The notes under the pieces: generated by a model
What the model was told of the DNA's origin: nothing
Seen by the model: the letters and a program-made list of their open reading frames with translations, nothing else
The model's database searches: none
Part shown: positions 1 to 64,000 of the stretch, piece after piece
How the letters are laid out: every line of letters starts with the position of its first letter
Position numbering within the stretch: position 1 is the stretch's first letter
Made by a program: the position numbers and the translations under genes
Assembly (NCBI RefSeq): GCF_003323745.1
Contig: NZ_QOIL01000018.1
Span: 124,001-188,000 of the forward strand
Source: Sphaerisporangium album
GTDB lineage: Bacteria > Actinomycetota > Actinomycetes > Streptosporangiales > Streptosporangiaceae
Direction: 5' to 3'
Length of the DNA stretch: 64,000 nucleotides

Positions 1-1292
1 GCGGTGGCCAGCGTGAGGGCCCCGGCCACGTCCTCGACGGTGTGGACGGCCACGCCCTGGTCGCAGGACTCCACTGCCTCCGCCATCGCGAGCGGATCCC
101 CTGCTCCGACCGCGATCAGCACGTCGAAGCGGAGGTCGGCGACGAGCCGGCCCATCTCCGTGTGCCGGGCGCGGGAGGCGTCCGCCTGCTGCCCCATCGC
201 ACCGAGCACGGCGACGGTACGACGGGTGCCGGCCAGGGCCTTCACCGCCCGCAGCCCGGCCCGCATGGATTCGGGGCTGGCGTTGTAGGCGTCGTTGACG
301 ATGGTGATGCCGTCAGGTCGTTCGACGATCTCCAGCCGGCCCGCGGAGCGCCGCCGTGCGGCGTTCAGCCCATCGGCGATCTCGGCGACGCCCAGGCCGA
401 GAGCGGTGGCGACGGCGGCGGCGGCCAGGGCGTTGCTCACCTGGTGCTCGCCTATGAGGTCGAGCTGGACCGGGGCGCGGCCGGAGGGCGTCACCAACTC
501 GAACGCGGTTCGCGCGTGGTCGGTCATCCGCACGTTTTCGGCTCGCACCTGTGCCTCCGCCGACTCTCCGTACAGCAGGATCTGGGCCCTGGTGCGGCTT
601 GCCATGCCCATGACGTACGGGTCGTCGGCGTTGAGCAGCGCGAACCCGTCCGCCGGAAGTGCCTGGACCAGCTCGCCTTTGGCCGCGGCCACATCGGCCG
701 GCCCGACTCCCATACGCTCCACATGTGCGGTGCCGACATTGAGCACCAGGCCGACCTGGGGCGGTGCGAGCCCGGTCAGGTACGTCAGGTCGCCCTTCCG
801 GCCTGCTCCCATTTCCAGCACCAGGTATCGGGTTGTGGCATCGGCACGCAGCACGGTGAGCGGCAGCCCGAGCTCGTTGTTGAACGACCTGTCAGTGGCG
901 ACCGTCGCGGCGTGCCGTTCGAGCACCTGGGCCAGCAGGTCCTTGGTCGTGGTCTTGCCCACGGAGCCGGTCAGGCCGATCACGGTCGGGCTGATTTGTT
1001 CGAGCAGGTGCCTGGCCAGCAGGCCGATCGCGAGCTGGACGTCCTGGACCACGAGGGCGGGCACGCCGACGGGCCTTGAGCCCAGCACGGCGACGGCGCC
1101 GCCCGCGATGGCACCGGCCGCGTAGTCGTGACCGTCAACGCGGGCGCCGACCGTCGCGGCGAACAGGCCGCCCGGCACCACCTCGCGGGAGTCGACCGCC
1201 GAGGGCGCCGTCACCAGCGCCTGCGGGTCGCGCACGTCATACAGGCTTGCGCCGACTACGTGCGCGATCTTGTTCAGCGTCATGGGGATCAT
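1..1292 (-). CDS. murF: UDP-N-acetylmuramoyl-tripeptide--D-Ala-D-Ala ligase MurF (3' end cut by window)
   Basis: Cytoplasmic ATP-dependent Mur ligase that adds the D-Ala-D-Ala dipeptide to UDP-MurNAc-tripeptide. About 430 residues are visible: the MurF-type N-domain, the P-loop GLTGSVGKTTTK (about 106-117) and the ligase signature NDAYNASPESM (about 333-343), which is typical of MurF. Roughly the last 30-40 residues lie outside the window. The ATG at 1292 overlaps the TGA of ddl (ATGA), so the two genes are probably translationally coupled. It is next to ddl and vanY and no division/cell-wall cluster is visible, which suggests an accessory copy; that is inference. Confidence 0.93.
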   Translation of the reverse strand, partial: MIPMTLNKIAHVVGASLYDVRDPQALVTAPSAVDSREVVPGGLFAATVGARVDGHDYAAGAIAGGAVAVLGSRPVGVPALVVQDVQLAIGLLARHLLEQISPTVIGLTGSVGKTTTKDLLAQVLERHAATVATDRSFNNELGLPLTVLRADATTRYLVLEMGAGRKGDLTYLTGLAPPQVGLVLNVGTAHVERMGVGPADVAAAKGELVQALPADGFALLNADDPYVMGMASRTRAQILLYGESAEAQVRAENVRMTDHARTAFELVTPSGRAPVQLDLIGEHQVSNALAAAAVATALGLGVAEIADGLNAARRRSAGRLEIVERPDGITIVNDAYNASPESMRAGLRAVKALAGTRRTVAVLGAMGQQADASRARHTEMGRLVADLRFDVLIAVGAGDPLAMAEAVESCDQGVAVHTVEDVAGALTLAT

Positions 1293-2251
1293 GAGCCGCT
1301 CCTGGCGAACGCGAGGTCGATGAGGCGGCTCAGCAGGTCCGGGTACGGGACACCGCTTGCGGCCCAGGCCCTGGCGTAGACGGAACGGGAGGTGAAGCCG
1401 GGCATGGTGTTGATCTCCAGCACGTACAGGCGTCCCATGTCCTCCTCATAGAGGAAGTCGACACGGGACAGGCCGTAGCCACCGATCGCCCGGAAGGCGC
1501 GCAGGGCCAGCTCGCGCACGTCCTCGGCGACCCGTTCCGGCAGCACGGCAGGGATGATGGCGATCTCGGCCTGGCTGAGGTACTTGGCCTCATAGTCGAG
1601 CCAGTCGCCGGGCACGATGAGCTCGCCGGGCACCGAAGCTTCCGGAGTGTCGTAGCCGCCGAGCACGCCGCAGATGACCTCGCGCGCGGTCACGCCCTGC
1701 TCGACGATGACCACCCGGTCGTAGGCCAGCGCCAGATCTACGCCCGCGCGCAGCTCCTCCATGGAGGTGACACGTGAGATGCCGATGGAGGAGCCCATGT
1801 TGGCCGGTTTGACGTACATCGGCCAGTCGAGCGACTTCACCAGACCCCGGTAGCCGGTGGTGGTGCGCCATTCGTGCTCGGTGAACCACACATGTGGGGT
1901 GACCGGAATGTCCTCCGCCAGGAAGGTGCGCCGCATCGCGACCTTGTTCATGGCCACGGCAGAGGCCATGACGCCGCAGCCCACGTACGGGATGCCCAGC
2001 GTCTGCAGGTGACCCTGGACGACGCCGTCCTCGCCGAACGGCCCGTGCAGCACGGGGAAGACCACATCGGCCAGTTCGCGTCGCAGTTCCACCGGCCACC
2101 TGCCCTGCCGGTCGATGATGACGGCGACGGGCTCGTACAGATCCCTCGGCAGAGCATCGAGCACGGCCTGCGCCGACTGCAGCGACACCTCATGCTCGGC
2201 GGACGGCCCACCCGCCAGCACAGCCACGCGTACGCGTTCGGTCACGATCAA
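1289..2251 (-). CDS. ddl: D-alanine--D-alanine ligase
   Basis: ATP-grasp ligase that joins two D-alanines for the peptidoglycan precursor. 320 residues, a little shorter than the usual 350-370. Visible: LAGGPSAEHEVSL near the N-terminus, YVKPANMGSSIG (about 146-157), the omega-loop DYEAKYLS (about 219-226) and the metal-binding end VLEINTMPGFTSRS. The DYEAKYL tyrosine is typical of D-Ala-D-Ala rather than D-Ala-D-Lac (VanA-type) enzymes, so it should make normal dipeptide; that is inference from family knowledge. First gene of a ddl-murF operon. Its upstream region carries the left arm of the 74-bp inverted repeat, about 50 bp from the start codon. Confidence 0.93.
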   Translation of the reverse strand: MIVTERVRVAVLAGGPSAEHEVSLQSAQAVLDALPRDLYEPVAVIIDRQGRWPVELRRELADVVFPVLHGPFGEDGVVQGHLQTLGIPYVGCGVMASAVAMNKVAMRRTFLAEDIPVTPHVWFTEHEWRTTTGYRGLVKSLDWPMYVKPANMGSSIGISRVTSMEELRAGVDLALAYDRVVIVEQGVTAREVICGVLGGYDTPEASVPGELIVPGDWLDYEAKYLSQAEIAIIPAVLPERVAEDVRELALRAFRAIGGYGLSRVDFLYEEDMGRLYVLEINTMPGFTSRSVYARAWAASGVPYPDLLSRLIDLAFARSGS

Positions 2252-2303
2252 TCAGCCTTCCTCAGTGGCACGGAGACAGCCGGACCCACCGCTGGGGAAC
2301 AGG

Positions 2304-2377
2304 CGCCGGTCGACCGCATCCACTGTCGGCCGACCGTGTCCCCGCCTCGTCTTCGCCGTGTCATGGTTGTGTCACGG
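2304..2377. repeat. 74-bp inverted repeat, left arm (upstream of ddl)
   Basis: This arm matches the reverse complement of 3182-3255 over 74 bp with four mismatches. It lies in the ddl leader, pointing toward ddl. Read on the minus strand it contains two TGACAC half-sites spaced 11 nt apart (GTGACAC-N4-ATGACAC pattern). That arrangement is typical of OmpR/PhoB-family operator direct repeats, so a duplicated promoter/operator is likely. Confidence 0.85.
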
Positions 2378-2507
2378 TCGCGCCGATCGCCGTCATCTCG
2401 ACTCGATGAGTCCGGTGACCTTCAGTCCCGGATGCGGGGCGCCGGTCGTCCTCGCTGGACAGCTCGACGGCGGCGATCTCCTCCGAATCGCACCCATGGG
2501 CGGACCC

Positions 2508-2528
2508 GGACCGGGCTATAGCCGGTCC
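2508..2528 (-). terminator. Stem-loop across the vanY stop codon
   Basis: Perfect 7-bp stem GGACCGG/CCGGTCC around the loop GCTATAG, with the vanY TAG in the loop. A U-tract is absent, so it may be a weak terminator or an mRNA 3' end stabiliser. Confidence 0.45.
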
Positions 2529-3088
2529 GTGTACTCGCCGGCGTAGCCCACGCCTGGGTGGGGCCGTCGTCGTGGTGGCCTGCCGCCGCTGTCTGGGCGG
2601 TACTCGAAATGCCACCACTCGTTGTCGTAGATGCGGTACAGGTCGTAGCGGGCGCCGTGTTCCTCCAGCCAGCGCGCGCCCTCATGGGGGCGCACGTCCA
2701 ACGCGACGCCCTTGACGTGGGAGGATTCCGCCGGTGGCAGCACGAGCATGCGTGCCAACGCCGGGGAGCCGCAGCGGCGCACCTCCTGGTCGAACATCCG
2801 TTGCTGGACATGGGGATCGCGGTATCCCGAGGTGAGGCCGATGAGCCGGCCGTGACGCCAGAGCGCCTGGGTGCGCGCCGCGGTGAACGCCGCCAGGGCG
2901 CCGTCGGTGAGCCCGGTGAGGTCCTCGGCGGGGAATCGCATCCGCAACGCCCAGCGGCAGGCCAGTTCGCGGGCACGGCGGGGATGCCGGACGAACGCCG
3001 CGGGCAGCAGGGACACGGCGAGCATCAGCGTGACCGCGGCGTACAGCCGGTCTCGGGGCCGAGGTGGGATCGTGCGTGGCTCGTTCAT
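2516..3088 (-). CDS. vanY: VanY-type D,D-carboxypeptidase (peptidase M15B)
   Basis: Predicted membrane-anchored zinc D,D-carboxypeptidase that trims the terminal D-Ala from peptidoglycan stem peptides. In the VanY family this lowers glycopeptide targets. 190 residues from the ATG at 3088, with one N-terminal membrane segment (about 15-33). M15 motifs are complete: SGYR (87-90), SxHxxGxAxD as SSHVKGVALD (122-131) and EWWHFEY with the zinc His (157-163). The short C-terminal tail is Arg/Pro-rich. It lies between the two arms of a 74-bp inverted repeat and is transcribed toward ddl-murF, which supports a peptidoglycan-remodelling role. No vanHAX genes are present. Confidence 0.88.
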   Translation of the reverse strand: MNEPRTIPPRPRDRLYAAVTLMLAVSLLPAAFVRHPRRARELACRWALRMRFPAEDLTGLTDGALAAFTAARTQALWRHGRLIGLTSGYRDPHVQQRMFDQEVRRCGSPALARMLVLPPAESSHVKGVALDVRPHEGARWLEEHGARYDLYRIYDNEWWHFEYRPDSGGRPPRRRPHPGVGYAGEYTDRL

Positions 3089-3181
3089 GACGAACCACGA
3101 TTGGCGCCGAATATGTGCGCGTTGTCCGCCGCATGTCACCGTTTGTCGACGCGGCCGTCGGCGGCGCGGCCGTCGGCAAGG

Positions 3182-3255
3182 CCGTGACACGACCATGACA
3201 CGGCGAAGACGAGGCGGGCACACGGCCGGCCGACAGTGGATGGGGTCGACCGGCG
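3182..3255. repeat. 74-bp inverted repeat, right arm
   Basis: This is the reverse-complement partner of 2304-2377 (four mismatches). On the plus strand it reads toward the gene at 3437 and contains the same two TGACAC half-sites at 11-nt spacing. Together the arms make outward-facing, near-identical control regions on either side of vanY. Confidence 0.85.
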
Positions 3256-3299
3256 GGCGAGTTACGGGGCGTGCTGTAGAACTCGGCGGCGCGTCGCGA

Positions 3300-3392
3300 G
3301 TGTTGCCGATCGAGGATGACCCGGCCGTACGGGAGGGCCTTGAGCCGACCCTGACCCGAACCGTCCACCGTGGAGCCGCTGTGACCGTTCGT
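3300..3392 (+). pseudogene. Remnant of an OmpR-family response regulator N-terminus
   Basis: The frame starting GTG at 3300 reads VLPIEDDPAVREGLEPTLTR, which closely resembles the first beta strand, acidic pocket and helix 1 of CseB/AfsQ1/VanR-like receivers (VLxxEDDxAVREGLExxLxR). The similarity fades after about 30 codons, and the phosphoacceptor Asp, the rest of the receiver and the DNA-binding domain are missing. It sits just after the right inverted-repeat arm, so it may be what is left of the regulator that once controlled these repeats (inference). Confidence 0.6.
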
Positions 3393-3436
3393 CGGACAGA
3401 GAGTTACGGCGAAGGTGATCACGAAAAGGAGAAGGC

Positions 3437-4726
3437 ATGGCCAATGACGTAAACCGGGACCGGCGTTCGCTGCTGCGGGGCGCCGCCGTGCTGGCCGGTG
3501 CCGCCGCGACCGCGCCGCTGTCAGGCGGGGCGGCCGCGGCGCCGGCCGGCAGCAGTGACGCGGACGCGCTGTTCAAGGCCGGGAAGTTCGAACAGGCCGG
3601 CCGCGTATACGAGGAGATCCTGAAAAACGACCCCAAGAACCTGCACGCGGCTCGCCGGCGCGGCTATGTAGGGCTACTGGCCAACCGGTTCCCCGACGCC
3701 GAAAAATACCTCAAGATCGCCATCACGCTGGCGCCCGACGACAAGGACGCCAACCGGTTCCTGGCCGACTGCTACACCCGGCAAGACAAATTTCCCCTCG
3801 CCGCACCACGCTGGCAAGCGGCCGGCGAGGAAAGCTACGCCAAGTTGTTCGCGGCATTCCGCGGCGAGCCATATCAGATCCACGGCGACATCGCGCGCGT
3901 GCCGTGGCAGCAGACGGACCCGAGGCCGCTGGTAGAGGCCTCACTCAACGGCGGACCGCCGAAGCGCCTCTCGTTCTACACGCGCGTCGCGTCGCTGAAC
4001 GTGTCGGCGAAAGCAGCCAAGGAAGCCGGGCTGCGCGCCGTGACCGAGGACACGTTCGAGTACGAGGGCAAAACCGTAACGTACTACTCCGGGGTGCTGG
4101 ACTCCCTCAAGCTGGGCGCCATCGAGCTGCGCAACATCCCCGTGGGCTGGTCGGACTCAGACGACGACCCAGAGGCGGGGGACGGATTGATCGGCACGTG
4201 GATCTTGTACCACTTCCTGGCCACCCTCGACTACGCGGGCCGGTCGCTGATCCTGCGCCGCAGAACCCCCGAAACGGCCAGGAAGGCACGCGCCGCCGCC
4301 AAACGGTCGGGCGCCGAGCCCCTGCCGCTCTGGCTGGCCTCTGAGCACCTCCTGTTCAGCAGGGGCAGTGTCGCCGGCTCCGGCACACGGGTGGTGGCCC
4401 TGAACATCGGCGGAGAGAGCGAAATGGCCGCGAGCATGACCGAGGACACGGCCAAACGGCTGCGGATCCGCACCGACTACGACCGCCCCATAGAGACTTC
4501 GGCCGGGGGCACGTTTCTCACCGCCTACCCCTGCTACCCGAAGGAGGTCCGCCTCGGCAACGCCGCCGCCAACGACATCTACTGCTACGCGGACAAACGG
4601 TCCGCGCCCGGCCGCGAAGGGTTCGACGTGCTCGCCAACTTCTCCCACAGCTTCTACAAGCCCTACAACGTCACCCTCGACTTCACCGACATGAACGTCT
4701 ACATCGCCCGCGGCCAGGCCACCTGA
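3437..4726 (+). CDS. Tat-exported TPR protein with degenerate retropepsin-like domains
   Basis: 429 residues. The N-terminus has a twin-arginine signal (RRSLLRG followed by an Ala-rich hydrophobic stretch and an AAAAP cleavage region, about 9-36). Two or so TPR units follow (about 42-125: SDADALFKAGKFEQAGRVYEE, then FPDAEKYLKIA). The C-terminal 270 residues have the layout of two retropepsin-like aspartyl-protease lobes. At the places where DTGAS is expected I read FYTRVAS and ALNIGGES, so both catalytic motifs appear lost and the protein may be a binding or scaffold protein. A GAAAAGGAGAAGG ribosome-binding site precedes the ATG. It is downstream of the right inverted-repeat arm. Confidence 0.7.
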   Translation: MANDVNRDRRSLLRGAAVLAGAAATAPLSGGAAAAPAGSSDADALFKAGKFEQAGRVYEEILKNDPKNLHAARRRGYVGLLANRFPDAEKYLKIAITLAPDDKDANRFLADCYTRQDKFPLAAPRWQAAGEESYAKLFAAFRGEPYQIHGDIARVPWQQTDPRPLVEASLNGGPPKRLSFYTRVASLNVSAKAAKEAGLRAVTEDTFEYEGKTVTYYSGVLDSLKLGAIELRNIPVGWSDSDDDPEAGDGLIGTWILYHFLATLDYAGRSLILRRRTPETARKARAAAKRSGAEPLPLWLASEHLLFSRGSVAGSGTRVVALNIGGESEMAASMTEDTAKRLRIRTDYDRPIETSAGGTFLTAYPCYPKEVRLGNAAANDIYCYADKRSAPGREGFDVLANFSHSFYKPYNVTLDFTDMNVYIARGQAT

Positions 4727-4755
4727 CCGCCGCGACCGCACGGCCGTCACGGGAG

Positions 4756-5946
4756 CTAGCGGGTGTAGGCGACCTCGGGGAAGCGCGGCGCCGGGCCGTC
4801 CAGGAGCGTGGCCTTGCGCCCGCGCAGGTGCCGGTCGAAGAAGGCACGCGGGTAGGCGTGCTGGAAGGCCAGTGCGCGTCCGGCCGCGATGGTGCCGACC
4901 GACTCCTCCACCTCCCGCGGAGGCAGCCCGATCAGCGGCGCGATCAGCGGGATGAGCCGGACGTCGTCGCCGAAGGAGTTGTGCGCGGCGCCCCGCACGG
5001 TCAGATTGAGCCGCCATCCGCGCAGGTTGGACCAGAACTCGCGCAAGGCGGGGTTGGAGGCCATCCCGCCCTTGCCGGGAGTGTCCACCACCAGGTAGGG
5101 CCGATCCAGCCCCGCTTTGGCGACGGGGCCGAGCACCGCGCCGTCCAAGCCGAGCCCCGCCTTGATCCGCCGGTCGGCGTACATGGCCGAGGAGGTGGTC
5201 GCGCCGCCCAGCGAGTGGCCGAACATGCCGATCCGTTCGAGGTCCGGCGCGTTCTTCAGGCCCTTGGGCAGGGGCTTGGCGTCGGCGTCAGGGTTGCGGC
5301 CCGCGGTGAGCGCGGTGAGCTCGTCGAGCACGAACCGCGTGTCCTCGGTGCGCGTCCTGACGGCCTTGGCGAAGTCGGTGACCTCTCCTGCCGGGTTCGT
5401 GGCCACCCTGCCGCCGGGGAACTCCACGACGGCCGCGTCGTAGGTGTGGTCCATCGTCACCACCAGATAGCCGCGGCTGGCCAGTTCCTGCACCACGCCC
5501 GTGCCGTAGGAGCGGGAGGCGTTGGCCCCGGGGGAGTACAGGACGACGGGCAGCCGGCCGAGACGTTCGTCGACCGGCGCGCCCTCGTGGCCGTGCGTGT
5601 CACCCAGCAGCAGCTTGCCGGGCGGTACGCCCGCGTCGCGCAGGTAACGGTCGGCGGCGGCTTTGGGCATCCATGGGGCCAGAGGGTGGTGGCCGGCCTT
5701 GCGCGCCGGGTACCACAGGCTGATCATGAGTTCTCGCTTCTGCCCGGTGGTCAGCCAGGGTTCGATCCTGGAGTCGTCGACCAGGTGCAGCGCCACCGTG
5801 CCGATCTGGTGCGGTCCCCCCGGTTTCGGCAGGACGAGCTTTGCCGGTGCCGTGGCCCCGGTGGCCGCGGTGGCCGGGGTCGTCGTGGTGCTCGCGGCGA
5901 TGGCCAGCGCCGCCATGAGGCCGATCATGACTCGTGCTCTGTTCAT
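4756..5946 (-). CDS. Secreted alpha/beta hydrolase (PAF-acetylhydrolase-like lipase)
   Basis: 396 residues from the ATG at 5946. The N-terminal signal peptide (about 1-29) has an AxA-type cleavage region. The alpha/beta-hydrolase nucleophile elbow is GHSLGG (243-248), a likely acid is near D268, and a His is in AAHNSF (about 322). The layout PVVLYSPGANASR (oxyanion region), then MDHT, then GHSLGG is typical of the platelet-activating-factor acetylhydrolase/dienelactone-hydrolase-like esterases. The substrate is unknown. It converges on the TPR protein with only about 30 bp between them. Confidence 0.8.
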   Translation of the reverse strand: MNRARVMIGLMAALAIAASTTTTPATAATGATAPAKLVLPKPGGPHQIGTVALHLVDDSRIEPWLTTGQKRELMISLWYPARKAGHHPLAPWMPKAAADRYLRDAGVPPGKLLLGDTHGHEGAPVDERLGRLPVVLYSPGANASRSYGTGVVQELASRGYLVVTMDHTYDAAVVEFPGGRVATNPAGEVTDFAKAVRTRTEDTRFVLDELTALTAGRNPDADAKPLPKGLKNAPDLERIGMFGHSLGGATTSSAMYADRRIKAGLGLDGAVLGPVAKAGLDRPYLVVDTPGKGGMASNPALREFWSNLRGWRLNLTVRGAAHNSFGDDVRLIPLIAPLIGLPPREVEESVGTIAAGRALAFQHAYPRAFFDRHLRGRKATLLDGPAPRFPEVAYTR

Positions 5947-6104
5947 GCCCGCAACCTTTCCGTGGGCGGCGGCGCCGGGCATCGCACGCGCGCATGAACC
6001 CGGCCTCAGCCCAGGAGGGTAGGCCGGAGCCGGACGCCGTGGCAGGGTCGTCCTTGAGGATGAGATCGCTTTCGCCGGGTCAGCCGCGTGGATACGGTCG
6101 GGAG

Positions 6105-7214
6105 ATGACTGATCGCCTCGTGGTGGTGCGCCGGATGCGCCGCGCCCACTGGGTCGCCGTGGACGCCGTGGCCGCGCTGCTGCTGGCCGTCGCCTTCGGC
6201 GCCGCCGCCTTGGCGGGCACGGGCCCGCCGGCGGTGGCGGTCGCCGCGGCCCTTCCCGTGGCGGCCCGGCGCCTGTGGCCGGCGCCCATGCTCGTGACGG
6301 CGGTGACGGCCGTGACGGCGGGCCTGCTCGCGGGAGTGGAGGCGCTGTACCTTCCCCTCGCCGTCATCCTGTACACCGTCGGGGCGCAAGAGCCGCGGCG
6401 GCGGGCGGTCATGGGCCTGGTCCTGTCTCTTGCCGCGGTCGCGGCGGCGCTGGGCCTGGCCGGGGGATCAGCGTGGTCGCAGACCGTCTCCGCGGTCACG
6501 TTCAGCTGGCTGGTGATGGGGTTGCCGTGGACGGTGGGCCTGGCGATGGGCGAGCAGCGGTCGCACGCCGCGCGGGCGGCGCGGCAGTCGGCCGAGCGGG
6601 CGGTGGCCGACGAGCGTCTGCGGATCGCCAGAGAACTGCACGATGTGGTCGCGCACAGCATGAGCCTGATCACGATGAGGGCCGGGGTGGCCGGTCTCGT
6701 CGCGGAGACGCGGCCGCGGGAGGCACGCGAGGCGCTACGGCTGATCGAGGTCACCGGCAGAGCCGCCATGGGGGAGATACGCGCCGCGCTGGGCATGCTG
6801 CGCTCCGAGCCCGGCCAGCCGGGCACGCGGCCCGCTCCCCGGCTGACGGATCTGCACGCGCTCGCCGCCCGCGCGGCCGTCCGGGTTGATCTGTCGGTCG
6901 ACCTGGACGCCGCGCTTTCGGAGGGATTGGAACTGACCGTCTACAGGATCGTCCAGGAGGCGCTGACCAACGTGGTGAAGCACTCGGGTTCATCGTGCTG
7001 CCGGGTGCGGGTCACCTCGCCCGAGCCCGGAGTGGTGGAGGTCGAGGTGACCGACGACGGAGAGGGCCTTCCCGGCGCGGGGGGCGGGCACGGGCTGGCC
7101 GGGATGCGCGAGAGGTGCCTCATGTACGGCGGGAGCCTCACCGCCGGGCCGCGGCCGGACGGCGGCTTCCGGGTGCTGGCCCGCCTGCCCTGCCGACATG
7201 GGGAGTCCTCGTGA
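6105..7214 (+). CDS. NarL-type sensor histidine kinase
   Basis: Membrane sensor of a two-component system, 369 residues from the ATG at 6105. About four to five hydrophobic segments lie in the first 150 residues. The HisKA_3 box is RIARELHDVVAHSMSLI with the phosphoacceptor His, and an HATPase_c domain follows with TVYRIVQEALTNVVKHS (N-box) and DDGEGLPGAGGGHGLAGMRER (G-boxes). No extracellular sensor domain is visible. It overlaps its response regulator by GTGA, so the pair is translationally coupled. It may govern the divergent secreted hydrolase (inference). Confidence 0.92.
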   Translation: MTDRLVVVRRMRRAHWVAVDAVAALLLAVAFGAAALAGTGPPAVAVAAALPVAARRLWPAPMLVTAVTAVTAGLLAGVEALYLPLAVILYTVGAQEPRRRAVMGLVLSLAAVAAALGLAGGSAWSQTVSAVTFSWLVMGLPWTVGLAMGEQRSHAARAARQSAERAVADERLRIARELHDVVAHSMSLITMRAGVAGLVAETRPREAREALRLIEVTGRAAMGEIRAALGMLRSEPGQPGTRPAPRLTDLHALAARAAVRVDLSVDLDAALSEGLELTVYRIVQEALTNVVKHSGSSCCRVRVTSPEPGVVEVEVTDDGEGLPGAGGGHGLAGMRERCLMYGGSLTAGPRPDGGFRVLARLPCRHGESS

Positions 7215-7909
7215 GCGGGCCGATCCGAGTCGCCGTGGCCGACGATCAACCGTTGCTACGGGCCACCCTCGCCATGCTCGTGGGCAGCACCGAGGACATG
7301 GTCACGGTCGGCGAAGCGGGCACCGGCGACCAGGTCGTGACCATCGCCGCACGTCATCGGCCCGATGTGGTGCTCATGGACGTTCGCATGCCCGGCATGG
7401 ACGGACTGGAGGCGACCCGGCGCATCCGTGCCGCCCCCGAACTCGCCACGGTCCGCGTCATCATCCTGACCACCTTCGATCTGGACGAATACGTCTACGA
7501 GGCGCTGCGCGCGGGGGCCGGCGGCTTCCTGCTCAAGGACATCCCCCCGGCCGACCTGCTCGCCGCGATCCGCGTGATCGCCGCGGGCGAGGCGCTGCTC
7601 GCCCCCACCGTCACCCGCCGCCTCATCGCCGAGTTCACGCGCCGCGCCGAGACCCAGGCCATCATCGACCGCGAACTGAGCCAGGTGACCGGCAGGGAAC
7701 GCGAGGTGCTCGTCCTGGTCGCACGCGGCCTGACCAACCCCGAGATCGCCGCCCACCTGGGGGTCGGCATCTCGACGGTCAAGACCCACATCCGCAGCCT
7801 GCTGGCGAAGCTGTCGGTCCACGACCGCGCGCACCTGGTGATCGTCGCCTACGAGACCGGCCTGGTCGCCGCCACCCGGTCCGGTCGCGGCGGGCGCTCA
7901 CCCGGGTGA
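7211..7909 (+). CDS. NarL/FixJ-family response regulator
   Basis: 232 residues from the GTG at 7211. The receiver has the acidic pair in VADDQPLL, the phosphoacceptor Asp in VVLMDVRMPGMDG and the Lys in GFLLKDIPP. The LuxR-type HTH follows as LTNPEIAAHLGVGISTVKTHIRSLLAKL. It is the cognate partner of the overlapping kinase. A short fragment resembling its linker (VAAAGEALPAPRVTRRLIAEF) recurs at about 32651. Confidence 0.94.
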   Translation: MSGPIRVAVADDQPLLRATLAMLVGSTEDMVTVGEAGTGDQVVTIAARHRPDVVLMDVRMPGMDGLEATRRIRAAPELATVRVIILTTFDLDEYVYEALRAGAGGFLLKDIPPADLLAAIRVIAAGEALLAPTVTRRLIAEFTRRAETQAIIDRELSQVTGREREVLVLVARGLTNPEIAAHLGVGISTVKTHIRSLLAKLSVHDRAHLVIVAYETGLVAATRSGRGGRSPG

Positions 7910-8051
7910 CACGAGCAGCGCCACCCCGACGGGCCGGGACCCGGTCCCACGCCGCGCGTAATCCCGTTGCCCGCGCGGGCGCAGGTGTGGAAGTCTCGGC
8001 CGGGCCGCCACGGGCGGCCCGCCGGTTCGAGCACGAGTCACAGCTGGGGGA

Positions 8052-8642
8052 GTGGTGGAGAGCGCCGAGATCACCGGGACCGGTCCGCTGGCCGGGACCC
8101 TTTCGCGGTACCGGCCGTCCTCGCCGGAGGAGGCCGCCGACCTGGACCGCGTACGCGAACTGCTGGCCACGGGCGGCGACCCGTGGAGCCGTGCCACCCC
8201 CCTGCACGTGACGGCCTCGGCGATGATCGTCGACCCGGCCACCCGCCGGGTGCTGCTGCGCTGGCACGCCCGCCAGCAGGCCTGGCTGCAGGTCGGCGGG
8301 CACGCCGACCCGGGGGAGAACGACCCTGTGCAGATCGTGCTGCGCGAAGGACGCGAGGAGACCGGCCTCGCCGACCTCGCCCTGTGGCCGGGCTCGTCCC
8401 TCGTCCACCTGGTCATCGTGCCGGTCACCGCCGGAGGCCACGAGCCGGCACACCAGCACGCCGACCTGCGGTACGTGCTGCGGACCCGCACCCCCCAGGC
8501 CGCGCGGCCGGAGAACCCCTCGGCGCCGCTGCGCTGGCTGCCGGTGGAGCAGGCCCTGGAGACCACGACCGAGGCCAACGTCCGCGAGACCCTCACCCGG
8601 GTGGAGCACCTGCTGCGCGACGCCCCGGCCGGCGCCGGCTGA
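8052..8642 (+). CDS. NUDIX hydrolase
   Basis: Predicted nucleoside-diphosphate-X pyrophosphatase, about 196 residues. The full NUDIX box Gx5Ex7REUxEExGU runs from GGHADPGEN to REGREETGL (about residues 80-103), after a typical leading strand AWLQVGGH. GTG at 8052 or 8055 can start it; the purine-rich GGGGGAG favours 8055. The substrate cannot be told from sequence. Confidence 0.88.
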   Translation: MVESAEITGTGPLAGTLSRYRPSSPEEAADLDRVRELLATGGDPWSRATPLHVTASAMIVDPATRRVLLRWHARQQAWLQVGGHADPGENDPVQIVLREGREETGLADLALWPGSSLVHLVIVPVTAGGHEPAHQHADLRYVLRTRTPQAARPENPSAPLRWLPVEQALETTTEANVRETLTRVEHLLRDAPAGAG

Positions 8643-8668
8643 CCCGCGACCACACCCGCGCACGGACC

Positions 8669-8699
8669 GAGGCCGCACCCGGCGTACGGGTACGGCCTC
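8669..8699. terminator. Bidirectional terminator hairpin
   Basis: GAGGCCG/CGGCCTC outer stem, one mismatch, then ACCCG/CGGGT inner stem with loop GCGTA. It lies in the 90-bp gap between the convergent NUDIX and chitinase genes. Confidence 0.75.
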
Positions 8700-8733
8700 G
8701 ACGCGGGCACACCAGCGCTCGCCGGCCAAGGTG

Positions 8734-10578
8734 CTACGGCAGGGTCGCCAGGTGCGGCTTGACGGTCCGGGAGAAGCTCCAGTTGTTGGACGCGTCCCAG
8801 TTGATCGACCAGGTCATCGCGCCGCGGATCCCCGGGTAGGTGCGCGGCGGGACGAACGTCCCGCAGTTGACCCGCTTGGCCAGGCAGTCCAGCGCGCTGT
8901 TGACCAGGGACGGCGCCACGACACCGCCACCGGCCGCGCCCGGCCCCGCCGGCAGGCCCAGCGCCACCTGGTCGGGCCGCAGCCCGTTCTCCAGCTGGAT
9001 GCACGCCAGCGCCGTCATGAAGTTCACGGTGCCCTGGCCGTAAGCCTGCGCCTGGTCACAGCCCAGCATCGACCCGGAGTTGTAGAACTGGGTGTGCACG
9101 ACGGTGAGGATGTCCTTGATGGCAAGCGCGAGCTGGAAGTACCCCATCCCGGTCGACTGCATGTCGATGGTCTGCGGCGCCATCGTGATGATCAGATCCG
9201 CTCCGGCCTTCGTCCGCAGCTTGCGCAGCGCCTCGGCCATGTAGGTGGGGTTGAGCCCGTTCTCCAGGTCGATGTCCACCCCGTCGAACCCGTAGGTCTG
9301 CATCAGGGCGTAGGCGCTGTCGGCGAACGCGGTCGCCGCCTGCGAGCTGGCCACCTGCACGCGGCCGAGCTCGCCGCCCACCGACAGGATCACCTTCTTG
9401 CCCCGCGCGTGCAGGGCCTGGATGTCGGCCTTGAACTGCGCCTCGGTGTACCCGCCCACCGCGCTCGCCAGCCCGGGGTCCAGGTGGAAGGACAGCTGAC
9501 CCGCGGTCGAGGTCGCCTCGGCGAAGGCCACCGCGATCAGGTCGTACTCGTCGGGCACCGCGCCGAGCTTCAGTTCCACGGCCGGGTTGACGAAGTTGTG
9601 CCAGTACCCGGTGAGGAAGTGCTTGGGAAGCGGCCCGCCGCCGGTGCATCCGGTGGTGGTGGCGGTCACCGGGTCGCTGGCGGGGGACTCGCCCTGGGCG
9701 TTGTACGCCTTCACCGTGTAGGTGTGTGTCTCGCACGCGCCGAGGGAGGCGATCGTGGCGCTGGTGCCGGTGACGGTGGCCTTGACCGCGGTCCCCTCGT
9801 ACACGCGGTACCCGGTCACCGTGCCACTGGACGCGGCCCACGACAACGCGATCGACGAGCCGGTCGTGGTCGCGGCGGGCGTGCCCGGCTTGCCGGGCAG
9901 GGTGCCGGTGCATCCGGTGGTGGTGGCGGTAACGGGGTCGCTGGCGGGGGACTCGCCCTGGCCGTTGTACGCCTTCACCGTGTAGGTGTGGCTCTCACAG
10001 GTGCCCAGCGCGCCGATGGTCGCGCTGGTGCCGGTGACGGTGGCCTTGACCGCGGTCCCCTCGTACACGCGGTACCCGGTCACCGTGCCACTGGACGCGG
10101 CCCACGACAACGCGATCGACGAGCCGGTCGTGGTCGCGGCGGGCGTGCCCGGCTTGCCGGGGACGGACGGGTCGGTGGTGCCGCCGCAGGACGCGCCGTT
10201 GAGGGTGCAGTTGGCGGGCACGGCCGAGCCGGGGCTGGCGATGAACCCGAACGTGGCCGAGGCGCCGGGGGCGATGGTGGCGTTCCAGCTGAGGTTGGTG
10301 AAGGTGAACCGCTGGCCGTTGCGCGACATCGAGGCGTCCCACGAGGAGGTCACCGCGGCCCCCGACGGCAGGTCGAAGGCGACCGACCAGCCGTTAATGG
10401 GGGTGGTGCCGCCGTTGTTGATCGTGTAGGCGCCCTGGAAGGCCGACCCCCACTCGGAGGTCTTGACGAAGGTCGCGGTGGGGGAGGCCGCGGCGGCGGC
10501 TCCGGGTGTGGGGAGCACGACGGCCGCGGACAGCAAGAGGGTGAGGAGCAGGACGAGGGGATTTCGTTTGGGGCGCAT
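8734..10578 (-). CDS. Secreted chitinase: CBM2 - FnIII - FnIII - GH18
   Basis: Extracellular endo-chitinase, 614 residues from the ATG at 10578. Signal peptide about 1-31. A CBM2-like beta-sandwich (about 33-135: NGWSVAFDLPSG, Cys pair) is followed by two almost identical fibronectin III modules (about 140-220 and 228-308), then a GH18 catalytic domain. The GH18 domain has HFLTGYWHNFVNP at its start, the SVGG strand and the catalytic DGVDIDLE (DxxDxDxE), ending MTWSINWD. A perfect 17-bp palindrome lies 57 bp upstream and is a likely substrate-responsive operator. Confidence 0.95.
   Translation of the reverse strand: MRPKRNPLVLLLTLLLSAAVVLPTPGAAAAASPTATFVKTSEWGSAFQGAYTINNGGTTPINGWSVAFDLPSGAAVTSSWDASMSRNGQRFTFTNLSWNATIAPGASATFGFIASPGSAVPANCTLNGASCGGTTDPSVPGKPGTPAATTTGSSIALSWAASSGTVTGYRVYEGTAVKATVTGTSATIGALGTCESHTYTVKAYNGQGESPASDPVTATTTGCTGTLPGKPGTPAATTTGSSIALSWAASSGTVTGYRVYEGTAVKATVTGTSATIASLGACETHTYTVKAYNAQGESPASDPVTATTTGCTGGGPLPKHFLTGYWHNFVNPAVELKLGAVPDEYDLIAVAFAEATSTAGQLSFHLDPGLASAVGGYTEAQFKADIQALHARGKKVILSVGGELGRVQVASSQAATAFADSAYALMQTYGFDGVDIDLENGLNPTYMAEALRKLRTKAGADLIITMAPQTIDMQSTGMGYFQLALAIKDILTVVHTQFYNSGSMLGCDQAQAYGQGTVNFMTALACIQLENGLRPDQVALGLPAGPGAAGGGVVAPSLVNSALDCLAKRVNCGTFVPPRTYPGIRGAMTWSINWDASNNWSFSRTVKPHLATLP
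9641..10168. repeat. Tandem 264-bp direct repeat encoding FnIII modules
   Basis: Units 9641-9904 and 9905-10168 are near-identical at the DNA level (offset 264 bp, 88 codons) and encode the two fibronectin III domains. The high silent-site identity points to a recent duplication or gene conversion. Confidence 0.85.
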
Positions 10579-10634
10579 GGGGGTCCTCAGCCTGTGGGGG
10601 ACAGGGGTGCAGCGTGTCGGGGTCACGCTTTCTT

Positions 10635-10651
10635 TTAGGAAAGTTTCCTAA
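10635..10651. promoter_or_regulatory. Perfect 17-bp operator-like palindrome before chitinase
   Basis: TTAGGAAAGTTTCCTAA is a perfect palindrome around a single central base, 57 bp upstream of the chitinase ATG. Position and symmetry suit a repressor operator. It differs from the DasR-type dre consensus, so the regulator is not identified. Confidence 0.65.
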
Positions 10652-11134
10652 GAGTTGTCGTGATCGTAGCTTTGACACCCGACCCGTCACAAGGCCTAAA
10701 ACCACACCCCCCGCGATCGAGAATCCTCACCCTCCACCGCGCGAACCCCGTCGATCCCGGCCCCGCGGGCGCCTCCGCCTGGACCGGCCGGGAGCCCCGC
10801 ACACCTCTTCACACGCGCGGGGCCGGGGGAGAGGCGCCCACCCCGACGGCCGGCGCGCACCGCCCCAGGGCGGAAGCCGGGACGGGAAGCACCGGACCCC
10901 CGGCGCTCCCCGAGAAAGAAGGTGCACACGAGTGCCCGCCGGCGTTCGAACACGGCGCGGACCACCGAACCGCATCGCCGTCGTGACCGGGCACGGATCC
11001 CGTCGCCAGCACATCCGGCGTGCCTCACAGAGCGGGAGGAATGACGGCACCCGCCGCATGCGGAGCCCGAGAACTCCAGGGACGTCCCGAGCGTCGCCGG
11101 CGGCCTCCCGGCGGCGCTGGGGGGGGTGCTCATG
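10652..11134. other. No gene recognised
   Basis: About 480 bp upstream of the chitinase palindrome. Open frames here lack family motifs and show mixed codon use. I see no coding or RNA signal. Confidence 0.5.
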
Positions 11135-11164
11135 TTTGATGCATAAGTGCGATTATGCATCAAA
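11135..11164. repeat. Perfect 12-bp-arm palindrome
   Basis: TTTGATGCATAA, six-base spacer, TTATGCATCAAA. It overlaps the outer end of the left 45-bp inverted repeat. The core ATGCATAA recurs at 11917-11925, and a GTGCATAA copy lies at 11698. Confidence 0.75.
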
Positions 11165-11928
11165 TACTCGGAAACGGCCTGGCAGAAGACGGTACGCCGC
11201 ACCCTGATCAGACCCGCACAGCACCCGCACGGCAAACGACCGCCACCACGCGCCGCCAGACCTCGACACCGGCCCTTCCAGGTTCAGGCCGCACAGATGC
11301 CGGCATGCCGAGGCCGGGCCAGATCGCGGACACGCGCGGTGGACAGCGCGGTCGACGGTCCCGCGACCGCCTTCGAGAGCCTGAAGTCGCGTGACCGGCG
11401 CTCCCTGGGGCGCGGCACCCCGTCACCTCACGCGTCCGGCCTTCCCGAGCCGGCCTGGAGTCCCATGCGGATCTTCTTCGAGGTCCGCGCCCCTCCGTAT
11501 GCCGATCCACGTCTGTCGATCATGGAGTGGCCGATCACGCCGGCGCGTCAGGCGGCACCCCAGTGATCCCGGCGGCATGAGAGGACGAGGAACTGCGTAT
11601 AGATGCGAGCGACCGGATACGCCTATATGGCGCTGACCAGCGCGAATATCATTTAACCCTACAGAAGGTGGATTCTGTTCTGTTAGAGACGTACCAGTGC
11701 ATAACACCCGCAAGTGAGCTGCCGTCCAGCCTCGGGTTCGGGATCCCGCCCCTGTCCCCCAAGTAGCTCTGGCCCATGATCGCGTCCCCGCACACCGACC
11801 CCGCCGATACAATCCCCGCCCCGTCGAACGTGCCGGCTCTCCAGCACTCCGTTGGCAGCCGGCCCCGCTCCCCCTCATTCGGCACCGTCTTCTACCAGGC
11901 CGTTTCTGACTGTTCGATGCATAACCGC
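11149..11928. mobile_element. 780-bp element bounded by 45-bp inverted repeats (transposase-less)
   Basis: 11149-11193 and the reverse complement of 11884-11928 match over 45 bp with about six mismatches, sharing GAAACGGCCTGG and AGAAGACGGT blocks. The roughly 690-bp interior has no recognisable transposase. One minus-strand frame (11885-11649, 78 codons) has high GC3 in its first two thirds but no family motif. This could be a MITE-like or decayed IS, or two copies of an inverted regulatory site. No target duplication was identified. Confidence 0.4.
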
Positions 11929-12147
11929 GCCATTGACGGCGTCGCCTTCCACTCCCCTGGCAGGCTCTAACGCCGTATTATCCCGCCGCCCCGGTGGCAT
12001 GTACGCGGTGGTGCGGGCGCACGCTACTGGCCGCCGCAAGCCACGACCGCACGGTGCGACGAGCCCACCAGCGACCTCTGGGTACGCCGCCCGGAGGCCC
12101 TCGCCGGGCGGCTCGCGGACCAGGCCGACATGACCCCCTCGCGGGAG

Positions 12148-12807
12148 TCACATGCTGCGAAGGACTGAGACCACGATGCCCAGCACCACGGCGTCGTCAC
12201 CGTCGAGGACGTCGTAGGCGGGGTTGCGCGGTTCGAGATGGATGTGCCCGTCGCGCCGGCGGTACACCTTGACGGTGGCCTCGCCGTCGATCATCGCGGC
12301 GACGATCTGGCCCGAATGCGCCTCGGGCTGGCGCCGTACCACGACGATGTCGCCGTCGCAGATCGCGGCGTCGATCATCGAGTCGCCCCGCACACGAAGC
12401 CCGAACACGGTGCCACGCCCGGTGAGGCCGCGGGGCAGGGTCAGCACGTCGTCCACGTGCTGGTCGGCCGCGATGGGAGTGCCCGCGGCGATGTCGCCGA
12501 CCACGGGCACGGCCACCAGGTCGCCTGCCGGTTCCGGCGCCGAGTGCCGCAGGAACAGGCGCACGTCGATCGGCCGGGTCATCGTCGTGCCCCGGCGCAG
12601 GAACCCCTTGTCCTCCAGGCTCTTCACGTGTCTCGACACCGACGATGACGACCGCAGCCCGACCGCGTCGCCGATCTGGCGCGTGCTCGGCGGATAGCCG
12701 TACCTGACCACCCAGTCCCGGATCGCGGCCAGGATCCGCTGCTGGCGCCGCGGCAGGGAGGAGAAGTCCAGGTACTCGAACGGGTCAGGATCGTCGTGGG
12801 TGGTCAT
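12148..12807 (-). CDS. lexA: LexA-family SOS repressor (probable second copy)
   Basis: 219 residues from the ATG at 12807. The N-terminal winged helix reads PSTRQIGDAVGLRSSSSVSRHV (about 41-62). The C-terminal S24 autoprotease has cleavage site A108-G109 (DIAAGT), catalytic Ser143 in GDSM and Lys180 in ATVKVYRR, all intact. Sequence around the dimer region departs from the usual actinobacterial LexA (for example QHVDDVLTLPRGLTGRG). No TCGAAC-N4-GTTCGA box is seen just upstream, so it may be a paralogue with its own operator (inference). Confidence 0.88.
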   Translation of the reverse strand: MTTHDDPDPFEYLDFSSLPRRQQRILAAIRDWVVRYGYPPSTRQIGDAVGLRSSSSVSRHVKSLEDKGFLRRGTTMTRPIDVRLFLRHSAPEPAGDLVAVPVVGDIAAGTPIAADQHVDDVLTLPRGLTGRGTVFGLRVRGDSMIDAAICDGDIVVVRRQPEAHSGQIVAAMIDGEATVKVYRRRDGHIHLEPRNPAYDVLDGDDAVVLGIVVSVLRSM

Positions 12808-12886
12808 CTGGGAAATGGTAGAGGCCGGAAACCTCCGCGTGCGGGCGGTGTGCTGATCCCCTCGCGTACGCGGCGGGCGCGAGCCG

Positions 12887-13143
12887 GTTCTGCAGGTGCT
12901 CGTGCGGGGACAGCAGGACGCGGCCGGTGAGCGTGGCGGCTTCGCGGTGTACGGCCACTCGCCCGTCACGCGCTGCGCGCCGAGCGTGTGGGACCCGCTC
13001 GGCGTCACGTAGCCGAGGAGCGCGTCACGCGGTTCACCGCGGCCCTGGCGGGCGCCCGGGTCGACTCCTGCCATCGTGTCTGGTTCGAGCTCCACGAAGA
13101 CCTCATCGCCACGCTCGGCCTCGACCGGCACGCGCACCCCTGA
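12887..13143 (+). pseudogene. Frameshifted gene remnant, unknown function
   Basis: Two consecutive plus-strand stretches have near-total G/C third positions. The first, 12887-13012, ends VWDPLGVT and a TAG. The second, in a shifted frame from about 13012 to a TGA at 13141, ends VWFELHEDLIATLGLDRHAHP in two overlapping pieces of readable coding sequence. No start codon with a ribosome-binding site is seen. I do not recognise the family; it reads as a decayed gene with a frameshift near 13005-13012. Confidence 0.5.
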
Positions 13144-13305
13144 GCCCACGCTCCGCCGCCCCGCCTCCTCAATGGCCCTGTGGTCACCTGTCAGGTACGC
13201 CACCGAGCAATCGGTGCTGGTGCGGCCGGGGGGTTGGACTGGTGTGGCGCCGTGTCGTTGAATCGGGGGGTGGCTTCGGTGGCGCCTGCTGGTGATGACC
13301 GTGAG

Positions 13306-13860
13306 ATGGACATGGGGTTGGTCCTGCACGTTCCCGGGCGGGAAGGGGTGGCGCCGCTGCTGTTGCGGGTGTGGGCGGCGGGGGACGTCCCGGAGCTGAT
13401 CGAGGCCTATCGCGATCCGGTGATGCTGCGCTGGACCAGGTTCCACGTCCGGGACGAGCGTGATGCCGGGCAGTGGCTGGAGAAGCAGTGGAAGGGGTGG
13501 CGGGATGGCGACCGGTTGAGCTTCGCGGTGACCGAGCCGGACCCGGGGACCGGGGTCCATCGTCTGGTGGCGAACGTGGTGGTGAAGGGCCTGGTCGCGG
13601 GCGCGTCGTTCGCGGAGGTGGGTTACTGGACGGCTCGGGCGGCGCGTGGGCGGGGTGTGGCGGGGCGGGCTCTTGAGGCGTTGACGACCTGGGTGTTCGA
13701 GGCTCGGGGGCTGGAGGGCCTGCGTCTGCTGCATGAGGTGGGCAATCTGGCGTCGTGCCGTGTGGCGCGGAAGTGCGGGTACGTGCTGGAAGGGGTCGTG
13801 CCGGCCACGCCTCCGTTTCCGTGCGACGGGCACGTGCACGTCCGTCGCGCGCCGTGCTGA
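13306..13860 (+). CDS. GNAT-family N-acetyltransferase
   Basis: 184 residues from the ATG at 13306 (an ATG also at 13312). RimJ/RimL-like fold: LLLRVWAAGDVPELIEAYRDP at the start, the acetyl-CoA loop FAEVGYWTARAARGRGVAGRALEAL and the closing LEGLRLLHEVGNLASCRVARKCGY in pieces typical of the family. The acceptor is unknown; members acetylate protein N-termini or small amines. Confidence 0.88.
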   Translation: MDMGLVLHVPGREGVAPLLLRVWAAGDVPELIEAYRDPVMLRWTRFHVRDERDAGQWLEKQWKGWRDGDRLSFAVTEPDPGTGVHRLVANVVVKGLVAGASFAEVGYWTARAARGRGVAGRALEALTTWVFEARGLEGLRLLHEVGNLASCRVARKCGYVLEGVVPATPPFPCDGHVHVRRAPC

Positions 13861-13945
13861 CCCCGCGCCGGGGTGGCGCCCCTCTCCCTGTGGCGCGCGC
13901 CGCGGCGTGGGGTGTCACTGCCCCGCCCTGGGTGTGGGGTGGGGG

Positions 13946-14248
13946 TCAGGGTCTGGGGCGTGTGGCGAGTACGTCCAGGTAGTGCTGGTTGTACATCACG
14001 CCGAGGGTGTCCCCGAAGGGGTCGGTGACGGATGCGGTGACGAATCCAGGGCGGTCGACAAGGCCGCGTTCACGCTGTGCGCGGTGCGGTCGGCGGCGGC
14101 GCCCTGGTCTTCGTCGGTGACGTCGCAGACCAGGGAAGTCCTCCAGGTCCAGGGTGAGCGGGAGCAGAGAGGCCAGGTCACGGGCGGCGGGGCTGCCGTT
14201 CAAGGTGGCGTCGACAGGCTGCCCGTCGAGGGTGAAAGGGACGTCCAT
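13946..14248 (-). pseudogene. Chimeric remnant: cyclophilin-like N-part joined to a VOC C-part
   Basis: From the ATG at 14248, the first 40 codons (MDVPFTLDGQPVDATLNG, AARDLASLLPLTLDLEDFP) match the start of small bacterial cyclophilin-like proteins. The middle reads coherently only in another frame (CDVTDEDQGAAADRTAH). The last 37 codons return to the first frame and match the C-terminus of a glyoxalase/VOC protein (FVTASVTDPFGDTLGVMYN). It looks like a deletion fusion of two neighbouring genes with frameshifts, and is probably non-functional. Confidence 0.6.
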
Positions 14249-14428
14249 TGCGCTGTTCCTCGCGGACGGTGCGGAGGATGTCCCGCGCGGCGCGGTCGGC
14301 CGACGGGATGAGGCGGACGGCTCGGCTGGCGCGGTCACTGCGGCAAGACGAGGGAGGCGCGCGGCATGGACGGTCACTGTTCTTTCCGTCGTGTTAGCGG
14401 CTCGGCGTCGTGCTCGCAGAGCCGGGAG

Positions 14429-14839
14429 TCAGGCGGTGTCCGGGGCGGCGGCGTACTCGGCGTCGGTGACGGGGGTCAGCCAGTGCACGACATCGTGGTC
14501 GGCGTCGCCTTCGTTGATGGCCAGGTGGACCATCAGCCGGTTCGGTGCGGCGCCGTGCCAGTGCTCCTCATCGGCCTCGAACAGCACGCGGTCACCGGGC
14601 CGGATGACCTCGACCGGTCCGCCCCGGCGCTGGCACAGGCCGATCCCTTCGGTGACGAAGACGGTCTGGCCCAGCGAGTGGCGCTGCCAGTGGGTCCGCG
14701 CCCCAGGCATGAAGTGCACCAGGCTGGCGGTGACCCGGGACGGGGCGGGCGCCGCAGCGACGGCGTCGATGTAGACCTCGCCGGTGAACCAGTCCGCGGG
14801 GCCTTTGGTGGTGTCGATCGAGCTTCGCGTGATCTGCAT
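14429..14839 (-). CDS. Cupin-domain protein
   Basis: Small beta-barrel protein, 136 residues from the ATG at 14839. Cupin motif 1 includes HWQRHSLGQTVFVTEG and motif 2 HWHGAAPNRLMVHLAI, with His/Glu metal ligands present. It resembles the carboxymuconolactone-associated/quercetinase-like cupins. It lies 90 bp downstream of the alcohol dehydrogenase on the same strand and is probably co-transcribed with it. Confidence 0.85.
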   Translation of the reverse strand: MQITRSSIDTTKGPADWFTGEVYIDAVAAAPAPSRVTASLVHFMPGARTHWQRHSLGQTVFVTEGIGLCQRRGGPVEVIRPGDRVLFEADEEHWHGAAPNRLMVHLAINEGDADHDVVHWLTPVTDAEYAAAPDTA

Positions 14840-14928
14840 GGTCGTTCCCTTTCCATAGCGTTGCGGGTGAGCCGGCGGGGACCGATGCGCGCGCGGTCGA
14901 GCGGGCGGCTGGGTGGGGCCCGGGTTGG

Positions 14929-15945
14929 TTAAGGCTGGAGGAGGGCCTTGATGGCGCTGCGCTCATCCATCGCCCGGTAGCCCTCGGCGACCTGGTCGAG
15001 GTGGAGGGTGAGGTCGAAGACCTTGCCCGGGTCGATCCGGCCGGTCAGGACGCGGTCGATCAGGTCGGGCAGGTAGCGGCGCACGGGAGCAGGGCCGCCG
15101 CGCAGGCCGACGTGGGAGAAGAACAACTCCTGCCCATCGAGCGCGACATCGTGGGGGACGCCGACAAAACCGACGTTGCCGCCCGGCCGCGCGGAGTGCA
15201 GGGCCTGCCGCATCGCCTCGGCGGTACCGACGCACTCCAGCACGCTGTCGGCGCCGATCCCGCCGGTCAGCTCCTTGATCTGGGCCACACCCTGCTCGCC
15301 GCGCTCGACGACGATGTCAGTCGCGCCGAATTGACGGGCCAGTTCCTGCCGGGGCTCGTGCCGGGACATGGCGATGATCTGTTCGGCGCCCATCTCCTTG
15401 GCCGCGATCACCGCGCACAGGCCGACCGCGCCGTCACCGACGACCACGGCGGTGGAGCCGGGCTCGACCTCGGCGGCGTCGGCGGCCCACCAGCCGGTGC
15501 CCATCACATCCGAGACCGCCAGAAGCCCCGGCCAGAACTCCTGACCGGGCACGCCATCGGTGGCGACGAGCGTGCCCTGGGCGTTGGGGATGCGAACGTA
15601 GTCGGCCTGGCAGGTGCTCATGAACTCCCGGTTCAGACAGCTGGACTGGAAGCCGTTACGGCAGTTGGCGCAGGTGTTGTCCGAGGTCGCGAACGACCCG
15701 ACGACGAACTGTCCCGGCTTCACCGAGGTCACCTGCGATCCGACTTCTTCCACGAAGCCGACGTACTCATGCCCCATCGGATGCGCCGCATCAGTCGGCT
15801 CCGTGCCGCGGTAGGGCCACAGGTCCGAGCCGCACACGCAGGTCACCGCGGTACGGATGATCGCGTCGGTGGGGTGAAGGATCTTCGGGTCCTCCAGCGT
15901 CTCCAAGCGGATATCGCCGGGGGCATGGATCACTGCTCCGCGCAT
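14929..15945 (-). CDS. Zinc-dependent alcohol dehydrogenase (MDR superfamily)
   Basis: 338 residues from the ATG at 15945. The catalytic zinc site has Cys in TCVCGSDLWPYRG and GHEYVGFVEEVG. Structural-zinc cysteines are present, though spread out (NTCANCRNGFQSSCL). The Rossmann loop VVVGDGAVGLCAVIAAKEMGA marks NAD(P) binding. The aldehyde or alcohol substrate is unknown. It is divergent from an MmyB-type regulator, which likely controls it through the palindrome at 16151-16165. Confidence 0.9.
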   Translation of the reverse strand: MRGAVIHAPGDIRLETLEDPKILHPTDAIIRTAVTCVCGSDLWPYRGTEPTDAAHPMGHEYVGFVEEVGSQVTSVKPGQFVVGSFATSDNTCANCRNGFQSSCLNREFMSTCQADYVRIPNAQGTLVATDGVPGQEFWPGLLAVSDVMGTGWWAADAAEVEPGSTAVVVGDGAVGLCAVIAAKEMGAEQIIAMSRHEPRQELARQFGATDIVVERGEQGVAQIKELTGGIGADSVLECVGTAEAMRQALHSARPGGNVGFVGVPHDVALDGQELFFSHVGLRGGPAPVRRYLPDLIDRVLTGRIDPGKVFDLTLHLDQVAEGYRAMDERSAIKALLQP

Positions 15946-16150
15946 GAAGAGGTTCCTTTGCGTGATTAGACGGGTACGCGCCAGCAGGATGCTTGGCGGC
16001 ACCGCGTGCGGTTGGGAGCCCAAGGCGTCAGGTAGCGGACCGCCCGGGCCGGGCGAGAGCCCCTCCGGTCACCGGCTTCACATCCGGCGGGAGCACCACA
16101 CCTTCTAGGTAACACCTCGTGGGCGCGCGTAACCAGGCACGGCCAAGGGG

Positions 16151-16165
16151 TGTACTGGCAGTACA
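16151..16165. promoter_or_regulatory. Palindromic operator between dehydrogenase and regulator
   Basis: TGTACTG-G-CAGTACA is a perfect odd palindrome in the divergent intergenic space, 36 bp before the regulator GTG. It is a likely binding site for that regulator. Confidence 0.65.
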
Positions 16166-16200
16166 TCCCTATAACCGCAGGTAGGACGTACCGTCGAGGG

Positions 16201-17091
16201 GTGGACATCCGTGAAGAGGTCCGCGAGTTCCTGACCTCGCGGCGCGCAAGGATCACCCCCGAGCAGGCCGGGCTGCCCTCCGGTTCCCGGCGCCGGGTGC
16301 CGGGGCTGCGCCGCAGCGAGGTCGCGGCCCTGGCCGACATGAGCGTCGAGTACTACGCCAAGCTCGAACGCGGCAACCTCGCCGGTGTCTCCCCGGCCGT
16401 CCTGGAAGCCCTCGCCCGCGCCCTGCGGCTCGACGACGCCGAACGCTCCCACCTGCTGAACCTGGCCCAGACCGCCGACGGTTCCGGCGCCCTCACCCGC
16501 CCCCGCCGCCGACGCACCAAGGACCAATGGAAGCCGCACCGCAGCCTGCAATGGACCCTGGACGCCATCACGGCAGGGCCGGCGTTCGTCCGCAACGGCC
16601 GCATGGACATCCTCGCCGCCAACCAGCTCGCCCGCGCCTTCTACACCGACCTCTACGCCACACCCGGCAACCAGGCGAACCTGGCCCGCTTCAACTTCCT
16701 CGACCCCGCCTCCCACCGCTTCTACCCCGACTGGGACCAGGCCGCCGACATCACCGTCGCCATCCTGCGCACCGAAGCCGGCCGCAACCCCCACGACAAG
16801 GACCTGCACGACCTCGTCGGCGAACTGTCCACCCGCAGCGACGAGTTCCGCACCCGCTGGGGCGCCCACAACGTCCGCCACCACGGCACCGGCACCAAAC
16901 GCTTCCACCACCAGGCCGTCGGCGACCTCACCCTCGCCTACGAAGGCCTGGAAATGGCCGCCGAACCCGGCCTCAGCCTCACCATCTACACCGCCCAACC
17001 CGGCTCCCCCTTCGAAGAGGGCCTGCGCCTGCTCGCCTCCTGGGCCGCCACCCCCCACGCACCCTCACCCGCACCGCACCCCAGCAGCTGA
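16201..17091 (+). CDS. XRE-family regulator with MmyB-like ligand-binding domain
   Basis: 296 residues from the GTG at 16201. N-terminal HTH (PGLRRSEVAALADMSVEYYAKLERG) and a C-terminal MmyB-like PAS-type domain (RNGRMDILAANQLARAFY, then FLDPASHRFYPDW). These regulators in actinomycetes commonly repress a divergent oxidoreductase gene. The alternative upstream GTG at 16150 would place the operator inside the gene and is less likely. Confidence 0.88.
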   Translation: MDIREEVREFLTSRRARITPEQAGLPSGSRRRVPGLRRSEVAALADMSVEYYAKLERGNLAGVSPAVLEALARALRLDDAERSHLLNLAQTADGSGALTRPRRRRTKDQWKPHRSLQWTLDAITAGPAFVRNGRMDILAANQLARAFYTDLYATPGNQANLARFNFLDPASHRFYPDWDQAADITVAILRTEAGRNPHDKDLHDLVGELSTRSDEFRTRWGAHNVRHHGTGTKRFHHQAVGDLTLAYEGLEMAAEPGLSLTIYTAQPGSPFEEGLRLLASWAATPHAPSPAPHPSS

Positions 17092-17212
17092 CCGTTCCCA
17101 CCCCCACGGGCACAAAGCCGTTGGAGTACAACCGGAGACAGCCGACCGGCGCGACACTCCCTCGCGCGACGGTGCTGGTGGAGGCGCGGATCGGCGCGGA
17201 GCTTTCGGGGCG

Positions 17213-17941
17213 TTATGCCGGGGGGTGCTGAGTGGCGCGGGTGGCCTCGTCGACGATGTCGCGCATGGCGCGTTCGGCGGCGTGGGGGTCGCGGGCCTGG
17301 ATGGCCTGGGCGACTTCGGCGTGCCAGCGGATGGCGGCGGGTTCGGGGTGGGCGGGCATGAGGTCGTGGCCGGTGCGGCCTTTGAGGACTTCGGCGACGA
17401 CGTCGGCGAGTGCGGCGAGCATTTCGTTGCCGGAGGCGGCGAGCAGGGTGCGGTGGAAGAGGATGTCGGCGTCGAGGTAGGCGTGCAGGTCGCCGGATCT
17501 GCCGTGGACGGCCATCTGCATGACGGCGCCGGTGAGGGTGCCGCATTGCTCGGGGGTGGCGTGGTGGGCGGCGAGGGCGGCGGCGGCGGGTTCGACGCCG
17601 TGGCGTAGCTGGCCGAGGGAGAGCAGCAGGGCGGGGCGGTCGGTTCCGTTCAGGCGCCAGCGGATGAGGCGGGGGTCGAACAGGTTCCAGGCGGTGCGGG
17701 GGGCGACGGTGACGCCGACGCGGCGGCGGCTGGTGACCAGTCCCATGGATTCCAGGACGCGGATGGCTTCGCGGATGACGGATCGGGACGCGGTGAAGCG
17801 GGTTTCGAGTTGCTCGATGCGCAGGGTGTGGCCGGGGGGGAACTCGCCGGAGGTGATGCGGGTGCCTAGTTCGTCCAGGACGCGGTCGTGCTGGCCGGTA
17901 TTGGTCTGGTCTTTGGTGCCCACGGTGGCCAATCCTGCCAT
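17213..17941 (-). CDS. gntR: FadR-subfamily GntR regulator (gluconate operon repressor)
   Basis: 242 residues from the ATG at 17941. Winged HTH (LRIEQLETRFTASRSVIREAIRVLESMGLV) and an FCD ligand domain with metal-binding His/Asp (DADILFHRTLL, IRWHAEV). Divergent from gntK-gntP, so it probably represses them in the absence of gluconate. Three TGATTA half-sites lie in the shared promoter. Confidence 0.87.
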   Translation of the reverse strand: MAGLATVGTKDQTNTGQHDRVLDELGTRITSGEFPPGHTLRIEQLETRFTASRSVIREAIRVLESMGLVTSRRRVGVTVAPRTAWNLFDPRLIRWRLNGTDRPALLLSLGQLRHGVEPAAAALAAHHATPEQCGTLTGAVMQMAVHGRSGDLHAYLDADILFHRTLLAASGNEMLAALADVVAEVLKGRTGHDLMPAHPEPAAIRWHAEVAQAIQARDPHAAERAMRDIVDEATRATQHPPA

Positions 17942-17978
17942 GGGGCGGCGGGCGGGCTGCCCCCTCACCCTAAAGGTA

Positions 17979-18016
17979 TGATTAATTGGCCGTTACCCCT
18001 TGATTACGGATGATTA
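17979..18016. promoter_or_regulatory. Three TGATTA half-sites in the gntR/gntK promoter
   Basis: TGATTA occurs at 17979, 18001 and 18011 (spacings 22 and 10, about two turns and one turn). It is a likely operator for the divergent GntR regulator. Confidence 0.5.
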
Positions 18017-18059
18017 TTCGTGTCAGGCTGTGGCCAGTATCGTCCGGATTGGAGCCCCG

Positions 18060-18695
18060 ATGACCTCCGTCGATCCCCCCACGCCTCCCCCCGCCTCCGC
18101 GCCTTCGGGTTCCCCGACTCCCCCAGGCGGCGGCGGGCAAACCTCCGCGGCGCCGCTGCTGGTGGTCATGGGGGTGACCGGGTCGGGCAAGACGACGGTG
18201 GGCGTGGCGCTGGGGCGGCGGCTGCGGGTCCCGTTCGCCGACGCCGACGACTTCCACAGCCCCGCCGGCATCGCCAAGATGTCCAAGGGCGTGGCGCTGA
18301 CCGACGCCGACCGGCTGCCGTGGCTGCGGGCCATCGGCGGGTGGCTGGCCGCGCACGACGCCGGTGGCGGGGTGGTGAGCTGCTCGGCGCTCAAGCGTTC
18401 CTACCGGGACGTGCTGCGCGCGGCGGCGCCGCGGGTGGGCTTCGTGCACCTGGACGGCGACCAGGAGGAGGTCCGGCGGCGGGTGGCGGGCCGTCGGGGG
18501 CATTTCATGCCGGCCTCGCTGGTGGACTCGCAGTTCGCGGCCCTGGAGCCGCTGGGACCCGGCGAGCGCGGCATCGTGCTGGACCTGCGGCGCGGGGTGG
18601 AGGAGCTGGTCGAGGACTGTCTGGCCGCGGTCTCCCCCGCCCGTGGCGGGCCGGGGCCGTCCCTGCCCCCGCCGGGCGACCGGCGCGCGCGGTAG
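18060..18695 (+). CDS. gntK: Gluconokinase
   Basis: ATP-dependent phosphorylation of D-gluconate to 6-phosphogluconate in the cytoplasm. 211 residues from the ATG at 18060. Walker A GVTGSGKTT and the GntK signature ADDFHSPAGIAKMSKG followed by LTDADRLPWL. A Pro/Ser/Gly-rich extension of about 30 residues precedes the domain. It is followed by a gluconate permease. Confidence 0.93.
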   Translation: MTSVDPPTPPPASAPSGSPTPPGGGGQTSAAPLLVVMGVTGSGKTTVGVALGRRLRVPFADADDFHSPAGIAKMSKGVALTDADRLPWLRAIGGWLAAHDAGGGVVSCSALKRSYRDVLRAAAPRVGFVHLDGDQEEVRRRVAGRRGHFMPASLVDSQFAALEPLGPGERGIVLDLRRGVEELVEDCLAAVSPARGGPGPSLPPPGDRRAR

Positions 18696-18719
18696 GGCCG
18701 CGCCGTGCCCCTTCCCCTC

Positions 18720-20175
18720 ATGAATCCGTACACACACATGGACGTACACGTGGACACACACGCGGACGCGGTCCTCGCCCTGGGCGGCGCGGGCACGCGG
18801 GTGCTGGCGGCCTCGGCCCCGCACGTCGCTTCCGGGCGGCTGCTGGTGGCGGCGCTGGCGGGCATCGCGCTGATCGTGGTGGCGATCACCTGGCTGAAGC
18901 TGCACCCGTTCCTGAGCCTGACGCTGGGCTCGCTGCTGGTGGGCGCGGTCGCCGGGCTGCCGATGGCCGAGGTGGTCGACAGCTTCACCAAGGGCTTCGG
19001 CGGCACCGCCGCCGGGGTGGGCACGCTGATCGCGCTCGGCGCGATGTTCGGCGGGCTGCTGGCGGACTCCGGCGGCGCGGGCCGGATCGTCGACACGATC
19101 GTCGGCCGGTCGGGCAGCCGCGCGCTGCCGTGGGCGATGGCCGGGGTGGGCGCGCTGATCGGCCTGCCGATGTTCTTCGAGATCGGCCTGGTGCTGCTCA
19201 TGCCGGTGGTGTTCCTGGTGTCGCGCCGTTCGGGGCTGCCGCTGCTGGCGGTGGGCATCCCGGCGCTGGCGGGACTGTCGGTCATGCACGGGCTGGTGCC
19301 GCCGCACCCGGGGCCACTGGTGGCGGTGGACGCGCTGAAGGCCGACCTCGGGCTCACGCTCGGGCTCGGGGTGCTGGTGGCGATCCCGACGGTGGCGGTC
19401 GCCGGGCCGCTGCTGGCCCGCTACGCCGCGCGGTGGGTGCGGGTGCCGGCGCCGGAGCTGTTCGCCGGCCCGGAGGAGCGGGCGCAGGACCAGGGGCGGC
19501 GCCCGTCGTTCGGGGCGACGGTGGCCACGGTGCTGCTGCCGGTGGCGCTGATGATGGGCAAGGCGGTGGCCGACCTGGTGGCCGCCGAGGGGGCCCCGGC
19601 GCGCACGGTGCTGGACTTCCTCGGCACGCCGCTGGTGGCGCTGCTGATCGCGGTCGTCGTGGCGATCTTCACTCTGGGCGCGGGCGCGGGCATGGACCGG
19701 GCGGGGATCGCCGCCTGCCCAGCGGGCGCTGCCGCCGATCGCCGGGGTGCTGCTGATCGTCGCGGCGGGCGGCGGGTTCAAGCAGACGCTGGTGGACAGC
19801 GGGATCGGCGGCCTGGTCGCCGAGTGGGTGCGCGGCAGCGGGCTTTCGGTGCTGCTGCTGGCCTGGCTGGTGGCGGTGCTGATCCGGCTGGCGACCGGGT
19901 CGGCGACGGTGGCGACGGTCACCGCCTCGGGCATCCTGGCGCCGCTGGTGCCCACGCTGGACACCGGGCAGACCTCGTTGCTGGTGCTGGCCATCGGCGC
20001 GGGGTCGCTGTTCTTCTCCCATGTCAACGACGCGGGGTTCTGGCTGGTCAAGGAGTACTTCGGGCTGAGCGTGGGGCAGAACCTGCGGACCTGGTCGGTC
20101 ATGGAGACGGTGATCTCGGTCACCGGCCTGGTGCTCGTGCTCGGGCTGAGCGCGGTGATGGGCCCGATGCTCTGA
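18720..20175 (+). pseudogene. gntP: Gluconate:H+ symporter GntP, frameshifted
   Basis: GntP-family permease read in two frames. The first (about 18720-19720) gives TM segments with GTLIALGAMFGGLLADSGGA, LPMFFEIGLVLLMP and HGLVPPHPGPLVA. The second (to the TGA ending at 20175) gives LPPIAGVLLIVAAGGGFKQ, LATGSATVATVTA and FFSHVNDAGFWLVKEYF. One extra base near 19717-19722 (GCCTGCCCAGC) would explain the break; removing it gives a normal protein of about 485 residues. It may be a real pseudogene or a sequencing error in a GC-rich run. Confidence 0.8.
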
Positions 20176-20358
20176 GCGGGACCCCGGCCGTGCTGCGGCC
20201 GGGGCAGAGACAGGGCCGGGACGAGGGGCGACGAGGGGCTCTGACGTGCGCGGGGACGGAGGAGGCGTGCTAGCCTCACCAAGGACCGCCCCAAAACTGG
20301 ACATTTTCCGTCTTGTGAGGGCGGGTGAACACGTCGTCGACGATGGGGCGAGGGCTCG

Positions 20359-20841
20359 GTGGAGATCGAACAGACCGCGCTGCCGGGCATCGGGCTCAAA
20401 CACGAGTTCACCACCCAGTCGGGGCGCCGTATCGCGGTGGTGTCGCACCGCAGCGGCCGCCGGGACGTGGTGATCTACGACAAGCACGACCCCGACCGGG
20501 CGTGTGAGGCCGTCCAGCTCAACGACGAGGAGGCCGACGCCCTGGTGGAGCTGCTGGGCGCGCCCCGCATCGTCCAGCGGCTCAACGCCCTGCACCGCGA
20601 GGTGGAGGGCCTGGTCAGCGTCCAGCTTCTCATCGCCGAGGGCTCGCCCTACGCCGGGCGGCCGATGGGCGAGACCCGGGCCCGCACCCGTACCGGCGCC
20701 TCGATCGTGGCGGTGGTGCGCGGCGGGCAGGTGCACGCCAGCCCCGCGCCCGACTTCGGCCTGATGGCGGGGGACGTGGTGGTCGTGGTGGGCAGCCCGG
20801 AGAGCACGGCCGCGGTCGGCGACATCCTTTCCCACGGATAA
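20359..20841 (+). CDS. khtT: KhtT-like regulatory subunit (TrkA-C/RCK_C domain) of a K+/H+ antiporter
   Basis: 160 residues from the GTG at 20359. The N-terminal half is a small regulatory domain. The C-terminal half is an RCK_C/TrkA-C fold (LLIAEGSPYAGRPMGETRARTRTGASIVAVVRGG, MAGDVVVVVGSPES). It is seven nucleotides upstream of the CPA2 antiporter gene, the usual KhtT-KhtU arrangement, so it should gate that antiporter. Confidence 0.85.
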   Translation: MEIEQTALPGIGLKHEFTTQSGRRIAVVSHRSGRRDVVIYDKHDPDRACEAVQLNDEEADALVELLGAPRIVQRLNALHREVEGLVSVQLLIAEGSPYAGRPMGETRARTRTGASIVAVVRGGQVHASPAPDFGLMAGDVVVVVGSPESTAAVGDILSHG

Positions 20842-20848
20842 GGCCGGC

Positions 20849-22006
20849 GTGCACACAGCGAGCATCTTCATCGAACTCGGCGGCATCGTTCTGGCTCTCG
20901 GTGTGCTCGGCGCGCTCGCGCTGCGCGCCGGCATCTCCCCCATCCCGCTGTACCTGCTGGCGGGGCTGGCGTTCGGGCAGGGGGGCATCCTGCCGCTGGC
21001 CACCAGTGAGGACTTCATCGCGGTGGGCGCCGAGCTCGGCGTGGTGCTGCTGCTGCTCACCCTGGGGCTGGAGTACAACGCCGACGAGCTGGTGACCAGC
21101 CTGCGGGGCAACGCCCGGGGCGGGCTGGTGGACCTGGTCCTGAACGCGGCCCCGGGGGCGGCGGCGGCGCTGCTGCTCGGGTGGGGGCCGGTGGCGGCGG
21201 TGGCGATGGCCGGGGTGACCTACGCGACCTCCTCGGGCATCACCGCCAAGGTGCTGTCGGATCTGGGGTGGATCGGCAACCGGGAGACGCCGGTGGTGCT
21301 GTCGCTGCTGGTGTTCGAGGATCTGACGATGGCGCTGTACCTGCCGATCCTGACGGCGATCCTGGCGGGGGTGAGCCTGGCGGTCGGGGCGGTGACGGTG
21401 GCGATCGCGCTGGCGACGGTCGGGGTCGTGCTGCTGGTGGCGCTCCGGTTCGGGCGGTTCATCGAGGCGTTCGTGGCCTCGCCCAACTCCGAGGTGCTGC
21501 TGCTGAAGGTGGTCGGGCTGGCGCTGGCGGTCGCCGGGGTCGCCCAGCAGCTTCAGGTGTCGGCGGCGGTCGGGGCGTTCCTGGTGGGGATCGCGCTGTC
21601 GGGCGAGCTGGCGCATGAGGCGCGGGCGCTGCTGATCCCGCTGCGGGACCTGTTCGCGGCGGTGTTCTTCGTGTTCTTCGGGCTGCAGACCGACCCAGCG
21701 GCGATCCTGCCGATGGCCGGGGTGGCGGGGCTGCTGGCGGTGGTGAGCATGGCGACCAAGCTGGCCACCGGCATGTACGCGGCGCGGCGCGCGGGGGTGG
21801 CGCGGGCCGGGCAGGCGCGGGCGGGTATCGCGCTGATCCCGCGCGGGGAGTTCAACATCGTGATCGCGGGGCTGGCGGTGGCGGCGGGGGCGCATCCCGA
21901 TCTCGGGCCGCTTGCGGCGGGGTACGTGCTGATCCTGGCGGCGTTCGGGCCGCTGGCGGCGCGGCTGGTGCAGCCGTTGATCGCGCTGGTGGCCCGCCGC
22001 GCCTGA
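20849..22006 (+). CDS. khtU: CPA2-family K+/H+ antiporter KhtU
   Basis: 385 residues with about 12 membrane segments. CPA2 features: LYLLAGLAFGQGG, TLGLEYNADELV, the discontinuous helix region TYATSSGITAKVL, LLVFEDLTMALYLPIL and FFVFFGLQTDP. It exchanges K+ or another cation for H+ at the plasma membrane. A separate KhtT subunit replaces the C-terminal RCK domain found in KefB/C. Confidence 0.9.
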   Translation: MHTASIFIELGGIVLALGVLGALALRAGISPIPLYLLAGLAFGQGGILPLATSEDFIAVGAELGVVLLLLTLGLEYNADELVTSLRGNARGGLVDLVLNAAPGAAAALLLGWGPVAAVAMAGVTYATSSGITAKVLSDLGWIGNRETPVVLSLLVFEDLTMALYLPILTAILAGVSLAVGAVTVAIALATVGVVLLVALRFGRFIEAFVASPNSEVLLLKVVGLALAVAGVAQQLQVSAAVGAFLVGIALSGELAHEARALLIPLRDLFAAVFFVFFGLQTDPAAILPMAGVAGLLAVVSMATKLATGMYAARRAGVARAGQARAGIALIPRGEFNIVIAGLAVAAGAHPDLGPLAAGYVLILAAFGPLAARLVQPLIALVARRA

Positions 22007-22069
22007 CCCCCACCCATATATACGGACATTGCGGGCATTTCCGGCGTTCGGGTGGGGTACACCGACGGC

Positions 22070-22624
22070 ATGGCCGAGTTTCTTACCGACATCCAGACCC
22101 TGCGCGAGCGCGCCCGGGCCGAGATGGACAAGGGCCCGGTGACCGAGGCATACGGCGCCGACCTGCCGCGGGTCGTCCAGGTGTGCAACGAGGCCCTGGC
22201 CACCGAGATCGTGTGCGTCCTGCGCTACAAGCGCCACTACTACACCGCCACCGGCATCCACGCCGAGCCGGTGGCCGCCGAGTTCCTGGAGCACGCCGCC
22301 GACGAGCAGCGCCACGCCGACCTGCTGGCCGAGCGCATCTCCCAGCTCGGCGGGGCCCCCGACTTCGACCCGGCCCGGCTCAGCGCCCGGTCCCACACCC
22401 AGTACGACGCGAGCCTGGACCTGATCGAGATGATCAAGGAGGATCTGATCGCCGAGCGGGTGGCCATCGCCTCCTACACCGAGATCGCCCAGTGGCTGGG
22501 CGACGGCGACCCGACCACGCGGCGGCTGTTCGAGGTGCTGCTGGCCGATGAGGAGGACCACGCCGACGACCTGGCCAACCTGCTGACCCGCCTGCCCGCC
22601 GAGGCCGGACGCCGCCCCGCCTGA
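22070..22624 (+). CDS. Ferritin-like (bacterioferritin/Dps-type) diiron protein
   Basis: 184 residues from the ATG at 22070. Four-helix-bundle diiron motifs: E in NEALATEIVCVLRYKRHYY, ExxH in EFLEHAADEQRHADLLAERI, then EMIKEDLIAERVAIASYTEI and EVLLADEEDHADDL. It probably stores or oxidises iron. Close relatives are annotated as bacterioferritin. It stands alone between the antiporter and a VOC protein. Confidence 0.87.
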   Translation: MAEFLTDIQTLRERARAEMDKGPVTEAYGADLPRVVQVCNEALATEIVCVLRYKRHYYTATGIHAEPVAAEFLEHAADEQRHADLLAERISQLGGAPDFDPARLSARSHTQYDASLDLIEMIKEDLIAERVAIASYTEIAQWLGDGDPTTRRLFEVLLADEEDHADDLANLLTRLPAEAGRRPA

Positions 22625-22753
22625 CCTCCGGGCGCCCGGACGGTCGGCCTATAGTGGATCACGGGGGCATCCCGGCCCGGTGAGCCGGCGTGGTGAGCCG
22701 GCGCGCGGCGGGCGTGCCCGCCGCCGTCCGACGTCGCGGGGAGGCATCCGGTC

Positions 22754-23140
22754 GTGTCCGTCCAGCTCAACCACACCATCGTCCACGCCGCCGACAAGGG
22801 GGCCTCGGCCGCCTTCCTGGCGCGCATCCTCGGCCTGGATGTGGGCGCGCCCTACGGGCCGTTCCTGCCGGTAGAGACCTCCAACGGCGTGACGCTGGAC
22901 TTCGCCGACTCCCCCGCCGCCTCGATCACCCCCCAGCACTACGCGTTCCTGGTGAGCGAGGGGGAGTTCGACGCCATCTTCGCCCGCGTCCGCGAGGCCG
23001 GCCTGGACTACTGGGCCGGGCCCAGGCACCAGGGGCCCGGGCGGTTCAACCACAACGACGGCGGCCGCGGGGTGTACTTCGACGACCCCGACGGCCACTC
23101 CCTGGAGATCATCACCCGCCCCTACGGCAGCGGCGGCTGA
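22754..23140 (+). CDS. VOC-family (glyoxalase/bleomycin resistance-type) protein
   Basis: 128 residues from the GTG at 22754. Typical VOC layout: VQLNHTIVHAADKGASAAFLARILGL, then FLVSEGEFDAIFARVREAG and the end GRGVYFDDPDGHSLEIITRP. Metal ligands His (NHTIV) and Glu (LEIIT) are kept. Function not predictable. Confidence 0.82.
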   Translation: MSVQLNHTIVHAADKGASAAFLARILGLDVGAPYGPFLPVETSNGVTLDFADSPAASITPQHYAFLVSEGEFDAIFARVREAGLDYWAGPRHQGPGRFNHNDGGRGVYFDDPDGHSLEIITRPYGSGG

Positions 23141-23150
23141 GCCCGTTGCC

Positions 23151-23165
23151 CACCCGGGGCGGGTG
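23151..23165. terminator. Short hairpin between convergent genes
   Basis: CACCCG-GGG-CGGGTG hairpin in the 50-bp gap between the VOC and phosphoketolase genes. Confidence 0.55.
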
Positions 23166-23190
23166 CGGCGGCCGGTGACCCCGCGGGGGC

Positions 23191-25524
23191 TCAGCGGGCG
23201 GCCGGGTCGGTGTGCGGCCAGGTCCAGTCGCGGATCTCCGGCGAGTCCTCCCCGTGCTCGCGGGTGTAGGCGCGGGCGCGCAGGCGGTCGTCGGCCATCC
23301 GCTGGCGCAGATGGGCGCACCGCTCCCCCAGCCCCGGGACGCGGTCGATCACGTCCATCACCAGGTGGTAGCGGTCGATGTCGTTGAGCATGGCCATGTC
23401 GAACGGGGTGGTGGTCGTCCCCTCCTCCTTGTAGCCGCGCACGTGCAGGTTGTCGTGCCCGGTGCGCCGGTAGGTGAGGCGGTGGATCAGCCACGGGTAG
23501 CCGTGGAAGTTGAAGATCACCGGCTTGCCGGTGGTGAACAGGGCGTCGTACTCGGCGTCGGGCATGCCGTGCGGGTGCTCCGAGGGCGGTTGCAGGCGCA
23601 TCAGGTCGACGACGTTGACCACGCGGACCCTCAGCTCGGGCAGGTGGCGGCGCAGCAGGTCGGCGGCGGCCAGCACCTCCAGGGTGGGCACGTCCCCGGC
23701 GCAGGCCAGCACCACGTCCGGCTCGGCGCCCTCGTCGGTGGAGGCCCACGGCAGGATGCCCACCCCGCGGGCGCAGTGGACGACCGCCTCGGGCATCGCC
23801 ATCAGGTCCAGCACCGGCTGCTTGCCGGCGACCACCACGTTGACGTAGTCGCGCGAGCGCAGGCAGTGGTCGGCCACCGACAGCAGGCAGTTGGCGTCCG
23901 GCGGAAGGTACACCCGCACCACCGTGGCCTTCTTGTTGGAGACCACGTCCAGGAAGCCGGGGTCCTGGTGGCTGAACCCGTTGTGGTCCTGGCGCCACAC
24001 GTGCGAGGACAGCAGGTAGTTCAGCGAGGCCACCGGCCGGCGCCAGGGGATCTTGCGGGAGGACTCCAGCCACTTGGCGTGCTGGTTGAACATCGAGTCC
24101 ACGATGTGGATGAACGCCTCGTAGGAGGTGAACAGGCCGTGGCGGCCGGTCAGCAGGTAGCCCTCCAGCCAGCCCTGGCACAGGTGCTCGCTCAGCACCT
24201 CCATCACCCGGCCGTCGGGGGACAGGTGCTCGTCGGTGGGCAGCCGCGCGGCGTCCCAGGCGCGGCCGGTGACCTCGAACACCGCCGACAGCCGGTTGGA
24301 GGCGACCTCGTCCGGCCCCATCAGGCGGAAATCGGCCGGGTTGGCGGCGATGATGTCGCGCAGGAACCCGCCGAGCACGCGGGTGGGCTCGCTGGTGGCC
24401 GCGGCCGGGGCCTTGACCTCGGTGGCGTAGTCGCGGAAGTCGGGCATCACCAGGGGCTTGAGCAGCTCGCCGCCGTTGGCGTGCGGGTTGGCGCTCATCC
24501 GGCGCGGGCCGCGGGGCACCTGGGCGCGCAGCTCCTCCACCGGGCGGCCGTGGCCGTCGAACAGCTCGCCGGGCCGGTAGGAGCGCATCCACGCCTCCAG
24601 CTCCCGCAGGTGCTCGGGGTTGTCGCGCACCCCGCTCAGCGGCACCTGGTGCGAGCGCCAGGTGCCCTCCACCGGCAGGCCGTCGACCTCTTTGGGGCCC
24701 GTCCAGCCCTTGGGCGTCCGCAGGATGATCATGGGCGGGCGGTCCTCGGCGCCGGACTTCACCGCGGCGATCTGGTCGAAGACCACGTCCAGCGTCTCGG
24801 CCATCAGCCGGTGGGTCGCGGCGGGGTCCTCGCCGGAGACCAGGTGGGGGCGGTAGCCGTACCCCTGCATGAGGGCCAGCAGGTCGGCCTCGGGGATGCG
24901 GGCCAGCACCGTCGGGTTGGCGATCTTGTAGCCGTTGAGGTGCAGGATGGGCAGCACCGCCCCGTCCCGCTCCGGGTTGAGGAACTTGTTGGAGTGCCAG
25001 CTGGTGGCCAGCGGGCCGGTCTCCGCCTCGCCGTCGCCGACGACGCACGCCACGACCAGGCCGGGGTTGTCGAACGCGGCGCCGTAGGCGTGGGCCAGGG
25101 AGTAGCCGAGCTCGCCGCCCTCGTTGATCGACCCGGGGGTCTCGGGGGCGACGTGGCTGGGAATGCCGCCGGGGAAGGAGAACTGGCGGAACAGCCGGCG
25201 CATCCCGTCCTCGTCCTGGGACACCGAGGGGTAGACCTCCGAGTACGTGCCCTCCAGCCAGGCGTTGGCCACGGCCGCCGGGCCGCCGTGGCCGGGGCCG
25301 CAGATGTAGATCATGTCCTGGTCGCGTTCCCGGATGATCCGGTCCAGGTGGGCGAAGCAGAAGTTCAGGCCCGGTGTGGTCCCCCAGTGCCCGAGCAGGC
25401 GGGGCTTGACGTGCTCGGGCCGCAGCGGCTCGCGCAGCAGCGGGTTGTCCAGCAGGTAGATCTGGCCGACCGACAGGTAGTTGGCGGCGCGCCAGTAGGC
25501 GTCGATGCGCTCAAGCTCACTCAT
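23191..25524 (-). CDS. xfp: Phosphoketolase (xylulose-5-P/fructose-6-P)
   Basis: ThDP-dependent cleavage of xylulose-5-P or fructose-6-P to acetyl-phosphate. 777 residues, normal length. Motifs: [26 protein letters not shown], the ThDP loop [17 protein letters not shown] and [14 protein letters not shown]. The ATG at 25524 is the family start. No acetate kinase is adjacent. A 28-bp inverted repeat lies 32 bp upstream. Confidence 0.96.
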
Positions 25525-25555
25525 GCCTACGAGCGTTCCCGGCCGGGGGTGGTTA

Positions 25556-25583
25556 TGCCAGAGACCTTGGTCCCGATCTGGCA
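25556..25583. promoter_or_regulatory. Inverted repeat upstream of phosphoketolase
   Basis: TGCCAGA, 14-nt spacer, TCTGGCA, with an inner GACC-TT-GGTC palindrome in the spacer. It is 32 bp before the xfp ATG and could be a repressor site or a 5'-UTR hairpin. Confidence 0.55.
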
Positions 25584-25700
25584 GGGCCCTCGGCGGCCGC
25601 GCCTCGCGAGGCCGGAGGGGAGCCGGCGGGGTGGGCGGCGGGCGGGGCGTCCAGGGTGGCGGTGAGGCGGCGCAGGACCTGGCGCAGGGACGCCGGCTCG

Positions 25701-25760
25701 TGCCCCTACTCCAACGCCACGCGCGGCAACATCCCGGTCGAGTTCGTCGTCGAACAGGGC
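25701..25760 (+). pseudogene. C-terminal fragment of an Ohr/OsmC organic hydroperoxide resistance protein
   Basis: The frame reads [19 protein letters not shown], the characteristic Ohr C-terminus including the resolving Cys. The rest of the gene (about 110 residues) is absent, and the frame runs on past the usual stop. Confidence 0.6.
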
Positions 25761-25858
25761 CCCGCGCGGGGCGCCGGCCCCCTGAGCGCCCCCGGCGGTC
25801 GCGGCGACACCGAAAACCCGGTGGGAAAATGTCGGAGGGGTTGGCTAGGGTCTGCACC

Positions 25859-26788
25859 GTGTCCGACCAACCTCTGATCTACGCGCGTGGCCTGGTCAAA
25901 CGCTTCGGTGACTTCACCGCCGTGGACGGCATCGACCTGTCGGTCGCCCCCGGCGAGGCGTTCGGCTTCCTCGGCCCCAACGGCGCCGGGAAGTCCTCCA
26001 CCATGCGCATGATCGGCTGCGTGTCCATGCCCACGTCCGGTGAGCTGCGCATCCTCGGCATGGACCCCGTCCGTGACGGCACCCGCATCCGCGCCCGGCT
26101 CGGGGTCTGCCCGCAGCTGGACAACCTCGACCCCGACCTCAGCGTGCGCGAGAACCTGCTCACCTACGCCCGCTACTTCGGCGTGCCCCGGGCCGAGGCC
26201 CGGCGCCGCGCCGACGAGCTGCTGGAGTTCGTGCAACTGGCCGACCGCGCCGGCAGCAAGGTCGATCCGCTGTCGGGCGGCATGAAACGCCGCCTGACCA
26301 TCGCCCGCGCGATGGTCAACGACCCCGACCTGGTGCTCTTGGACGAGCCGACCACCGGCCTGGACCCCCAGGCGCGCCACCTGCTGTGGGAACGGCTGTT
26401 CCAGCTCAAGCGCCGCGGCACCACCCTGGTGCTCACCACCCACTACATGGACGAGGCCGAGCAGCTGTGCGACCGGCTGGTGGTCATGGACGGCGGCCGC
26501 ATCGTCGCCGAGGGCTCGCCGCGCGCGCTCATCGAGACCTACTCCACCCCTGAGGTGGTCGAGCTGCGCTTCGGCGACGAACGCCCCGCCGACCTGGCCG
26601 GCAAGCTCGCCGGGGTGGGCACGCGCATCGACCCGCTGCCCGACCGGCTGCTGGTGTACGCCGCCGACGGCGACGCCGCCACCGCCGAGGTCCACCGGCG
26701 CGGCCTGACCCCCTCCAGCGTGCTGGTGCGCCGCTCCACCCTGGAGGACGTGTTCCTGCACCTCACCGGCCGCACCCTGGTCGACTGA
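25859..26788 (+). CDS. ABC transporter ATP-binding protein (DrrA/NodI type)
   Basis: 309 residues from the GTG at 25859. Walker [10 protein letters not shown], the Q-loop in [10 protein letters not shown], signature LSGGMKRR, Walker [13 protein letters not shown] and H-loop [11 protein letters not shown]. The [13 protein letters not shown] stretch is typical of NodI-like lipo-oligosaccharide/drug exporters. Its TGA overlaps the next ATG (TGATG), starting a three-gene operon with two permeases. Confidence 0.93.
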
Positions 26789-27570
26789 TGGCGATCCTGG
26801 CGACGCGGGTCAGCGCGCGTTCGACGCTGGCGGTGCTGGAGCGCGACCTCACCCTGTACCGGCGGCTGTGGCGGGCCTCGGTGTTCTCCTCCTTCGTGCT
26901 GCCGGTGCTGTTCCTGCTCAGCATCGGCCTGGGGGTCGGCGGCCACGTCGGCGACATCGGCGGGGTGAGCTACCTGGCCTGGATCGTCCCGGGCGTGATG
27001 GCCGCCACCGCCTTCCAGATGGCGGTCGGCGAGTGCACCTACCCCATCCTCGGCGACTTCAAGTGGACGCGCGGCTTCCACGCCATGCGCGCCACGCCTG
27101 TGGAGGCCGGCGACATGGTGTGCGGCTACCTGCTGTACATCCTGATCCGCGTCGAGATCGCCGCGGTGGTGTTCCTGGGTGTCTCGGCCCTGTTCGGGGC
27201 GCTGCGCTCTCCCTGGGCGCTGGTCACCCCGCTGGTGTGCGGCCTGGTGGCGCTGGCCACCGCCGCCCCCACCATGGCCTTCTCGGCCGGCGTCGACCAC
27301 GACAGCTACTTCGCGCTGCTGTTCCGGTTCGTGATGATCCCCTCCACGCTGTTCGCCGGGGTGTTCTTCCCCGTCGGCCAGCTGCCCGCCGTGGTCCGGC
27401 CGCTGGCCTACCTGTCGCCGCTGTGGCACGGCGTCGAGCTCGACCGCGCCGCCACCCTGGGCGCCGCTCCCCCGTGGCCGGTGGCCGCGCACCTGGCCTA
27501 CCTGCTGGTCTTCACGGCCGCCGGCATGCTCTGGGCCTTCCACGCCTTCGGCAGACGACTTCAGGACTGA
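26788..27570 (+). CDS. ABC-2 permease (NodJ-like), first copy
   Basis: 260 residues, six predicted membrane segments. ABC-2 features are VLPVLFLLSIGLGVGG near the start and FFPVGQLPAVVRPLAYLSPLWHGVE near the end. It overlaps the ATPase gene by one base. With the next permease it should form a heterodimeric exporter channel. Substrate unknown. Confidence 0.9.
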   Translation: MAILATRVSARSTLAVLERDLTLYRRLWRASVFSSFVLPVLFLLSIGLGVGGHVGDIGGVSYLAWIVPGVMAATAFQMAVGECTYPILGDFKWTRGFHAMRATPVEAGDMVCGYLLYILIRVEIAAVVFLGVSALFGALRSPWALVTPLVCGLVALATAAPTMAFSAGVDHDSYFALLFRFVMIPSTLFAGVFFPVGQLPAVVRPLAYLSPLWHGVELDRAATLGAAPPWPVAAHLAYLLVFTAAGMLWAFHAFGRRLQD

Positions 27571-27573
27571 CAC

Positions 27574-28374
27574 ATGGTGACCACGATGATCGCCGCCCGG
27601 GTCTCCCCGGCCCGGGTCGGCGCGGTGTTCGGCCGAAACGTCGGGGCGCTGCGCTCGGGCCCCGCCTACTGGCTGGTGCTGCTGTCGGGGTTCTTCGAGC
27701 CCGTGCTGTACCTGCTGTCCATCGGCGTCGGCGTCGGCGCGCTCGTCGGCGACCTGCAGGTCGGCGACCGGTCACTGCCCTACGCCGCGTTCGTCGCCCC
27801 CGCGATGCTGGCGGTGTCGGCCATGTCCGGCGCGCTCGCCGAGACCACCTACAACTTCTTCTTCAAGATGAAGTACCAGAAGACCTTCGAGGCGGTCCTG
27901 GCCACCCCGGTGCGGCCCTTCGAGATCGCCGTCGGCGAGCTCGGCTGGGCCATGGTCCGCGGCTCCCTGTACACCGGGCTGTTCCTGGTCGTCATGGTCG
28001 CCCTCGGGCTGGCCGCGCCGCTGTGGGCGCTGGCGGCGTTCCCGGCCACCATCCTGGTCGGGCTGGCCTTCGGGTCGATCGGCATGGCGATCAGCACGCT
28101 GCTGCGCGGCTGGCAGGATTTCGACCTGATGTCCACCGGCCAGTTCGCCCTGTTCCTGTTCTCCGGCACCTTCTCCCCCGTCGGCGACTACCCGGCGGCG
28201 ATGCAGGTGCTGATCCAGCTCACCCCGCTCTACCACGCGGTCGAGCTGGTCCGGGGAATCGCCATCGGCCAGATGGCCTGGGGGCTGCTCGCCCACGCCG
28301 CCTACCTGCTGGCCATGGTCGTGGGCGGCCTGCTGTTCGCCGCCCGCCGCCTGCAGCGCACCCTGTGCGAGTGA
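27574..28374 (+). CDS. ABC-2 permease (NodJ-like), second copy
   Basis: 266 residues, six membrane segments, starting three bases after the previous stop. It aligns with the first permease: FFEPVLYLLSIGVGVGALVG and FSPVGDYPAAMQVLIQLTPLYHAVELVRG. Third gene of the exporter operon. Confidence 0.9.
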   Translation: MVTTMIAARVSPARVGAVFGRNVGALRSGPAYWLVLLSGFFEPVLYLLSIGVGVGALVGDLQVGDRSLPYAAFVAPAMLAVSAMSGALAETTYNFFFKMKYQKTFEAVLATPVRPFEIAVGELGWAMVRGSLYTGLFLVVMVALGLAAPLWALAAFPATILVGLAFGSIGMAISTLLRGWQDFDLMSTGQFALFLFSGTFSPVGDYPAAMQVLIQLTPLYHAVELVRGIAIGQMAWGLLAHAAYLLAMVVGGLLFAARRLQRTLCE

Positions 28375-28381
28375 GGCTCGG

Positions 28382-28702
28382 TCAGCGGCGGAACGGCGTG
28401 ACCTGGACGACGGCGCTGACGGGGAGCGGGCCGTAGATGTGGGGGAACGCCTCCTGTGCGCCTTCGGGGATCTCCCGCACCACCGGGCAGCCCACGAGCT
28501 CCTCGTCGATGGCCAGCACCACCAGCGGCTCGGTCACCTCGCCGTAGTACCGCCCCGCCACACCGCGCAACTGCTCCAGATCGGCGCAGGCGTGGATGAA
28601 GCCCTCCTGCGCCAGGGTCCGCCCCAGCGTGGAGACGCGGTACTCGCCCGCGTCGACCGCGGCCGTCCAGTCATCGGCCAGCGCCAGATGAAGAATCGTC
28701 AC
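28382..28702 (-). CDS. DUF952 family protein
   Basis: 106 residues from the GTG at 28702. Contains the DUF952 hallmarks HLALADDWTAAVDAGEYR, GFIHACADLEQLRGVAGRYY and FPHIYGPLPVSAV. Biochemical function of the family is not established. It converges on the ABC operon with seven bases between stops. Confidence 0.85.
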   Translation of the reverse strand: MTILHLALADDWTAAVDAGEYRVSTLGRTLAQEGFIHACADLEQLRGVAGRYYGEVTEPLVVLAIDEELVGCPVVREIPEGAQEAFPHIYGPLPVSAVVQVTPFRR

Positions 28703-28867
28703 CGTCGACAGCGTAGATCACCCCACACCCCTGCGGACACGCCGGTTCCCACGCAAAGTGCTCCTCGGCCGCCCCCGCAGCCCCATGTCGCGTGTCGTCG
28801 AGCCGCGGGAGATCCCGCCGTCCGGCTCGCGGACCCCGTGACGGCGGTCACCGGGGGCGGAGGGACC

Positions 28868-29599
28868 TCAGCCGGCGCGACCAGGAGCGGACGGGGAAAG
28901 CGCGCGGAGGGCTCGGAGGAGGATCTCGCGGGCCTCCTGGGCGGCTTCGGGGCGGCCCTCCACCGCGTACTCCATCCACAGACCGGCCAGCAGTATGCCG
29001 ATCATGCGCGCGGACGCGCGTCCGGAGGGGTATCCGGCGTGGTCGAGGACCTGGGCCACCAGGGCGTCGCACCCGTCGGTCCAGTCGCGCGCGATGGCCT
29101 GCAACGCCGGGTCGCGGCCGGCCTGCAGGTACAGCTCCCACAGGCCGAGCTGACGCAGCCGGTCGCCCTCACCTGCCCCCCGCGAGCCCGCCTGTGCCGG
29201 TGAGCCCCTCCCCGCGCCCGGGACGGCCCCCGGGCCCATCGCCGTGGCCAGGAGCGCCGCCAGGGACTCGGGATCGCGCGGCGTCCCCGGTTCCAGGCGG
29301 GCGCGCATCTCCCCCAGCTCGCGGACGACCAGCAGGGCGAACGCCTCGGACACCAGCTCGTCGCGCGAGGTGAAGTAGTAGGTCGTCGCGGCGAGCGGCA
29401 GCCCCGCGCGGCCGGCCACCGCCCGGTGGGTGACCGCGGTGAACCCGCCTTCCTCCAGCAGGCCCACCGCCGCCGCCAGCAGCGCCGCGCGCCGGCGCCG
29501 TCCCCGCTCCTGGGGCGGCCGCGCCGTCGTCCCCGAAGGCCCCGGTGCGTCAGGCGCGCAAGGGTGCCTTTGGGGGGAAGAGTGCCTTTCCGTCGTCAT
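28868..29599 (-). CDS. TetR-family regulator, partner of the SMR pump
   Basis: 243 residues from the ATG at 29599. TetR HTH: RRAALLAAAVGLLEEGGFTAVTHRAVAGRAGLPLAATTYYF in two pieces, with a C-terminal TetR_C domain rich in Leu/Ala. It lies downstream of the SMR gene on the same strand. The palindrome GGTACG-TC-CGTACC in front of the SMR gene is a plausible operator. Confidence 0.85.
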   Translation of the reverse strand: MTTERHSSPQRHPCAPDAPGPSGTTARPPQERGRRRRAALLAAAVGLLEEGGFTAVTHRAVAGRAGLPLAATTYYFTSRDELVSEAFALLVVRELGEMRARLEPGTPRDPESLAALLATAMGPGAVPGAGRGSPAQAGSRGAGEGDRLRQLGLWELYLQAGRDPALQAIARDWTDGCDALVAQVLDHAGYPSGRASARMIGILLAGLWMEYAVEGRPEAAQEAREILLRALRALSPSAPGRAG

Positions 29600-29761
29600 C
29601 GGCGCCCTCCACGGATCCGGTATCAGGACCATCGTTCCCCGGCGCCCCGCCGTCCGGACGGTCGCAGGACTCGTGCGCGGGACGGCGGGCGGCCGGAAGG
29701 ACCGGCCCGGGAGGCAGACGCCCCCGCCCGCTCGGGTGCGCGGAGGCCGCGGCCGGGCCGG

Positions 29762-30085
29762 TCAATGGGCGCCGGCCAGGTTGAGCAGGACCACCCCGGC
29801 GATGATCAGGACGATACCCCCGGCCTTGGCGAGGTTCATGGCCTCGCCCAGGAACAGCGCCCCGATCACGGCGATGGCGGCGGTTCCGACGCCCGACCAC
29901 ACCGCGTAGGCGACGCCGATCTCCATCTGCAGCTTCAAGGCGCGGGCCAGCAGGGCGAACGAGGTGACGTAGCCGACGACGACCACCACCGCCCAGCCCT
30001 TGTGGGCGAAGCCGTCGCTCAGTTTGAGCGCCGTGGTCGCCAGCACCTCCGAAGCGATCGCGGCGGCGAGCAGCAACCACGCCAT
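29762..30085 (-). CDS. SMR-family multidrug efflux protein (EmrE/QacE type)
   Basis: Four-TM proton-coupled drug antiporter, 107 residues from the ATG at 30085. The essential membrane Glu is in LAAAIASEVLATTALK. The SMR signature KLQMEIGVAYAVWSGVGTA and the TM4 region GIVLIIAGVVLLNL are present. It probably exports quaternary ammonium or other cations. The downstream TetR gene is likely co-transcribed. Confidence 0.93.
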   Translation of the reverse strand: MAWLLLAAAIASEVLATTALKLSDGFAHKGWAVVVVVGYVTSFALLARALKLQMEIGVAYAVWSGVGTAAIAVIGALFLGEAMNLAKAGGIVLIIAGVVLLNLAGAH

Positions 30086-30124
30086 GACAACCGGCCTCCA
30101 TGATCCTGACCGGCTGCGGATACC

Positions 30125-30138
30125 GGTACGTCCGTACC
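30125..30138. promoter_or_regulatory. TetR-type operator upstream of SMR gene
   Basis: GGTACG-TC-CGTACC perfect palindrome, 40 bp before the SMR start, flanked by CCG/CAG. Confidence 0.65.
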
Positions 30139-30561
30139 AGTTTAGTGGAATGGGGGGATATTTGCCCGATTGCGCGGTTTCCGGGATCGCCGTGGGGGTG
30201 AAGGGCCGCGCCGGACGCCCAGAAGGCGGACGCTCCCCACGAGGCTTCGGCAACGTCCCGCCGTTCAGACGGCTCCTGGCGACTCCTGGCACGACACGGC
30301 CGGGTCGGCATGGGACCTGTGGTGCCCGGCCGATCCGGCGACCCCGGGGAGCGTGCGGCGCGTCCCGGGCGGGCCGGCGGATCCGGCCGCCGCCCGAGCC
30401 CCGCACCGCCGGACCTGCCCGGTGACCAGGACCAAGTGCTACCGGGCGACCGCGACGTCCCGGGCGGGCGGCCGCGGGCGGCCACGGCGTGAAGCCGAAC
30501 GGTCACGGCGCGCGGAGCCTTCCGGGCCGTGTCTCGGCGGTGCGTTCGCTTGCCACGGGTA

Positions 30562-30577
30562 TCGAATGCGTGTTCCA
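30562..30577 (+). promoter_or_regulatory. Candidate LexA (SOS) box
   Basis: TCGAATGCGTGTTCCA matches TCGAAC-N4-GTTCGA at 10 of 12 positions, just 10 bp before the radical SAM start. A mycobacterial homologue of this gene is, from memory, among LexA-linked genes. Confidence 0.5.
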
Positions 30578-30586
30578 CTATCAGTC

Positions 30587-31573
30587 ATGCGTTTCGACGC
30601 CCTTCCCCTTGTCGAGAGCACCCCCGCGACCCGGCCGCGAATCGAGCGGCGGGCGGTCCGCCGCGCCTCGGGTGCCACGACCTTCTACGAGGTGCCGTCC
30701 CGCACGATCATCGACCGGGTCCCCGAGGCCGTGGGCCTCGGCGTGTCCTGGGCGGTCAGCCCCTACCGCGGCTGCGCGCACGCGTGCCTGTACTGCGCGG
30801 CCCGCGGCGGTCACCGCCAGCTCGGCCTGGACGGCGAGCGCGACTTCGGCTCGGCCATCGTGGTGAAGACCGACGCGGCCAAGCGGCTGCGGGCCGAGCT
30901 GGCCGCGCCGCGCTGGAAGGGCGAGCCGGTGGGCATCGGCTTCAGCGGCGACTGCTACCAGGAGGCCGAGCAGGTCTACCGGCTGATGCCCGGCATCATC
31001 GCGGCGCTGCGCGACGCCGGGAACCCGTTTCGCGTGATGACCAAGAGCGCGCTGGTGCTGCGGGACGCCGAGCTGCTGGCCGGGGCCGCCGAGGTGGCCC
31101 AGGTCGAGGCGCGGGTGTCGATCGGGTTCGTGGACGACCGGCTGCGCCGCGCGGTCGAGCCCGGCGCGCCCAGCGCGCAGAAGCGCCTGGAGCTGTGCGC
31201 CGAGCTGGGCGAGCGCGGGGTGCCGTGCGGGGTGCTGATGGGCCCCATCCTGCCGTGCCTGACCGACTCCGAGGACCAGCTGCGGGCGGTGGTGCGCCGC
31301 GTGGCCGAGGCCGGAGCCGTGAGCCTCACCCCGATGGTCCTGCAACTGCCCCCCGGGGCGCGGGAGTGGTACCTGCGCTGGCTGGCCGAGGAGCACCCCC
31401 GGCTGCTGCCGCGCTACGAGGAGCTGTACGCCGGCGGTCCGCTCGCCGGCGAGGACTATCGCCGGCGCGTGGTCGGCCGGGTGAACGAGCTGGCCCGCCT
31501 GTACGGCATCGGCGCCCGGCGCGCCCCCTGGCAGGCCCAGCGGTCCGCCGACCGCCAGCTCGCCCTGCTGTAG
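30587..31573 (+). CDS. Rv2578c-type radical SAM protein
   Basis: 328 residues from the ATG at 30587. The radical-SAM 4Fe-4S motif CxxxCxxC is present as CAHACLYCAARG in SPYRGCAHACLYC. The family start RFDALPL and the region IGFSGDCYQEAEQ are as in SplB-like/Rv2578c proteins. The reaction is unknown; relatives are linked to DNA damage. The SOS-like box just upstream fits that. Confidence 0.87.
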   Translation: MRFDALPLVESTPATRPRIERRAVRRASGATTFYEVPSRTIIDRVPEAVGLGVSWAVSPYRGCAHACLYCAARGGHRQLGLDGERDFGSAIVVKTDAAKRLRAELAAPRWKGEPVGIGFSGDCYQEAEQVYRLMPGIIAALRDAGNPFRVMTKSALVLRDAELLAGAAEVAQVEARVSIGFVDDRLRRAVEPGAPSAQKRLELCAELGERGVPCGVLMGPILPCLTDSEDQLRAVVRRVAEAGAVSLTPMVLQLPPGAREWYLRWLAEEHPRLLPRYEELYAGGPLAGEDYRRRVVGRVNELARLYGIGARRAPWQAQRSADRQLALL

Positions 31574-31821
31574 GCGTGCCCATTCCGCCTGCGGGTGCGG
31601 GGCCCCCGCCGCACCGGTGCGGGTCCCGGGGCGCACGCCCGCTGGTACCGCCACGTCGCCTCGGACGGCGCCTGGCATCCTCTCCGCGCCCCGGCGGACC
31701 GCCGTCACCACCGGCCCCCGCACCGCCGCGTCGGGACCGACAGGTCCGGTAAATGGGTGGAGCCCTGCCGGGCGGTCCGGTAGCGTCCGCAGCCGGACAG
31801 CGGTGCCTGTGAGGAGGTCTG

Positions 31822-32589
31822 GTGGGGGTCTTCACCGACGAGGAGCTCGGGCGGTTCGTGCGCGACGGTTTCCTGCCGCTGCGCGAGGCCTTCCCCCGCG
31901 AGGTGGCCGACCGGGCGCGCGGCCTGCTATGGAAGAAGATCGGCCTGAGCCCCGGCGAGCCTTCCGGCTGGACCGAGCCGGTGCGCTGGGCGGCCGACGA
32001 CCACGGCCACGGCGCCCTGGGCGAGGCGATCCGCTCGCCCCGGCTGCACGCCGCCCTGGACCAGATCGCCGGCGCGGGCCGCTGGTTCCCCCGGGGGTCG
32101 GTCGGCAACGCGCCCGTCCGCTTTCCCGGCCTGCCACCTGCCGACGACACCGGCTGGCACCTCGACTCCTGTGTCCCGCGCCCCGACGGATCGTGGGGGG
32201 TGGCCCTGGGCGCCAGGACCATGCTGCTGCTGATGCTGTACTCCGAGGTCGGCCCGGACGACGCGCCGACCCGCATCCGGGTGGGCTCGCACCTGGACGT
32301 GCCGGCCGTGCTGGAGCCCCACGGCCAGGACGGCCCGGCGTTCGCCGAGCTGTACCCGGCGGTGGTGGACGCCACCGCCGCCCGCCCGCAGGTCCTGGCC
32401 ACCGGCGCGCCGGGCGACGCCTTCCTGTGCCACCCGTTCCTGGTGCACGCCGCGCAGGCCCACCGGGGCACCGAGCCGAGGTTCATGTCCCAGACGCCCG
32501 TCCTGCTGCGCGAGCCGCTGGCCGTGCACCGGCCGGACGGCGCGTACTCGCCGCTGGAGACGGCCGTCCGCCAGGGCCTGGGCGCCTGA
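31822..32589 (+). CDS. Phytanoyl-CoA dioxygenase (PhyH) family protein
   Basis: 255 residues from the GTG at 31822, with a GAGGAGG ribosome-binding site. Fe(II)/2-oxoglutarate motif: HxD in GWHLDSC and the distal His in FLCHPFLVHAAQAHRG, followed by the oxoglutarate-binding Arg region. It is short for PhyH but complete at both ends. Substrate unknown. Confidence 0.83.
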   Translation: MGVFTDEELGRFVRDGFLPLREAFPREVADRARGLLWKKIGLSPGEPSGWTEPVRWAADDHGHGALGEAIRSPRLHAALDQIAGAGRWFPRGSVGNAPVRFPGLPPADDTGWHLDSCVPRPDGSWGVALGARTMLLLMLYSEVGPDDAPTRIRVGSHLDVPAVLEPHGQDGPAFAELYPAVVDATAARPQVLATGAPGDAFLCHPFLVHAAQAHRGTEPRFMSQTPVLLREPLAVHRPDGAYSPLETAVRQGLGA

Positions 32590-32650
32590 GGAGACACCGG
32601 CCCGCGCGGACGGCCAGACCCGCCCCCGGCTACGGGCGGAAGGTGACCTC

Positions 32651-32745
32651 CGGGTCGCGGCCGCCGGGGAGGCGCTGCCGGCTCCCCGCGTCACCCGCCG
32701 CCTGATCGCCGAGTTCGCCGACCGGCCCCGCCGCGCGGGTGAAGC
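32651..32745 (+). pseudogene. Fragment of a NarL-family response regulator linker
   Basis: Reads RVAAAGEALPAPRVTRRL then IAEFADRP, nearly the same as the linker of the regulator at 7211-7909 (VIAAGEALLAPTVTRRLIAEF). Receiver and HTH are absent. A short relic. Confidence 0.55.
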
Positions 32746-32807
32746 TGCCCGGCGCCCTGCAACCGCACGGGCCGCTTCGGAGTCGTGATCACGTGGCTGG
32801 AAAAGGA

Positions 32808-34530
<1,723 letters not shown>

Positions 34531-34670
34531 TTTCGCCTGAGCAACCGAAAAGGCCCGTGAGGAGGATCGGAACAGCCAGGAGCGGTGTCCAGCACCAGGG
34601 AACCGAGGACGCCGGCGCGCACCCGCCACCGGCGCCGCACGACTCGGTCGCGTTGGCCGTGGCCAGGAGT

Positions 34671-34699
34671 CTGTCAGATCACAACGTATGACCTGACAG
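34671..34699. terminator. Inverted repeat between convergent rox and L,D-transpeptidase genes
   Basis: CTGTCAGATCA / TGACCTGACAG, 11-bp arms with one mismatch, loop CAACGTA. It lies between convergent 3' ends, so a shared terminator is likely, though it could also be an operator. Confidence 0.5.
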
Positions 34700-34774
34700 T
34701 CGAGGTTGGAGGCCGCCTCGCCATCCGCTCCGACGGCTGTCCCTGTCGAATGCTCTGGCGCGGTGGCCGTGCCC

Positions 34775-35986
34775 TCAGGCGTCGAGGGCGCTGCCCTTCT
34801 TCCACTGCTTGAACGGCAGTTGCCAGAAGCCCCAGCCGTTGTTCCACTCCAGCGCGCGGTTCGTGCCGACGATCTTGACGACGTCGCCGCGGTGGAAGTT
34901 CTCGTAGAACCACTTGGCCTGGTCGGGGCGGGCGTTGATGCAGCCGTGGCTGACGTTGGCGCGGCCCTGCGAGCCGACCGACCAGGGCGCGCTGTGGACG
35001 TACTCGCCGCTGTTGGAGATGCGCACGGCGTGGTCGACCACCTCCTTGTAGTAGCCGGGGTCGCCCTCCTTCTTCCCGGGGGAGATCATGGTGACCGGGC
35101 TGCCGCGTTCCATGGTGAGGTGGATGCCGTTGGTGGTGGTGTACTCGCGGGTGGTGGCCTTGCCCGCGCTGATGGCCATCCTCTGCACGATCTTGCCGTC
35201 CTTGCGGACGACCATGGTGTGGGTCCTGGTGTTCACCGTGCTGATCCAGGCCGCGCCCACCTGCATGGTGGTGGCGTAGTTCTTGACGCCGTACATGTCC
35301 TTGCCGGCGCGCACGCCCTCCAGGGCGGCGGTGAAGCGGACCTTCTGGTGGGCGGGCCAGTACTTGGCGGGCCGGTAGATGACGTACTTGTTGTCGATCC
35401 AGCGCCACGCGCCCTCGACCGGCTTCTGCGTGGTGACCTGCAGTGCCTCCTCGACGGCCTTCCTGTCGCCGACGGGCTGGTTGAACCGCACCATGATCGG
35501 CATGCCGATGCCGACGGTCTCGCCCTTGACGTTGGGCGTGACGTCGATGATGCGCAGCTCCTGGGCGGGCTTGAGGGTGGTGAAGGAGCTGGTCACGGTG
35601 GCGGGGCCGCCGTCGCCGGTGGCCTTCGCCGAGACGGTGTAGTCGCTGGCGGGCTTCAGCGGGCCCTTGGACACCCACTTGGTGTGGTCGGCGTCGAACT
35701 CGCCCTCCAGCACCTTGCCGCCCTCGCCCTGGACGGTGACCTCCTCCAGCTCCCCGTTGCTGGCGGTGACCACGACGTTCTTGTCGGGGCGGACCTTGCT
35801 GGCGCCCTTCGCCGGACTGATCTTGATGATGGGCGCGGGCGTGGGCGGCGCGGTCGTCTCGGCGCCCGGCCCGGTTCCGGTGCCCGGCGATCCGGGCGCG
35901 CCGGAGCACGACGCGGTCAGCAGCCCGGCCGTCACCACGGCCAGCACGGCGATCGGAGTCCTCAGACGCTGACGAATGTCCCGCAC
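34775..35986 (-). CDS. L,D-transpeptidase lipoprotein (LdtMt2-like)
   Basis: Cell-envelope enzyme forming 3-3 peptidoglycan cross-links. About 403 residues from the GTG at 35986, which has a GGGGAG site and gives a clean 26-residue lipoprotein signal with the lipobox LLTASC. Two Ig-like domains follow (ISPAKGASKVRPDKNVVVTA, then VTPNVKGETVGIGMPIMVRF). The YkuD catalytic domain has HSAPWSVG and SHGCINARPD with the nucleophile Cys. An upstream ATG at 36016 would spoil the signal peptide. Confidence 0.93.
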   Translation of the reverse strand: MRDIRQRLRTPIAVLAVVTAGLLTASCSGAPGSPGTGTGPGAETTAPPTPAPIIKISPAKGASKVRPDKNVVVTASNGELEEVTVQGEGGKVLEGEFDADHTKWVSKGPLKPASDYTVSAKATGDGGPATVTSSFTTLKPAQELRIIDVTPNVKGETVGIGMPIMVRFNQPVGDRKAVEEALQVTTQKPVEGAWRWIDNKYVIYRPAKYWPAHQKVRFTAALEGVRAGKDMYGVKNYATTMQVGAAWISTVNTRTHTMVVRKDGKIVQRMAISAGKATTREYTTTNGIHLTMERGSPVTMISPGKKEGDPGYYKEVVDHAVRISNSGEYVHSAPWSVGSQGRANVSHGCINARPDQAKWFYENFHRGDVVKIVGTNRALEWNNGWGFWQLPFKQWKKGSALDA

Positions 35987-36010
35987 AGACCTCTCCCCCA
36001 CGGCGCCAAA

Positions 36011-36035
36011 GCCCATTAAAAAAACCCTAATGGGC
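36011..36035. promoter_or_regulatory. Inverted repeat upstream of L,D-transpeptidase gene
   Basis: GCCCATTA, nine-base A/C spacer, TAATGGGC, about 25 bp before the GTG start. An operator or promoter element. The minus strand reads CATTAGGGTTT, which also occurs at about 42651. Confidence 0.5.
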
Positions 36036-36701
36036 ATGCACGCCTGAACGCGCATCTTTTGGGCGAGTTAGATCACATTTCGGTCACTTGGCGCGGGTAA
36101 TGGGCCCACCAAAGCCACCACGGGTGGTCAAGAAGATCCTCCCGATCGGGTCAGGAAAGGCCCGCGCGGCGCGACCGTGAACGATCATTCGGTATGGGCC
36201 GTACCGGCGTGGAGCAGGGGCCGCGTCCGGCCCGTAGCGGCTCTCGCTCCCGTGGCGCGGCCGTCCGGCCTGCGGCTCGGGTGATCGGCGGGCGTTCCGG
36301 CGCCGCGGCCTCGGGCGGGCCGGGATCCGCGCAGAGGCTCGTACCGCCGCGTCCGAAAAGGCGGTTAGATCACCGAAAAGACCATGTTCGCCCGACGCCC
36401 CTGTTACGCGGCGCATTCACGAGTACTGTCCGTGAACAAGTCGCGCGTCGTCTCACATGCGGCGATCTTCTGGGAACACGAGCCTGTTCGAACACGCGCC
36501 GGCGCGCACCCGCCGGGCGCCGCCCCCGGCGAGCCGTGGGCGCGTCACCCAGGCCGCCGCCTTTGTCCCCCTGACGGAGCGATATCACGGTGATCGGCGG
36601 AAGGCAGCGGACCGTGACGGAGAGCATTGCAAGGTCGCCGCGTGCGCGGGGACGACAATACGTCCGCACCGCTCGGGAGGCGCCGGGACGTCCCCGGGTG
36701 A
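36036..36701. other. No gene recognised
   Basis: 650 bp between the divergent side of the L,D-transpeptidase and the end of recD2. GTTAGATCAC occurs twice (36067 and 36363), and the palindrome TGTTCGAACA lies near 36484. No coding signal seen. Confidence 0.5.
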
Positions 36702-38915
36702 TCAGTCCTGGCGTAGGCGGTGAGTGAGGCCGGTGTGGCGGCGCCCGGCGCCGCGGGTGCGCACGGCCTGGCCCAGGGCGCGGCGGGAACCGACCAGCAC
36801 CACCAGCTTCTTGGCGCGCGTCACGGCCGTGTAGAGCAGGTTGCGCTGCAGCATCATCCACGCGCTGGTGGACAGAGGGATCACCACGGCCGGGTACTCG
36901 CTCCCCTGAGAGCGGTGGATGGAGACGGCGTAGGCGTGGGCCAGCTCGTCCAGCTCGTCGAAGGCGTACTCCACGCTCTCGTCCTCGTCGGTGAGTACGG
37001 TGAGCTTGCTCTCCTCCGGGCGCAGGTCGGTGACCACCCCGACGGTGCCGTTGAACACCCCGGCCACGCCCTTGTCGTAGTTGTTGCGCAGCTGGGTGAC
37101 CTTGTCGCCGATCCGGAACACCCGCCCGCCGACGCGCCGTTCGGGCATGCCGTCCCGGGAGGGGGTGAGCGCCTCCTGCAGGGCGGTGTTGAGGTTGGCC
37201 GCCCCGGCCGCGCCGCGGTGCATCGGGGCGAGCACCTGCACGTCGCGGCGCGCGTTGAGGCCGAACCTGCGCGGGATGCGCCGGGCCACCACGTCGACGG
37301 TGAGCGCCGCGATCTCCTCGGGCTCCTCGCAGGGGAACAGGAAGAAGTCGGCCATTCCCTCCAGGACGGGGCTCAGGCCGGTGTTGATGCGGTGGGCGTT
37401 GACCACGACGCCGGACTGCTGGGCCTGGCGGAAGATCTGGGTCAGCCGCACCCGGGGGACGGCGTCGGCGGCGAGCAGGTCGCGCAGGACCTCCCCGGCT
37501 CCGACCGAGGGCAGCTGGTCCACGTCACCGACGAACAGCAGGTGGGCGCCGGAGGGCACGGCCTTGACCAGCTTGTTGGCCAGCAGCAGGTCCAGCATGG
37601 ACGCCTCGTCGACGACCAGCAGGTCGGCGTCCAGGGGGTTCTCGCGGTCGAAGGTGGCCTCCCCGCCGGGGCGCAACTGCAGCAGCCGGTGGACGGTGGT
37701 GGCCTCGTGCCCGGTCAGCTCGGCCAGGCGCTTGGCGGCCCTGCCCGTGGGGGCGGCCAGGATGACCTTGGCCTTCTTGGCGCGGGCCAGCGCGACGATG
37801 GAGCGCACGGTGAAGCTCTTGCCGCAGCCCGGCCCGCCGGTCAGGACGGCCATCTTGGCGGTCAGGGCCAGCCTTACCGCGTCGGCCTGCTCGGGGGCGA
37901 GCTCGGAGCCGGTCTGCTTGCGCAGCCAGCCGAAGGCGGCCTCCCAGTCGACGGCGGCGAAGGCCTTGAGGCGGTCGTGGCCGGAGTCCAGCAGGCGGCG
38001 CAGCCCGCCGGCCAGCGCCTGCTCGGCGCGGTGGAAGGGCGGCAGGTAGACCGCCGGAACCGGGCCCTCGGCGGCGGGGACCTCCTCGCGGACCACGCCC
38101 TCGGCGGCGACCAGCTCCTCCAGGCAGCTCGCCACCAGGTCGGGGCCGACCTCCAGGATCTTGACGGCGTCGCCGATCAGGTTCGGGGCGGGCAGGAAGC
38201 AGTGGCCGGCGTCCGCGCCCTGCGACAGGGTGTAGCGCAGGCCGGCCTTGACCCGCTCGGGGCTGTCGTGCGGAATGCCGACGGCCTGGGCGATGGTGTC
38301 GGCGGTCTTGAAGCCGATGCCCCACACATCGTCGGCCAGGCGGTAGGGCTCGGTCTTGACGACGGTGATGGAGGTGTCCCCGTACTGCTTGAAGATGCGC
38401 ACCGCGATCGAGGTGGACACCCCGACGCTCTGCAGGAAGATCATCACCTCTTTGATGATCTTCTGTTCCTCCCAGGCCACGGCGATCATCTTGGTGCGCT
38501 TGGGGCCGAGGCCGGGGACCTCGACCAGGCGCTCGGGCGAGGTCTCGATGACGTCCAGCGTCGCGGTGCCGAAATGGCCGACGATGCGCTCGGCCATCTT
38601 CGGGCCGATGCCCTTGACCAGCCCCGATCCCAGGTAGCGCTGGATGCCCTGCACGGTGGCCGGCAGGACGGTGGAGTAGGACCACACCTCGAACTGCCTG
38701 CCGTACTTGGGGTGGGAGCTCCAGCGGCCGCGCAGGCACAGGCTCTCCCCCACCTGCGCGCCCAGCAACGGGCCGACCGCGGTGACCAGGTCGGCGCCGC
38801 CGCGCTCGGGCGCGACCCGGGCGATGGTGTACCCGGTCTCCTCGTTGGCGTAGGTGATGCGCTCCAGGACTCCTTGAAAACTCGCACCAGGGGGACCATC
38901 TGATCCAGCGGTCAC
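36702..38915 (-). CDS. recD2: RecD2-type DNA helicase (SF1, RecD-like)
   Basis: 5'-3' DNA helicase. 737 residues from the GTG at 38915, which has GGGAGAGAGGGG upstream (a TTG at 38945 would add 10). N-terminal OB-like and helix-hairpin-helix repeats (SGLVKGIGPKMAERIVGHFG, VPGLGPKRTKMIAVAWEEQ). The helicase core has GGPGCGKSFT, DEASMLDLLL, GDVDQLPSVGAGEVLRDLL and the C-terminal YAVSIHRSQGSEYPAVV with LLYTAVTRAKKLVVLVG. No RecB/C partners nearby, as usual for RecD2. Confidence 0.93.
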   Translation of the reverse strand: MTAGSDGPPGASFQGVLERITYANEETGYTIARVAPERGGADLVTAVGPLLGAQVGESLCLRGRWSSHPKYGRQFEVWSYSTVLPATVQGIQRYLGSGLVKGIGPKMAERIVGHFGTATLDVIETSPERLVEVPGLGPKRTKMIAVAWEEQKIIKEVMIFLQSVGVSTSIAVRIFKQYGDTSITVVKTEPYRLADDVWGIGFKTADTIAQAVGIPHDSPERVKAGLRYTLSQGADAGHCFLPAPNLIGDAVKILEVGPDLVASCLEELVAAEGVVREEVPAAEGPVPAVYLPPFHRAEQALAGGLRRLLDSGHDRLKAFAAVDWEAAFGWLRKQTGSELAPEQADAVRLALTAKMAVLTGGPGCGKSFTVRSIVALARAKKAKVILAAPTGRAAKRLAELTGHEATTVHRLLQLRPGGEATFDRENPLDADLLVVDEASMLDLLLANKLVKAVPSGAHLLFVGDVDQLPSVGAGEVLRDLLAADAVPRVRLTQIFRQAQQSGVVVNAHRINTGLSPVLEGMADFFLFPCEEPEEIAALTVDVVARRIPRRFGLNARRDVQVLAPMHRGAAGAANLNTALQEALTPSRDGMPERRVGGRVFRIGDKVTQLRNNYDKGVAGVFNGTVGVVTDLRPEESKLTVLTDEDESVEYAFDELDELAHAYAVSIHRSQGSEYPAVVIPLSTSAWMMLQRNLLYTAVTRAKKLVVLVGSRRALGQAVRTRGAGRRHTGLTHRLRQD

Positions 38916-38955
38916 CGAACCCCTCTCTCCCAGCCCTTTCGCCAAGGTTAGAGCA

Positions 38956-38971
38956 GTTCGACTCTGTTCGA
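38956..38971 (-). promoter_or_regulatory. Direct repeat of SOS-box half-sites upstream of recD2
   Basis: GTTCGA-N4-GTTCGA on the plus strand. The spacing equals that of a LexA box, but the halves are direct rather than inverted. It is 41 bp before the recD2 GTG. Confidence 0.35.
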
Positions 38972-39106
38972 GAGATCATTGTCTGGGGCGCCTCTGACCC
39001 GTCTGACGCGTCGTCGCTCGATTGTTGTGTGATAACCCGCACTTAGGCTTTGATCCGTGCCCGGGTGCTCCCACGGTCCCCACGCCGCGCGGCTGCCGTG
39101 TCGGGG

Positions 39107-39189
39107 AAGGAACCGGTGTTCACCCACAGCGCCCCGGTCGGCTACGTCACCAGCGCCGGCTTCGGCTGCAGCGGCCCGGTGAACGGCTC
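39107..39189 (+). pseudogene. Remnant of a GCV_T C-terminal barrel
   Basis: Frame EPVFTHSAPVGYVTSAGFG has strong GC3 and resembles the C-terminal domain of glycine-cleavage T / dimethylglycine oxidase proteins (GxPVGxVTSxGxG). Only about 28 codons remain, without start or stop. Confidence 0.45.
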
Positions 39190-39237
39190 GATCGCGTCAC
39201 GGGCGAGGTCGCCGGGGACGCGCAGCGCGTGGTGGCG

Positions 39238-39319
39238 GGCCGGGGCCGCCGGTGGTGAGGAACTCCAGGCACAGCGCGCCCGGGGCGAACCGGTGGATGG
39301 CGCCCTCCGGGGAGCGCAT
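39238..39319 (-). pseudogene. Remnant of an ABATE/CGNR-domain protein N-terminus
   Basis: From the ATG at 39319: MRSPEGAIHRF then APGALCLEFLTTGGPG, the start of ABATE/CGNR zinc-finger regulators (FDPGALCLELLxTGG). The frame degenerates after about 27 codons, with possible continuation in another frame (GDLARDAIEP). The zinc finger is absent. Confidence 0.5.
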
Positions 39320-39337
39320 CGTCAGACCATCCGCCAC

Positions 39338-39358
39338 GTAACCCGCCTGGGTGGTTAC
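39338..39358. promoter_or_regulatory. Palindrome GTAACC-N9-GGTTAC
   Basis: It lies just upstream of the ABATE remnant start and about 100 bp before the beta-lactamase-fold gene. A possible operator of either. Confidence 0.4.
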
Positions 39359-39461
39359 GCCGGTGGCAGCGTCCCCGCGCGGGGGCGAGCGCGAGAGAAG
39401 ATCCCCGCTAGTGTGGCAGGGTTGCCGGCGAGCGGCGTACGGATGACGGGGAGGCGGCCGG

Positions 39462-40814
39462 ATGGCGGCGGTTCTGGAGGCCACGGCGCGCGCGCTGCTG
39501 CGGCGCGTGGCGATCGAGCAGTCCGAGGCGCGGGCGCCCTCGCTCGCCGTCACGATCGTCCGCGACGGCGAGCCGGCCTGGTTCGCGGCCCGGGGCACGG
39601 TCGAGGGCGCCGTCCCGACGCCCGCGACCCAGTACCGCATCGGGTCGATCACCAAGACCCTGGTCGCCGTCATGGTGATGCGCCTGCGCGACGAGGGCGC
39701 GCTCGACCTCAACGACCCGATCGGCAAGCACGTGCCCTCCGCCCCCGTGGGCGAGGTCACCGTGGCCCAGCTGCTCGCCCACACCGGCGGCCTCACCGCC
39801 GAGCCCCCCGGCCCCTGGTGGGAACGCACCCCCGGCGTGCCGGTCGAGGCCCTGACCGGCGCCCTCACCGACGAGTCCGCGCGCCACCGGCCCGGCCGCA
39901 GGTTCCACTACTCCAACGTCGGCTTCGCCCTGCTCGGCGAGCTGGTCGCCCGCCACCGCGGCACCGGCTGGGACCAGGCCGTGGCATCCGAGATCCTTCG
40001 GCCGCTCGGCATGCAGGACACGACCACCCGCCCGCGCGAGCCGCACGCGCGCGGCTACGCCGTCCACCCCTTCGCCGACGTGCTGCTGCCCGAGCCCGAG
40101 CACGACGCGGTGGCCATGGCCCCGGCGGGGCAGCTGTGGTCCACCCCGGCCGACCTGGCCCGCTGGGCGGCGTTCCTGTCCGGCGGCGACGAGCGCGTCC
40201 TGCGCCCGGCCACGCTGGCCGAGATGCGCGAGCCCGCCATCGTCGAGGACGGCGACGCCTGGACCGGCGGCTACGGCCTCGGCGTCCAGTTGCTGCGCCA
40301 CCGGGGGCGGCGCCTGGTCGGGCACGGCGGGTCGATGCCGGGCTTCCTGGCCGTGGTGTGGGCCGACCCGGCCGACCGCACCGGCGTGCTGTGCATGGCC
40401 AACACCACCTCGGGGCTGCGCGGATCGGTCGCCACCGACCTGCTGGACATCCTGGACACCCACGAGCCCGCCATCCCCGCCGAGTGGGCGCCCGCCCCCG
40501 CCGACCCGGACCTGCTGGAGCTCACCGGCCCCTGGTACTGGGGCCCGGCCGCCTACGTACTGCGCCTGCTGCCGGGCCGCGACGTCGCCCTCACCCCGCT
40601 CGGCCACCCCGGCCGGGCCTCCCGCTTCGCCGCCCAGGCCGACGGCACCTGGCTCGGGCTGGACGGCTACTACGCCGGGGAGGTCATGCGCCTGGTGCGC
40701 CGCCCCGACGGCTCGGTCAGCCACCTGGACCTGAACACCTTCATCTTCACCCGCCTCCCCTACGACCCCGCCGCCCCGGTCCCCGGAGGCGTGGAGGACC
40801 CGGGCTGGCGCTGA
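39462..40814 (+). CDS. Serine beta-lactamase-fold hydrolase (class C / esterase type)
   Basis: 450 residues. Catalytic SxxK as IGSITKTLVAVM (about 65), YxN as HYSNVGFALLGE, HGG in VGHGGSMPGF. A C-terminal lipocalin-like segment (ELTGPWYWGPAAYVLRLLP) follows, as in many actinomycete esterase-type members. No signal peptide, so it is probably a cytoplasmic esterase or peptidase rather than a drug-resistance beta-lactamase. Confidence 0.9.
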   Translation: MAAVLEATARALLRRVAIEQSEARAPSLAVTIVRDGEPAWFAARGTVEGAVPTPATQYRIGSITKTLVAVMVMRLRDEGALDLNDPIGKHVPSAPVGEVTVAQLLAHTGGLTAEPPGPWWERTPGVPVEALTGALTDESARHRPGRRFHYSNVGFALLGELVARHRGTGWDQAVASEILRPLGMQDTTTRPREPHARGYAVHPFADVLLPEPEHDAVAMAPAGQLWSTPADLARWAAFLSGGDERVLRPATLAEMREPAIVEDGDAWTGGYGLGVQLLRHRGRRLVGHGGSMPGFLAVVWADPADRTGVLCMANTTSGLRGSVATDLLDILDTHEPAIPAEWAPAPADPDLLELTGPWYWGPAAYVLRLLPGRDVALTPLGHPGRASRFAAQADGTWLGLDGYYAGEVMRLVRRPDGSVSHLDLNTFIFTRLPYDPAAPVPGGVEDPGWR

Positions 40815-41108
40815 CCCGGCGGTTCCTTCGGTGTGGTGCACGTCGAAGGAGCCGGCGGATCAGTGGTTCACGACCTCGGCCTGCGCGTGACCTCCGGCGT
40901 TTCGACCCTGTGGACCGTCGATCCCGACAGGCGGCCTCATAGGCGCGCGACCACCACGGGCGTCGCGTCGCCGCACCCGCGTCCCCGGGGTGCAGTACAT
41001 TCTGGTGGTCCGGGGAAGGGGCGTGGAGCGGCGGGGGTCAGCGTGACTTCGAGGGAGACGGCCGAGCACCGGCGGGGCCGGGACCCCGGCCCGAGCGGCG
41101 GTCCGGCG

Positions 41109-42359
41109 ATGAGCACCGGCACGGCGGTCGAGGAGCTGCTGCGGGAGCTGGCGCCGCAGGTGCTCGGCGCGCTCATCCGCCGCCACGGGCACTTCGACAC
41201 CGCCGAGGACGCCGTCCAGGAGGCGCTGCTGGCCGCCGCCCTGCAATGGCCCGGCCAGGGCGTGCCCGACAGTCCCAGGGCCTGGCTGATCACCGTCGCC
41301 TCGCGCAGGCTCACCGACCAGTGGCGCAGCGACCAGGCCCGCCGCGTGCGCGAGGTCACCGTCGCCGCCATGACCCCGCCGCAGGACGCCCCGGCCCCCG
41401 GCGACGAAGCGCCCGGCGAGGACGACACCCTGACCCTGCTGTTCCTGTGCTGCCACCCCGCGCTGACCGCCGCCTCGCAGATCGCGCTCACGCTGCGCGC
41501 CGTCGGCGGCCTGACCACCGCGCAGATCGCCCGCGCCTTCATGGCGCCCGAGGCGACCATGGCCCAGCGCATCAGCAGGGCCAAGCAGCGGATCAAGGCC
41601 ACAGGCATCCCGTTCGGCATGCCGCCCGAGCAGGAGCGGGCCACGCGGCTGGCCGTGGTGCTGCACGTGCTGTACCTGATCTTCAACGAGGGGTACACCG
41701 CGAGCTCGGGCCCCGACCTGCAGCGCGTGGAGCTGACGGCCGAGGCGATCCGGCTGGCCCGCGCGGTGCGCCGCCTGCTGCCCGCCGACGGCGAGGTGGC
41801 GGGGTTGCTGGCGCTGATGCTGCTGACCGACGCGCGGCGCGCGGCGCGTACCGGGCCGGACGGCGCGCTGATCCCGCTGGCCGAGCAGGACCGCTCCCGG
41901 TGGAACCGCGCCCACATCGCCGAGGGCGTGACGCTCATCACCGAGGCGCTGTCGAGCGCGCCGCTCGGCCCCTACCAGCTCCAGGCGGCCATCGCCGCGG
42001 TGCACGCCGAGGCGCCGCGCGCGCAGGACACCGACTGGGCGCAGATCCTGGAGCTGTACCGGCTGCTGTCCCAGGTGGAGCCCAATCCGGTGGTCACCCT
42101 CAACCACGCGGTGGCGGCGGCGATGGTGGGCGGGCCCCGCGCGGGGCTGGACCTGCTGGCCGGGCTGGAGCGGGACGAGCGGATGGCGGGCTCCCACCGG
42201 CTGGAGGCGGTGCGCGCCCACCTGCTGGAGATGGCCGGTGACCTGGAGGCCGCCCGCGCGCACTACCGTACGGCGGCCCGTCACACCACGAGCCTGCCCG
42301 AGCAGCGCTACCTGGAGTCCCGCGCCGCCCGCCTGACCCCCCAGGCGCGCCCCTCCTGA
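41109..42359 (+). CDS. ECF42-like RNA polymerase sigma factor with C-terminal TPR-like extension
   Basis: About 416 residues from the ATG at 41109 (a GTG at 41043 with a GGGGG site would add 22). Sigma2: FDTAEDAVQEALLAAALQWP and PRAWLITVASRRLTDQWR. Sigma4: LTTAQIARAFMAPEATMAQRISRAKQRI. The long C-terminal domain (LHVLYLIFNEGYTASSG, VVTLNHAVAAAMVGGP) is the ECF42 hallmark. These sigmas usually sit next to a DGPF/YCII gene; none is seen here and no anti-sigma factor is present. Confidence 0.9.
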   Translation: MSTGTAVEELLRELAPQVLGALIRRHGHFDTAEDAVQEALLAAALQWPGQGVPDSPRAWLITVASRRLTDQWRSDQARRVREVTVAAMTPPQDAPAPGDEAPGEDDTLTLLFLCCHPALTAASQIALTLRAVGGLTTAQIARAFMAPEATMAQRISRAKQRIKATGIPFGMPPEQERATRLAVVLHVLYLIFNEGYTASSGPDLQRVELTAEAIRLARAVRRLLPADGEVAGLLALMLLTDARRAARTGPDGALIPLAEQDRSRWNRAHIAEGVTLITEALSSAPLGPYQLQAAIAAVHAEAPRAQDTDWAQILELYRLLSQVEPNPVVTLNHAVAAAMVGGPRAGLDLLAGLERDERMAGSHRLEAVRAHLLEMAGDLEAARAHYRTAARHTTSLPEQRYLESRAARLTPQARPS

Positions 42360-43007
42360 GCCGGCCCGCCACGCGAGCGCCGGGACGGGCGGCGGCGCGC
42401 CCGGGTTCGCGGTGACGCAGGTGACGCGCCTGATCGGGTGACCTGGGTGAGAGGTCAGAAGTCCATCTCGCCGGAGGGGCCGGCGGCCGGGGCCCTGTTC
42501 CTGTCGGGCCTTTCGGCGATCCGGCGGTGGTGGGACCGCGCCGCCACGCCATGGCCGTCGACGTGGTCCATGACGTGGCCGCCACCGGACCTGGGCGGTT
42601 CACGACGACATGGCCACGAGCTGAGACCGGTTGCCCTGGCGTGTTTCCTGGCATTAGGGTTTGTTTTGTGACTGCCGGGTCGGCCATGGGCCATAAGCGA
42701 GTGAGGCACCCGGCCACGGCGTGAGCGCCGGGCGGGCCAGAGGTCCGCCTTTCGTATTCTCCGCGCATTCTCCGTGACCGCTCGTGTTCACGATGGCGCG
42801 TCGCCGCCGAGGTCGCGGCCCCGGTGAGTTCCCGTGCGGACGGCGAACCGTCCGTTCCTCACGGATGTCCCGGCGCGGCGCCTCCCGCATTTCCGTACCG
42901 CGGCGAAAAGCCGTTTCACGATTCCATTCCGGCCGCCCGCGGGGCGGCCATCTCGCCATGCCCGCGTACCGTTCGCGGCATCGTCATGCCTGGAGAAGAA
43001 ACACAGA
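42360..43007. other. 650 bp without a recognised gene
   Basis: A minus-strand frame ending at 42455 (HVDGHGVAARSHHRRIAERP then GPSGEMDF) has very high GC3 and may be a small or decayed gene, unrecognised. CATTAGGGTTT occurs at about 42651, shared with the L,D-transpeptidase promoter region. Confidence 0.4.
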
Positions 43008-43844
43008 ATGCCCAGCGATTTCAACCGGCAGATCATCGAGGAGTTCCGCGCCAACGGCGGACGGGTCGGGGGCCCGTTCGAGGGCGGGCGGCTGCTCCTG
43101 CTGACCACCACCGGAGCCCGGTCCGGACGGCCGCACACCACCCCGCTCGCCTACCTTCCCGACGGCGGCGAGCGGACACTGGTCATCGCCTCGGGCGGCG
43201 GAGCGCCCAAACACCCCGCCTGGTACCACAATCTGGTGGCCGACCCTCGCGTCACGGTGGAGTACGGCGTCTTCACCGTCGAGGCGCGGGCGATCGTGCT
43301 GGAAGGGGCCGAACGCGACCGCCTGTTCGCCCGCGCGGCCGAGGCCGACCCCGGGTGGACCGCCTACCAGGCCAAGACCACGCGCGTCCTGCCCGTGGTG
43401 GCCCTCCAGCAGGTCGCGGGCGGGCCGCCCCGGGCGACGTCGTTCGGCGCGGCCCTGAGGGCGATCCACGACGCGTTCCGGCGGGAGCTCGCCGTGGTCC
43501 GCGCGGAGGTCGCCCGCTCGGGTCCGGGGCTCGCCGCCCAGTTGCGGGTGAACTGCCTGACCGTCTGCCAAGGGCTGCACCACCACCACGTCGGCGAGGA
43601 CACCGGCATCTTCCCCCACGTGGCCGGGCTGCGCCCCGACCTGGCCCCGGTGCTGGAGCGCCTGCGCGCCGAGCACGAGAAGGTCGCGGTGCTGCTGGAG
43701 GAGCTGCGGCAGGCCGTCACCGGGCCGGACGCGGGCTCGGCGGGAGTGCTCGCCCAGGTCGAGCGGCTCATCGACGAGCTGGAAGCGCACCTGGCCTACG
43801 AGGAGGAGCAGCTCATCCCGGTCCTGGACGCGCAGGCCCCCTGA
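43008..43844 (+). CDS. Deazaflavin-dependent reductase (DDN type) fused to a hemerythrin HHE domain
   Basis: 278 residues from the ATG at 43008 (GGAGAAG site). N-terminal F420/DDN-like split-barrel (about 1-130): LLLLTTTGARSGRPHTTPLAY and HPAWYHNLVADPRVTVE. C-terminal HHE four-helix domain (about 150-270) with iron ligands in VCQGLHHHHVGEDTGIFPHV, LRAEHEKV and LAYEEEQLIPVL. Suggests a flavin/F420 redox enzyme coupled to an oxygen- or NO-sensing diiron domain (inference). Its 3' end overlaps the convergent MerR gene by 32 bp. Confidence 0.88.
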   Translation: MPSDFNRQIIEEFRANGGRVGGPFEGGRLLLLTTTGARSGRPHTTPLAYLPDGGERTLVIASGGGAPKHPAWYHNLVADPRVTVEYGVFTVEARAIVLEGAERDRLFARAAEADPGWTAYQAKTTRVLPVVALQQVAGGPPRATSFGAALRAIHDAFRRELAVVRAEVARSGPGLAAQLRVNCLTVCQGLHHHHVGEDTGIFPHVAGLRPDLAPVLERLRAEHEKVAVLLEELRQAVTGPDAGSAGVLAQVERLIDELEAHLAYEEEQLIPVLDAQAP

Positions 43845-44622
43845 CCTGCGCACTCCTGACGGTGGCCTCCCTGCCGGCGGGCTCTGTGCCGGGGGGCCGG
43901 GCGGCCAGGGAGGCGAGGTAGTCGTTCAGGCGGCCCGCGCCCTCCAGCATCGCCCTCGCCCGCCCGGTCAGCTCCGCCCGCCGCTGGGCGATGGCGGCGC
44001 GCAGCGCGTCGCTGCCGCCCGTGCGGCGCAGGCCGTCCAGGACGAGCCGGATCTGCGGGAACAGATAGCGGCCCTGCCGCAACATGATGATCATGCGGGC
44101 GTCCCGGACGTCGGCCGGCCCGAAGCGGCGGTACCCGGTGCCCGGCTCGCGTCTGGGGGCCAGCAGCCCGGCCGACTCCCAGACCCGCAGGGCCGACGTG
44201 CGCACCCCGAGGTGTGCGGCCACCTCGCCGATGCGCATGCCCGCCCGCGAGGATGCCGGGTCGCCCGGGTCCTGCACGGCGACGGCCTCCAGCGCCTCGC
44301 CGGTGGCCTGGAGCGCGCGGCGTTGCTCGTGCACCATGGCGTGAGCGGCGTCCACCAGGGCCAGCGCCGAAGGGAGGTCCCCCGCGTGCACCGCCTGCAT
44401 GATCGACCGGGCGGTGTCCCACCCGTAGCCGGCGGCCAGCGTCCGGTAGGTGAGCAGCGCGCCGCGGTGCCGCTCGTCGAACCTGCGATAGCCGGACGGC
44501 GTGCGCGGAGCGGGCGGCAGCACCCCCGCGTCGGCGTAGTTGCGGATCTGCTGGGTCGAGACGCCCACCAGCCGCGCCAGGTCGACCGGACGCAGCCCCG
44601 GCCCCCTCACCACAGCGTTCAC
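43813..44622 (-). CDS. MerR-family regulator with two MerR HTH domains
   Basis: 269 residues from the GTG at 44622. First HTH: LRPVDLARLVGVSTQQIRNY then PSGYRRF. Second HTH: MRIGEVAAHLGVRTSALRVW with GTGYRRFGPADV, about 125 residues later. The tail is a coiled region. Divergent from an ABC exporter and UvrA-like protein, so probably their drug-responsive activator. Confidence 0.88.
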   Translation of the reverse strand: MNAVVRGPGLRPVDLARLVGVSTQQIRNYADAGVLPPAPRTPSGYRRFDERHRGALLTYRTLAAGYGWDTARSIMQAVHAGDLPSALALVDAAHAMVHEQRRALQATGEALEAVAVQDPGDPASSRAGMRIGEVAAHLGVRTSALRVWESAGLLAPRREPGTGYRRFGPADVRDARMIIMLRQGRYLFPQIRLVLDGLRRTGGSDALRAAIAQRRAELTGRARAMLEGAGRLNDYLASLAARPPGTEPAGREATVRSAQVRGPARPGPG

Positions 44623-44696
44623 CGGCGAGTTGAGGGTTCTCGGTTCATCGGCCCAGCATAGACGGGCCAGCCAGGCAGGAAAGTCTTCACTCGGTA

Positions 44697-44716
44697 CTTC
44701 AATGAGAAACTTGAAG
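44697..44716 (+). promoter_or_regulatory. Inverted repeat before the ABC exporter
   Basis: CTTCAA-N8-TTGAAG immediately upstream of the ATG at 44719. Placement fits a MerR-type operator or leader hairpin for the divergent regulator. Confidence 0.45.
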
Positions 44717-44718
44717 GC

Positions 44719-45747
44719 ATGAATGCAGCCGCCAATGACGGCGAATCCCGAGATCCCGCTCGTCACATATCACCGCCGCACGCCGGGGACGTCCCCTCCG
44801 CGCCGGGTCCCCGTCCCGCCGCGCCGTCCGGAGCCGAACCGGTCATCGAGACCCGCGGTCTGCGCATGCGCTACGGCGCGAACGACGTGCTGCGCGGCGT
44901 CGACCTGCGCGTGCACCGCGGCGAGGTCCTGGCCCTGCTCGGGCCGAACGGCGCCGGAAAGACGACCACCATCGAGATCCTGGAAGGGTTCCGCAGGCGC
45001 TCGGCCGGAGAGGTCAGCGTGCTGGGCACCGACCCCGACCACGGGGACGAGGCCTGGCGCGCACGGCTGGGCGTCGTCCTGCAGTCCTGGCGAGACCACG
45101 GCAGGTGGCGGGCCGCGGAACTGCTCGACCACCTCGGCCTCTACTACGCCCCCTACGGCACGCCCGCACGTCCCCGTCCGTACGACACCGCCGAGCTGCT
45201 CGCCCTGGTCGGGCTCACCGGGCAGGCCGGCACCGTGATCGCCCGGCTGTCCGGCGGGCAGCGGCGCAGGCTGGACGTGGCCATCGGCCTGGTCGGCCGT
45301 CCGGACCTGCTGTTCCTGGACGAGCCGACCGTCGGTTTCGACCCGGTGGCGCGCCAGGACTTCCACGACCTGGTGCGCCGGCTGTCGGGCCTGGAGGACA
45401 CCGCGATCCTGCTCACCACCCACGACCTGGACGAGGCCGAGAAGCTGTCGGACCGCATCGTGCTCCTGGCGGGCGGCGAGATCGTCGCCGACGGCACCGC
45501 CGCCGAGCTGGCCGCCCGCTTCTCCGGCAAGGCCGAGGTCCGCTACAGCAGGGACGGGGAGTTCTTCACCGAGTCGGTGCAGGACGCCACCGGGTACGTG
45601 CGCGAGCTGTTCGCCCGCCACGGCGAGGCGATCGGCGATCTGGAGGTCCGCAGGGTGAGCCTCAGCGAGGTGTACCTGGCCATGGTGCGCGAGTTCGAGT
45701 CCGGGCAGCACCACGCGGCCCGCGAGCTGACCGGGGTGGGCGCGTGA
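44719..45747 (+). CDS. ABC transporter ATP-binding protein (drug exporter type)
   Basis: 342 residues. A 35-residue Pro/Ala-rich leader precedes the ATPase. Walker A GPNGAGKTT, signature LSGGQRRR, Walker B LLFLDEPTVGFD, H-loop TTHDLDEAEKL. The C-terminal extension resembles DrrA-like proteins. GTGA overlap with the permease gene. Confidence 0.92.
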   Translation: MNAAANDGESRDPARHISPPHAGDVPSAPGPRPAAPSGAEPVIETRGLRMRYGANDVLRGVDLRVHRGEVLALLGPNGAGKTTTIEILEGFRRRSAGEVSVLGTDPDHGDEAWRARLGVVLQSWRDHGRWRAAELLDHLGLYYAPYGTPARPRPYDTAELLALVGLTGQAGTVIARLSGGQRRRLDVAIGLVGRPDLLFLDEPTVGFDPVARQDFHDLVRRLSGLEDTAILLTTHDLDEAEKLSDRIVLLAGGEIVADGTAAELAARFSGKAEVRYSRDGEFFTESVQDATGYVRELFARHGEAIGDLEVRRVSLSEVYLAMVREFESGQHHAARELTGVGA

Positions 45748-46595
45748 ACGCCACGACGGTGGCCGTCCGCGCCGGGGTGTCGCGCGGCCGGATCGAGCTG
45801 CGTCAGAGCGCGACCAGCGGCCAGGACCTGTGGGGCGCGGCGTTCTTCCCGGCCGTCGCGCTGGTGGTGATGTACCTGCTGCGGGGCAACACGGTCCCGG
45901 GCACGGACTTCTCACTCGGCTCGCAGGCGATTCCGGGCATCCTGGCGATGAACATCGTGCTCAACGGGGTGACGGCCCTGGCCATGATGCTGACCCTGGA
46001 CCGCGAGGACGGCACGCTGCTGCGCGCCAAGGCCACGCCCAACGGCATGGTCGGCTACCTGGTCGGCAAGGTGATCAGCAGGTCCGGCATGGTCGTCCTC
46101 AGCGTGCTGATCCCGCTGATCCCGGCCGCGCTGCTGTTCGACGGCCTCCAGATCGGCGCGGTGTCGTCCTGGCTGACGCTGGCCTGGGTGCTGGCGCTCG
46201 GCCTGGTCGCGGTGCTGCCCATCGGGGCGATCTGTGGCGCGGTGTTCGGCAGCGTGCAGAGCCTGGGCCTCGTCACCGTGCCCATCATGGGGCTGGTGGC
46301 GATCTCGGGGGTGTTCTATCCGGTCAGCGGGTTCCCCGAATGGCTGCAGGGCATCGCACAGGCGTTCCCCCTGTACTGGATCGGCCTCGGGCTGCGTTCG
46401 GCGCTGCTGCCGGACGCGCTGGCGGTCGCCGAGATCGGCGAGTCCTGGCGGCACCTGGAGACGGCCGGCGTCCTCGGGGCGTGGGCGGTCGCCGGCCTGC
46501 TCGTGGCGCCCGTGGTGCTGCGCCGCATGGCCCGGCGCGAGTCGGGGTCCAGCGTGGCGGAAAGACGGGAAAAGGCCATGCAGCGCCCGATGTAG
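45744..46595 (+). CDS. ABC-2 permease of the exporter
   Basis: 283 residues from the GTG at 45744, six membrane segments, DrrB-like: MNIVLNGVTALAMMLTLDREDGTLLRAKATPNGM in two pieces, then FYPVSGFPEWLQGIAQAFPLYW. With the ATPase it forms a half-type exporter; substrate unknown. Confidence 0.9.
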   Translation: MNATTVAVRAGVSRGRIELRQSATSGQDLWGAAFFPAVALVVMYLLRGNTVPGTDFSLGSQAIPGILAMNIVLNGVTALAMMLTLDREDGTLLRAKATPNGMVGYLVGKVISRSGMVVLSVLIPLIPAALLFDGLQIGAVSSWLTLAWVLALGLVAVLPIGAICGAVFGSVQSLGLVTVPIMGLVAISGVFYPVSGFPEWLQGIAQAFPLYWIGLGLRSALLPDALAVAEIGESWRHLETAGVLGAWAVAGLLVAPVVLRRMARRESGSSVAERREKAMQRPM

Positions 46596-46657
46596 GCTCT
46601 CCCGGCTCCCTCCGACTCCCCCAGCCATCCGTCACCGGCCGAAGATAGAAGGGTTCC

Positions 46658-49009
<2,352 letters not shown>

Positions 49010-49041
49010 GCCGACCGGACCCGGCCGTCCCGGTCCGGGCG

Positions 49042-49089
49042 GCACGCGTGGGCCTGTCACGCCACCGGGCGCGGCAGGCCCACGCGTGC
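49042..49089 (+). terminator. Perfect 15-bp hairpin terminator after the UvrA-like gene
   Basis: GCACGCGTGGGCCTG and CAGGCCCACGCGTGC, 18-nt loop, 32 bp past the stop codon. Confidence 0.85.
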
Positions 49090-49173
49090 GCGTCCGGTGC
49101 CGGCGCGGCAGGTGGTCACGATGACCCGACACAGCGTTCGCGTCACCCCACCGGCAGGACCTGGGGCCCGCGC

Positions 49174-49626
49174 TCACGTGGGCAGGGGACGGTCGTTCAC
49201 CACGTGCTTCATCACCAGGGTGGAGTTCAGGCGTTGCACGCCCGGCAGCGCCGACAGGATGTCGTCCTCCAGGCGCTGGTAGGCGCCCAGGTCGGCGGTG
49301 ACGATGCGCAGCAGGTAGTCGGGGTCGCCGAACAGCCGCTGCGCCTGCACCACCTCCGGCACCCGCGCCACCGCCGCCTCGAACCCCAGCAGGGTGTCGC
49401 GGTCCTCCTGGCGCATGGTGACGAACACCAGTGCCTGGAACCTCAGGCCGAGGGCGTCGGCGTCCACCACGGCCCGGTACCCGCGGATCGCGCCGCCGCG
49501 CTCCAGCTCCCGCAGCCGGCGGTGGCACGGCGAGACGCTCAGCCCGACCCGCGCCGCCAGTTCGGTGATCGTCAGACGGCCCTCCTGCTGGAGCACGGCA
49601 AGAATCTTCCGATCAATGCGGTCCAT
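49174..49626 (-). CDS. Lrp/AsnC-family regulator
   Basis: 150 residues from the ATG at 49626. HTH: RKILAVLQQEGRLTITELAARVGLSVSPCHRRLREL in two parts; C-terminal RAM/ACT domain (VPEVVQAQRLFGDPDYLLRIV). Divergent from a LysE exporter, which it probably activates in response to an amino acid. Confidence 0.92.
   Translation of the reverse strand: MDRIDRKILAVLQQEGRLTITELAARVGLSVSPCHRRLRELERGGAIRGYRAVVDADALGLRFQALVFVTMRQEDRDTLLGFEAAVARVPEVVQAQRLFGDPDYLLRIVTADLGAYQRLEDDILSALPGVQRLNSTLVMKHVVNDRPLPT
49605..49616. promoter_or_regulatory. TCTTCCGATCAA repeat, copy 1
   Basis: Lies inside the start of the Lrp gene; identical copy at 49699-49710, 94 bp away. Candidate Lrp binding sites. Confidence 0.4.
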
Positions 49627-49661
49627 ACGGAAGATGCTTCCACGAACGGTCGCTTCTCGGG

Positions 49662-49682
49662 CGAAAGTTGGAAGCACTTTCG
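49662..49682. promoter_or_regulatory. Palindrome CGAAAGT-N7-ACTTTCG
   Basis: Perfect 7-bp arms midway in the Lrp/LysE divergent promoter. Probable Lrp operator. Confidence 0.6.
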
Positions 49683-49698
49683 AGGAGATCGGGCCTAT

Positions 49699-49710
49699 TC
49701 TTCCGATCAA
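49699..49710. promoter_or_regulatory. TCTTCCGATCAA repeat, copy 2
   Basis: Second copy of the 12-bp repeat, 22 bp before the LysE start. Confidence 0.4.
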
Positions 49711-49731
49711 GCCGAGGTTGGGGGGACGTTC

Positions 49732-50349
49732 GTGGCCGCCGCTTCCGTGTTCGCCTTCTGGGCGGTCGCGCTCCTGCTCATCGTCGTCCCGGGCGCCGAC
49801 TGGGCGTTCACCATCAGCGCCGGACTGCGCGGCCGTCCGGTCTACCCGGCGGTGAGCGGGCTGGTCGTCGGCTACGCGGCCGTCACCCTCGTCGTCGCGG
49901 CCGGAGTCGGCGCGCTGGTCGCCCGATCGCCGGCCATCCTCACCGGACTGACCCTGGTCGGCGGCCTGTACCTGATGTGGCACGGGGCGAGCACCTTCGC
50001 CCGCCCCTCGGCCCCGGGCACTCCGGCGGCAGGCCCGGCCGGCACCGACTGGGACACCTTCGTCAGGGGCATCGGCGTCAGCGGTCTCAACCCCAAGGGC
50101 CTGCTCGTCTTCCTCGCCCTGCTCCCCCAGTTCACCGACCCGCACGGAGCCTGGCCCGTCGCCGGGCAGATCCTGGTCCTCGGGCTGGCGTTCATGGCCA
50201 CGTGCGCCGTCTTCTACCTCTGCCTCGGCTCGGTCACCCGCACCGTCCTGCACGGCCGCCCCGCCGCCGCCCGCGTCATCGGCCGCCTGTCCGGAGCCGC
50301 CATGATCGGCATCGGCGCCTGGCTGCTCGTCGGCCACATGCTCACCTGA
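49732..50349 (+). CDS. LysE/RhtB-family amino-acid exporter
   Basis: 205 residues from the GTG at 49732, about six membrane segments. LysE signature near the N-terminus (LLLIVVPGADWAFTIS) and SGLNPKGLLVFLALLPQF. Exports an unknown amino acid or related metabolite; the divergent Lrp regulator supports this. Confidence 0.9.
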   Translation: MAAASVFAFWAVALLLIVVPGADWAFTISAGLRGRPVYPAVSGLVVGYAAVTLVVAAGVGALVARSPAILTGLTLVGGLYLMWHGASTFARPSAPGTPAAGPAGTDWDTFVRGIGVSGLNPKGLLVFLALLPQFTDPHGAWPVAGQILVLGLAFMATCAVFYLCLGSVTRTVLHGRPAAARVIGRLSGAAMIGIGAWLLVGHMLT

Positions 50350-50524
50350 CGCGACCGCCCCTCACGCGGGCCCGCCTCGGTGATGGTCTGCGGGATGGCG
50401 CATTCGAGCGGCCCCTGCGTCCCGTTCTCGGAACCGATGCCGGACTGCCCGTGCCCGGCGAAGGGGACGTGGGGCGTGAGGTGCCGCACCCCGTCGGCCG
50501 GACGGCGGGGGCAGGGCGGGCGGT

Positions 50525-51751
50525 TCATGCGACGGCCGCGTCCCACAGGTCGGTGCTGCGGGAGCGGACGAGGGCGCCGATGCGGGCGAGGGCGTCGGCG
50601 GCGGGCCGGGGATCCAGGCGGCGGCCGTCTCGCAGGCGCAGCGCCACCTCGCCGGTGGCGGCCTCCTTGGCGCCGATCACCGCCTGGTAGGGGACCAGAC
50701 GGGCCTCCCGGACGCGGGCGCCCAGGCTGCCCCGCCCGGGACCGGCGACCTCGGCCCGCAGCCCGAGCTCGGCGCATCGCCGCGCGAGCGCCGCCGCGTC
50801 CGGCAGCTCGTCCTCGGTGATCGGGAGGATCACCACCTGGGTCGGGGCGAGCCAGGCGGGGAAGGCGCCGCCGTGGCGCTCGATGAGGTGGGCGACGGCC
50901 CGCTCGACGCTGCCGATGATGCTGCGGTGCACCATGACCGGCCGGTGCCTGGCGCCGTCCGCGCCGATGTAGTGCAGGTCGAACTGCCGGGGCTGGTGGA
51001 AGTCGACCTGGACGGTGGACAGGGTCGACTCCCGCCCGGCGCCGTCGGCGACCTGGATGTCGATCTTCGGCCCGTAGAACGCCGCCTCCCCCTCGGCCGC
51101 CTCGTACGCCACGCCCGAGCGGTCCAGGACCTCGGTCAGCAGGACGGTGGCGCGCTCCCACATCTCGGGCGCGGCGACGTACTTACCCCCCGGCCCCGGC
51201 AGGGAGAGCCGGTAACGGGCGGCGTCGATGCCGAGCGCACCGTACGCGCGGCGGATCATCTCCAGGGCCGCCCGCGCCTCCTCGGCGACCTGGTCCAGGG
51301 TGCAGAAGATGTGCGCGTCGTTGAGCTGGATGGCGCGTACGCGGGTCAGCCCGCCGAGCACGCCCGACGGCTCCGAGCGGTACATGCCGCCCAGCTCGGC
51401 CATGCGCAGCGGCAGCTCGCGGTAGCTGCGGGAGCGCGAGCGGTAGATCACGGCGTGGTGGGGGCACAGGCTCGGCCGCAGGACGACCTGCTCGGACCCG
51501 AGGTCCATCGGGGGGAACATGTCGTCGCTGTAGTGGGACCAGTGCCCGGAGATCTCGTACAGCTCCCGTTTTCCGAGCACCGGCGAGTACACGTGCCGGT
51601 AGCCGGCCCGCCGTTCGGCGTCGCGGATGTACTCCTCCAGGGTGTGGCGCACGATCGCCCCGTCGGGCAGCCAGTAGGGCAGCCCCGCGCCGATCAGCGG
51701 GTCGGTGTCGAACAGGCCCAGCTCGCGGCCGAGCTTGCGATGGTCGTGCAT
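50525..51751 (-). CDS. thrS: Threonyl-tRNA synthetase lacking TGS and editing domains
   Basis: 408 residues from the ATG at 51751 (GAGGAG site). It starts directly at the catalytic core (DHRKLGRELGLF), so the TGS and N2 editing domains of a normal 650-residue ThrRS are missing. Zinc ligands are kept: Cys in SLCPHH, His in DAHIFC and His in MVHRSIIGS. Motif 2 region YRSEPSGVLGGLTRVRA. A C-terminal anticodon-binding domain (TQVVILPITEDELPDAA) is present. Probably active but unable to remove mischarged serine, and likely a second copy. Preceded by a leader peptide and attenuator-like hairpin. Confidence 0.92.
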   Translation of the reverse strand: MHDHRKLGRELGLFDTDPLIGAGLPYWLPDGAIVRHTLEEYIRDAERRAGYRHVYSPVLGKRELYEISGHWSHYSDDMFPPMDLGSEQVVLRPSLCPHHAVIYRSRSRSYRELPLRMAELGGMYRSEPSGVLGGLTRVRAIQLNDAHIFCTLDQVAEEARAALEMIRRAYGALGIDAARYRLSLPGPGGKYVAAPEMWERATVLLTEVLDRSGVAYEAAEGEAAFYGPKIDIQVADGAGRESTLSTVQVDFHQPRQFDLHYIGADGARHRPVMVHRSIIGSVERAVAHLIERHGGAFPAWLAPTQVVILPITEDELPDAAALARRCAELGLRAEVAGPGRGSLGARVREARLVPYQAVIGAKEAATGEVALRLRDGRRLDPRPAADALARIGALVRSRSTDLWDAAVA

Positions 51752-51790
51752 GGTGGTCTCCTCGCGGGGTGCCGGGCGAGTGACCACAAG

Positions 51791-51824
51791 CCGAAGCCCC
51801 GGGGCACTCGCCCCGGGGCTTCGG
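51791..51824 (-). terminator. Attenuator-like hairpin before the ThrRS gene
   Basis: Perfect 15-bp stem CCGAAGCCCCGGGGC / GCCCCGGGGCTTCGG with a four-base loop, between the leader peptide stop and the ThrRS start. The downstream side (CTTGTGGTCA on the minus strand) has a few T but no long U-tract. Confidence 0.75.
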
Positions 51825-51836
51825 ACTCAGACTGTG

Positions 51837-51887
51837 TCAGCGCGCCGGGACAACCTCCGGCGTCGTCGTCATGGCAGCGCGCTTCAT
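51837..51887 (-). CDS. Threonine-rich leader peptide of the ThrRS gene
   Basis: ATG at 51887 gives MKRAAMTTTPEVVPAR, then TGA, with three consecutive ACG threonine codons (51861-51869). A hairpin CGCCGG/CCGGCG sits just after them within the leader, and CCCGG there can pair with CCGGG of the terminator hairpin. This is the layout of amino-acid transcription attenuation: stalling at Thr codons would favour read-through into the ThrRS gene (inference). Confidence 0.65.
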   Translation of the reverse strand: MKRAAMTTTPEVVPAR

Positions 51888-51991
51888 GCCGCCAACGGTA
51901 GCAGAGCGGTCCGCCGCGCACGCGCCCTTTCCGGGTCTCCCGGTCCGCTTCAGGAGTGTCAGGAGTGCCCGCCTCCCGGCCCCGGCCATTC

Positions 51992-52017
51992 TATTAGCGC
52001 TGTTATATTAGTGCTGT
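51992..52017 (+). promoter_or_regulatory. Direct repeat TATTAGCGCTGT / TATTAGTGCTGT at the MarR start
   Basis: Two 12-bp units, 14-bp period, the second overlapping the GTG start at 52016. Probable MarR autoregulatory site and promoter; translation would be leaderless or nearly so. Confidence 0.55.
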
Positions 52018-52549
52018 GACATATTTGGACCCGACCGCGTCACCCGGACGGTGGGACGCGCTCCACGCCATGCTGGCCGCCCTGGACGCCCAGATCGAGA
52101 CCGTGTACGCCGAGCGGGGCATCGAGGGCGTCCGTCCCCGGTTCGCCTACCCGTTGATCCGACTCGCGCATACCGGACCCCTGACGATCCGCGAGCTCGC
52201 CGAGTCCCTGGGCCGCTCCCACTCCGCGATGAGCCAGACCATCTCGGCGATGCGGCGCGAGGGGCTGGTCGATTCCGAGCCCGGCGCCGACGCCCGTACG
52301 CGCCGCGTCACCCTCACCGGCCGGAGCCGTGCCCTCATCCCCTTCCTCGAGGCCGAGTGGCGCGCGACCGAGGCCGCCGTGGCCGAGCTCGACGAGGAGG
52401 TGCCGCACGCGCTCAGCGCCGTCGTCACCGAGCTGACGCGCGCCCTGGAGCGGCGGCCCATGCGCGACCGCATCCTCGCCCACCTCGTCGAGCCCGCCGC
52501 CGGGCCGGCGCGGACGGACACCTCCGCGCCGATCGACCCGTCCTCGTGA
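52016..52549 (+). CDS. MarR-family regulator
   Basis: 177 residues from the GTG at 52016. Winged HTH: LTIRELAESLGRSHSAMSQTISAMRREGLVDSEPG with wing DARTRRVTLT. Stop overlaps the MFS start (GTGA). Probably represses the operon with the transporter. Confidence 0.9.
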   Translation: MTYLDPTASPGRWDALHAMLAALDAQIETVYAERGIEGVRPRFAYPLIRLAHTGPLTIRELAESLGRSHSAMSQTISAMRREGLVDSEPGADARTRRVTLTGRSRALIPFLEAEWRATEAAVAELDEEVPHALSAVVTELTRALERRPMRDRILAHLVEPAAGPARTDTSAPIDPSS

Positions 52550-53997
52550 CCTGGCGCGAGCGGCTCGTCGACCTGCGTCCCCTCCGTGCCAGCCGGCCGT
52601 TCCGCGACCTGTGGATCGGCTCCTCCCTCGCCGGGATCGGCGCGCAGATCGCCTCGGTCGCCGTCCTGCTCCAGGTCTGGGAGCTGACCCGCAGCCCGGT
52701 GTGGACCGGCGGCATCGGCCTCGCGACGGCACTGCCCATGCTGGTGTTCGGGCTGGCCGGCGGGGCGCTGGCCGACGTCGTCGACCGCAGGACGATCGTC
52801 CGGGTCACCACCGCGGGCCACGTCCTCATGGCCGCGGCCCTGGTCGCGCAGGCCGCCGCGGGCAACCGGTCGGTCGTGCTGCTGCTCGTCCTGGTCGCCG
52901 CCCAGTCCGGATGCGCGGCGCTCGGAGCCCCCGCCCGGCGCACCTTTCCCGTCCGGCTGCTCCCCCCCGAGCAGGTCACCGCCGGGCTCGCGCTGCACAA
53001 CATCGCCTTCCAGACCTCCATGCTCGTCGGCCCGGCCCTCGCCGGCATCGTGCTCGCGCAGTGGCGCTACCCGGCCGCGTACGCGATCCAGGCCGTCGCC
53101 GACATCGCCTCGCTGATCGCCGTGATCCGGCTGCCGTCGATGCCCGCCGTGGACTCCGACGACGACCGGCGCCCCGCGCACCGAGGCCGCGAGAAGGGAC
53201 GATTTGAAGACGCACGGCCCGGAGAGGGACCACCCGAGGACGGACGCCCCGGGAAGGATCCGCGCCGGCGCCGCGGCCCGGCTCCGGGCGGATGGCGGAT
53301 CATCGTCCGGCGTCCCGTCCTGTGGGGCGCCTTCGCGACCGATCTCGCCGCCACCGTCCTGGCCATGCCGGTCGCGCTGTTCCCGCTGATCAACGAGATC
53401 CGCTTCGGAGGCGGCCCGCAGACCCTGGGGCTGTTCCTGTCGGCGATCGCGGTCGGCGGGCTCGGGGCCGGGCTGCTGTCCGGGACGGTCACCCGTCTGC
53501 GCCACAGTGGCCGTGTCCAGCTCGTCGCCGCCACGACGTGGGGCCTGGCCCTGGCCGGATTCGGGCTGGCCGGGCCGCTGTGGCTCGCCCTCGGCTGCCT
53601 CACCGTCGCCGGCGCCGCCGACACGATCGCCGTGGTGACCCGAGGCGGCATGGTCCAGCTCGAGACCCCCGACCGCTACCGCGGGCGTGTCTCCTCGGTC
53701 GAGCACGTCATCGGCCTCGCCGGCCCCGAGATCGGCAACTTCCGCGGAGGGCTTCTCGCCTCCCTGACCTCGGCCCCCGTGGCGCTCCTGATCGGCGGCC
53801 TGTCCGCCGCGTTCACCGTCATCACCGTCGGCCTGCTCAACCGCCCTCTACGCGACCACCGCCTGCCGTCCCCGCAGTCGTTCCGACCCCAAGGACGAGC
53901 ACCTACCGGACCAGGGAGCGACACCAATGCCGGCACATGGGCGAACACGCCCGCTGCGGCCGGCGGGCGTCCAAGGCCGCCAACGGGGAAGGGCTGA
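52546..53997 (+). CDS. MFS transporter (enterobactin exporter/drug efflux type)
   Basis: 483 residues from the GTG at 52546. About 12 membrane segments with MFS_3-like motifs: FRDLWIGSSLAGIGAQIASVAVLLQVWELT, GGALADVVDRRTIV, PDRYRGRVSSVEHV. A hydrophilic Arg/Pro-rich loop of about 45 residues splits the two halves (about 198-245). The last 45 residues are Pro/Gly-rich and may be an extension of doubtful value. Confidence 0.88.
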   Translation: MTWRERLVDLRPLRASRPFRDLWIGSSLAGIGAQIASVAVLLQVWELTRSPVWTGGIGLATALPMLVFGLAGGALADVVDRRTIVRVTTAGHVLMAAALVAQAAAGNRSVVLLLVLVAAQSGCAALGAPARRTFPVRLLPPEQVTAGLALHNIAFQTSMLVGPALAGIVLAQWRYPAAYAIQAVADIASLIAVIRLPSMPAVDSDDDRRPAHRGREKGRFEDARPGEGPPEDGRPGKDPRRRRGPAPGGWRIIVRRPVLWGAFATDLAATVLAMPVALFPLINEIRFGGGPQTLGLFLSAIAVGGLGAGLLSGTVTRLRHSGRVQLVAATTWGLALAGFGLAGPLWLALGCLTVAGAADTIAVVTRGGMVQLETPDRYRGRVSSVEHVIGLAGPEIGNFRGGLLASLTSAPVALLIGGLSAAFTVITVGLLNRPLRDHRLPSPQSFRPQGRAPTGPGSDTNAGTWANTPAAAGGRPRPPTGKG

Positions 53998-54066
53998 TCT
54001 GCCGGACCTGCTGCGAGAAAGCCACGCGCGCATCTACGGGCATCCGCCCCGGCTTCAGAGCCGAGG

Positions 54067-55437
54067 TCATGACGATCCGCCTTGCCTGGGAGCCGGGGCC
54101 AGGGGGAGGCGCATGACGAGCCGGGCGCCGCGGGGGCTGTCCTCGGCGGTCAAGGTGCCACCGTGGAGCTGGGCGATCTGCCGGGCGATCGGCAACCCGA
54201 GCCCGGTGCCGCCGGGGTCCCTCACGCGCGAGGCTTTCAAGCGCGCGAACCGCTTGAAGATGACCTCCCGCTGCTCGGGGGCGATGCCCTCGCCGTCGTC
54301 GCATACCAGGAGCACCGCGGTGCCGGGGTGGAGCTCCAGGGTCACGGTGATCGCGGATTCGGCGTGCCGTTCGGCGTTGTCCAGCAGGTTGTTGAGCAAC
54401 CTGGTCAGGCCGATCCGCTCGCCGTCCACGTTCACCCCGGGGGTGAGGTGCTGGTGTACGGGGACCTTGCGTGGCTGCCGGTCCAGCTCGCGCTGCACCA
54501 GCTCGGTCAGGCTGATCGCTTCGCGGTTGCCGGTGACGCCCGTGTCCAGGCGGGCGATCTGCAGCAGGTCGCCGATGAGGGCCTGCATGCGCTCCACGCT
54601 CTCTAGCAGCGCGTTCGCGGTCCGCAGCCAGTCGGCGTGGTGCGGGTCCATCAGCGCCTCCTCGATCTGCGTGCGCATGGCGGTCAGCGGGGAGCGCAAG
54701 TCGTGGGAGGCGTCGGAGGCGAAGTCGAGTTGCTGCTGGACCGCCGACTGGGTCCTATCCAGGGTCCGGTTCACGGTCTCGACCAGATCCCGTAGCTCGT
54801 CGCGGTACCTGGGCGCCGGCACCCGATGGCCAAGGTCGCTGGCGGTGATCCGGGCGAGGTTACCGCTGATGTCGCACACCGGCTCCAGAGCCTTGCTCAC
54901 AATCCGGTAGCTGCCCGCGGCGGTGACCCCGACCAGGAGCGCCCAGCCGGCGACGAGCGGGACCAGCAGCTCCGAGTTCACGTACCAGGGGACGCCGGGA
55001 GCGGCCATCAAGAGCTCCCAGACGCCGTCATGGCGGTGAAAAGGATAAACGAGCACGATCCTGCACCGGCCGGGGAACACCTGCCCGTCGCAGGTGTGGG
55101 TGACGGCGAACGCGTCGACATCAGGATGCACCTGCGACATGAGCGGCCTGCCGGCCATATCAGGGGTGGCGGTGGCCACGACGCCGGCCGGGTCCACTAT
55201 CTGGATCGTCTGGTCGGGGGCGCGTTTCGCCAGATCAGGTATCTGCAGGCGCGCCTGACTACCCATGGTCACCGCGCGGGCCAAGAGCTGCTCGAACCCG
55301 TGGTCGATGGCCGCCTGCCGCATCATCACCACCATGAACATGGCCATGGCCGTGCACAGGAGCGCCATGACGAGCCCCGCCAGCACAGCCAAGCGGCACC
55401 GAATAGAGCAACGGTGCCACCTGCTCACTCTGATCAC
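54067..55437 (-). CDS. Orphan sensor histidine kinase (HAMP-HisKA-HATPase)
   Basis: About 456 residues from the GTG at 55437 (a TTG at 55467 and a GTG at 55428 are alternatives). TM1 about 12-37, an extracytoplasmic domain (about 38-170), TM2 about 175-195, HAMP, HisKA with DASHDLRSPLTAMR (phosphoacceptor His), then HATPase N-box NNLLDNAERHA, DDGEGI and GTGLGLPIARQIAQLHGG. No response regulator is adjacent on either side, unusual for this class. The normal partner position holds an integrase remnant. Confidence 0.9.
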   Translation of the reverse strand: MIRVSRWHRCSIRCRLAVLAGLVMALLCTAMAMFMVVMMRQAAIDHGFEQLLARAVTMGSQARLQIPDLAKRAPDQTIQIVDPAGVVATATPDMAGRPLMSQVHPDVDAFAVTHTCDGQVFPGRCRIVLVYPFHRHDGVWELLMAAPGVPWYVNSELLVPLVAGWALLVGVTAAGSYRIVSKALEPVCDISGNLARITASDLGHRVPAPRYRDELRDLVETVNRTLDRTQSAVQQQLDFASDASHDLRSPLTAMRTQIEEALMDPHHADWLRTANALLESVERMQALIGDLLQIARLDTGVTGNREAISLTELVQRELDRQPRKVPVHQHLTPGVNVDGERIGLTRLLNNLLDNAERHAESAITVTLELHPGTAVLLVCDDGEGIAPEQREVIFKRFARLKASRVRDPGGTGLGLPIARQIAQLHGGTLTAEDSPRGARLVMRLPLAPAPRQGGSS

Positions 55438-55533
55438 CGCCCTTCGTGACCAGATGCACCGAAACAACCCCCAAACGATCTCTCACCGGATCTGAGGCAA
55501 TGTACGACCAAAACATGGAAAGGGTTGACAGCA

Positions 55534-55880
55534 CTACCCAAAAGCCCGCCGCGCCCGAGCTCCCCGCACCGCCGCCCTCCGGCAACTGGTTCTCCAAGCC
55601 CCCGCTCCCGGCACGTCGGCGACGTCCAGGGCGACCAGCTCGGCGACGTGCATCCCGGAGTAGAACAGCAACAGTCCGACGGCGCGGTCGCGGGCGAGCC
55701 GGCGGGTCTCCACGGCGCGCCGCCCGCCGACCCGGGACCTGGCGACCTTGTGCGGCAGGCCAGGCCACGGGTTCGGTCTCCGGAAACTCGTCTTGTTGCT
55801 GGCTCTGAGCGCCCTCGCCAACTTCGCCTCCGCCAGCCGGTGGGAGAACTTCCTGATGGGCCCGATCGGACTCGCCCTGT
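55534..55880 (-). pseudogene. Tyrosine recombinase (phage integrase) remnant
   Basis: Frame contains KFSHRLAEAKLARALRAS, then RDRAVGLLLFYSGMHVAELVALDVADV in two pieces, which is the catalytic-domain start of XerC/phage integrases. The first catalytic Arg (normally GLRVSEL) is His (GMHVAEL), and the HxxR and Tyr boxes are missing. A relic of a mobile element. Confidence 0.65.
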
Positions 55881-55995
55881 CGTTCCTGTGCCTGCTCGTG
55901 GCGCGTCGGCCCGGTCCACTCCCCTGTCTGATGATGCCCAGCCCGCGCGTTGCAGGCGGGTGACGACACGATCCTGACCGATCGGCGTGCTCGGC

Positions 55996-57030
55996 TCATG
56001 GAGTCGGGGGTGGCGTGCCGGGTGCGCCGGTTGCGGCGTTGGCGTAGCGGCGGGCCAGGTGCGCGAAGGCGTCCTTGAGCTCGGCCGGGCCGACGACCTC
56101 GATGTCGGCGTCGAACCTGCCGATGGCGGCTGCCAGGCCGGGCCATGACCACGAGCCCAGGACGAGCCGGCAGCGGTCCGGGCCGAGTTCCTCGACGACT
56201 CCGTCGCGGGTGTGGCGGGACACGACGGCGGCGGGCAGGTCGAGGATCACCTCGCCGCGGCAGGGCCAGTCGCCTGAGCCGTCGGAGCCCCGGAACCTGC
56301 CGGCCACGAAGGCGGCCACCTCGCCTCCGGGCAGCTCGCGGGGGGTGAAGCGGGGCCCTGTAGGGGTGCGCGGGGTGATCCGATCGGCGCGGAAGGTGCG
56401 CCAGTCCTCGCGGTCGAGGTCCCAGGCGACGAGGTACCAGCGCCCGCCCCAGGTGACGAGGTGATGGGGCTGCACCCGGCGCGGCGGGGTCTGCGCGCCG
56501 TCGTCGTCCGCCCCTCGCGCGGATGCGGCGGATGCGGCGGGTGCGGGGGTGTAGTCGAAGCGCAGCACCTGGCGGGCGTGGACGGCGGCGCTGAGCGCCA
56601 GCAGCACGCCGCTGTCGGCCTGGGGGTCCGGCCGGGCGGCGGGCCGCTCGACGGCGGTGACCTGCAGGGTGTCGATCCGGCGGCGCAGCCGTGCGGGCAT
56701 GACCTGCCGGACGGTGTTCAGCGCGCGCGCCGCGGCCACCTCGATGCCGGCACCGATGGTGGCGGCGATCTGCAGTGCGATGGCCAGGGCGACGGCCTGC
56801 TCGTCGTCGAACAGCAACGGGGGCAGCTCCGTGCCCGCCCCGAGCCGGTATCCGCCGTCCGGCCCCTTGAAGGCCACTATGGGATAGCCGAGCTCGCGCA
56901 GGCGATCGACATCACGGCGCACGGTGCGCGGGCTGACGTCCAGCCGCTCGGCCAGCAGCGCCCCCGGCCAGTCCCGGCGCGCCTGGAGCAGCGAGAGCAA
57001 CGACAGCAGTCGCGCGGAAGTCTTCGGCAC
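55996..57030 (-). CDS. WYL-domain HTH regulator (YafY/DeoR-type)
   Basis: 344 residues from the GTG at 57030. N-terminal HTH_11 (LLAERLDVSPRTVRRDVDRLRELGYPI) and WYL domain (VQPHHLVTWGGRWYLVAWDLDREDWRTFRADRI). WYL regulators sense nucleic acids or nucleotides. A 25-bp perfect palindrome lies about 20 bp upstream; divergent from a VOC gene. Confidence 0.9.
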   Translation of the reverse strand: MPKTSARLLSLLSLLQARRDWPGALLAERLDVSPRTVRRDVDRLRELGYPIVAFKGPDGGYRLGAGTELPPLLFDDEQAVALAIALQIAATIGAGIEVAAARALNTVRQVMPARLRRRIDTLQVTAVERPAARPDPQADSGVLLALSAAVHARQVLRFDYTPAPAASAASARGADDDGAQTPPRRVQPHHLVTWGGRWYLVAWDLDREDWRTFRADRITPRTPTGPRFTPRELPGGEVAAFVAGRFRGSDGSGDWPCRGEVILDLPAAVVSRHTRDGVVEELGPDRCRLVLGSWSWPGLAAAIGRFDADIEVVGPAELKDAFAHLARRYANAATGAPGTPPPTP

Positions 57031-57048
57031 GAACCCATTCTGCCCGCA

Positions 57049-57073
57049 GAAGCGGCCACTCACTGGCCGCTTC
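57049..57073. promoter_or_regulatory. Perfect 10-bp-arm operator palindrome
   Basis: GAAGCGGCCA-CTCAC-TGGCCGCTTC between the WYL regulator and the divergent VOC gene. A strong candidate site for the WYL regulator. Confidence 0.75.
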
Positions 57074-57251
57074 TCCTGCGACTGTGGTCACCGAGCAGGG
57101 CAGGCAAGGCGATCCTCGTGATCGTCGGCGGCGGGCTACGTAGCTCCCGCCGTCACAGCCGACCGCCCCTGGGGCCGACACGCCCTGTGGGCCGTTCGGG
57201 ACGCGTAGGACCCGCCCCAGTGAAGCGAATCAAGAGGCAAGGAGCCCATTC

Positions 57252-57677
57252 ATGTCCGTCAACGCTGTGACCCACCTGAACTTCCGGGGCGACGCCCGCG
57301 AGGCACTCGAGTTTTACCGGTCCGTGTTCGGCGGGCACGTGGTCATGGTCACCTACAAGGACGCCGGAAACATCCAGGACCCCTCCGAGGCGGACCAGGT
57401 GATGTGGGGCCAGGTGGCCGCTGACAGCGGTTTCCGCGTGATGGCCTACGACGTGCCCTCGCGCATGCCGTGGAACCAGGGCGAGAACGCGTTCTTCGTC
57501 TCGCTCCGCGGCCAGACGACCGAGGAGGTCACCGCGTACTGGGAGAAGCTGTCCGCCGGCGCGACGGTCGTGCAGCCGCTCGGGCCCGCGCAGTGGGCGC
57601 CCCTCTACGGAATGCTGAACGACCGGTTCGGCGTCACCTGGGTCGTGGACGTCGTCAGCGAATACGACGCGGGCTGA
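57252..57677 (+). CDS. PhnB-like VOC protein
   Basis: 141 residues from the ATG at 57252 (AAGGAG site). VNAVTHLNFRGDAREALEFY at the start and YGMLNDRFGVTWVVDV at the end are typical of PhnB-type 3-demethylubiquinone-9 3-methyltransferase-like/glyoxalase proteins. Function unknown; divergent from and possibly controlled by the WYL regulator. Confidence 0.87.
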   Translation: MSVNAVTHLNFRGDAREALEFYRSVFGGHVVMVTYKDAGNIQDPSEADQVMWGQVAADSGFRVMAYDVPSRMPWNQGENAFFVSLRGQTTEEVTAYWEKLSAGATVVQPLGPAQWAPLYGMLNDRFGVTWVVDVVSEYDAG

Positions 57678-57708
57678 CCACCAAAGTCCCGATGACGAAG
57701 ACCAGCGC

Positions 57709-57813
57709 GTGAATGGCGTGCGCACCACCGTGGCCGACCAGGGGCGGGCGCTGGCGTTGTTCCTCTCCGACGACGACGGCCACCGCGTACAGATCGCCGC
57801 GTCCCCCGGCTGA
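57709..57813 (+). pseudogene. C-terminal fragment of another VOC protein
   Basis: GTG at 57709 reads VRTTVADQGRALALFLSDDDGHRVQIAASPG before TGA (in two parts here: VRTTVADQGRALALFLSDDD and GHRVQIAASPG). This is the closing third of a glyoxalase-fold protein (DPDGHRVEI). The first two thirds are absent. Confidence 0.6.
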
Positions 57814-57901
57814 GCGCCGCACCCGCGAGCCGCTTGACCTGAGCACGGGATGGGCATCCCCACGCCGGGCGCCCTCGGCGGCGCAGCCGCGGGTGCGGCG
57901 C

Positions 57902-58474
57902 TCACGCGGCCGGCGGCCAGTTCCTGAGGACGGTGTCGAGGGCGTCCAGGGTCCTGGACCAGGAGGCTTCCACGTCGCGAGGGTGGCGGCTGAACCCGCC
58001 CGCCGTCTCCAGGGTCACGTACCCGTGGAAGGTGCTGTGCATCATCCGTACCGCGTCCGTCTGGTCGGGCTCTGACAGTTCGTATCCGCGCAGTATCGCC
58101 CGCGTCATCTCCGCGTGCCGGCGCCCCGCGCTGGTGGCCAGCCTCTCTGAGTCAAGCTCGATCTGCATCGCGGCGTACCTTCCCGGATGCGCTTTGGCGT
58201 AGTCCCTGTAGGCGTTCGCGAAGGCCACCAGCGCGTCCTTGCCCGCGCGGCCGGCCAGGGCGGCGGCGGCCCTGTCGGCGAGCTCCGCCAGGGCCAGCAC
58301 CGCCACTCTCACCCTCAGGTCCTGCGCGTCCTCGATGTGCGAGTACAGGGCCGCCGGCCTGACGCCGAAGCCGCGCGCGAGCGCCGAGACGGTGACGTTC
58401 TGAAAGCCGATCTCGTCGGCCAGGTCCGCCGCCGCCCGGGTCAGGCGTTCGGCGGTCACTCCCGCCCGTGCCAT
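57902..58474 (-). CDS. TetR-family regulator
   Basis: 190 residues from the ATG at 58474. TetR HTH: LADEIGFQNVTVSALARGFGVRPAALYSHIED in two parts, C-terminal TetR_C-like (WHG-type) domain (AKAHPGRYAAMQ, MMHSTFHGYVTLE). Divergent from the FBP-type gene; palindrome GTATT-N5-AATAC in between. Confidence 0.88.
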   Translation of the reverse strand: MARAGVTAERLTRAAADLADEIGFQNVTVSALARGFGVRPAALYSHIEDAQDLRVRVAVLALAELADRAAAALAGRAGKDALVAFANAYRDYAKAHPGRYAAMQIELDSERLATSAGRRHAEMTRAILRGYELSEPDQTDAVRMMHSTFHGYVTLETAGGFSRHPRDVEASWSRTLDALDTVLRNWPPAA

Positions 58475-58507
58475 GTGCCGCCCTTCTCGCTTACTTACAG
58501 GCTTTAA

Positions 58508-58522
58508 GTATTTGCATAATAC
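58508..58522. promoter_or_regulatory. AT-rich palindrome GTATT-TGCAT-AATAC
   Basis: Lies 33 bp before the TetR start and 26 bp before the FBP gene. Candidate TetR operator or -10 region. Confidence 0.45.
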
Positions 58523-58548
58523 CCGTAAGGAAGTTAGCCTCCCCGCCC

Positions 58549-59046
58549 ATGAGACCTGTCACCGAGCACGACATCCGCACGTCTTTCGTGAACTGTTCCA
58601 AGGGAGAGGCCAAGCGACTCGACCTCCCCAGGGATCTCGCGCAGCACCCCTGGGACGACCTCGACTTCCTCGGATGGCGAGATCCGGGTGCGCCCGAACG
58701 CGCCTATCTGGTCGCCGAGCGCGACGGCCCCCTCGTGGGAATCGCGCTCCGGGTGACCTCCGGAGCGTCCCGCGGGTTCACCTCGCGCAGCATGTGCTCG
58801 ATGTGCCTGACCACGCACACCAGCGGCGGCGTGGCGCTGATGACCGCCCGCCGGACCGGCGAGGCCGGTCGGCAGGGCAACTCGGTCGGGCAGTACCTGT
58901 GCGTCGACCTCGCCTGCTCCCTCTACACACGCGGGAAGAGGGAAGCCGCCGGGGGCGGGGTCATCGACGAGTCCCTCACCGTGGAGGAGAAGGTCGCCCG
59001 TATCCGGGCCAACCTGCACTCCTTTCTGGACAAGGTGGTCGAGTGA
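58549..59046 (+). CDS. FBP C-terminal zinc-finger protein (FusB/EF-G-binding type)
   Basis: 165 residues from the ATG at 58549. Start DIRTSFVNCSKGEAKRLDLP and treble-clef zinc site in SMCSMCLTTHTSGG and YLCVDLACSLYTRGK, the FBP_C signature. FusB-type proteins with this fold bind EF-G and rescue it from fusidic acid. Whether this one does is inference; actinobacterial members are widespread. Divergent from TetR. Confidence 0.85.
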   Translation: MRPVTEHDIRTSFVNCSKGEAKRLDLPRDLAQHPWDDLDFLGWRDPGAPERAYLVAERDGPLVGIALRVTSGASRGFTSRSMCSMCLTTHTSGGVALMTARRTGEAGRQGNSVGQYLCVDLACSLYTRGKREAAGGGVIDESLTVEEKVARIRANLHSFLDKVVE

Positions 59047-59083
59047 CCAGGCCGGACCGTCCCACTCACGGGGGGTGGAGCCC

Positions 59084-59560
59084 TCAGCTCGCCGCTCGCT
59101 TCACGAGTGTGCCGATCCTCGCCTCGTTGTCGGCGGTCAGCTCCGTCAGCGCGAAGGCGGTCGGCCACATGGTGCCGTCGTCGAGGCTCGCCACGTCGTT
59201 GAAGCCCAGGGTCGCGTACCTCGACTTGAACTTCTGCGCGCTCTGGAAGAAGCAGAGCACCTTGCCGTCCTTGGCGTAGGCGGGCATGCCGTACCAGAGC
59301 TTCGGTGAGAGGGCCGGCGCGGCGGCCTTGATGATCTCGTGCAGCCGCTCGGCGATGACCCGGTCCGCTTCGGCCATCTCGGCGATCTTCGCGAGCACGT
59401 CGCGCTCCCCGTCCGCCTTGGCGTTGCCCGGGCTGCGGCGCGCGGCCGTCTTCAGCTCCTGGGCGTGCTCCTTCATCGCGGCTCGTTCTTCGGCGGTGAA
59501 CCCGTCGAACGCCTTGCCGGCCGCGGTGGTGCTCTTGGTGGTCTTCCGGGTTTCGTTCAT
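59084..59560 (-). CDS. DUF1801 family protein
   Basis: 158 residues from the ATG at 59560. Lys/Ala-rich first 60 residues, then the YdhG-like DUF1801 core [20 protein letters not shown] and [12 protein letters not shown] with [10 protein letters not shown]. Function not established; homologues are sometimes called iron chaperones. Confidence 0.85.
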
Positions 59561-59727
59561 GGTGGGAATCTCCTTGTCTGCGGGTCTTGGCAGGGGCGGC
59601 CGGCTTGCACAGGGCGGCCGCCGTCGTGGCGGCCTCTCCGGCGTCGCTGTGAAATCTCACGGCGATGAGGAGAGCGGTCCCCGGCCACGGTACGTGCACG
59701 CCGCCCGGGGACCGGCACGCCCCACCC

Positions 59728-59880
59728 CCACGCGCCGGCGATCTGCCGGGTCGTGGCGTTGAGCCGGTTGAACAGGTTGGTGACGCCGATCATCAGGACG
59801 ATCGCGGCCAGCTGCTTCTCGTCGAAGTAGGTGGCGGCGGTGTCCCAGACCTCGTCGCTCACCGCGTCGGCGCGGTCGCG
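59728..59880 (-). pseudogene. C-terminal remnant of carboxymuconolactone decarboxylase/AhpD-like protein
   Basis: Frame reads VSDEVWDTAATYFDEKQLAA then IVLMIGVTNLFNRLNATTRQ and IAGAW, the C-terminal half of CMD-family proteins. The catalytic CxxC half is missing, and no stop follows the usual GAW end. It abuts the NB-ARC remnant head-to-head. Confidence 0.65.
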
Positions 59881-59884
59881 CGGG

Positions 59885-60974
59885 ACACGGGCCTCAGCTC
59901 GTCGTCACTGTCGCGCTACCTCAGCGGTCAGACGGTGCCGCCCTGGACGGCGGTGATCGCGCTGTGCCGCCTCCTCAAGCGCGATCCCCGCCCGCTGCGG
60001 CCGCTGTGGGAACGGGCTTCGAACCCGCTGCCGGCGCCCCCGAAGACCAGCCGCCAGGTCCAGGCCCCGTCGCCACCCGCCGGGGCGCCGCGTCCGCCCC
60101 GCAACGATCTGCCGCGCGACGTGCCCGACTTCACCGGACGCGAGGCCAAGCTCGCCGCCGTGCTCGCCGCCGTGCTCGCCGCGGTGGACGGCAGCCGGGT
60201 GGTCGCCGTCGACGGCATGGCGGGCGTCGGCAAGACCTGCCTGGCGGTGCACGCCGCGCACCGGCTCGCCGCCGCCTACCCCGACGCCCAGCTCTACGTG
60301 GACCTGCACGGGTTCACCGCCGGGCGGGAACCGCTCGATCCCGACCCCGCGCTGCGGACATTGCTCGCCGCCCTCGACGTGCCGTCGGAAAAGATCCCGC
60401 AGGAGGGTGGCATCGAGCCGGGCTGGGACACCGCGAGGAGGCGGCGCGGCTGGCCCGCACGGTGCTGGACATCCCGCACGCCGACCCCGCCTGGCCCCCC
60501 ACGCTGACGGCCCGGATCACCCTCGGCGTGGCCATCGCCCACGAGGAACCCGACGAGGCGATGGAGCACCTGGAGCGGGCGCTCGCGCTGGCCCGCGAGG
60601 ACGGGCACAAGCACAACGAGGCGTGGTGCCTCAACTGCCTGGGCGTCGCGCTGCGGCAGATGGGCCGGTACGAGGAGGCGCTCGCCGGCCACCGCCAGGC
60701 GTTCGCGCTGCTGGACGAGTTGTTCGAGGAACACTGGAAGATCCATTTTCTCAACGGCTACGCCGGGACCTGCCGGCTGGCGGGCCTGCCCGAGAAGGCC
60801 CTGCGGCTGCATCGGCCGGCGCTGGAGCTGGCCCCGAAACTGGGGTATCGGTACGCGGAGGCGCCGGCCCACGAGGGAATCGCCGCCGTCCTCGACGAGA
60901 CGGCCCCGCCCGCGGCCGCCGAACACCGGGCTGCCGGGCAGGCCATCCTGCAGGAGCTCGGACCAGGGACCTGA
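59885..60974 (+). pseudogene. NB-ARC/TPR regulator, truncated and deleted
   Basis: 5' truncated HTH remnant (GLSSSSLSRYLSGQTVPPWT, about 59895), then the NB-ARC start (DFTGREAKL) with Walker A GMAGVGKTCLA near 60220 and YVDLHGFTAGREPLDPDPAL. At about 60410 a large deletion removes the rest of the NB-ARC, and the sequence continues in another frame as TPR repeats (EEAARLARTVLDIP, EAWCLNCLGVALRQMGRYEE) to a TGA at 60972. Resembles XRE-NB-ARC-TPR/SARP-like regulators. Non-functional as read. Confidence 0.7.
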
Positions 60975-61063
60975 TCAGAGGTGTCCGTCTGTGAAACAGC
61001 GCGGCCGTTCCGGGATCGTGACCACCGCGCCATGCGCGGTCGCCGGGCGTTCGGCGGCCGACG

Positions 61064-63211
61064 TCAGGAGCTCGTGAGGATGACGAGTTGCCGGGTCGCC
61101 CGGGTCATGGCGACATAGCGGTCGACCGCTCCTTCGACGCCCTTGCCGAACTCCTCTGGGTCGATGAGGACGACCAGGTCGAACTCCAGCCCCTTCGACA
61201 GCTCCGGGGTCAGCGACCGGACGCGGGACGTCGACCGGAACGTGGGATCGCCGATGACGCAGGCGACCCCCTCGGCGTGCTCGGCGAGCCAGGTGTCGAG
61301 GATCGAGCCCAGCTCCGAAGTGGATCCGTGGACGACGGGGACGTCGCCGCTGCGGATGGAGGTCGGCACGTTGGCGTCCGGGAGCACGGCGCGGATGACC
61401 GGCTCGGCCTCCGCCATGATCTCTTCCGGCGTCCGGTAGTTGATGCTCAGGGAGGCCAGGTCGATCCGGTCGAGCCCGATCCGCTTCAGCCGTTCCTGCC
61501 ACGACTCGGTGAACCCGTGCCTGGCCTGGGCACGGTCCCCCACGATGGTGAAGCTCCGGGACGGGCAGCGGTACAGCAGCATCTGCCACTCCGCGTCGGT
61601 GAGTTCCTGCGCCTCGTCCACGACGATGTGCGCGAACGGGCCGGCGAGCCGGTCCGGTTCGATGCCGGGCGGTTCGGTCTCGTCGACCAGGGCGTCCTGG
61701 ATGTCCTGTCCGCGCAGCATCGTCACCAGACCCTCACCGTCGTCATCGGCCTCGAGCAGATTGTCGACGACCTTGGCCATGCGCGCGCGTTCGGCGGCGA
61801 CAGAGGCGTCATGCCGGCGCCTGTGCCGTGACGCCTCCGGGTCGCCGAGCCGCTGCCGTGCCGCGTCCAGGAGCGGCAGGTCGGACACCGTCCAGGCCTG
61901 GGCCTCATCGCGCTGCAGCTTCCGAACGTCGTCGAGGCTGAGCCAGGGAGCGCACATCCGCAGGTAGGCGGGTACCGACCACAGGTCCCCGACCAGGTCG
62001 GCCGCTTCGAGCAGCGGCCACGCGCGGTTGAAGGTCGTGAGCAGCTCCCTGTTCTGCAGCAGCGACTTGCGGATCAGGCCGGCCGGTGCGTCGCCGTCGT
62101 GCTTGTCCACCAGGATCGTGAGCAGTTCCTTCCAGATCCGGTCGCGCGCCTCGTTGTGCGGCGTACCGGGTTCCGGTGCTTCGAACGCCTCGGCCCAGTC
62201 GTCGGCGCTCAGCCAGACGTCGGACCAGTGGGTCGTCACCGTCATCCCTTTGGTGGGCGGGTTCTCGTAGAACCTGACGGCCGGCTCGATCGCCTTCACC
62301 AGGTTCGCGGACGACTTCAGGAGGGCCACGTCCGGGTCGGCCTCGATCGCCGCTGTGGCTCCCTCGGCGACGAGGTCCCGCAGGGTGCAGGTCTGCACGC
62401 CCTCCTCTCCGAGGCTGGGGAGGACGTCGGCGACGTAAGCCAGGTAGGGCTGGTGCGGACCGACGAACAGCACGCCGCCCCGGCGGTGACCGAGGCGAGG
62501 GTCGGAGTAGAGGAGGTAGGCGGAGCGGTGCAGGGCGACGACGGTCTTCCCCGTACCCGGACCGCCGTCGACGACGAGAGCGCCGCGGGATCCCGCGCGG
62601 ATGATGGCGTCCTGGTCGGCCTGGATGGTGCCGAGCACGTCCCGCATCCGGGGCGACCGGCTGCCGCCCAGGCTGGCGATGAAGGCGGACTGGTCGTCGA
62701 GCGCGGCGTGCCCGACCAGCCCGTCCGAGGTGAACACCTCGTCCCAGTAGTCGCTGATCCGGCCGCGGGTCCAGCGATACCTGCGGCGGCTCGCCAGACC
62801 CATCGGGTTGGCGTGGGTGGCGCCGAAGAACGGCTCGGCCGCGGGCGAGCGCCAGTCGAGCAGCAGCCGGCGGCCCGCGCTGTCCGTAAGGCCGAGTCGT
62901 CCGACGTACACGGGCTCGGGGTCGTCCGCGCTGACCATGTGTCCGAGGCACAGGTCCAAACCGAAGCGACGCAGCGCGCGCAGGCGAGCGGTCAGCCGGT
63001 GGATCTGCAGGTCCCGGTCCAGCGCCTGCCGGCCTCCGCCGCCGGGCGCCCTGCGCTCGGCGGCGAGGCGGCCGGACAGGTCGGCGATCGACTGCTCGAG
63101 GCTCTCCGCGATGGCCGCGAAGTGCCGCTCATCGCCGGCGATCAGCGTCTGGTCGGCCTTGGCGGTGAGGTGGCCGGGAAGGTCGAACGCGCTGGTGGTC
63201 AGGGGGTTCAC
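61064..63211 (-). CDS. helR: RNA polymerase recycling motor ATPase HelR (rifamycin resistance)
   Basis: UvrD/HelD-like SF1 ATPase that, in characterised actinobacterial HelR, dislodges rifamycin from RNA polymerase. 715 residues from the GTG at 63211. N-terminal coiled region (HFAAIAESLEQSIADLSGRL), WRSPAAEPFFGATHANPMG, Walker A GGPGTGKTVVALHR (216 onward), motif II VVDEAQELTDAEWQ, GDRAQARHGF and motif VI YVAMTRATRQLVIL. Lies downstream of rpoB on the same strand. It is 1 bp from the glycosyltransferase pseudogene stop, suggesting an operon. Confidence 0.9.
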   Translation of the reverse strand: MNPLTTSAFDLPGHLTAKADQTLIAGDERHFAAIAESLEQSIADLSGRLAAERRAPGGGGRQALDRDLQIHRLTARLRALRRFGLDLCLGHMVSADDPEPVYVGRLGLTDSAGRRLLLDWRSPAAEPFFGATHANPMGLASRRRYRWTRGRISDYWDEVFTSDGLVGHAALDDQSAFIASLGGSRSPRMRDVLGTIQADQDAIIRAGSRGALVVDGGPGTGKTVVALHRSAYLLYSDPRLGHRRGGVLFVGPHQPYLAYVADVLPSLGEEGVQTCTLRDLVAEGATAAIEADPDVALLKSSANLVKAIEPAVRFYENPPTKGMTVTTHWSDVWLSADDWAEAFEAPEPGTPHNEARDRIWKELLTILVDKHDGDAPAGLIRKSLLQNRELLTTFNRAWPLLEAADLVGDLWSVPAYLRMCAPWLSLDDVRKLQRDEAQAWTVSDLPLLDAARQRLGDPEASRHRRRHDASVAAERARMAKVVDNLLEADDDGEGLVTMLRGQDIQDALVDETEPPGIEPDRLAGPFAHIVVDEAQELTDAEWQMLLYRCPSRSFTIVGDRAQARHGFTESWQERLKRIGLDRIDLASLSINYRTPEEIMAEAEPVIRAVLPDANVPTSIRSGDVPVVHGSTSELGSILDTWLAEHAEGVACVIGDPTFRSTSRVRSLTPELSKGLEFDLVVLIDPEEFGKGVEGAVDRYVAMTRATRQLVILTSS

Positions 63212-63212
63212 G

Positions 63213-63804
63213 TCATCGGCTCCGATCTGCGGTTGTCTGCGACTCCCGGCCGGCCACGTCGGGCAGCAGCCTCGCGGCCACCCCCGCCCCGTCGGTGCGG
63301 ATCGTGCCGGCCACGGCGGTCGTTCGGGCGCGGGTCCCGGGGGTCAGGGCCGTCCTGAGCGCGGCCGACAGGGACTCGGTGGGTGGAGCCGGACCGTCGT
63401 GGGGCGTCCAGGTCCCACAGCACCCGGTTGTCGGTCACCTCCGGCGGGAACGGCGGGCCCGGATACGCCGGCGGTGGGTGGTGCGGCGACGGCGGGGTGA
63501 GCTGCCGGAAGGTCACGGACACGGAGCGGATGCCCGGTTTCTCGGCCACCGAGCGCGCGCCGGCCGCGGCCGGCATCATGCCGGTCGCCACCAGCGCGTC
63601 ACATCCCTCGGCCGCCTCGGTCACCGGGTCGAACTGGCCGGCGATCGACTCGGCCGCGCGCCGGGGCAGGTCCGAGGACGACGGCGGCACCCCGGTCGTC
63701 AGCGTGCGCGCCGATGGGCCGACGGGCACCATCGGCACGCCGGCACCGGCGGGCCGCTGGGCGAAGTCCTCGTCCGACGGGGCGCATATCCGCGGGTCGC
63801 GCAT
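63213..63804 (-). pseudogene. MGT-family glycosyltransferase pseudogene (possible rifamycin glucosyltransferase relic)
   Basis: From about 63804 the frame matches the early middle of GT1-type MGT glycosyltransferases ([61 protein letters not shown]). The nucleotide-binding half is mostly gone. The extreme C-terminus reappears in another frame ([20 protein letters not shown], ending at TGA 63213). Position between rpoB and helR suggests a decayed Rgt-like gene (inference). Confidence 0.7.
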
Positions 63805-63810
63805 GGACCG

Positions 63811-64000
63811 TCAGACTTCGTCGACGCTGCTCGGCTCACGCCGGGACAGGTCGATGCCGAGCTCCTCCGCCGCGCGGAAGACGTCCTCGTCGGTGTCGCG
63901 CATCTCGATGGACATGCCGTCGGTGGAGAGCACCTCGACGTTGAGGCACAGCGACTGCATCTCCTTGATGAGGACCTTGAAGGATTCGGGAATTCCCGGC
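63811..64000 (-). CDS. rpoB: RNA polymerase beta subunit, C-terminal end (cut by window)
   Basis: 62 codons visible: [20 protein letters not shown] then [20 protein letters not shown] and [22 protein letters not shown] in three pieces, matching the actinobacterial RpoB C-terminus. The next gene downstream is not rpoC but a glycosyltransferase pseudogene and helR, so this is probably a second, rifamycin-resistance-type rpoB (as known in Nonomuraea); the rif region lies outside the window. Confidence 0.9.

Follow-up and report, generated by a model that had tools for sequence, protein, structure and literature searches.

Split use of threonine codons between a conserved ACG-run leader and an auxiliary threonyl-tRNA synthetase gene in actinomycetes suggests a variant of ribosome-mediated attenuation

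What does a short leader reading frame with three consecutive ACG threonine codons sense when it stands before a threonyl-tRNA synthetase gene that itself uses no ACG at all? The question is raised by a locus of Sphaerisporangium album (NZ_QOIL01000018.1, positions 124,001 to 188,000), analysed here as a window, that is, the whole stretch of 64,000 nucleotides, in whose numbering all coordinates are given. A sequence-only reading had proposed a ThrRS gene under an attenuator with a Thr-Thr-Thr leader peptide. The association of leader and gene stands and folding is consistent with the alternative RNA pairings of such a device (1:2, 2:3 and 3:4), while the gene is an auxiliary rather than a housekeeping one, the stem before it is not followed by a U-tract, and two elements had been overlooked, a hairpin around the Shine-Dalgarno sequence (H3) and a WblC/WhiB7-type promoter box.

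The gene lies on the minus strand (51751–50525, ATG at 51751, stop at 50525) and encodes a protein of 408 residues, named here ThrRS2, that we describe as a catalytic-only auxiliary threonyl-tRNA synthetase. It scores 438.8 bits against the NCBIfam thrS equivalog (TIGR00418, cut-off 383.65) over profile positions 171–548 of 565, and the Pfam domains found are the catalytic core and the anticodon-binding domain, nothing else; the TGS and editing domains appear to be missing. A longer frame of 420 residues opens at GTG 51787; that start falls within the leader RNA, and ATG 51751 was taken as the start of ThrRS2. Because a full-length ThrRS (a 672-codon open frame, 42–43% identical to ThrRS2 over the shared part) is present elsewhere in the same genome, ThrRS2 is regarded as an auxiliary synthetase. 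Upstream of that full-length thrS, an ORF script found no small ORF with a threonine run.

Where the zinc ligands are expected, the alignment shows Cys, His and His retained in ThrRS2, and we take these to be its zinc-binding residues. Glutamine occupies the position of human L567 and E. coli L489, a reported borrelidin resistance hotspot (PMC4389257), in 135 of 138 ThrRS2 sequences. Since only 18 of the 28 full-length ThrRS listed carry leucine at the hotspot, and tryptophan takes the place of the histidine at human position 391 in most of these full-length enzymes, possible borrelidin resistance of ThrRS2 is a lead only. A threonyl-tRNA synthetase, SCO3778, is listed as a sigma-E site in ethanol-stressed cells (PMC10771440).

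The leader ORF runs from ATG 51887 to TGA 51837 on the same strand and encodes a peptide of 16 codons, MKRAAMTTTPEVVPAR. Its three threonine codons, at 51869–51861, are the candidate sensor and lie, in the consensus fold, in the 5′ arm of hairpin 1:2, a position that may help explain the choice of codon. The earlier description of this run as ACG ACG ACG is correct, and the threonine codons are conserved in relatives, which had been named as a check: of 137 leaders, 133 begin the run with ACG, and every one has ACG as its second and third codon, a requirement of the pattern that located the run and one on which no leader dropped out. The entries for the window itself, L084 and L085, and L099, which lies at a contig end, are not among the 137. 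A later set of 19 leaders has three ACG codons in 17 cases and two in 2. Threonine codons outside the run are ACC in all seven later-set leaders that have one (L335–L354), and ACG in L118 and L123, which makes this side pattern a tendency with exceptions.

Downstream of the run, a block CCGGCGCGCTGA is kept in 134 of the 137 leaders. An indel shifts it out of frame in L096 and L142, altering the tail of the peptide and leaving the RNA unchanged, with the downstream pairing segment (segment 2, described below) retained. Selection on the peptide tail as such is ruled out by these two leaders, and the comparison points to the RNA, not the tail, as the conserved entity.

The leader and ThrRS2 occur together. 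Among the 80 closest loci, all from named genomes (mostly Streptomyces, plus Streptosporangium, Microbispora, Saccharopolyspora, Frankia and others), the leader precedes 79; at L013 the hairpin and the gene are present and the leader is absent. A covariance model (R1, alignment A1) was made from 73 of the 80 leaders, the length outliers L017, L018, L036, L041, L043, L071 and L074 being omitted. It matches 59 of 394 genomes of the class at E ≤ 1.9e-7, and ThrRS2 is the next gene after all 58 of these strong matches that have downstream DNA, the 59th ending at a contig end. At E ≤ 0.01 there are matches in 97 of the 394 genomes; 11 weaker places that were inspected (L145–L155, with L086 a duplicate of L151) lack a ThrRS in the neighbourhood and are regarded as chance matches. 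A protein search found ThrRS2 in 62 of the 394 genomes, with the leader before all 60 that have upstream DNA, 58 by the model and two (G200 and G209) by eye, while in G152 and G292 ThrRS2 is cut off upstream by missing DNA. The ThrRS2 of G200 and G209 have 53% identity and still follow a TTTP leader.

Of 150 genomes from the genus to which G363 belongs, presumably Streptomyces, 76 also have ThrRS2. Nineteen of 20 further regions from this genus hold ThrRS2 and all 19 have the leader; the region outside the 19, L336, has a longer ThrRS frame without a leader, in which ACG makes up 2 of 23 threonine codons. Plasmid records of Streptomyces and Kitasatospora (H1–H4 and H6) carry ThrRS2 relatives of 81–87% identity, and a relative of 48.5% identity lies, behind a TTTP leader seen by eye, on a mobilizable plasmid of Mycobacterium intracellulare (L302). 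Because relatives sit on plasmid records, the leader/ThrRS2 unit may be mobile.

Upstream of the leader, a −10 element, TACCGT (51900–51895), ends 7 nt before the ATG. Such closeness makes it likely that the transcript is leaderless, as is reported for the thrL transcript of S. lividans (PMC8079986). With a script that favours 6–7 nt, 117 of the 137 sequences show this 7-nt gap and the other 20 a gap of 6 nt; a freer script, applied to 80 loci, gives 7 nt in 73, 6 in 6 and 5 in 1. A WblC/WhiB7-type AT-rich box, GAAAGG (51931–51926), stands 31 nt before the −10 element and matches imperfectly the published WblC box, GAAAWY at 31–34 nt from TANNNT (PMC7157823). The −35 element of the window is poor. 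The GAAA core, which is the part that was scored, occurs 30–35 nt before the −10 in 81 of the 137 sequences, against a mean of 1.2 and a maximum of 6 in base shuffles, and at the box position in 15 of the 19 sequences of the later set. In S. coelicolor, thrS2 is among the synthetase genes reported as activated by WblC, and wblC itself carries a uORF attenuator (PMC7157823).

The RNA from 51890 to 51752 has a predicted folding energy of −83 kcal/mol (z = −5.5), equalled by none of 200 dinucleotide shuffles. Segment 2 (GTCCCGGCGCGCTGA, 51851–51837) can pair back with the threonine codons (1:2) or forward with 51816–51810 (2:3, the antiterminator). Hairpin H2 (3:4, 51824–51791) is the perfect 15-bp stem noted earlier before the gene (51824–51810 with 51805–51791, loop GAGT). 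It is GC-rich and a candidate terminator; a U-tract was looked for after it in the window and is absent, and termination is not claimed for this reason. With a ribosome modelled at any of the three threonine codons, the 2:3 helix between segment 2 and the 5′ arm of H2 forms in 134 of 134 leaders; with no ribosome, 1:2 forms in 113 and 2:3 in 21; with a ribosome at the stop codon, H2 forms in 133. L052, L095 and L144, which lack a long exact H2 stem according to the script, were omitted from these folds and from the loop swap described below. Since 86.6 of 134 shuffled leaders pass the lenient 2:3 criterion too, the stalled-ribosome folds amount to consistency and not to proof. H1 and H2 are nearly invariant and give almost no covariation for that reason (term −0.54). 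In Rfam searches, the window contains no family at gathering score, and neither the proteobacterial threonine leader nor the T-box is among the 38 sub-threshold matches of 51740–51960.

Beyond H2, the Shine-Dalgarno sequence AGGAG (51762–51758) is enclosed in hairpin H3 (51785–51755), formed by GGTC (51785–51782) with GACC (51758–51755) and CTCGC (51780–51776) with GCGAG (51765–51761). Its 5′ arm includes a switch segment, CACTCGCC (51782–51775), that is complementary both to the Shine-Dalgarno side and to the core of the H2 loop, GGCGAGTG (51812–51805). Across the 73 aligned sequences, the loop pairing is possible in 95.4% of cells, against 34.6–55.2% when one side is slid, and H3 in 94.8%, against 27.3–58.1%. 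For both helices, the paired cells and the covariation score of alignment A1 are reached by 0 of 500 shuffles, and pair changes on both sides are not above shuffles (201 of 500 reach the loop-pairing value and 107 the H3 value). Column pair 97–140 of the loop pairing is G-C in 57 sequences, A-U in 14 and G-U in 2. Exchanging loops and downstream segments among elements, one per non-consensus loop type (n=18), lowers the fit from 17.56 to 14.54 (s.d. 0.56; 0 of 20,000 swaps as good), and exchanging switch segments and Shine-Dalgarno sides (n=40, L074 and L076 omitted) lowers it from 11.5 to 10.62 (s.d. 0.22; 1 of 20,000), although these tests overstate independence because many of the sequences are related. 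The comparisons support covariation of the switch segment with both the loop and the Shine-Dalgarno side. They suggest a switch in which the H2 loop mimics the Shine-Dalgarno side and would take the H3 arm whenever H2 is unformed.

Taken together with the ACG run, this architecture makes it probable, in our judgement, that ThrRS2 is under a ribosome-mediated attenuator responding to slow reading of ACG. The steps that we infer, from stalling to termination, Shine-Dalgarno occlusion and the inducing condition, would be as follows. Transcription would start at or beside the leader AUG. When the leader is read fast, the ribosome would reach the stop codon and cover segment 2, H2 would form and presumably terminate transcription, and H3 would hide the Shine-Dalgarno sequence. 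A ribosome held at the ACG run would instead open 1:2, so that segment 2 became available to the 5′ arm of H2 and H2 would fail to form; the freed loop core would pair with the switch segment, dismantling H3 and releasing the Shine-Dalgarno sequence. A single stall would thereby affect transcription and translation alike, and whether the attenuator does act at both levels we consider about an even question.

Control could instead be purely translational, H2 being no terminator and the leader only setting the hiding of the Shine-Dalgarno sequence by H3. The GC-rich stem is nevertheless present in 134 of 137 elements and followed by T runs in some (L110 and L134), and actinomycete terminators often have no U-tract. 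The missing U-tract after H2 in the window and the covariation of the switch segment with both of its partners speak for a translational device, and the authors of the S. lividans study likewise call termination unclear, given the lack of a U-rich stretch (PMC8079986). On balance we find this account rather unlikely.

Conversely, the device could be a purely transcriptional attenuator of the classical kind, the loop pairing and H3 being by-products of a purine-rich ribosome-binding site. The 1:2, 2:3 and 3:4 geometry is indeed complete on its own, and 16 of the 55 elements with a non-consensus loop would match their downstream segment better with the consensus loop than with the one they have. 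What argues against it is that distant elements alter the loop and the switch segment in concert, both sides of the pairing being changed to GAAC/GTTC in L139, GCAC/GTGC in L130 and GGGT/ACCC in L053, L056 and L110. We hold this account, too, to be doubtful.

The proposed attenuator responding to ACG finds its counterpart in the codons of the gene. All 12 threonine codons of ThrRS2 in the window are ACC, and in 138 ThrRS2 genes ACG makes up 4 of 1,523 threonine codons, compared with 1,694 of 5,349 (31.7%) in flanking open frames, which are frames of at least 250 codons picked by codon-position GC and not annotated genes. In each of the 90 loci with sufficient flank, the gene has a lower ACG fraction than its own flank, and 19 ThrRS2 genes of the later set have 2 ACG among 161 threonine codons. 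Sensor and enzyme thus divide the threonine codons between them: the leader reads ACG and ThrRS2 is written almost wholly with ACC.

Ordinary codon bias of well-expressed genes, unconnected with the leader, could in principle produce such a depletion. Full-length thrS genes from 30 genomes of the family do show a milder tendency (149 of 781 threonine codons, 19%, are ACG, none of the genes lacking it, versus 32% in the flanks of ThrRS2 loci), and the ThrRS2 of L013 is ACG-free even without a leader, which either points to a recent loss of the leader there or weakens the case for a link between leader and codons. Yet thrC, in 30 genomes of the class, is not depleted (248 of 693), and a depletion common to thrC or full-length thrS is ruled out by these counts, both samples coming from other genome draws in which only some genomes hold ThrRS2. 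The G-ending share in the fourfold boxes of Ala, Pro, Val, Gly, Ser, Leu and Arg in ThrRS2 is 0.84–1.08 of that in the flanks, and ACG is altogether absent from 85 of the 88 ThrRS2 genes with at least 10 threonine codons, against 1 of 203 flanking frames. Together these figures leave ordinary bias an improbable explanation. That ACG is shunned in RNA or DNA for some reason other than its reading as a codon, for instance as a nuclease site, is hardly credible and largely refuted, with nothing found in its favour, given that out-of-frame ACG is undepleted in ThrRS2 (53.3 + 8.3 per 1,000 codons against 45.7 + 6.7 in the flanks).

ThrRS2 also tends to contain little threonine (mean 2.7%, against 6.1% in the flanks; the corresponding region of full-length ThrRS has 3.45%), and the proteins of L295, L296, L297 and L301 have just 3 to 5 threonine residues; the range of 0.74–6.95% makes this a property of the mean, not a rule. 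Being nearly ACG-free and poor in threonine, the gene should be translatable in the very state that would induce it. A more specific reading, which we put forward tentatively and rate a little below even, is that the leader senses not threonine but one decoding class of tRNA-Thr, that of ACG (tRNA-Thr CGU and UGU), that ThrRS2 is a rescue enzyme exempt from its own trigger, the triggering codon having been removed from its gene, and that one RNA switch governs both termination and access to the Shine-Dalgarno sequence. If so, the trigger would be an insult that strikes ACG decoding first. Among the typed tRNAs of the S. album genome (3 of 58 tRNA matches are untyped), there is one tRNA-Thr gene each with anticodon UGU, CGU and GGU; a tRNA gene beside ThrRS2 was looked for, and the 64-kb window contains none. 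ACG is not the obvious sensitive codon, because on equal tRNA supply the commoner ACC should be the sensitive one. Selective-charging theory holds that leaders use the starvation-sensitive codon, and the E. coli thr leader has eight ACC codons (PMC1183508). An ACG sensor joined to a nearly ACG-free target in several families offers a natural and clean test of unequal reading of synonymous codons under stress.

In a survey of leuS for a similar split, the script detected a leader at 2 of 30 loci, and its choice of frame seemed wrong in many. Upstream of leuS in L306 and L314 are LLLTGP leaders with CTG and CTT codons, and the leuS frames of these two loci are without CTT.

Several components of this picture are already known, namely a thrL–thrS attenuator, attenuators before trpS and leuS, and control of thrS2 by WblC; no earlier report of either the ACG split or the loop/Shine-Dalgarno switch was found in searches of the open-licence PMC literature. 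The ThrRS2 leader would represent a variant form of ribosome-mediated attenuation and function in the manner of a classical attenuator. The auxiliary TrpRS1 gene of S. coelicolor is said to be controlled by attenuation. Its product is described as auxiliary, indolmycin-resistant and induced (Kitabatake 2002; Vecchione and Sello; as cited in PMC9437257), and attenuators are described before trpS and leuS (PMC1262725). These systems resemble ours in placing a synthetase gene behind a leader with codons for its own amino acid. However, tryptophan has a single codon, which makes a codon split impossible, and drug resistance is described for TrpRS1 but would be conjectural for ThrRS2. In the E. coli thr operon, the attenuator likewise has a threonine codon run in its leader, but there the codon is ACC, while the ThrRS2 leader uses ACG before a target gene nearly purged of it (PMC1183508).

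A close precedent is the thrL–thrS attenuator of S. lividans TK24, for which termination is reported as unclear (PMC8079986). As here, a leaderless threonine leader, MKRVRPFLETTPGFVPAR, precedes thrS, and an identical leader precedes the ThrRS2 gene of L344. That study concerns one strain and a leader with two threonine codons, and the available part of its text makes no mention of conservation, a Shine-Dalgarno switch, ACG depletion or WblC. For threonine operons, a statement of 2005 denies any conserved upstream RNA structure (PMC1262725). The same paper describes the actinobacterial LEU element before leuA, which similarly combines a leader peptide with an alternative pairing that involves the Shine-Dalgarno sequence. 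In the LEU element, as described there, the leucine codon run itself pairs with the Shine-Dalgarno sequence, whereas in the ThrRS2 leader the loop of a separate hairpin would compete for it.

For the WblC/WhiB7 regulon, thrS2 is named as activated, and its likeness to ThrRS2 is by name; the box and its distance match, and the accessible portion of that paper contains no description of a thrS2 leader (PMC7157823). The WblC intrinsic-resistance regulon is suggested to include a starvation-proof synthetase with a possible two-level leader switch. In Anabaena, the ThrRS T2 is a zinc-starvation duplicate (as cited in PMC9437257), which is, like ThrRS2, a second and conditionally needed ThrRS; its trigger differs, and in ThrRS2 the Cys, His and His of the presumed zinc site are all retained in the alignment.

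Around the locus, a LysE-type amino-acid exporter gene (49735–50349, plus strand) ends 175 bp from the ThrRS2 stop codon, and an Lrp/AsnC-type regulator gene (49174–49680, minus strand) is divergent from it. On the other side, divergent from the ThrRS2 promoter, lie genes for a MarR-type regulator (52016–52549, plus strand) and then an MFS transporter (about 52549–53997, plus strand). Further away, an ABC ATPase gene (46658–49009, plus strand) encodes a protein of 783 residues, shorter than a typical UvrA, with a borderline match to the UvrA DNA-binding domain (23.3 against 23.2 bits), and the protein is possibly a UvrA-like paralogue.
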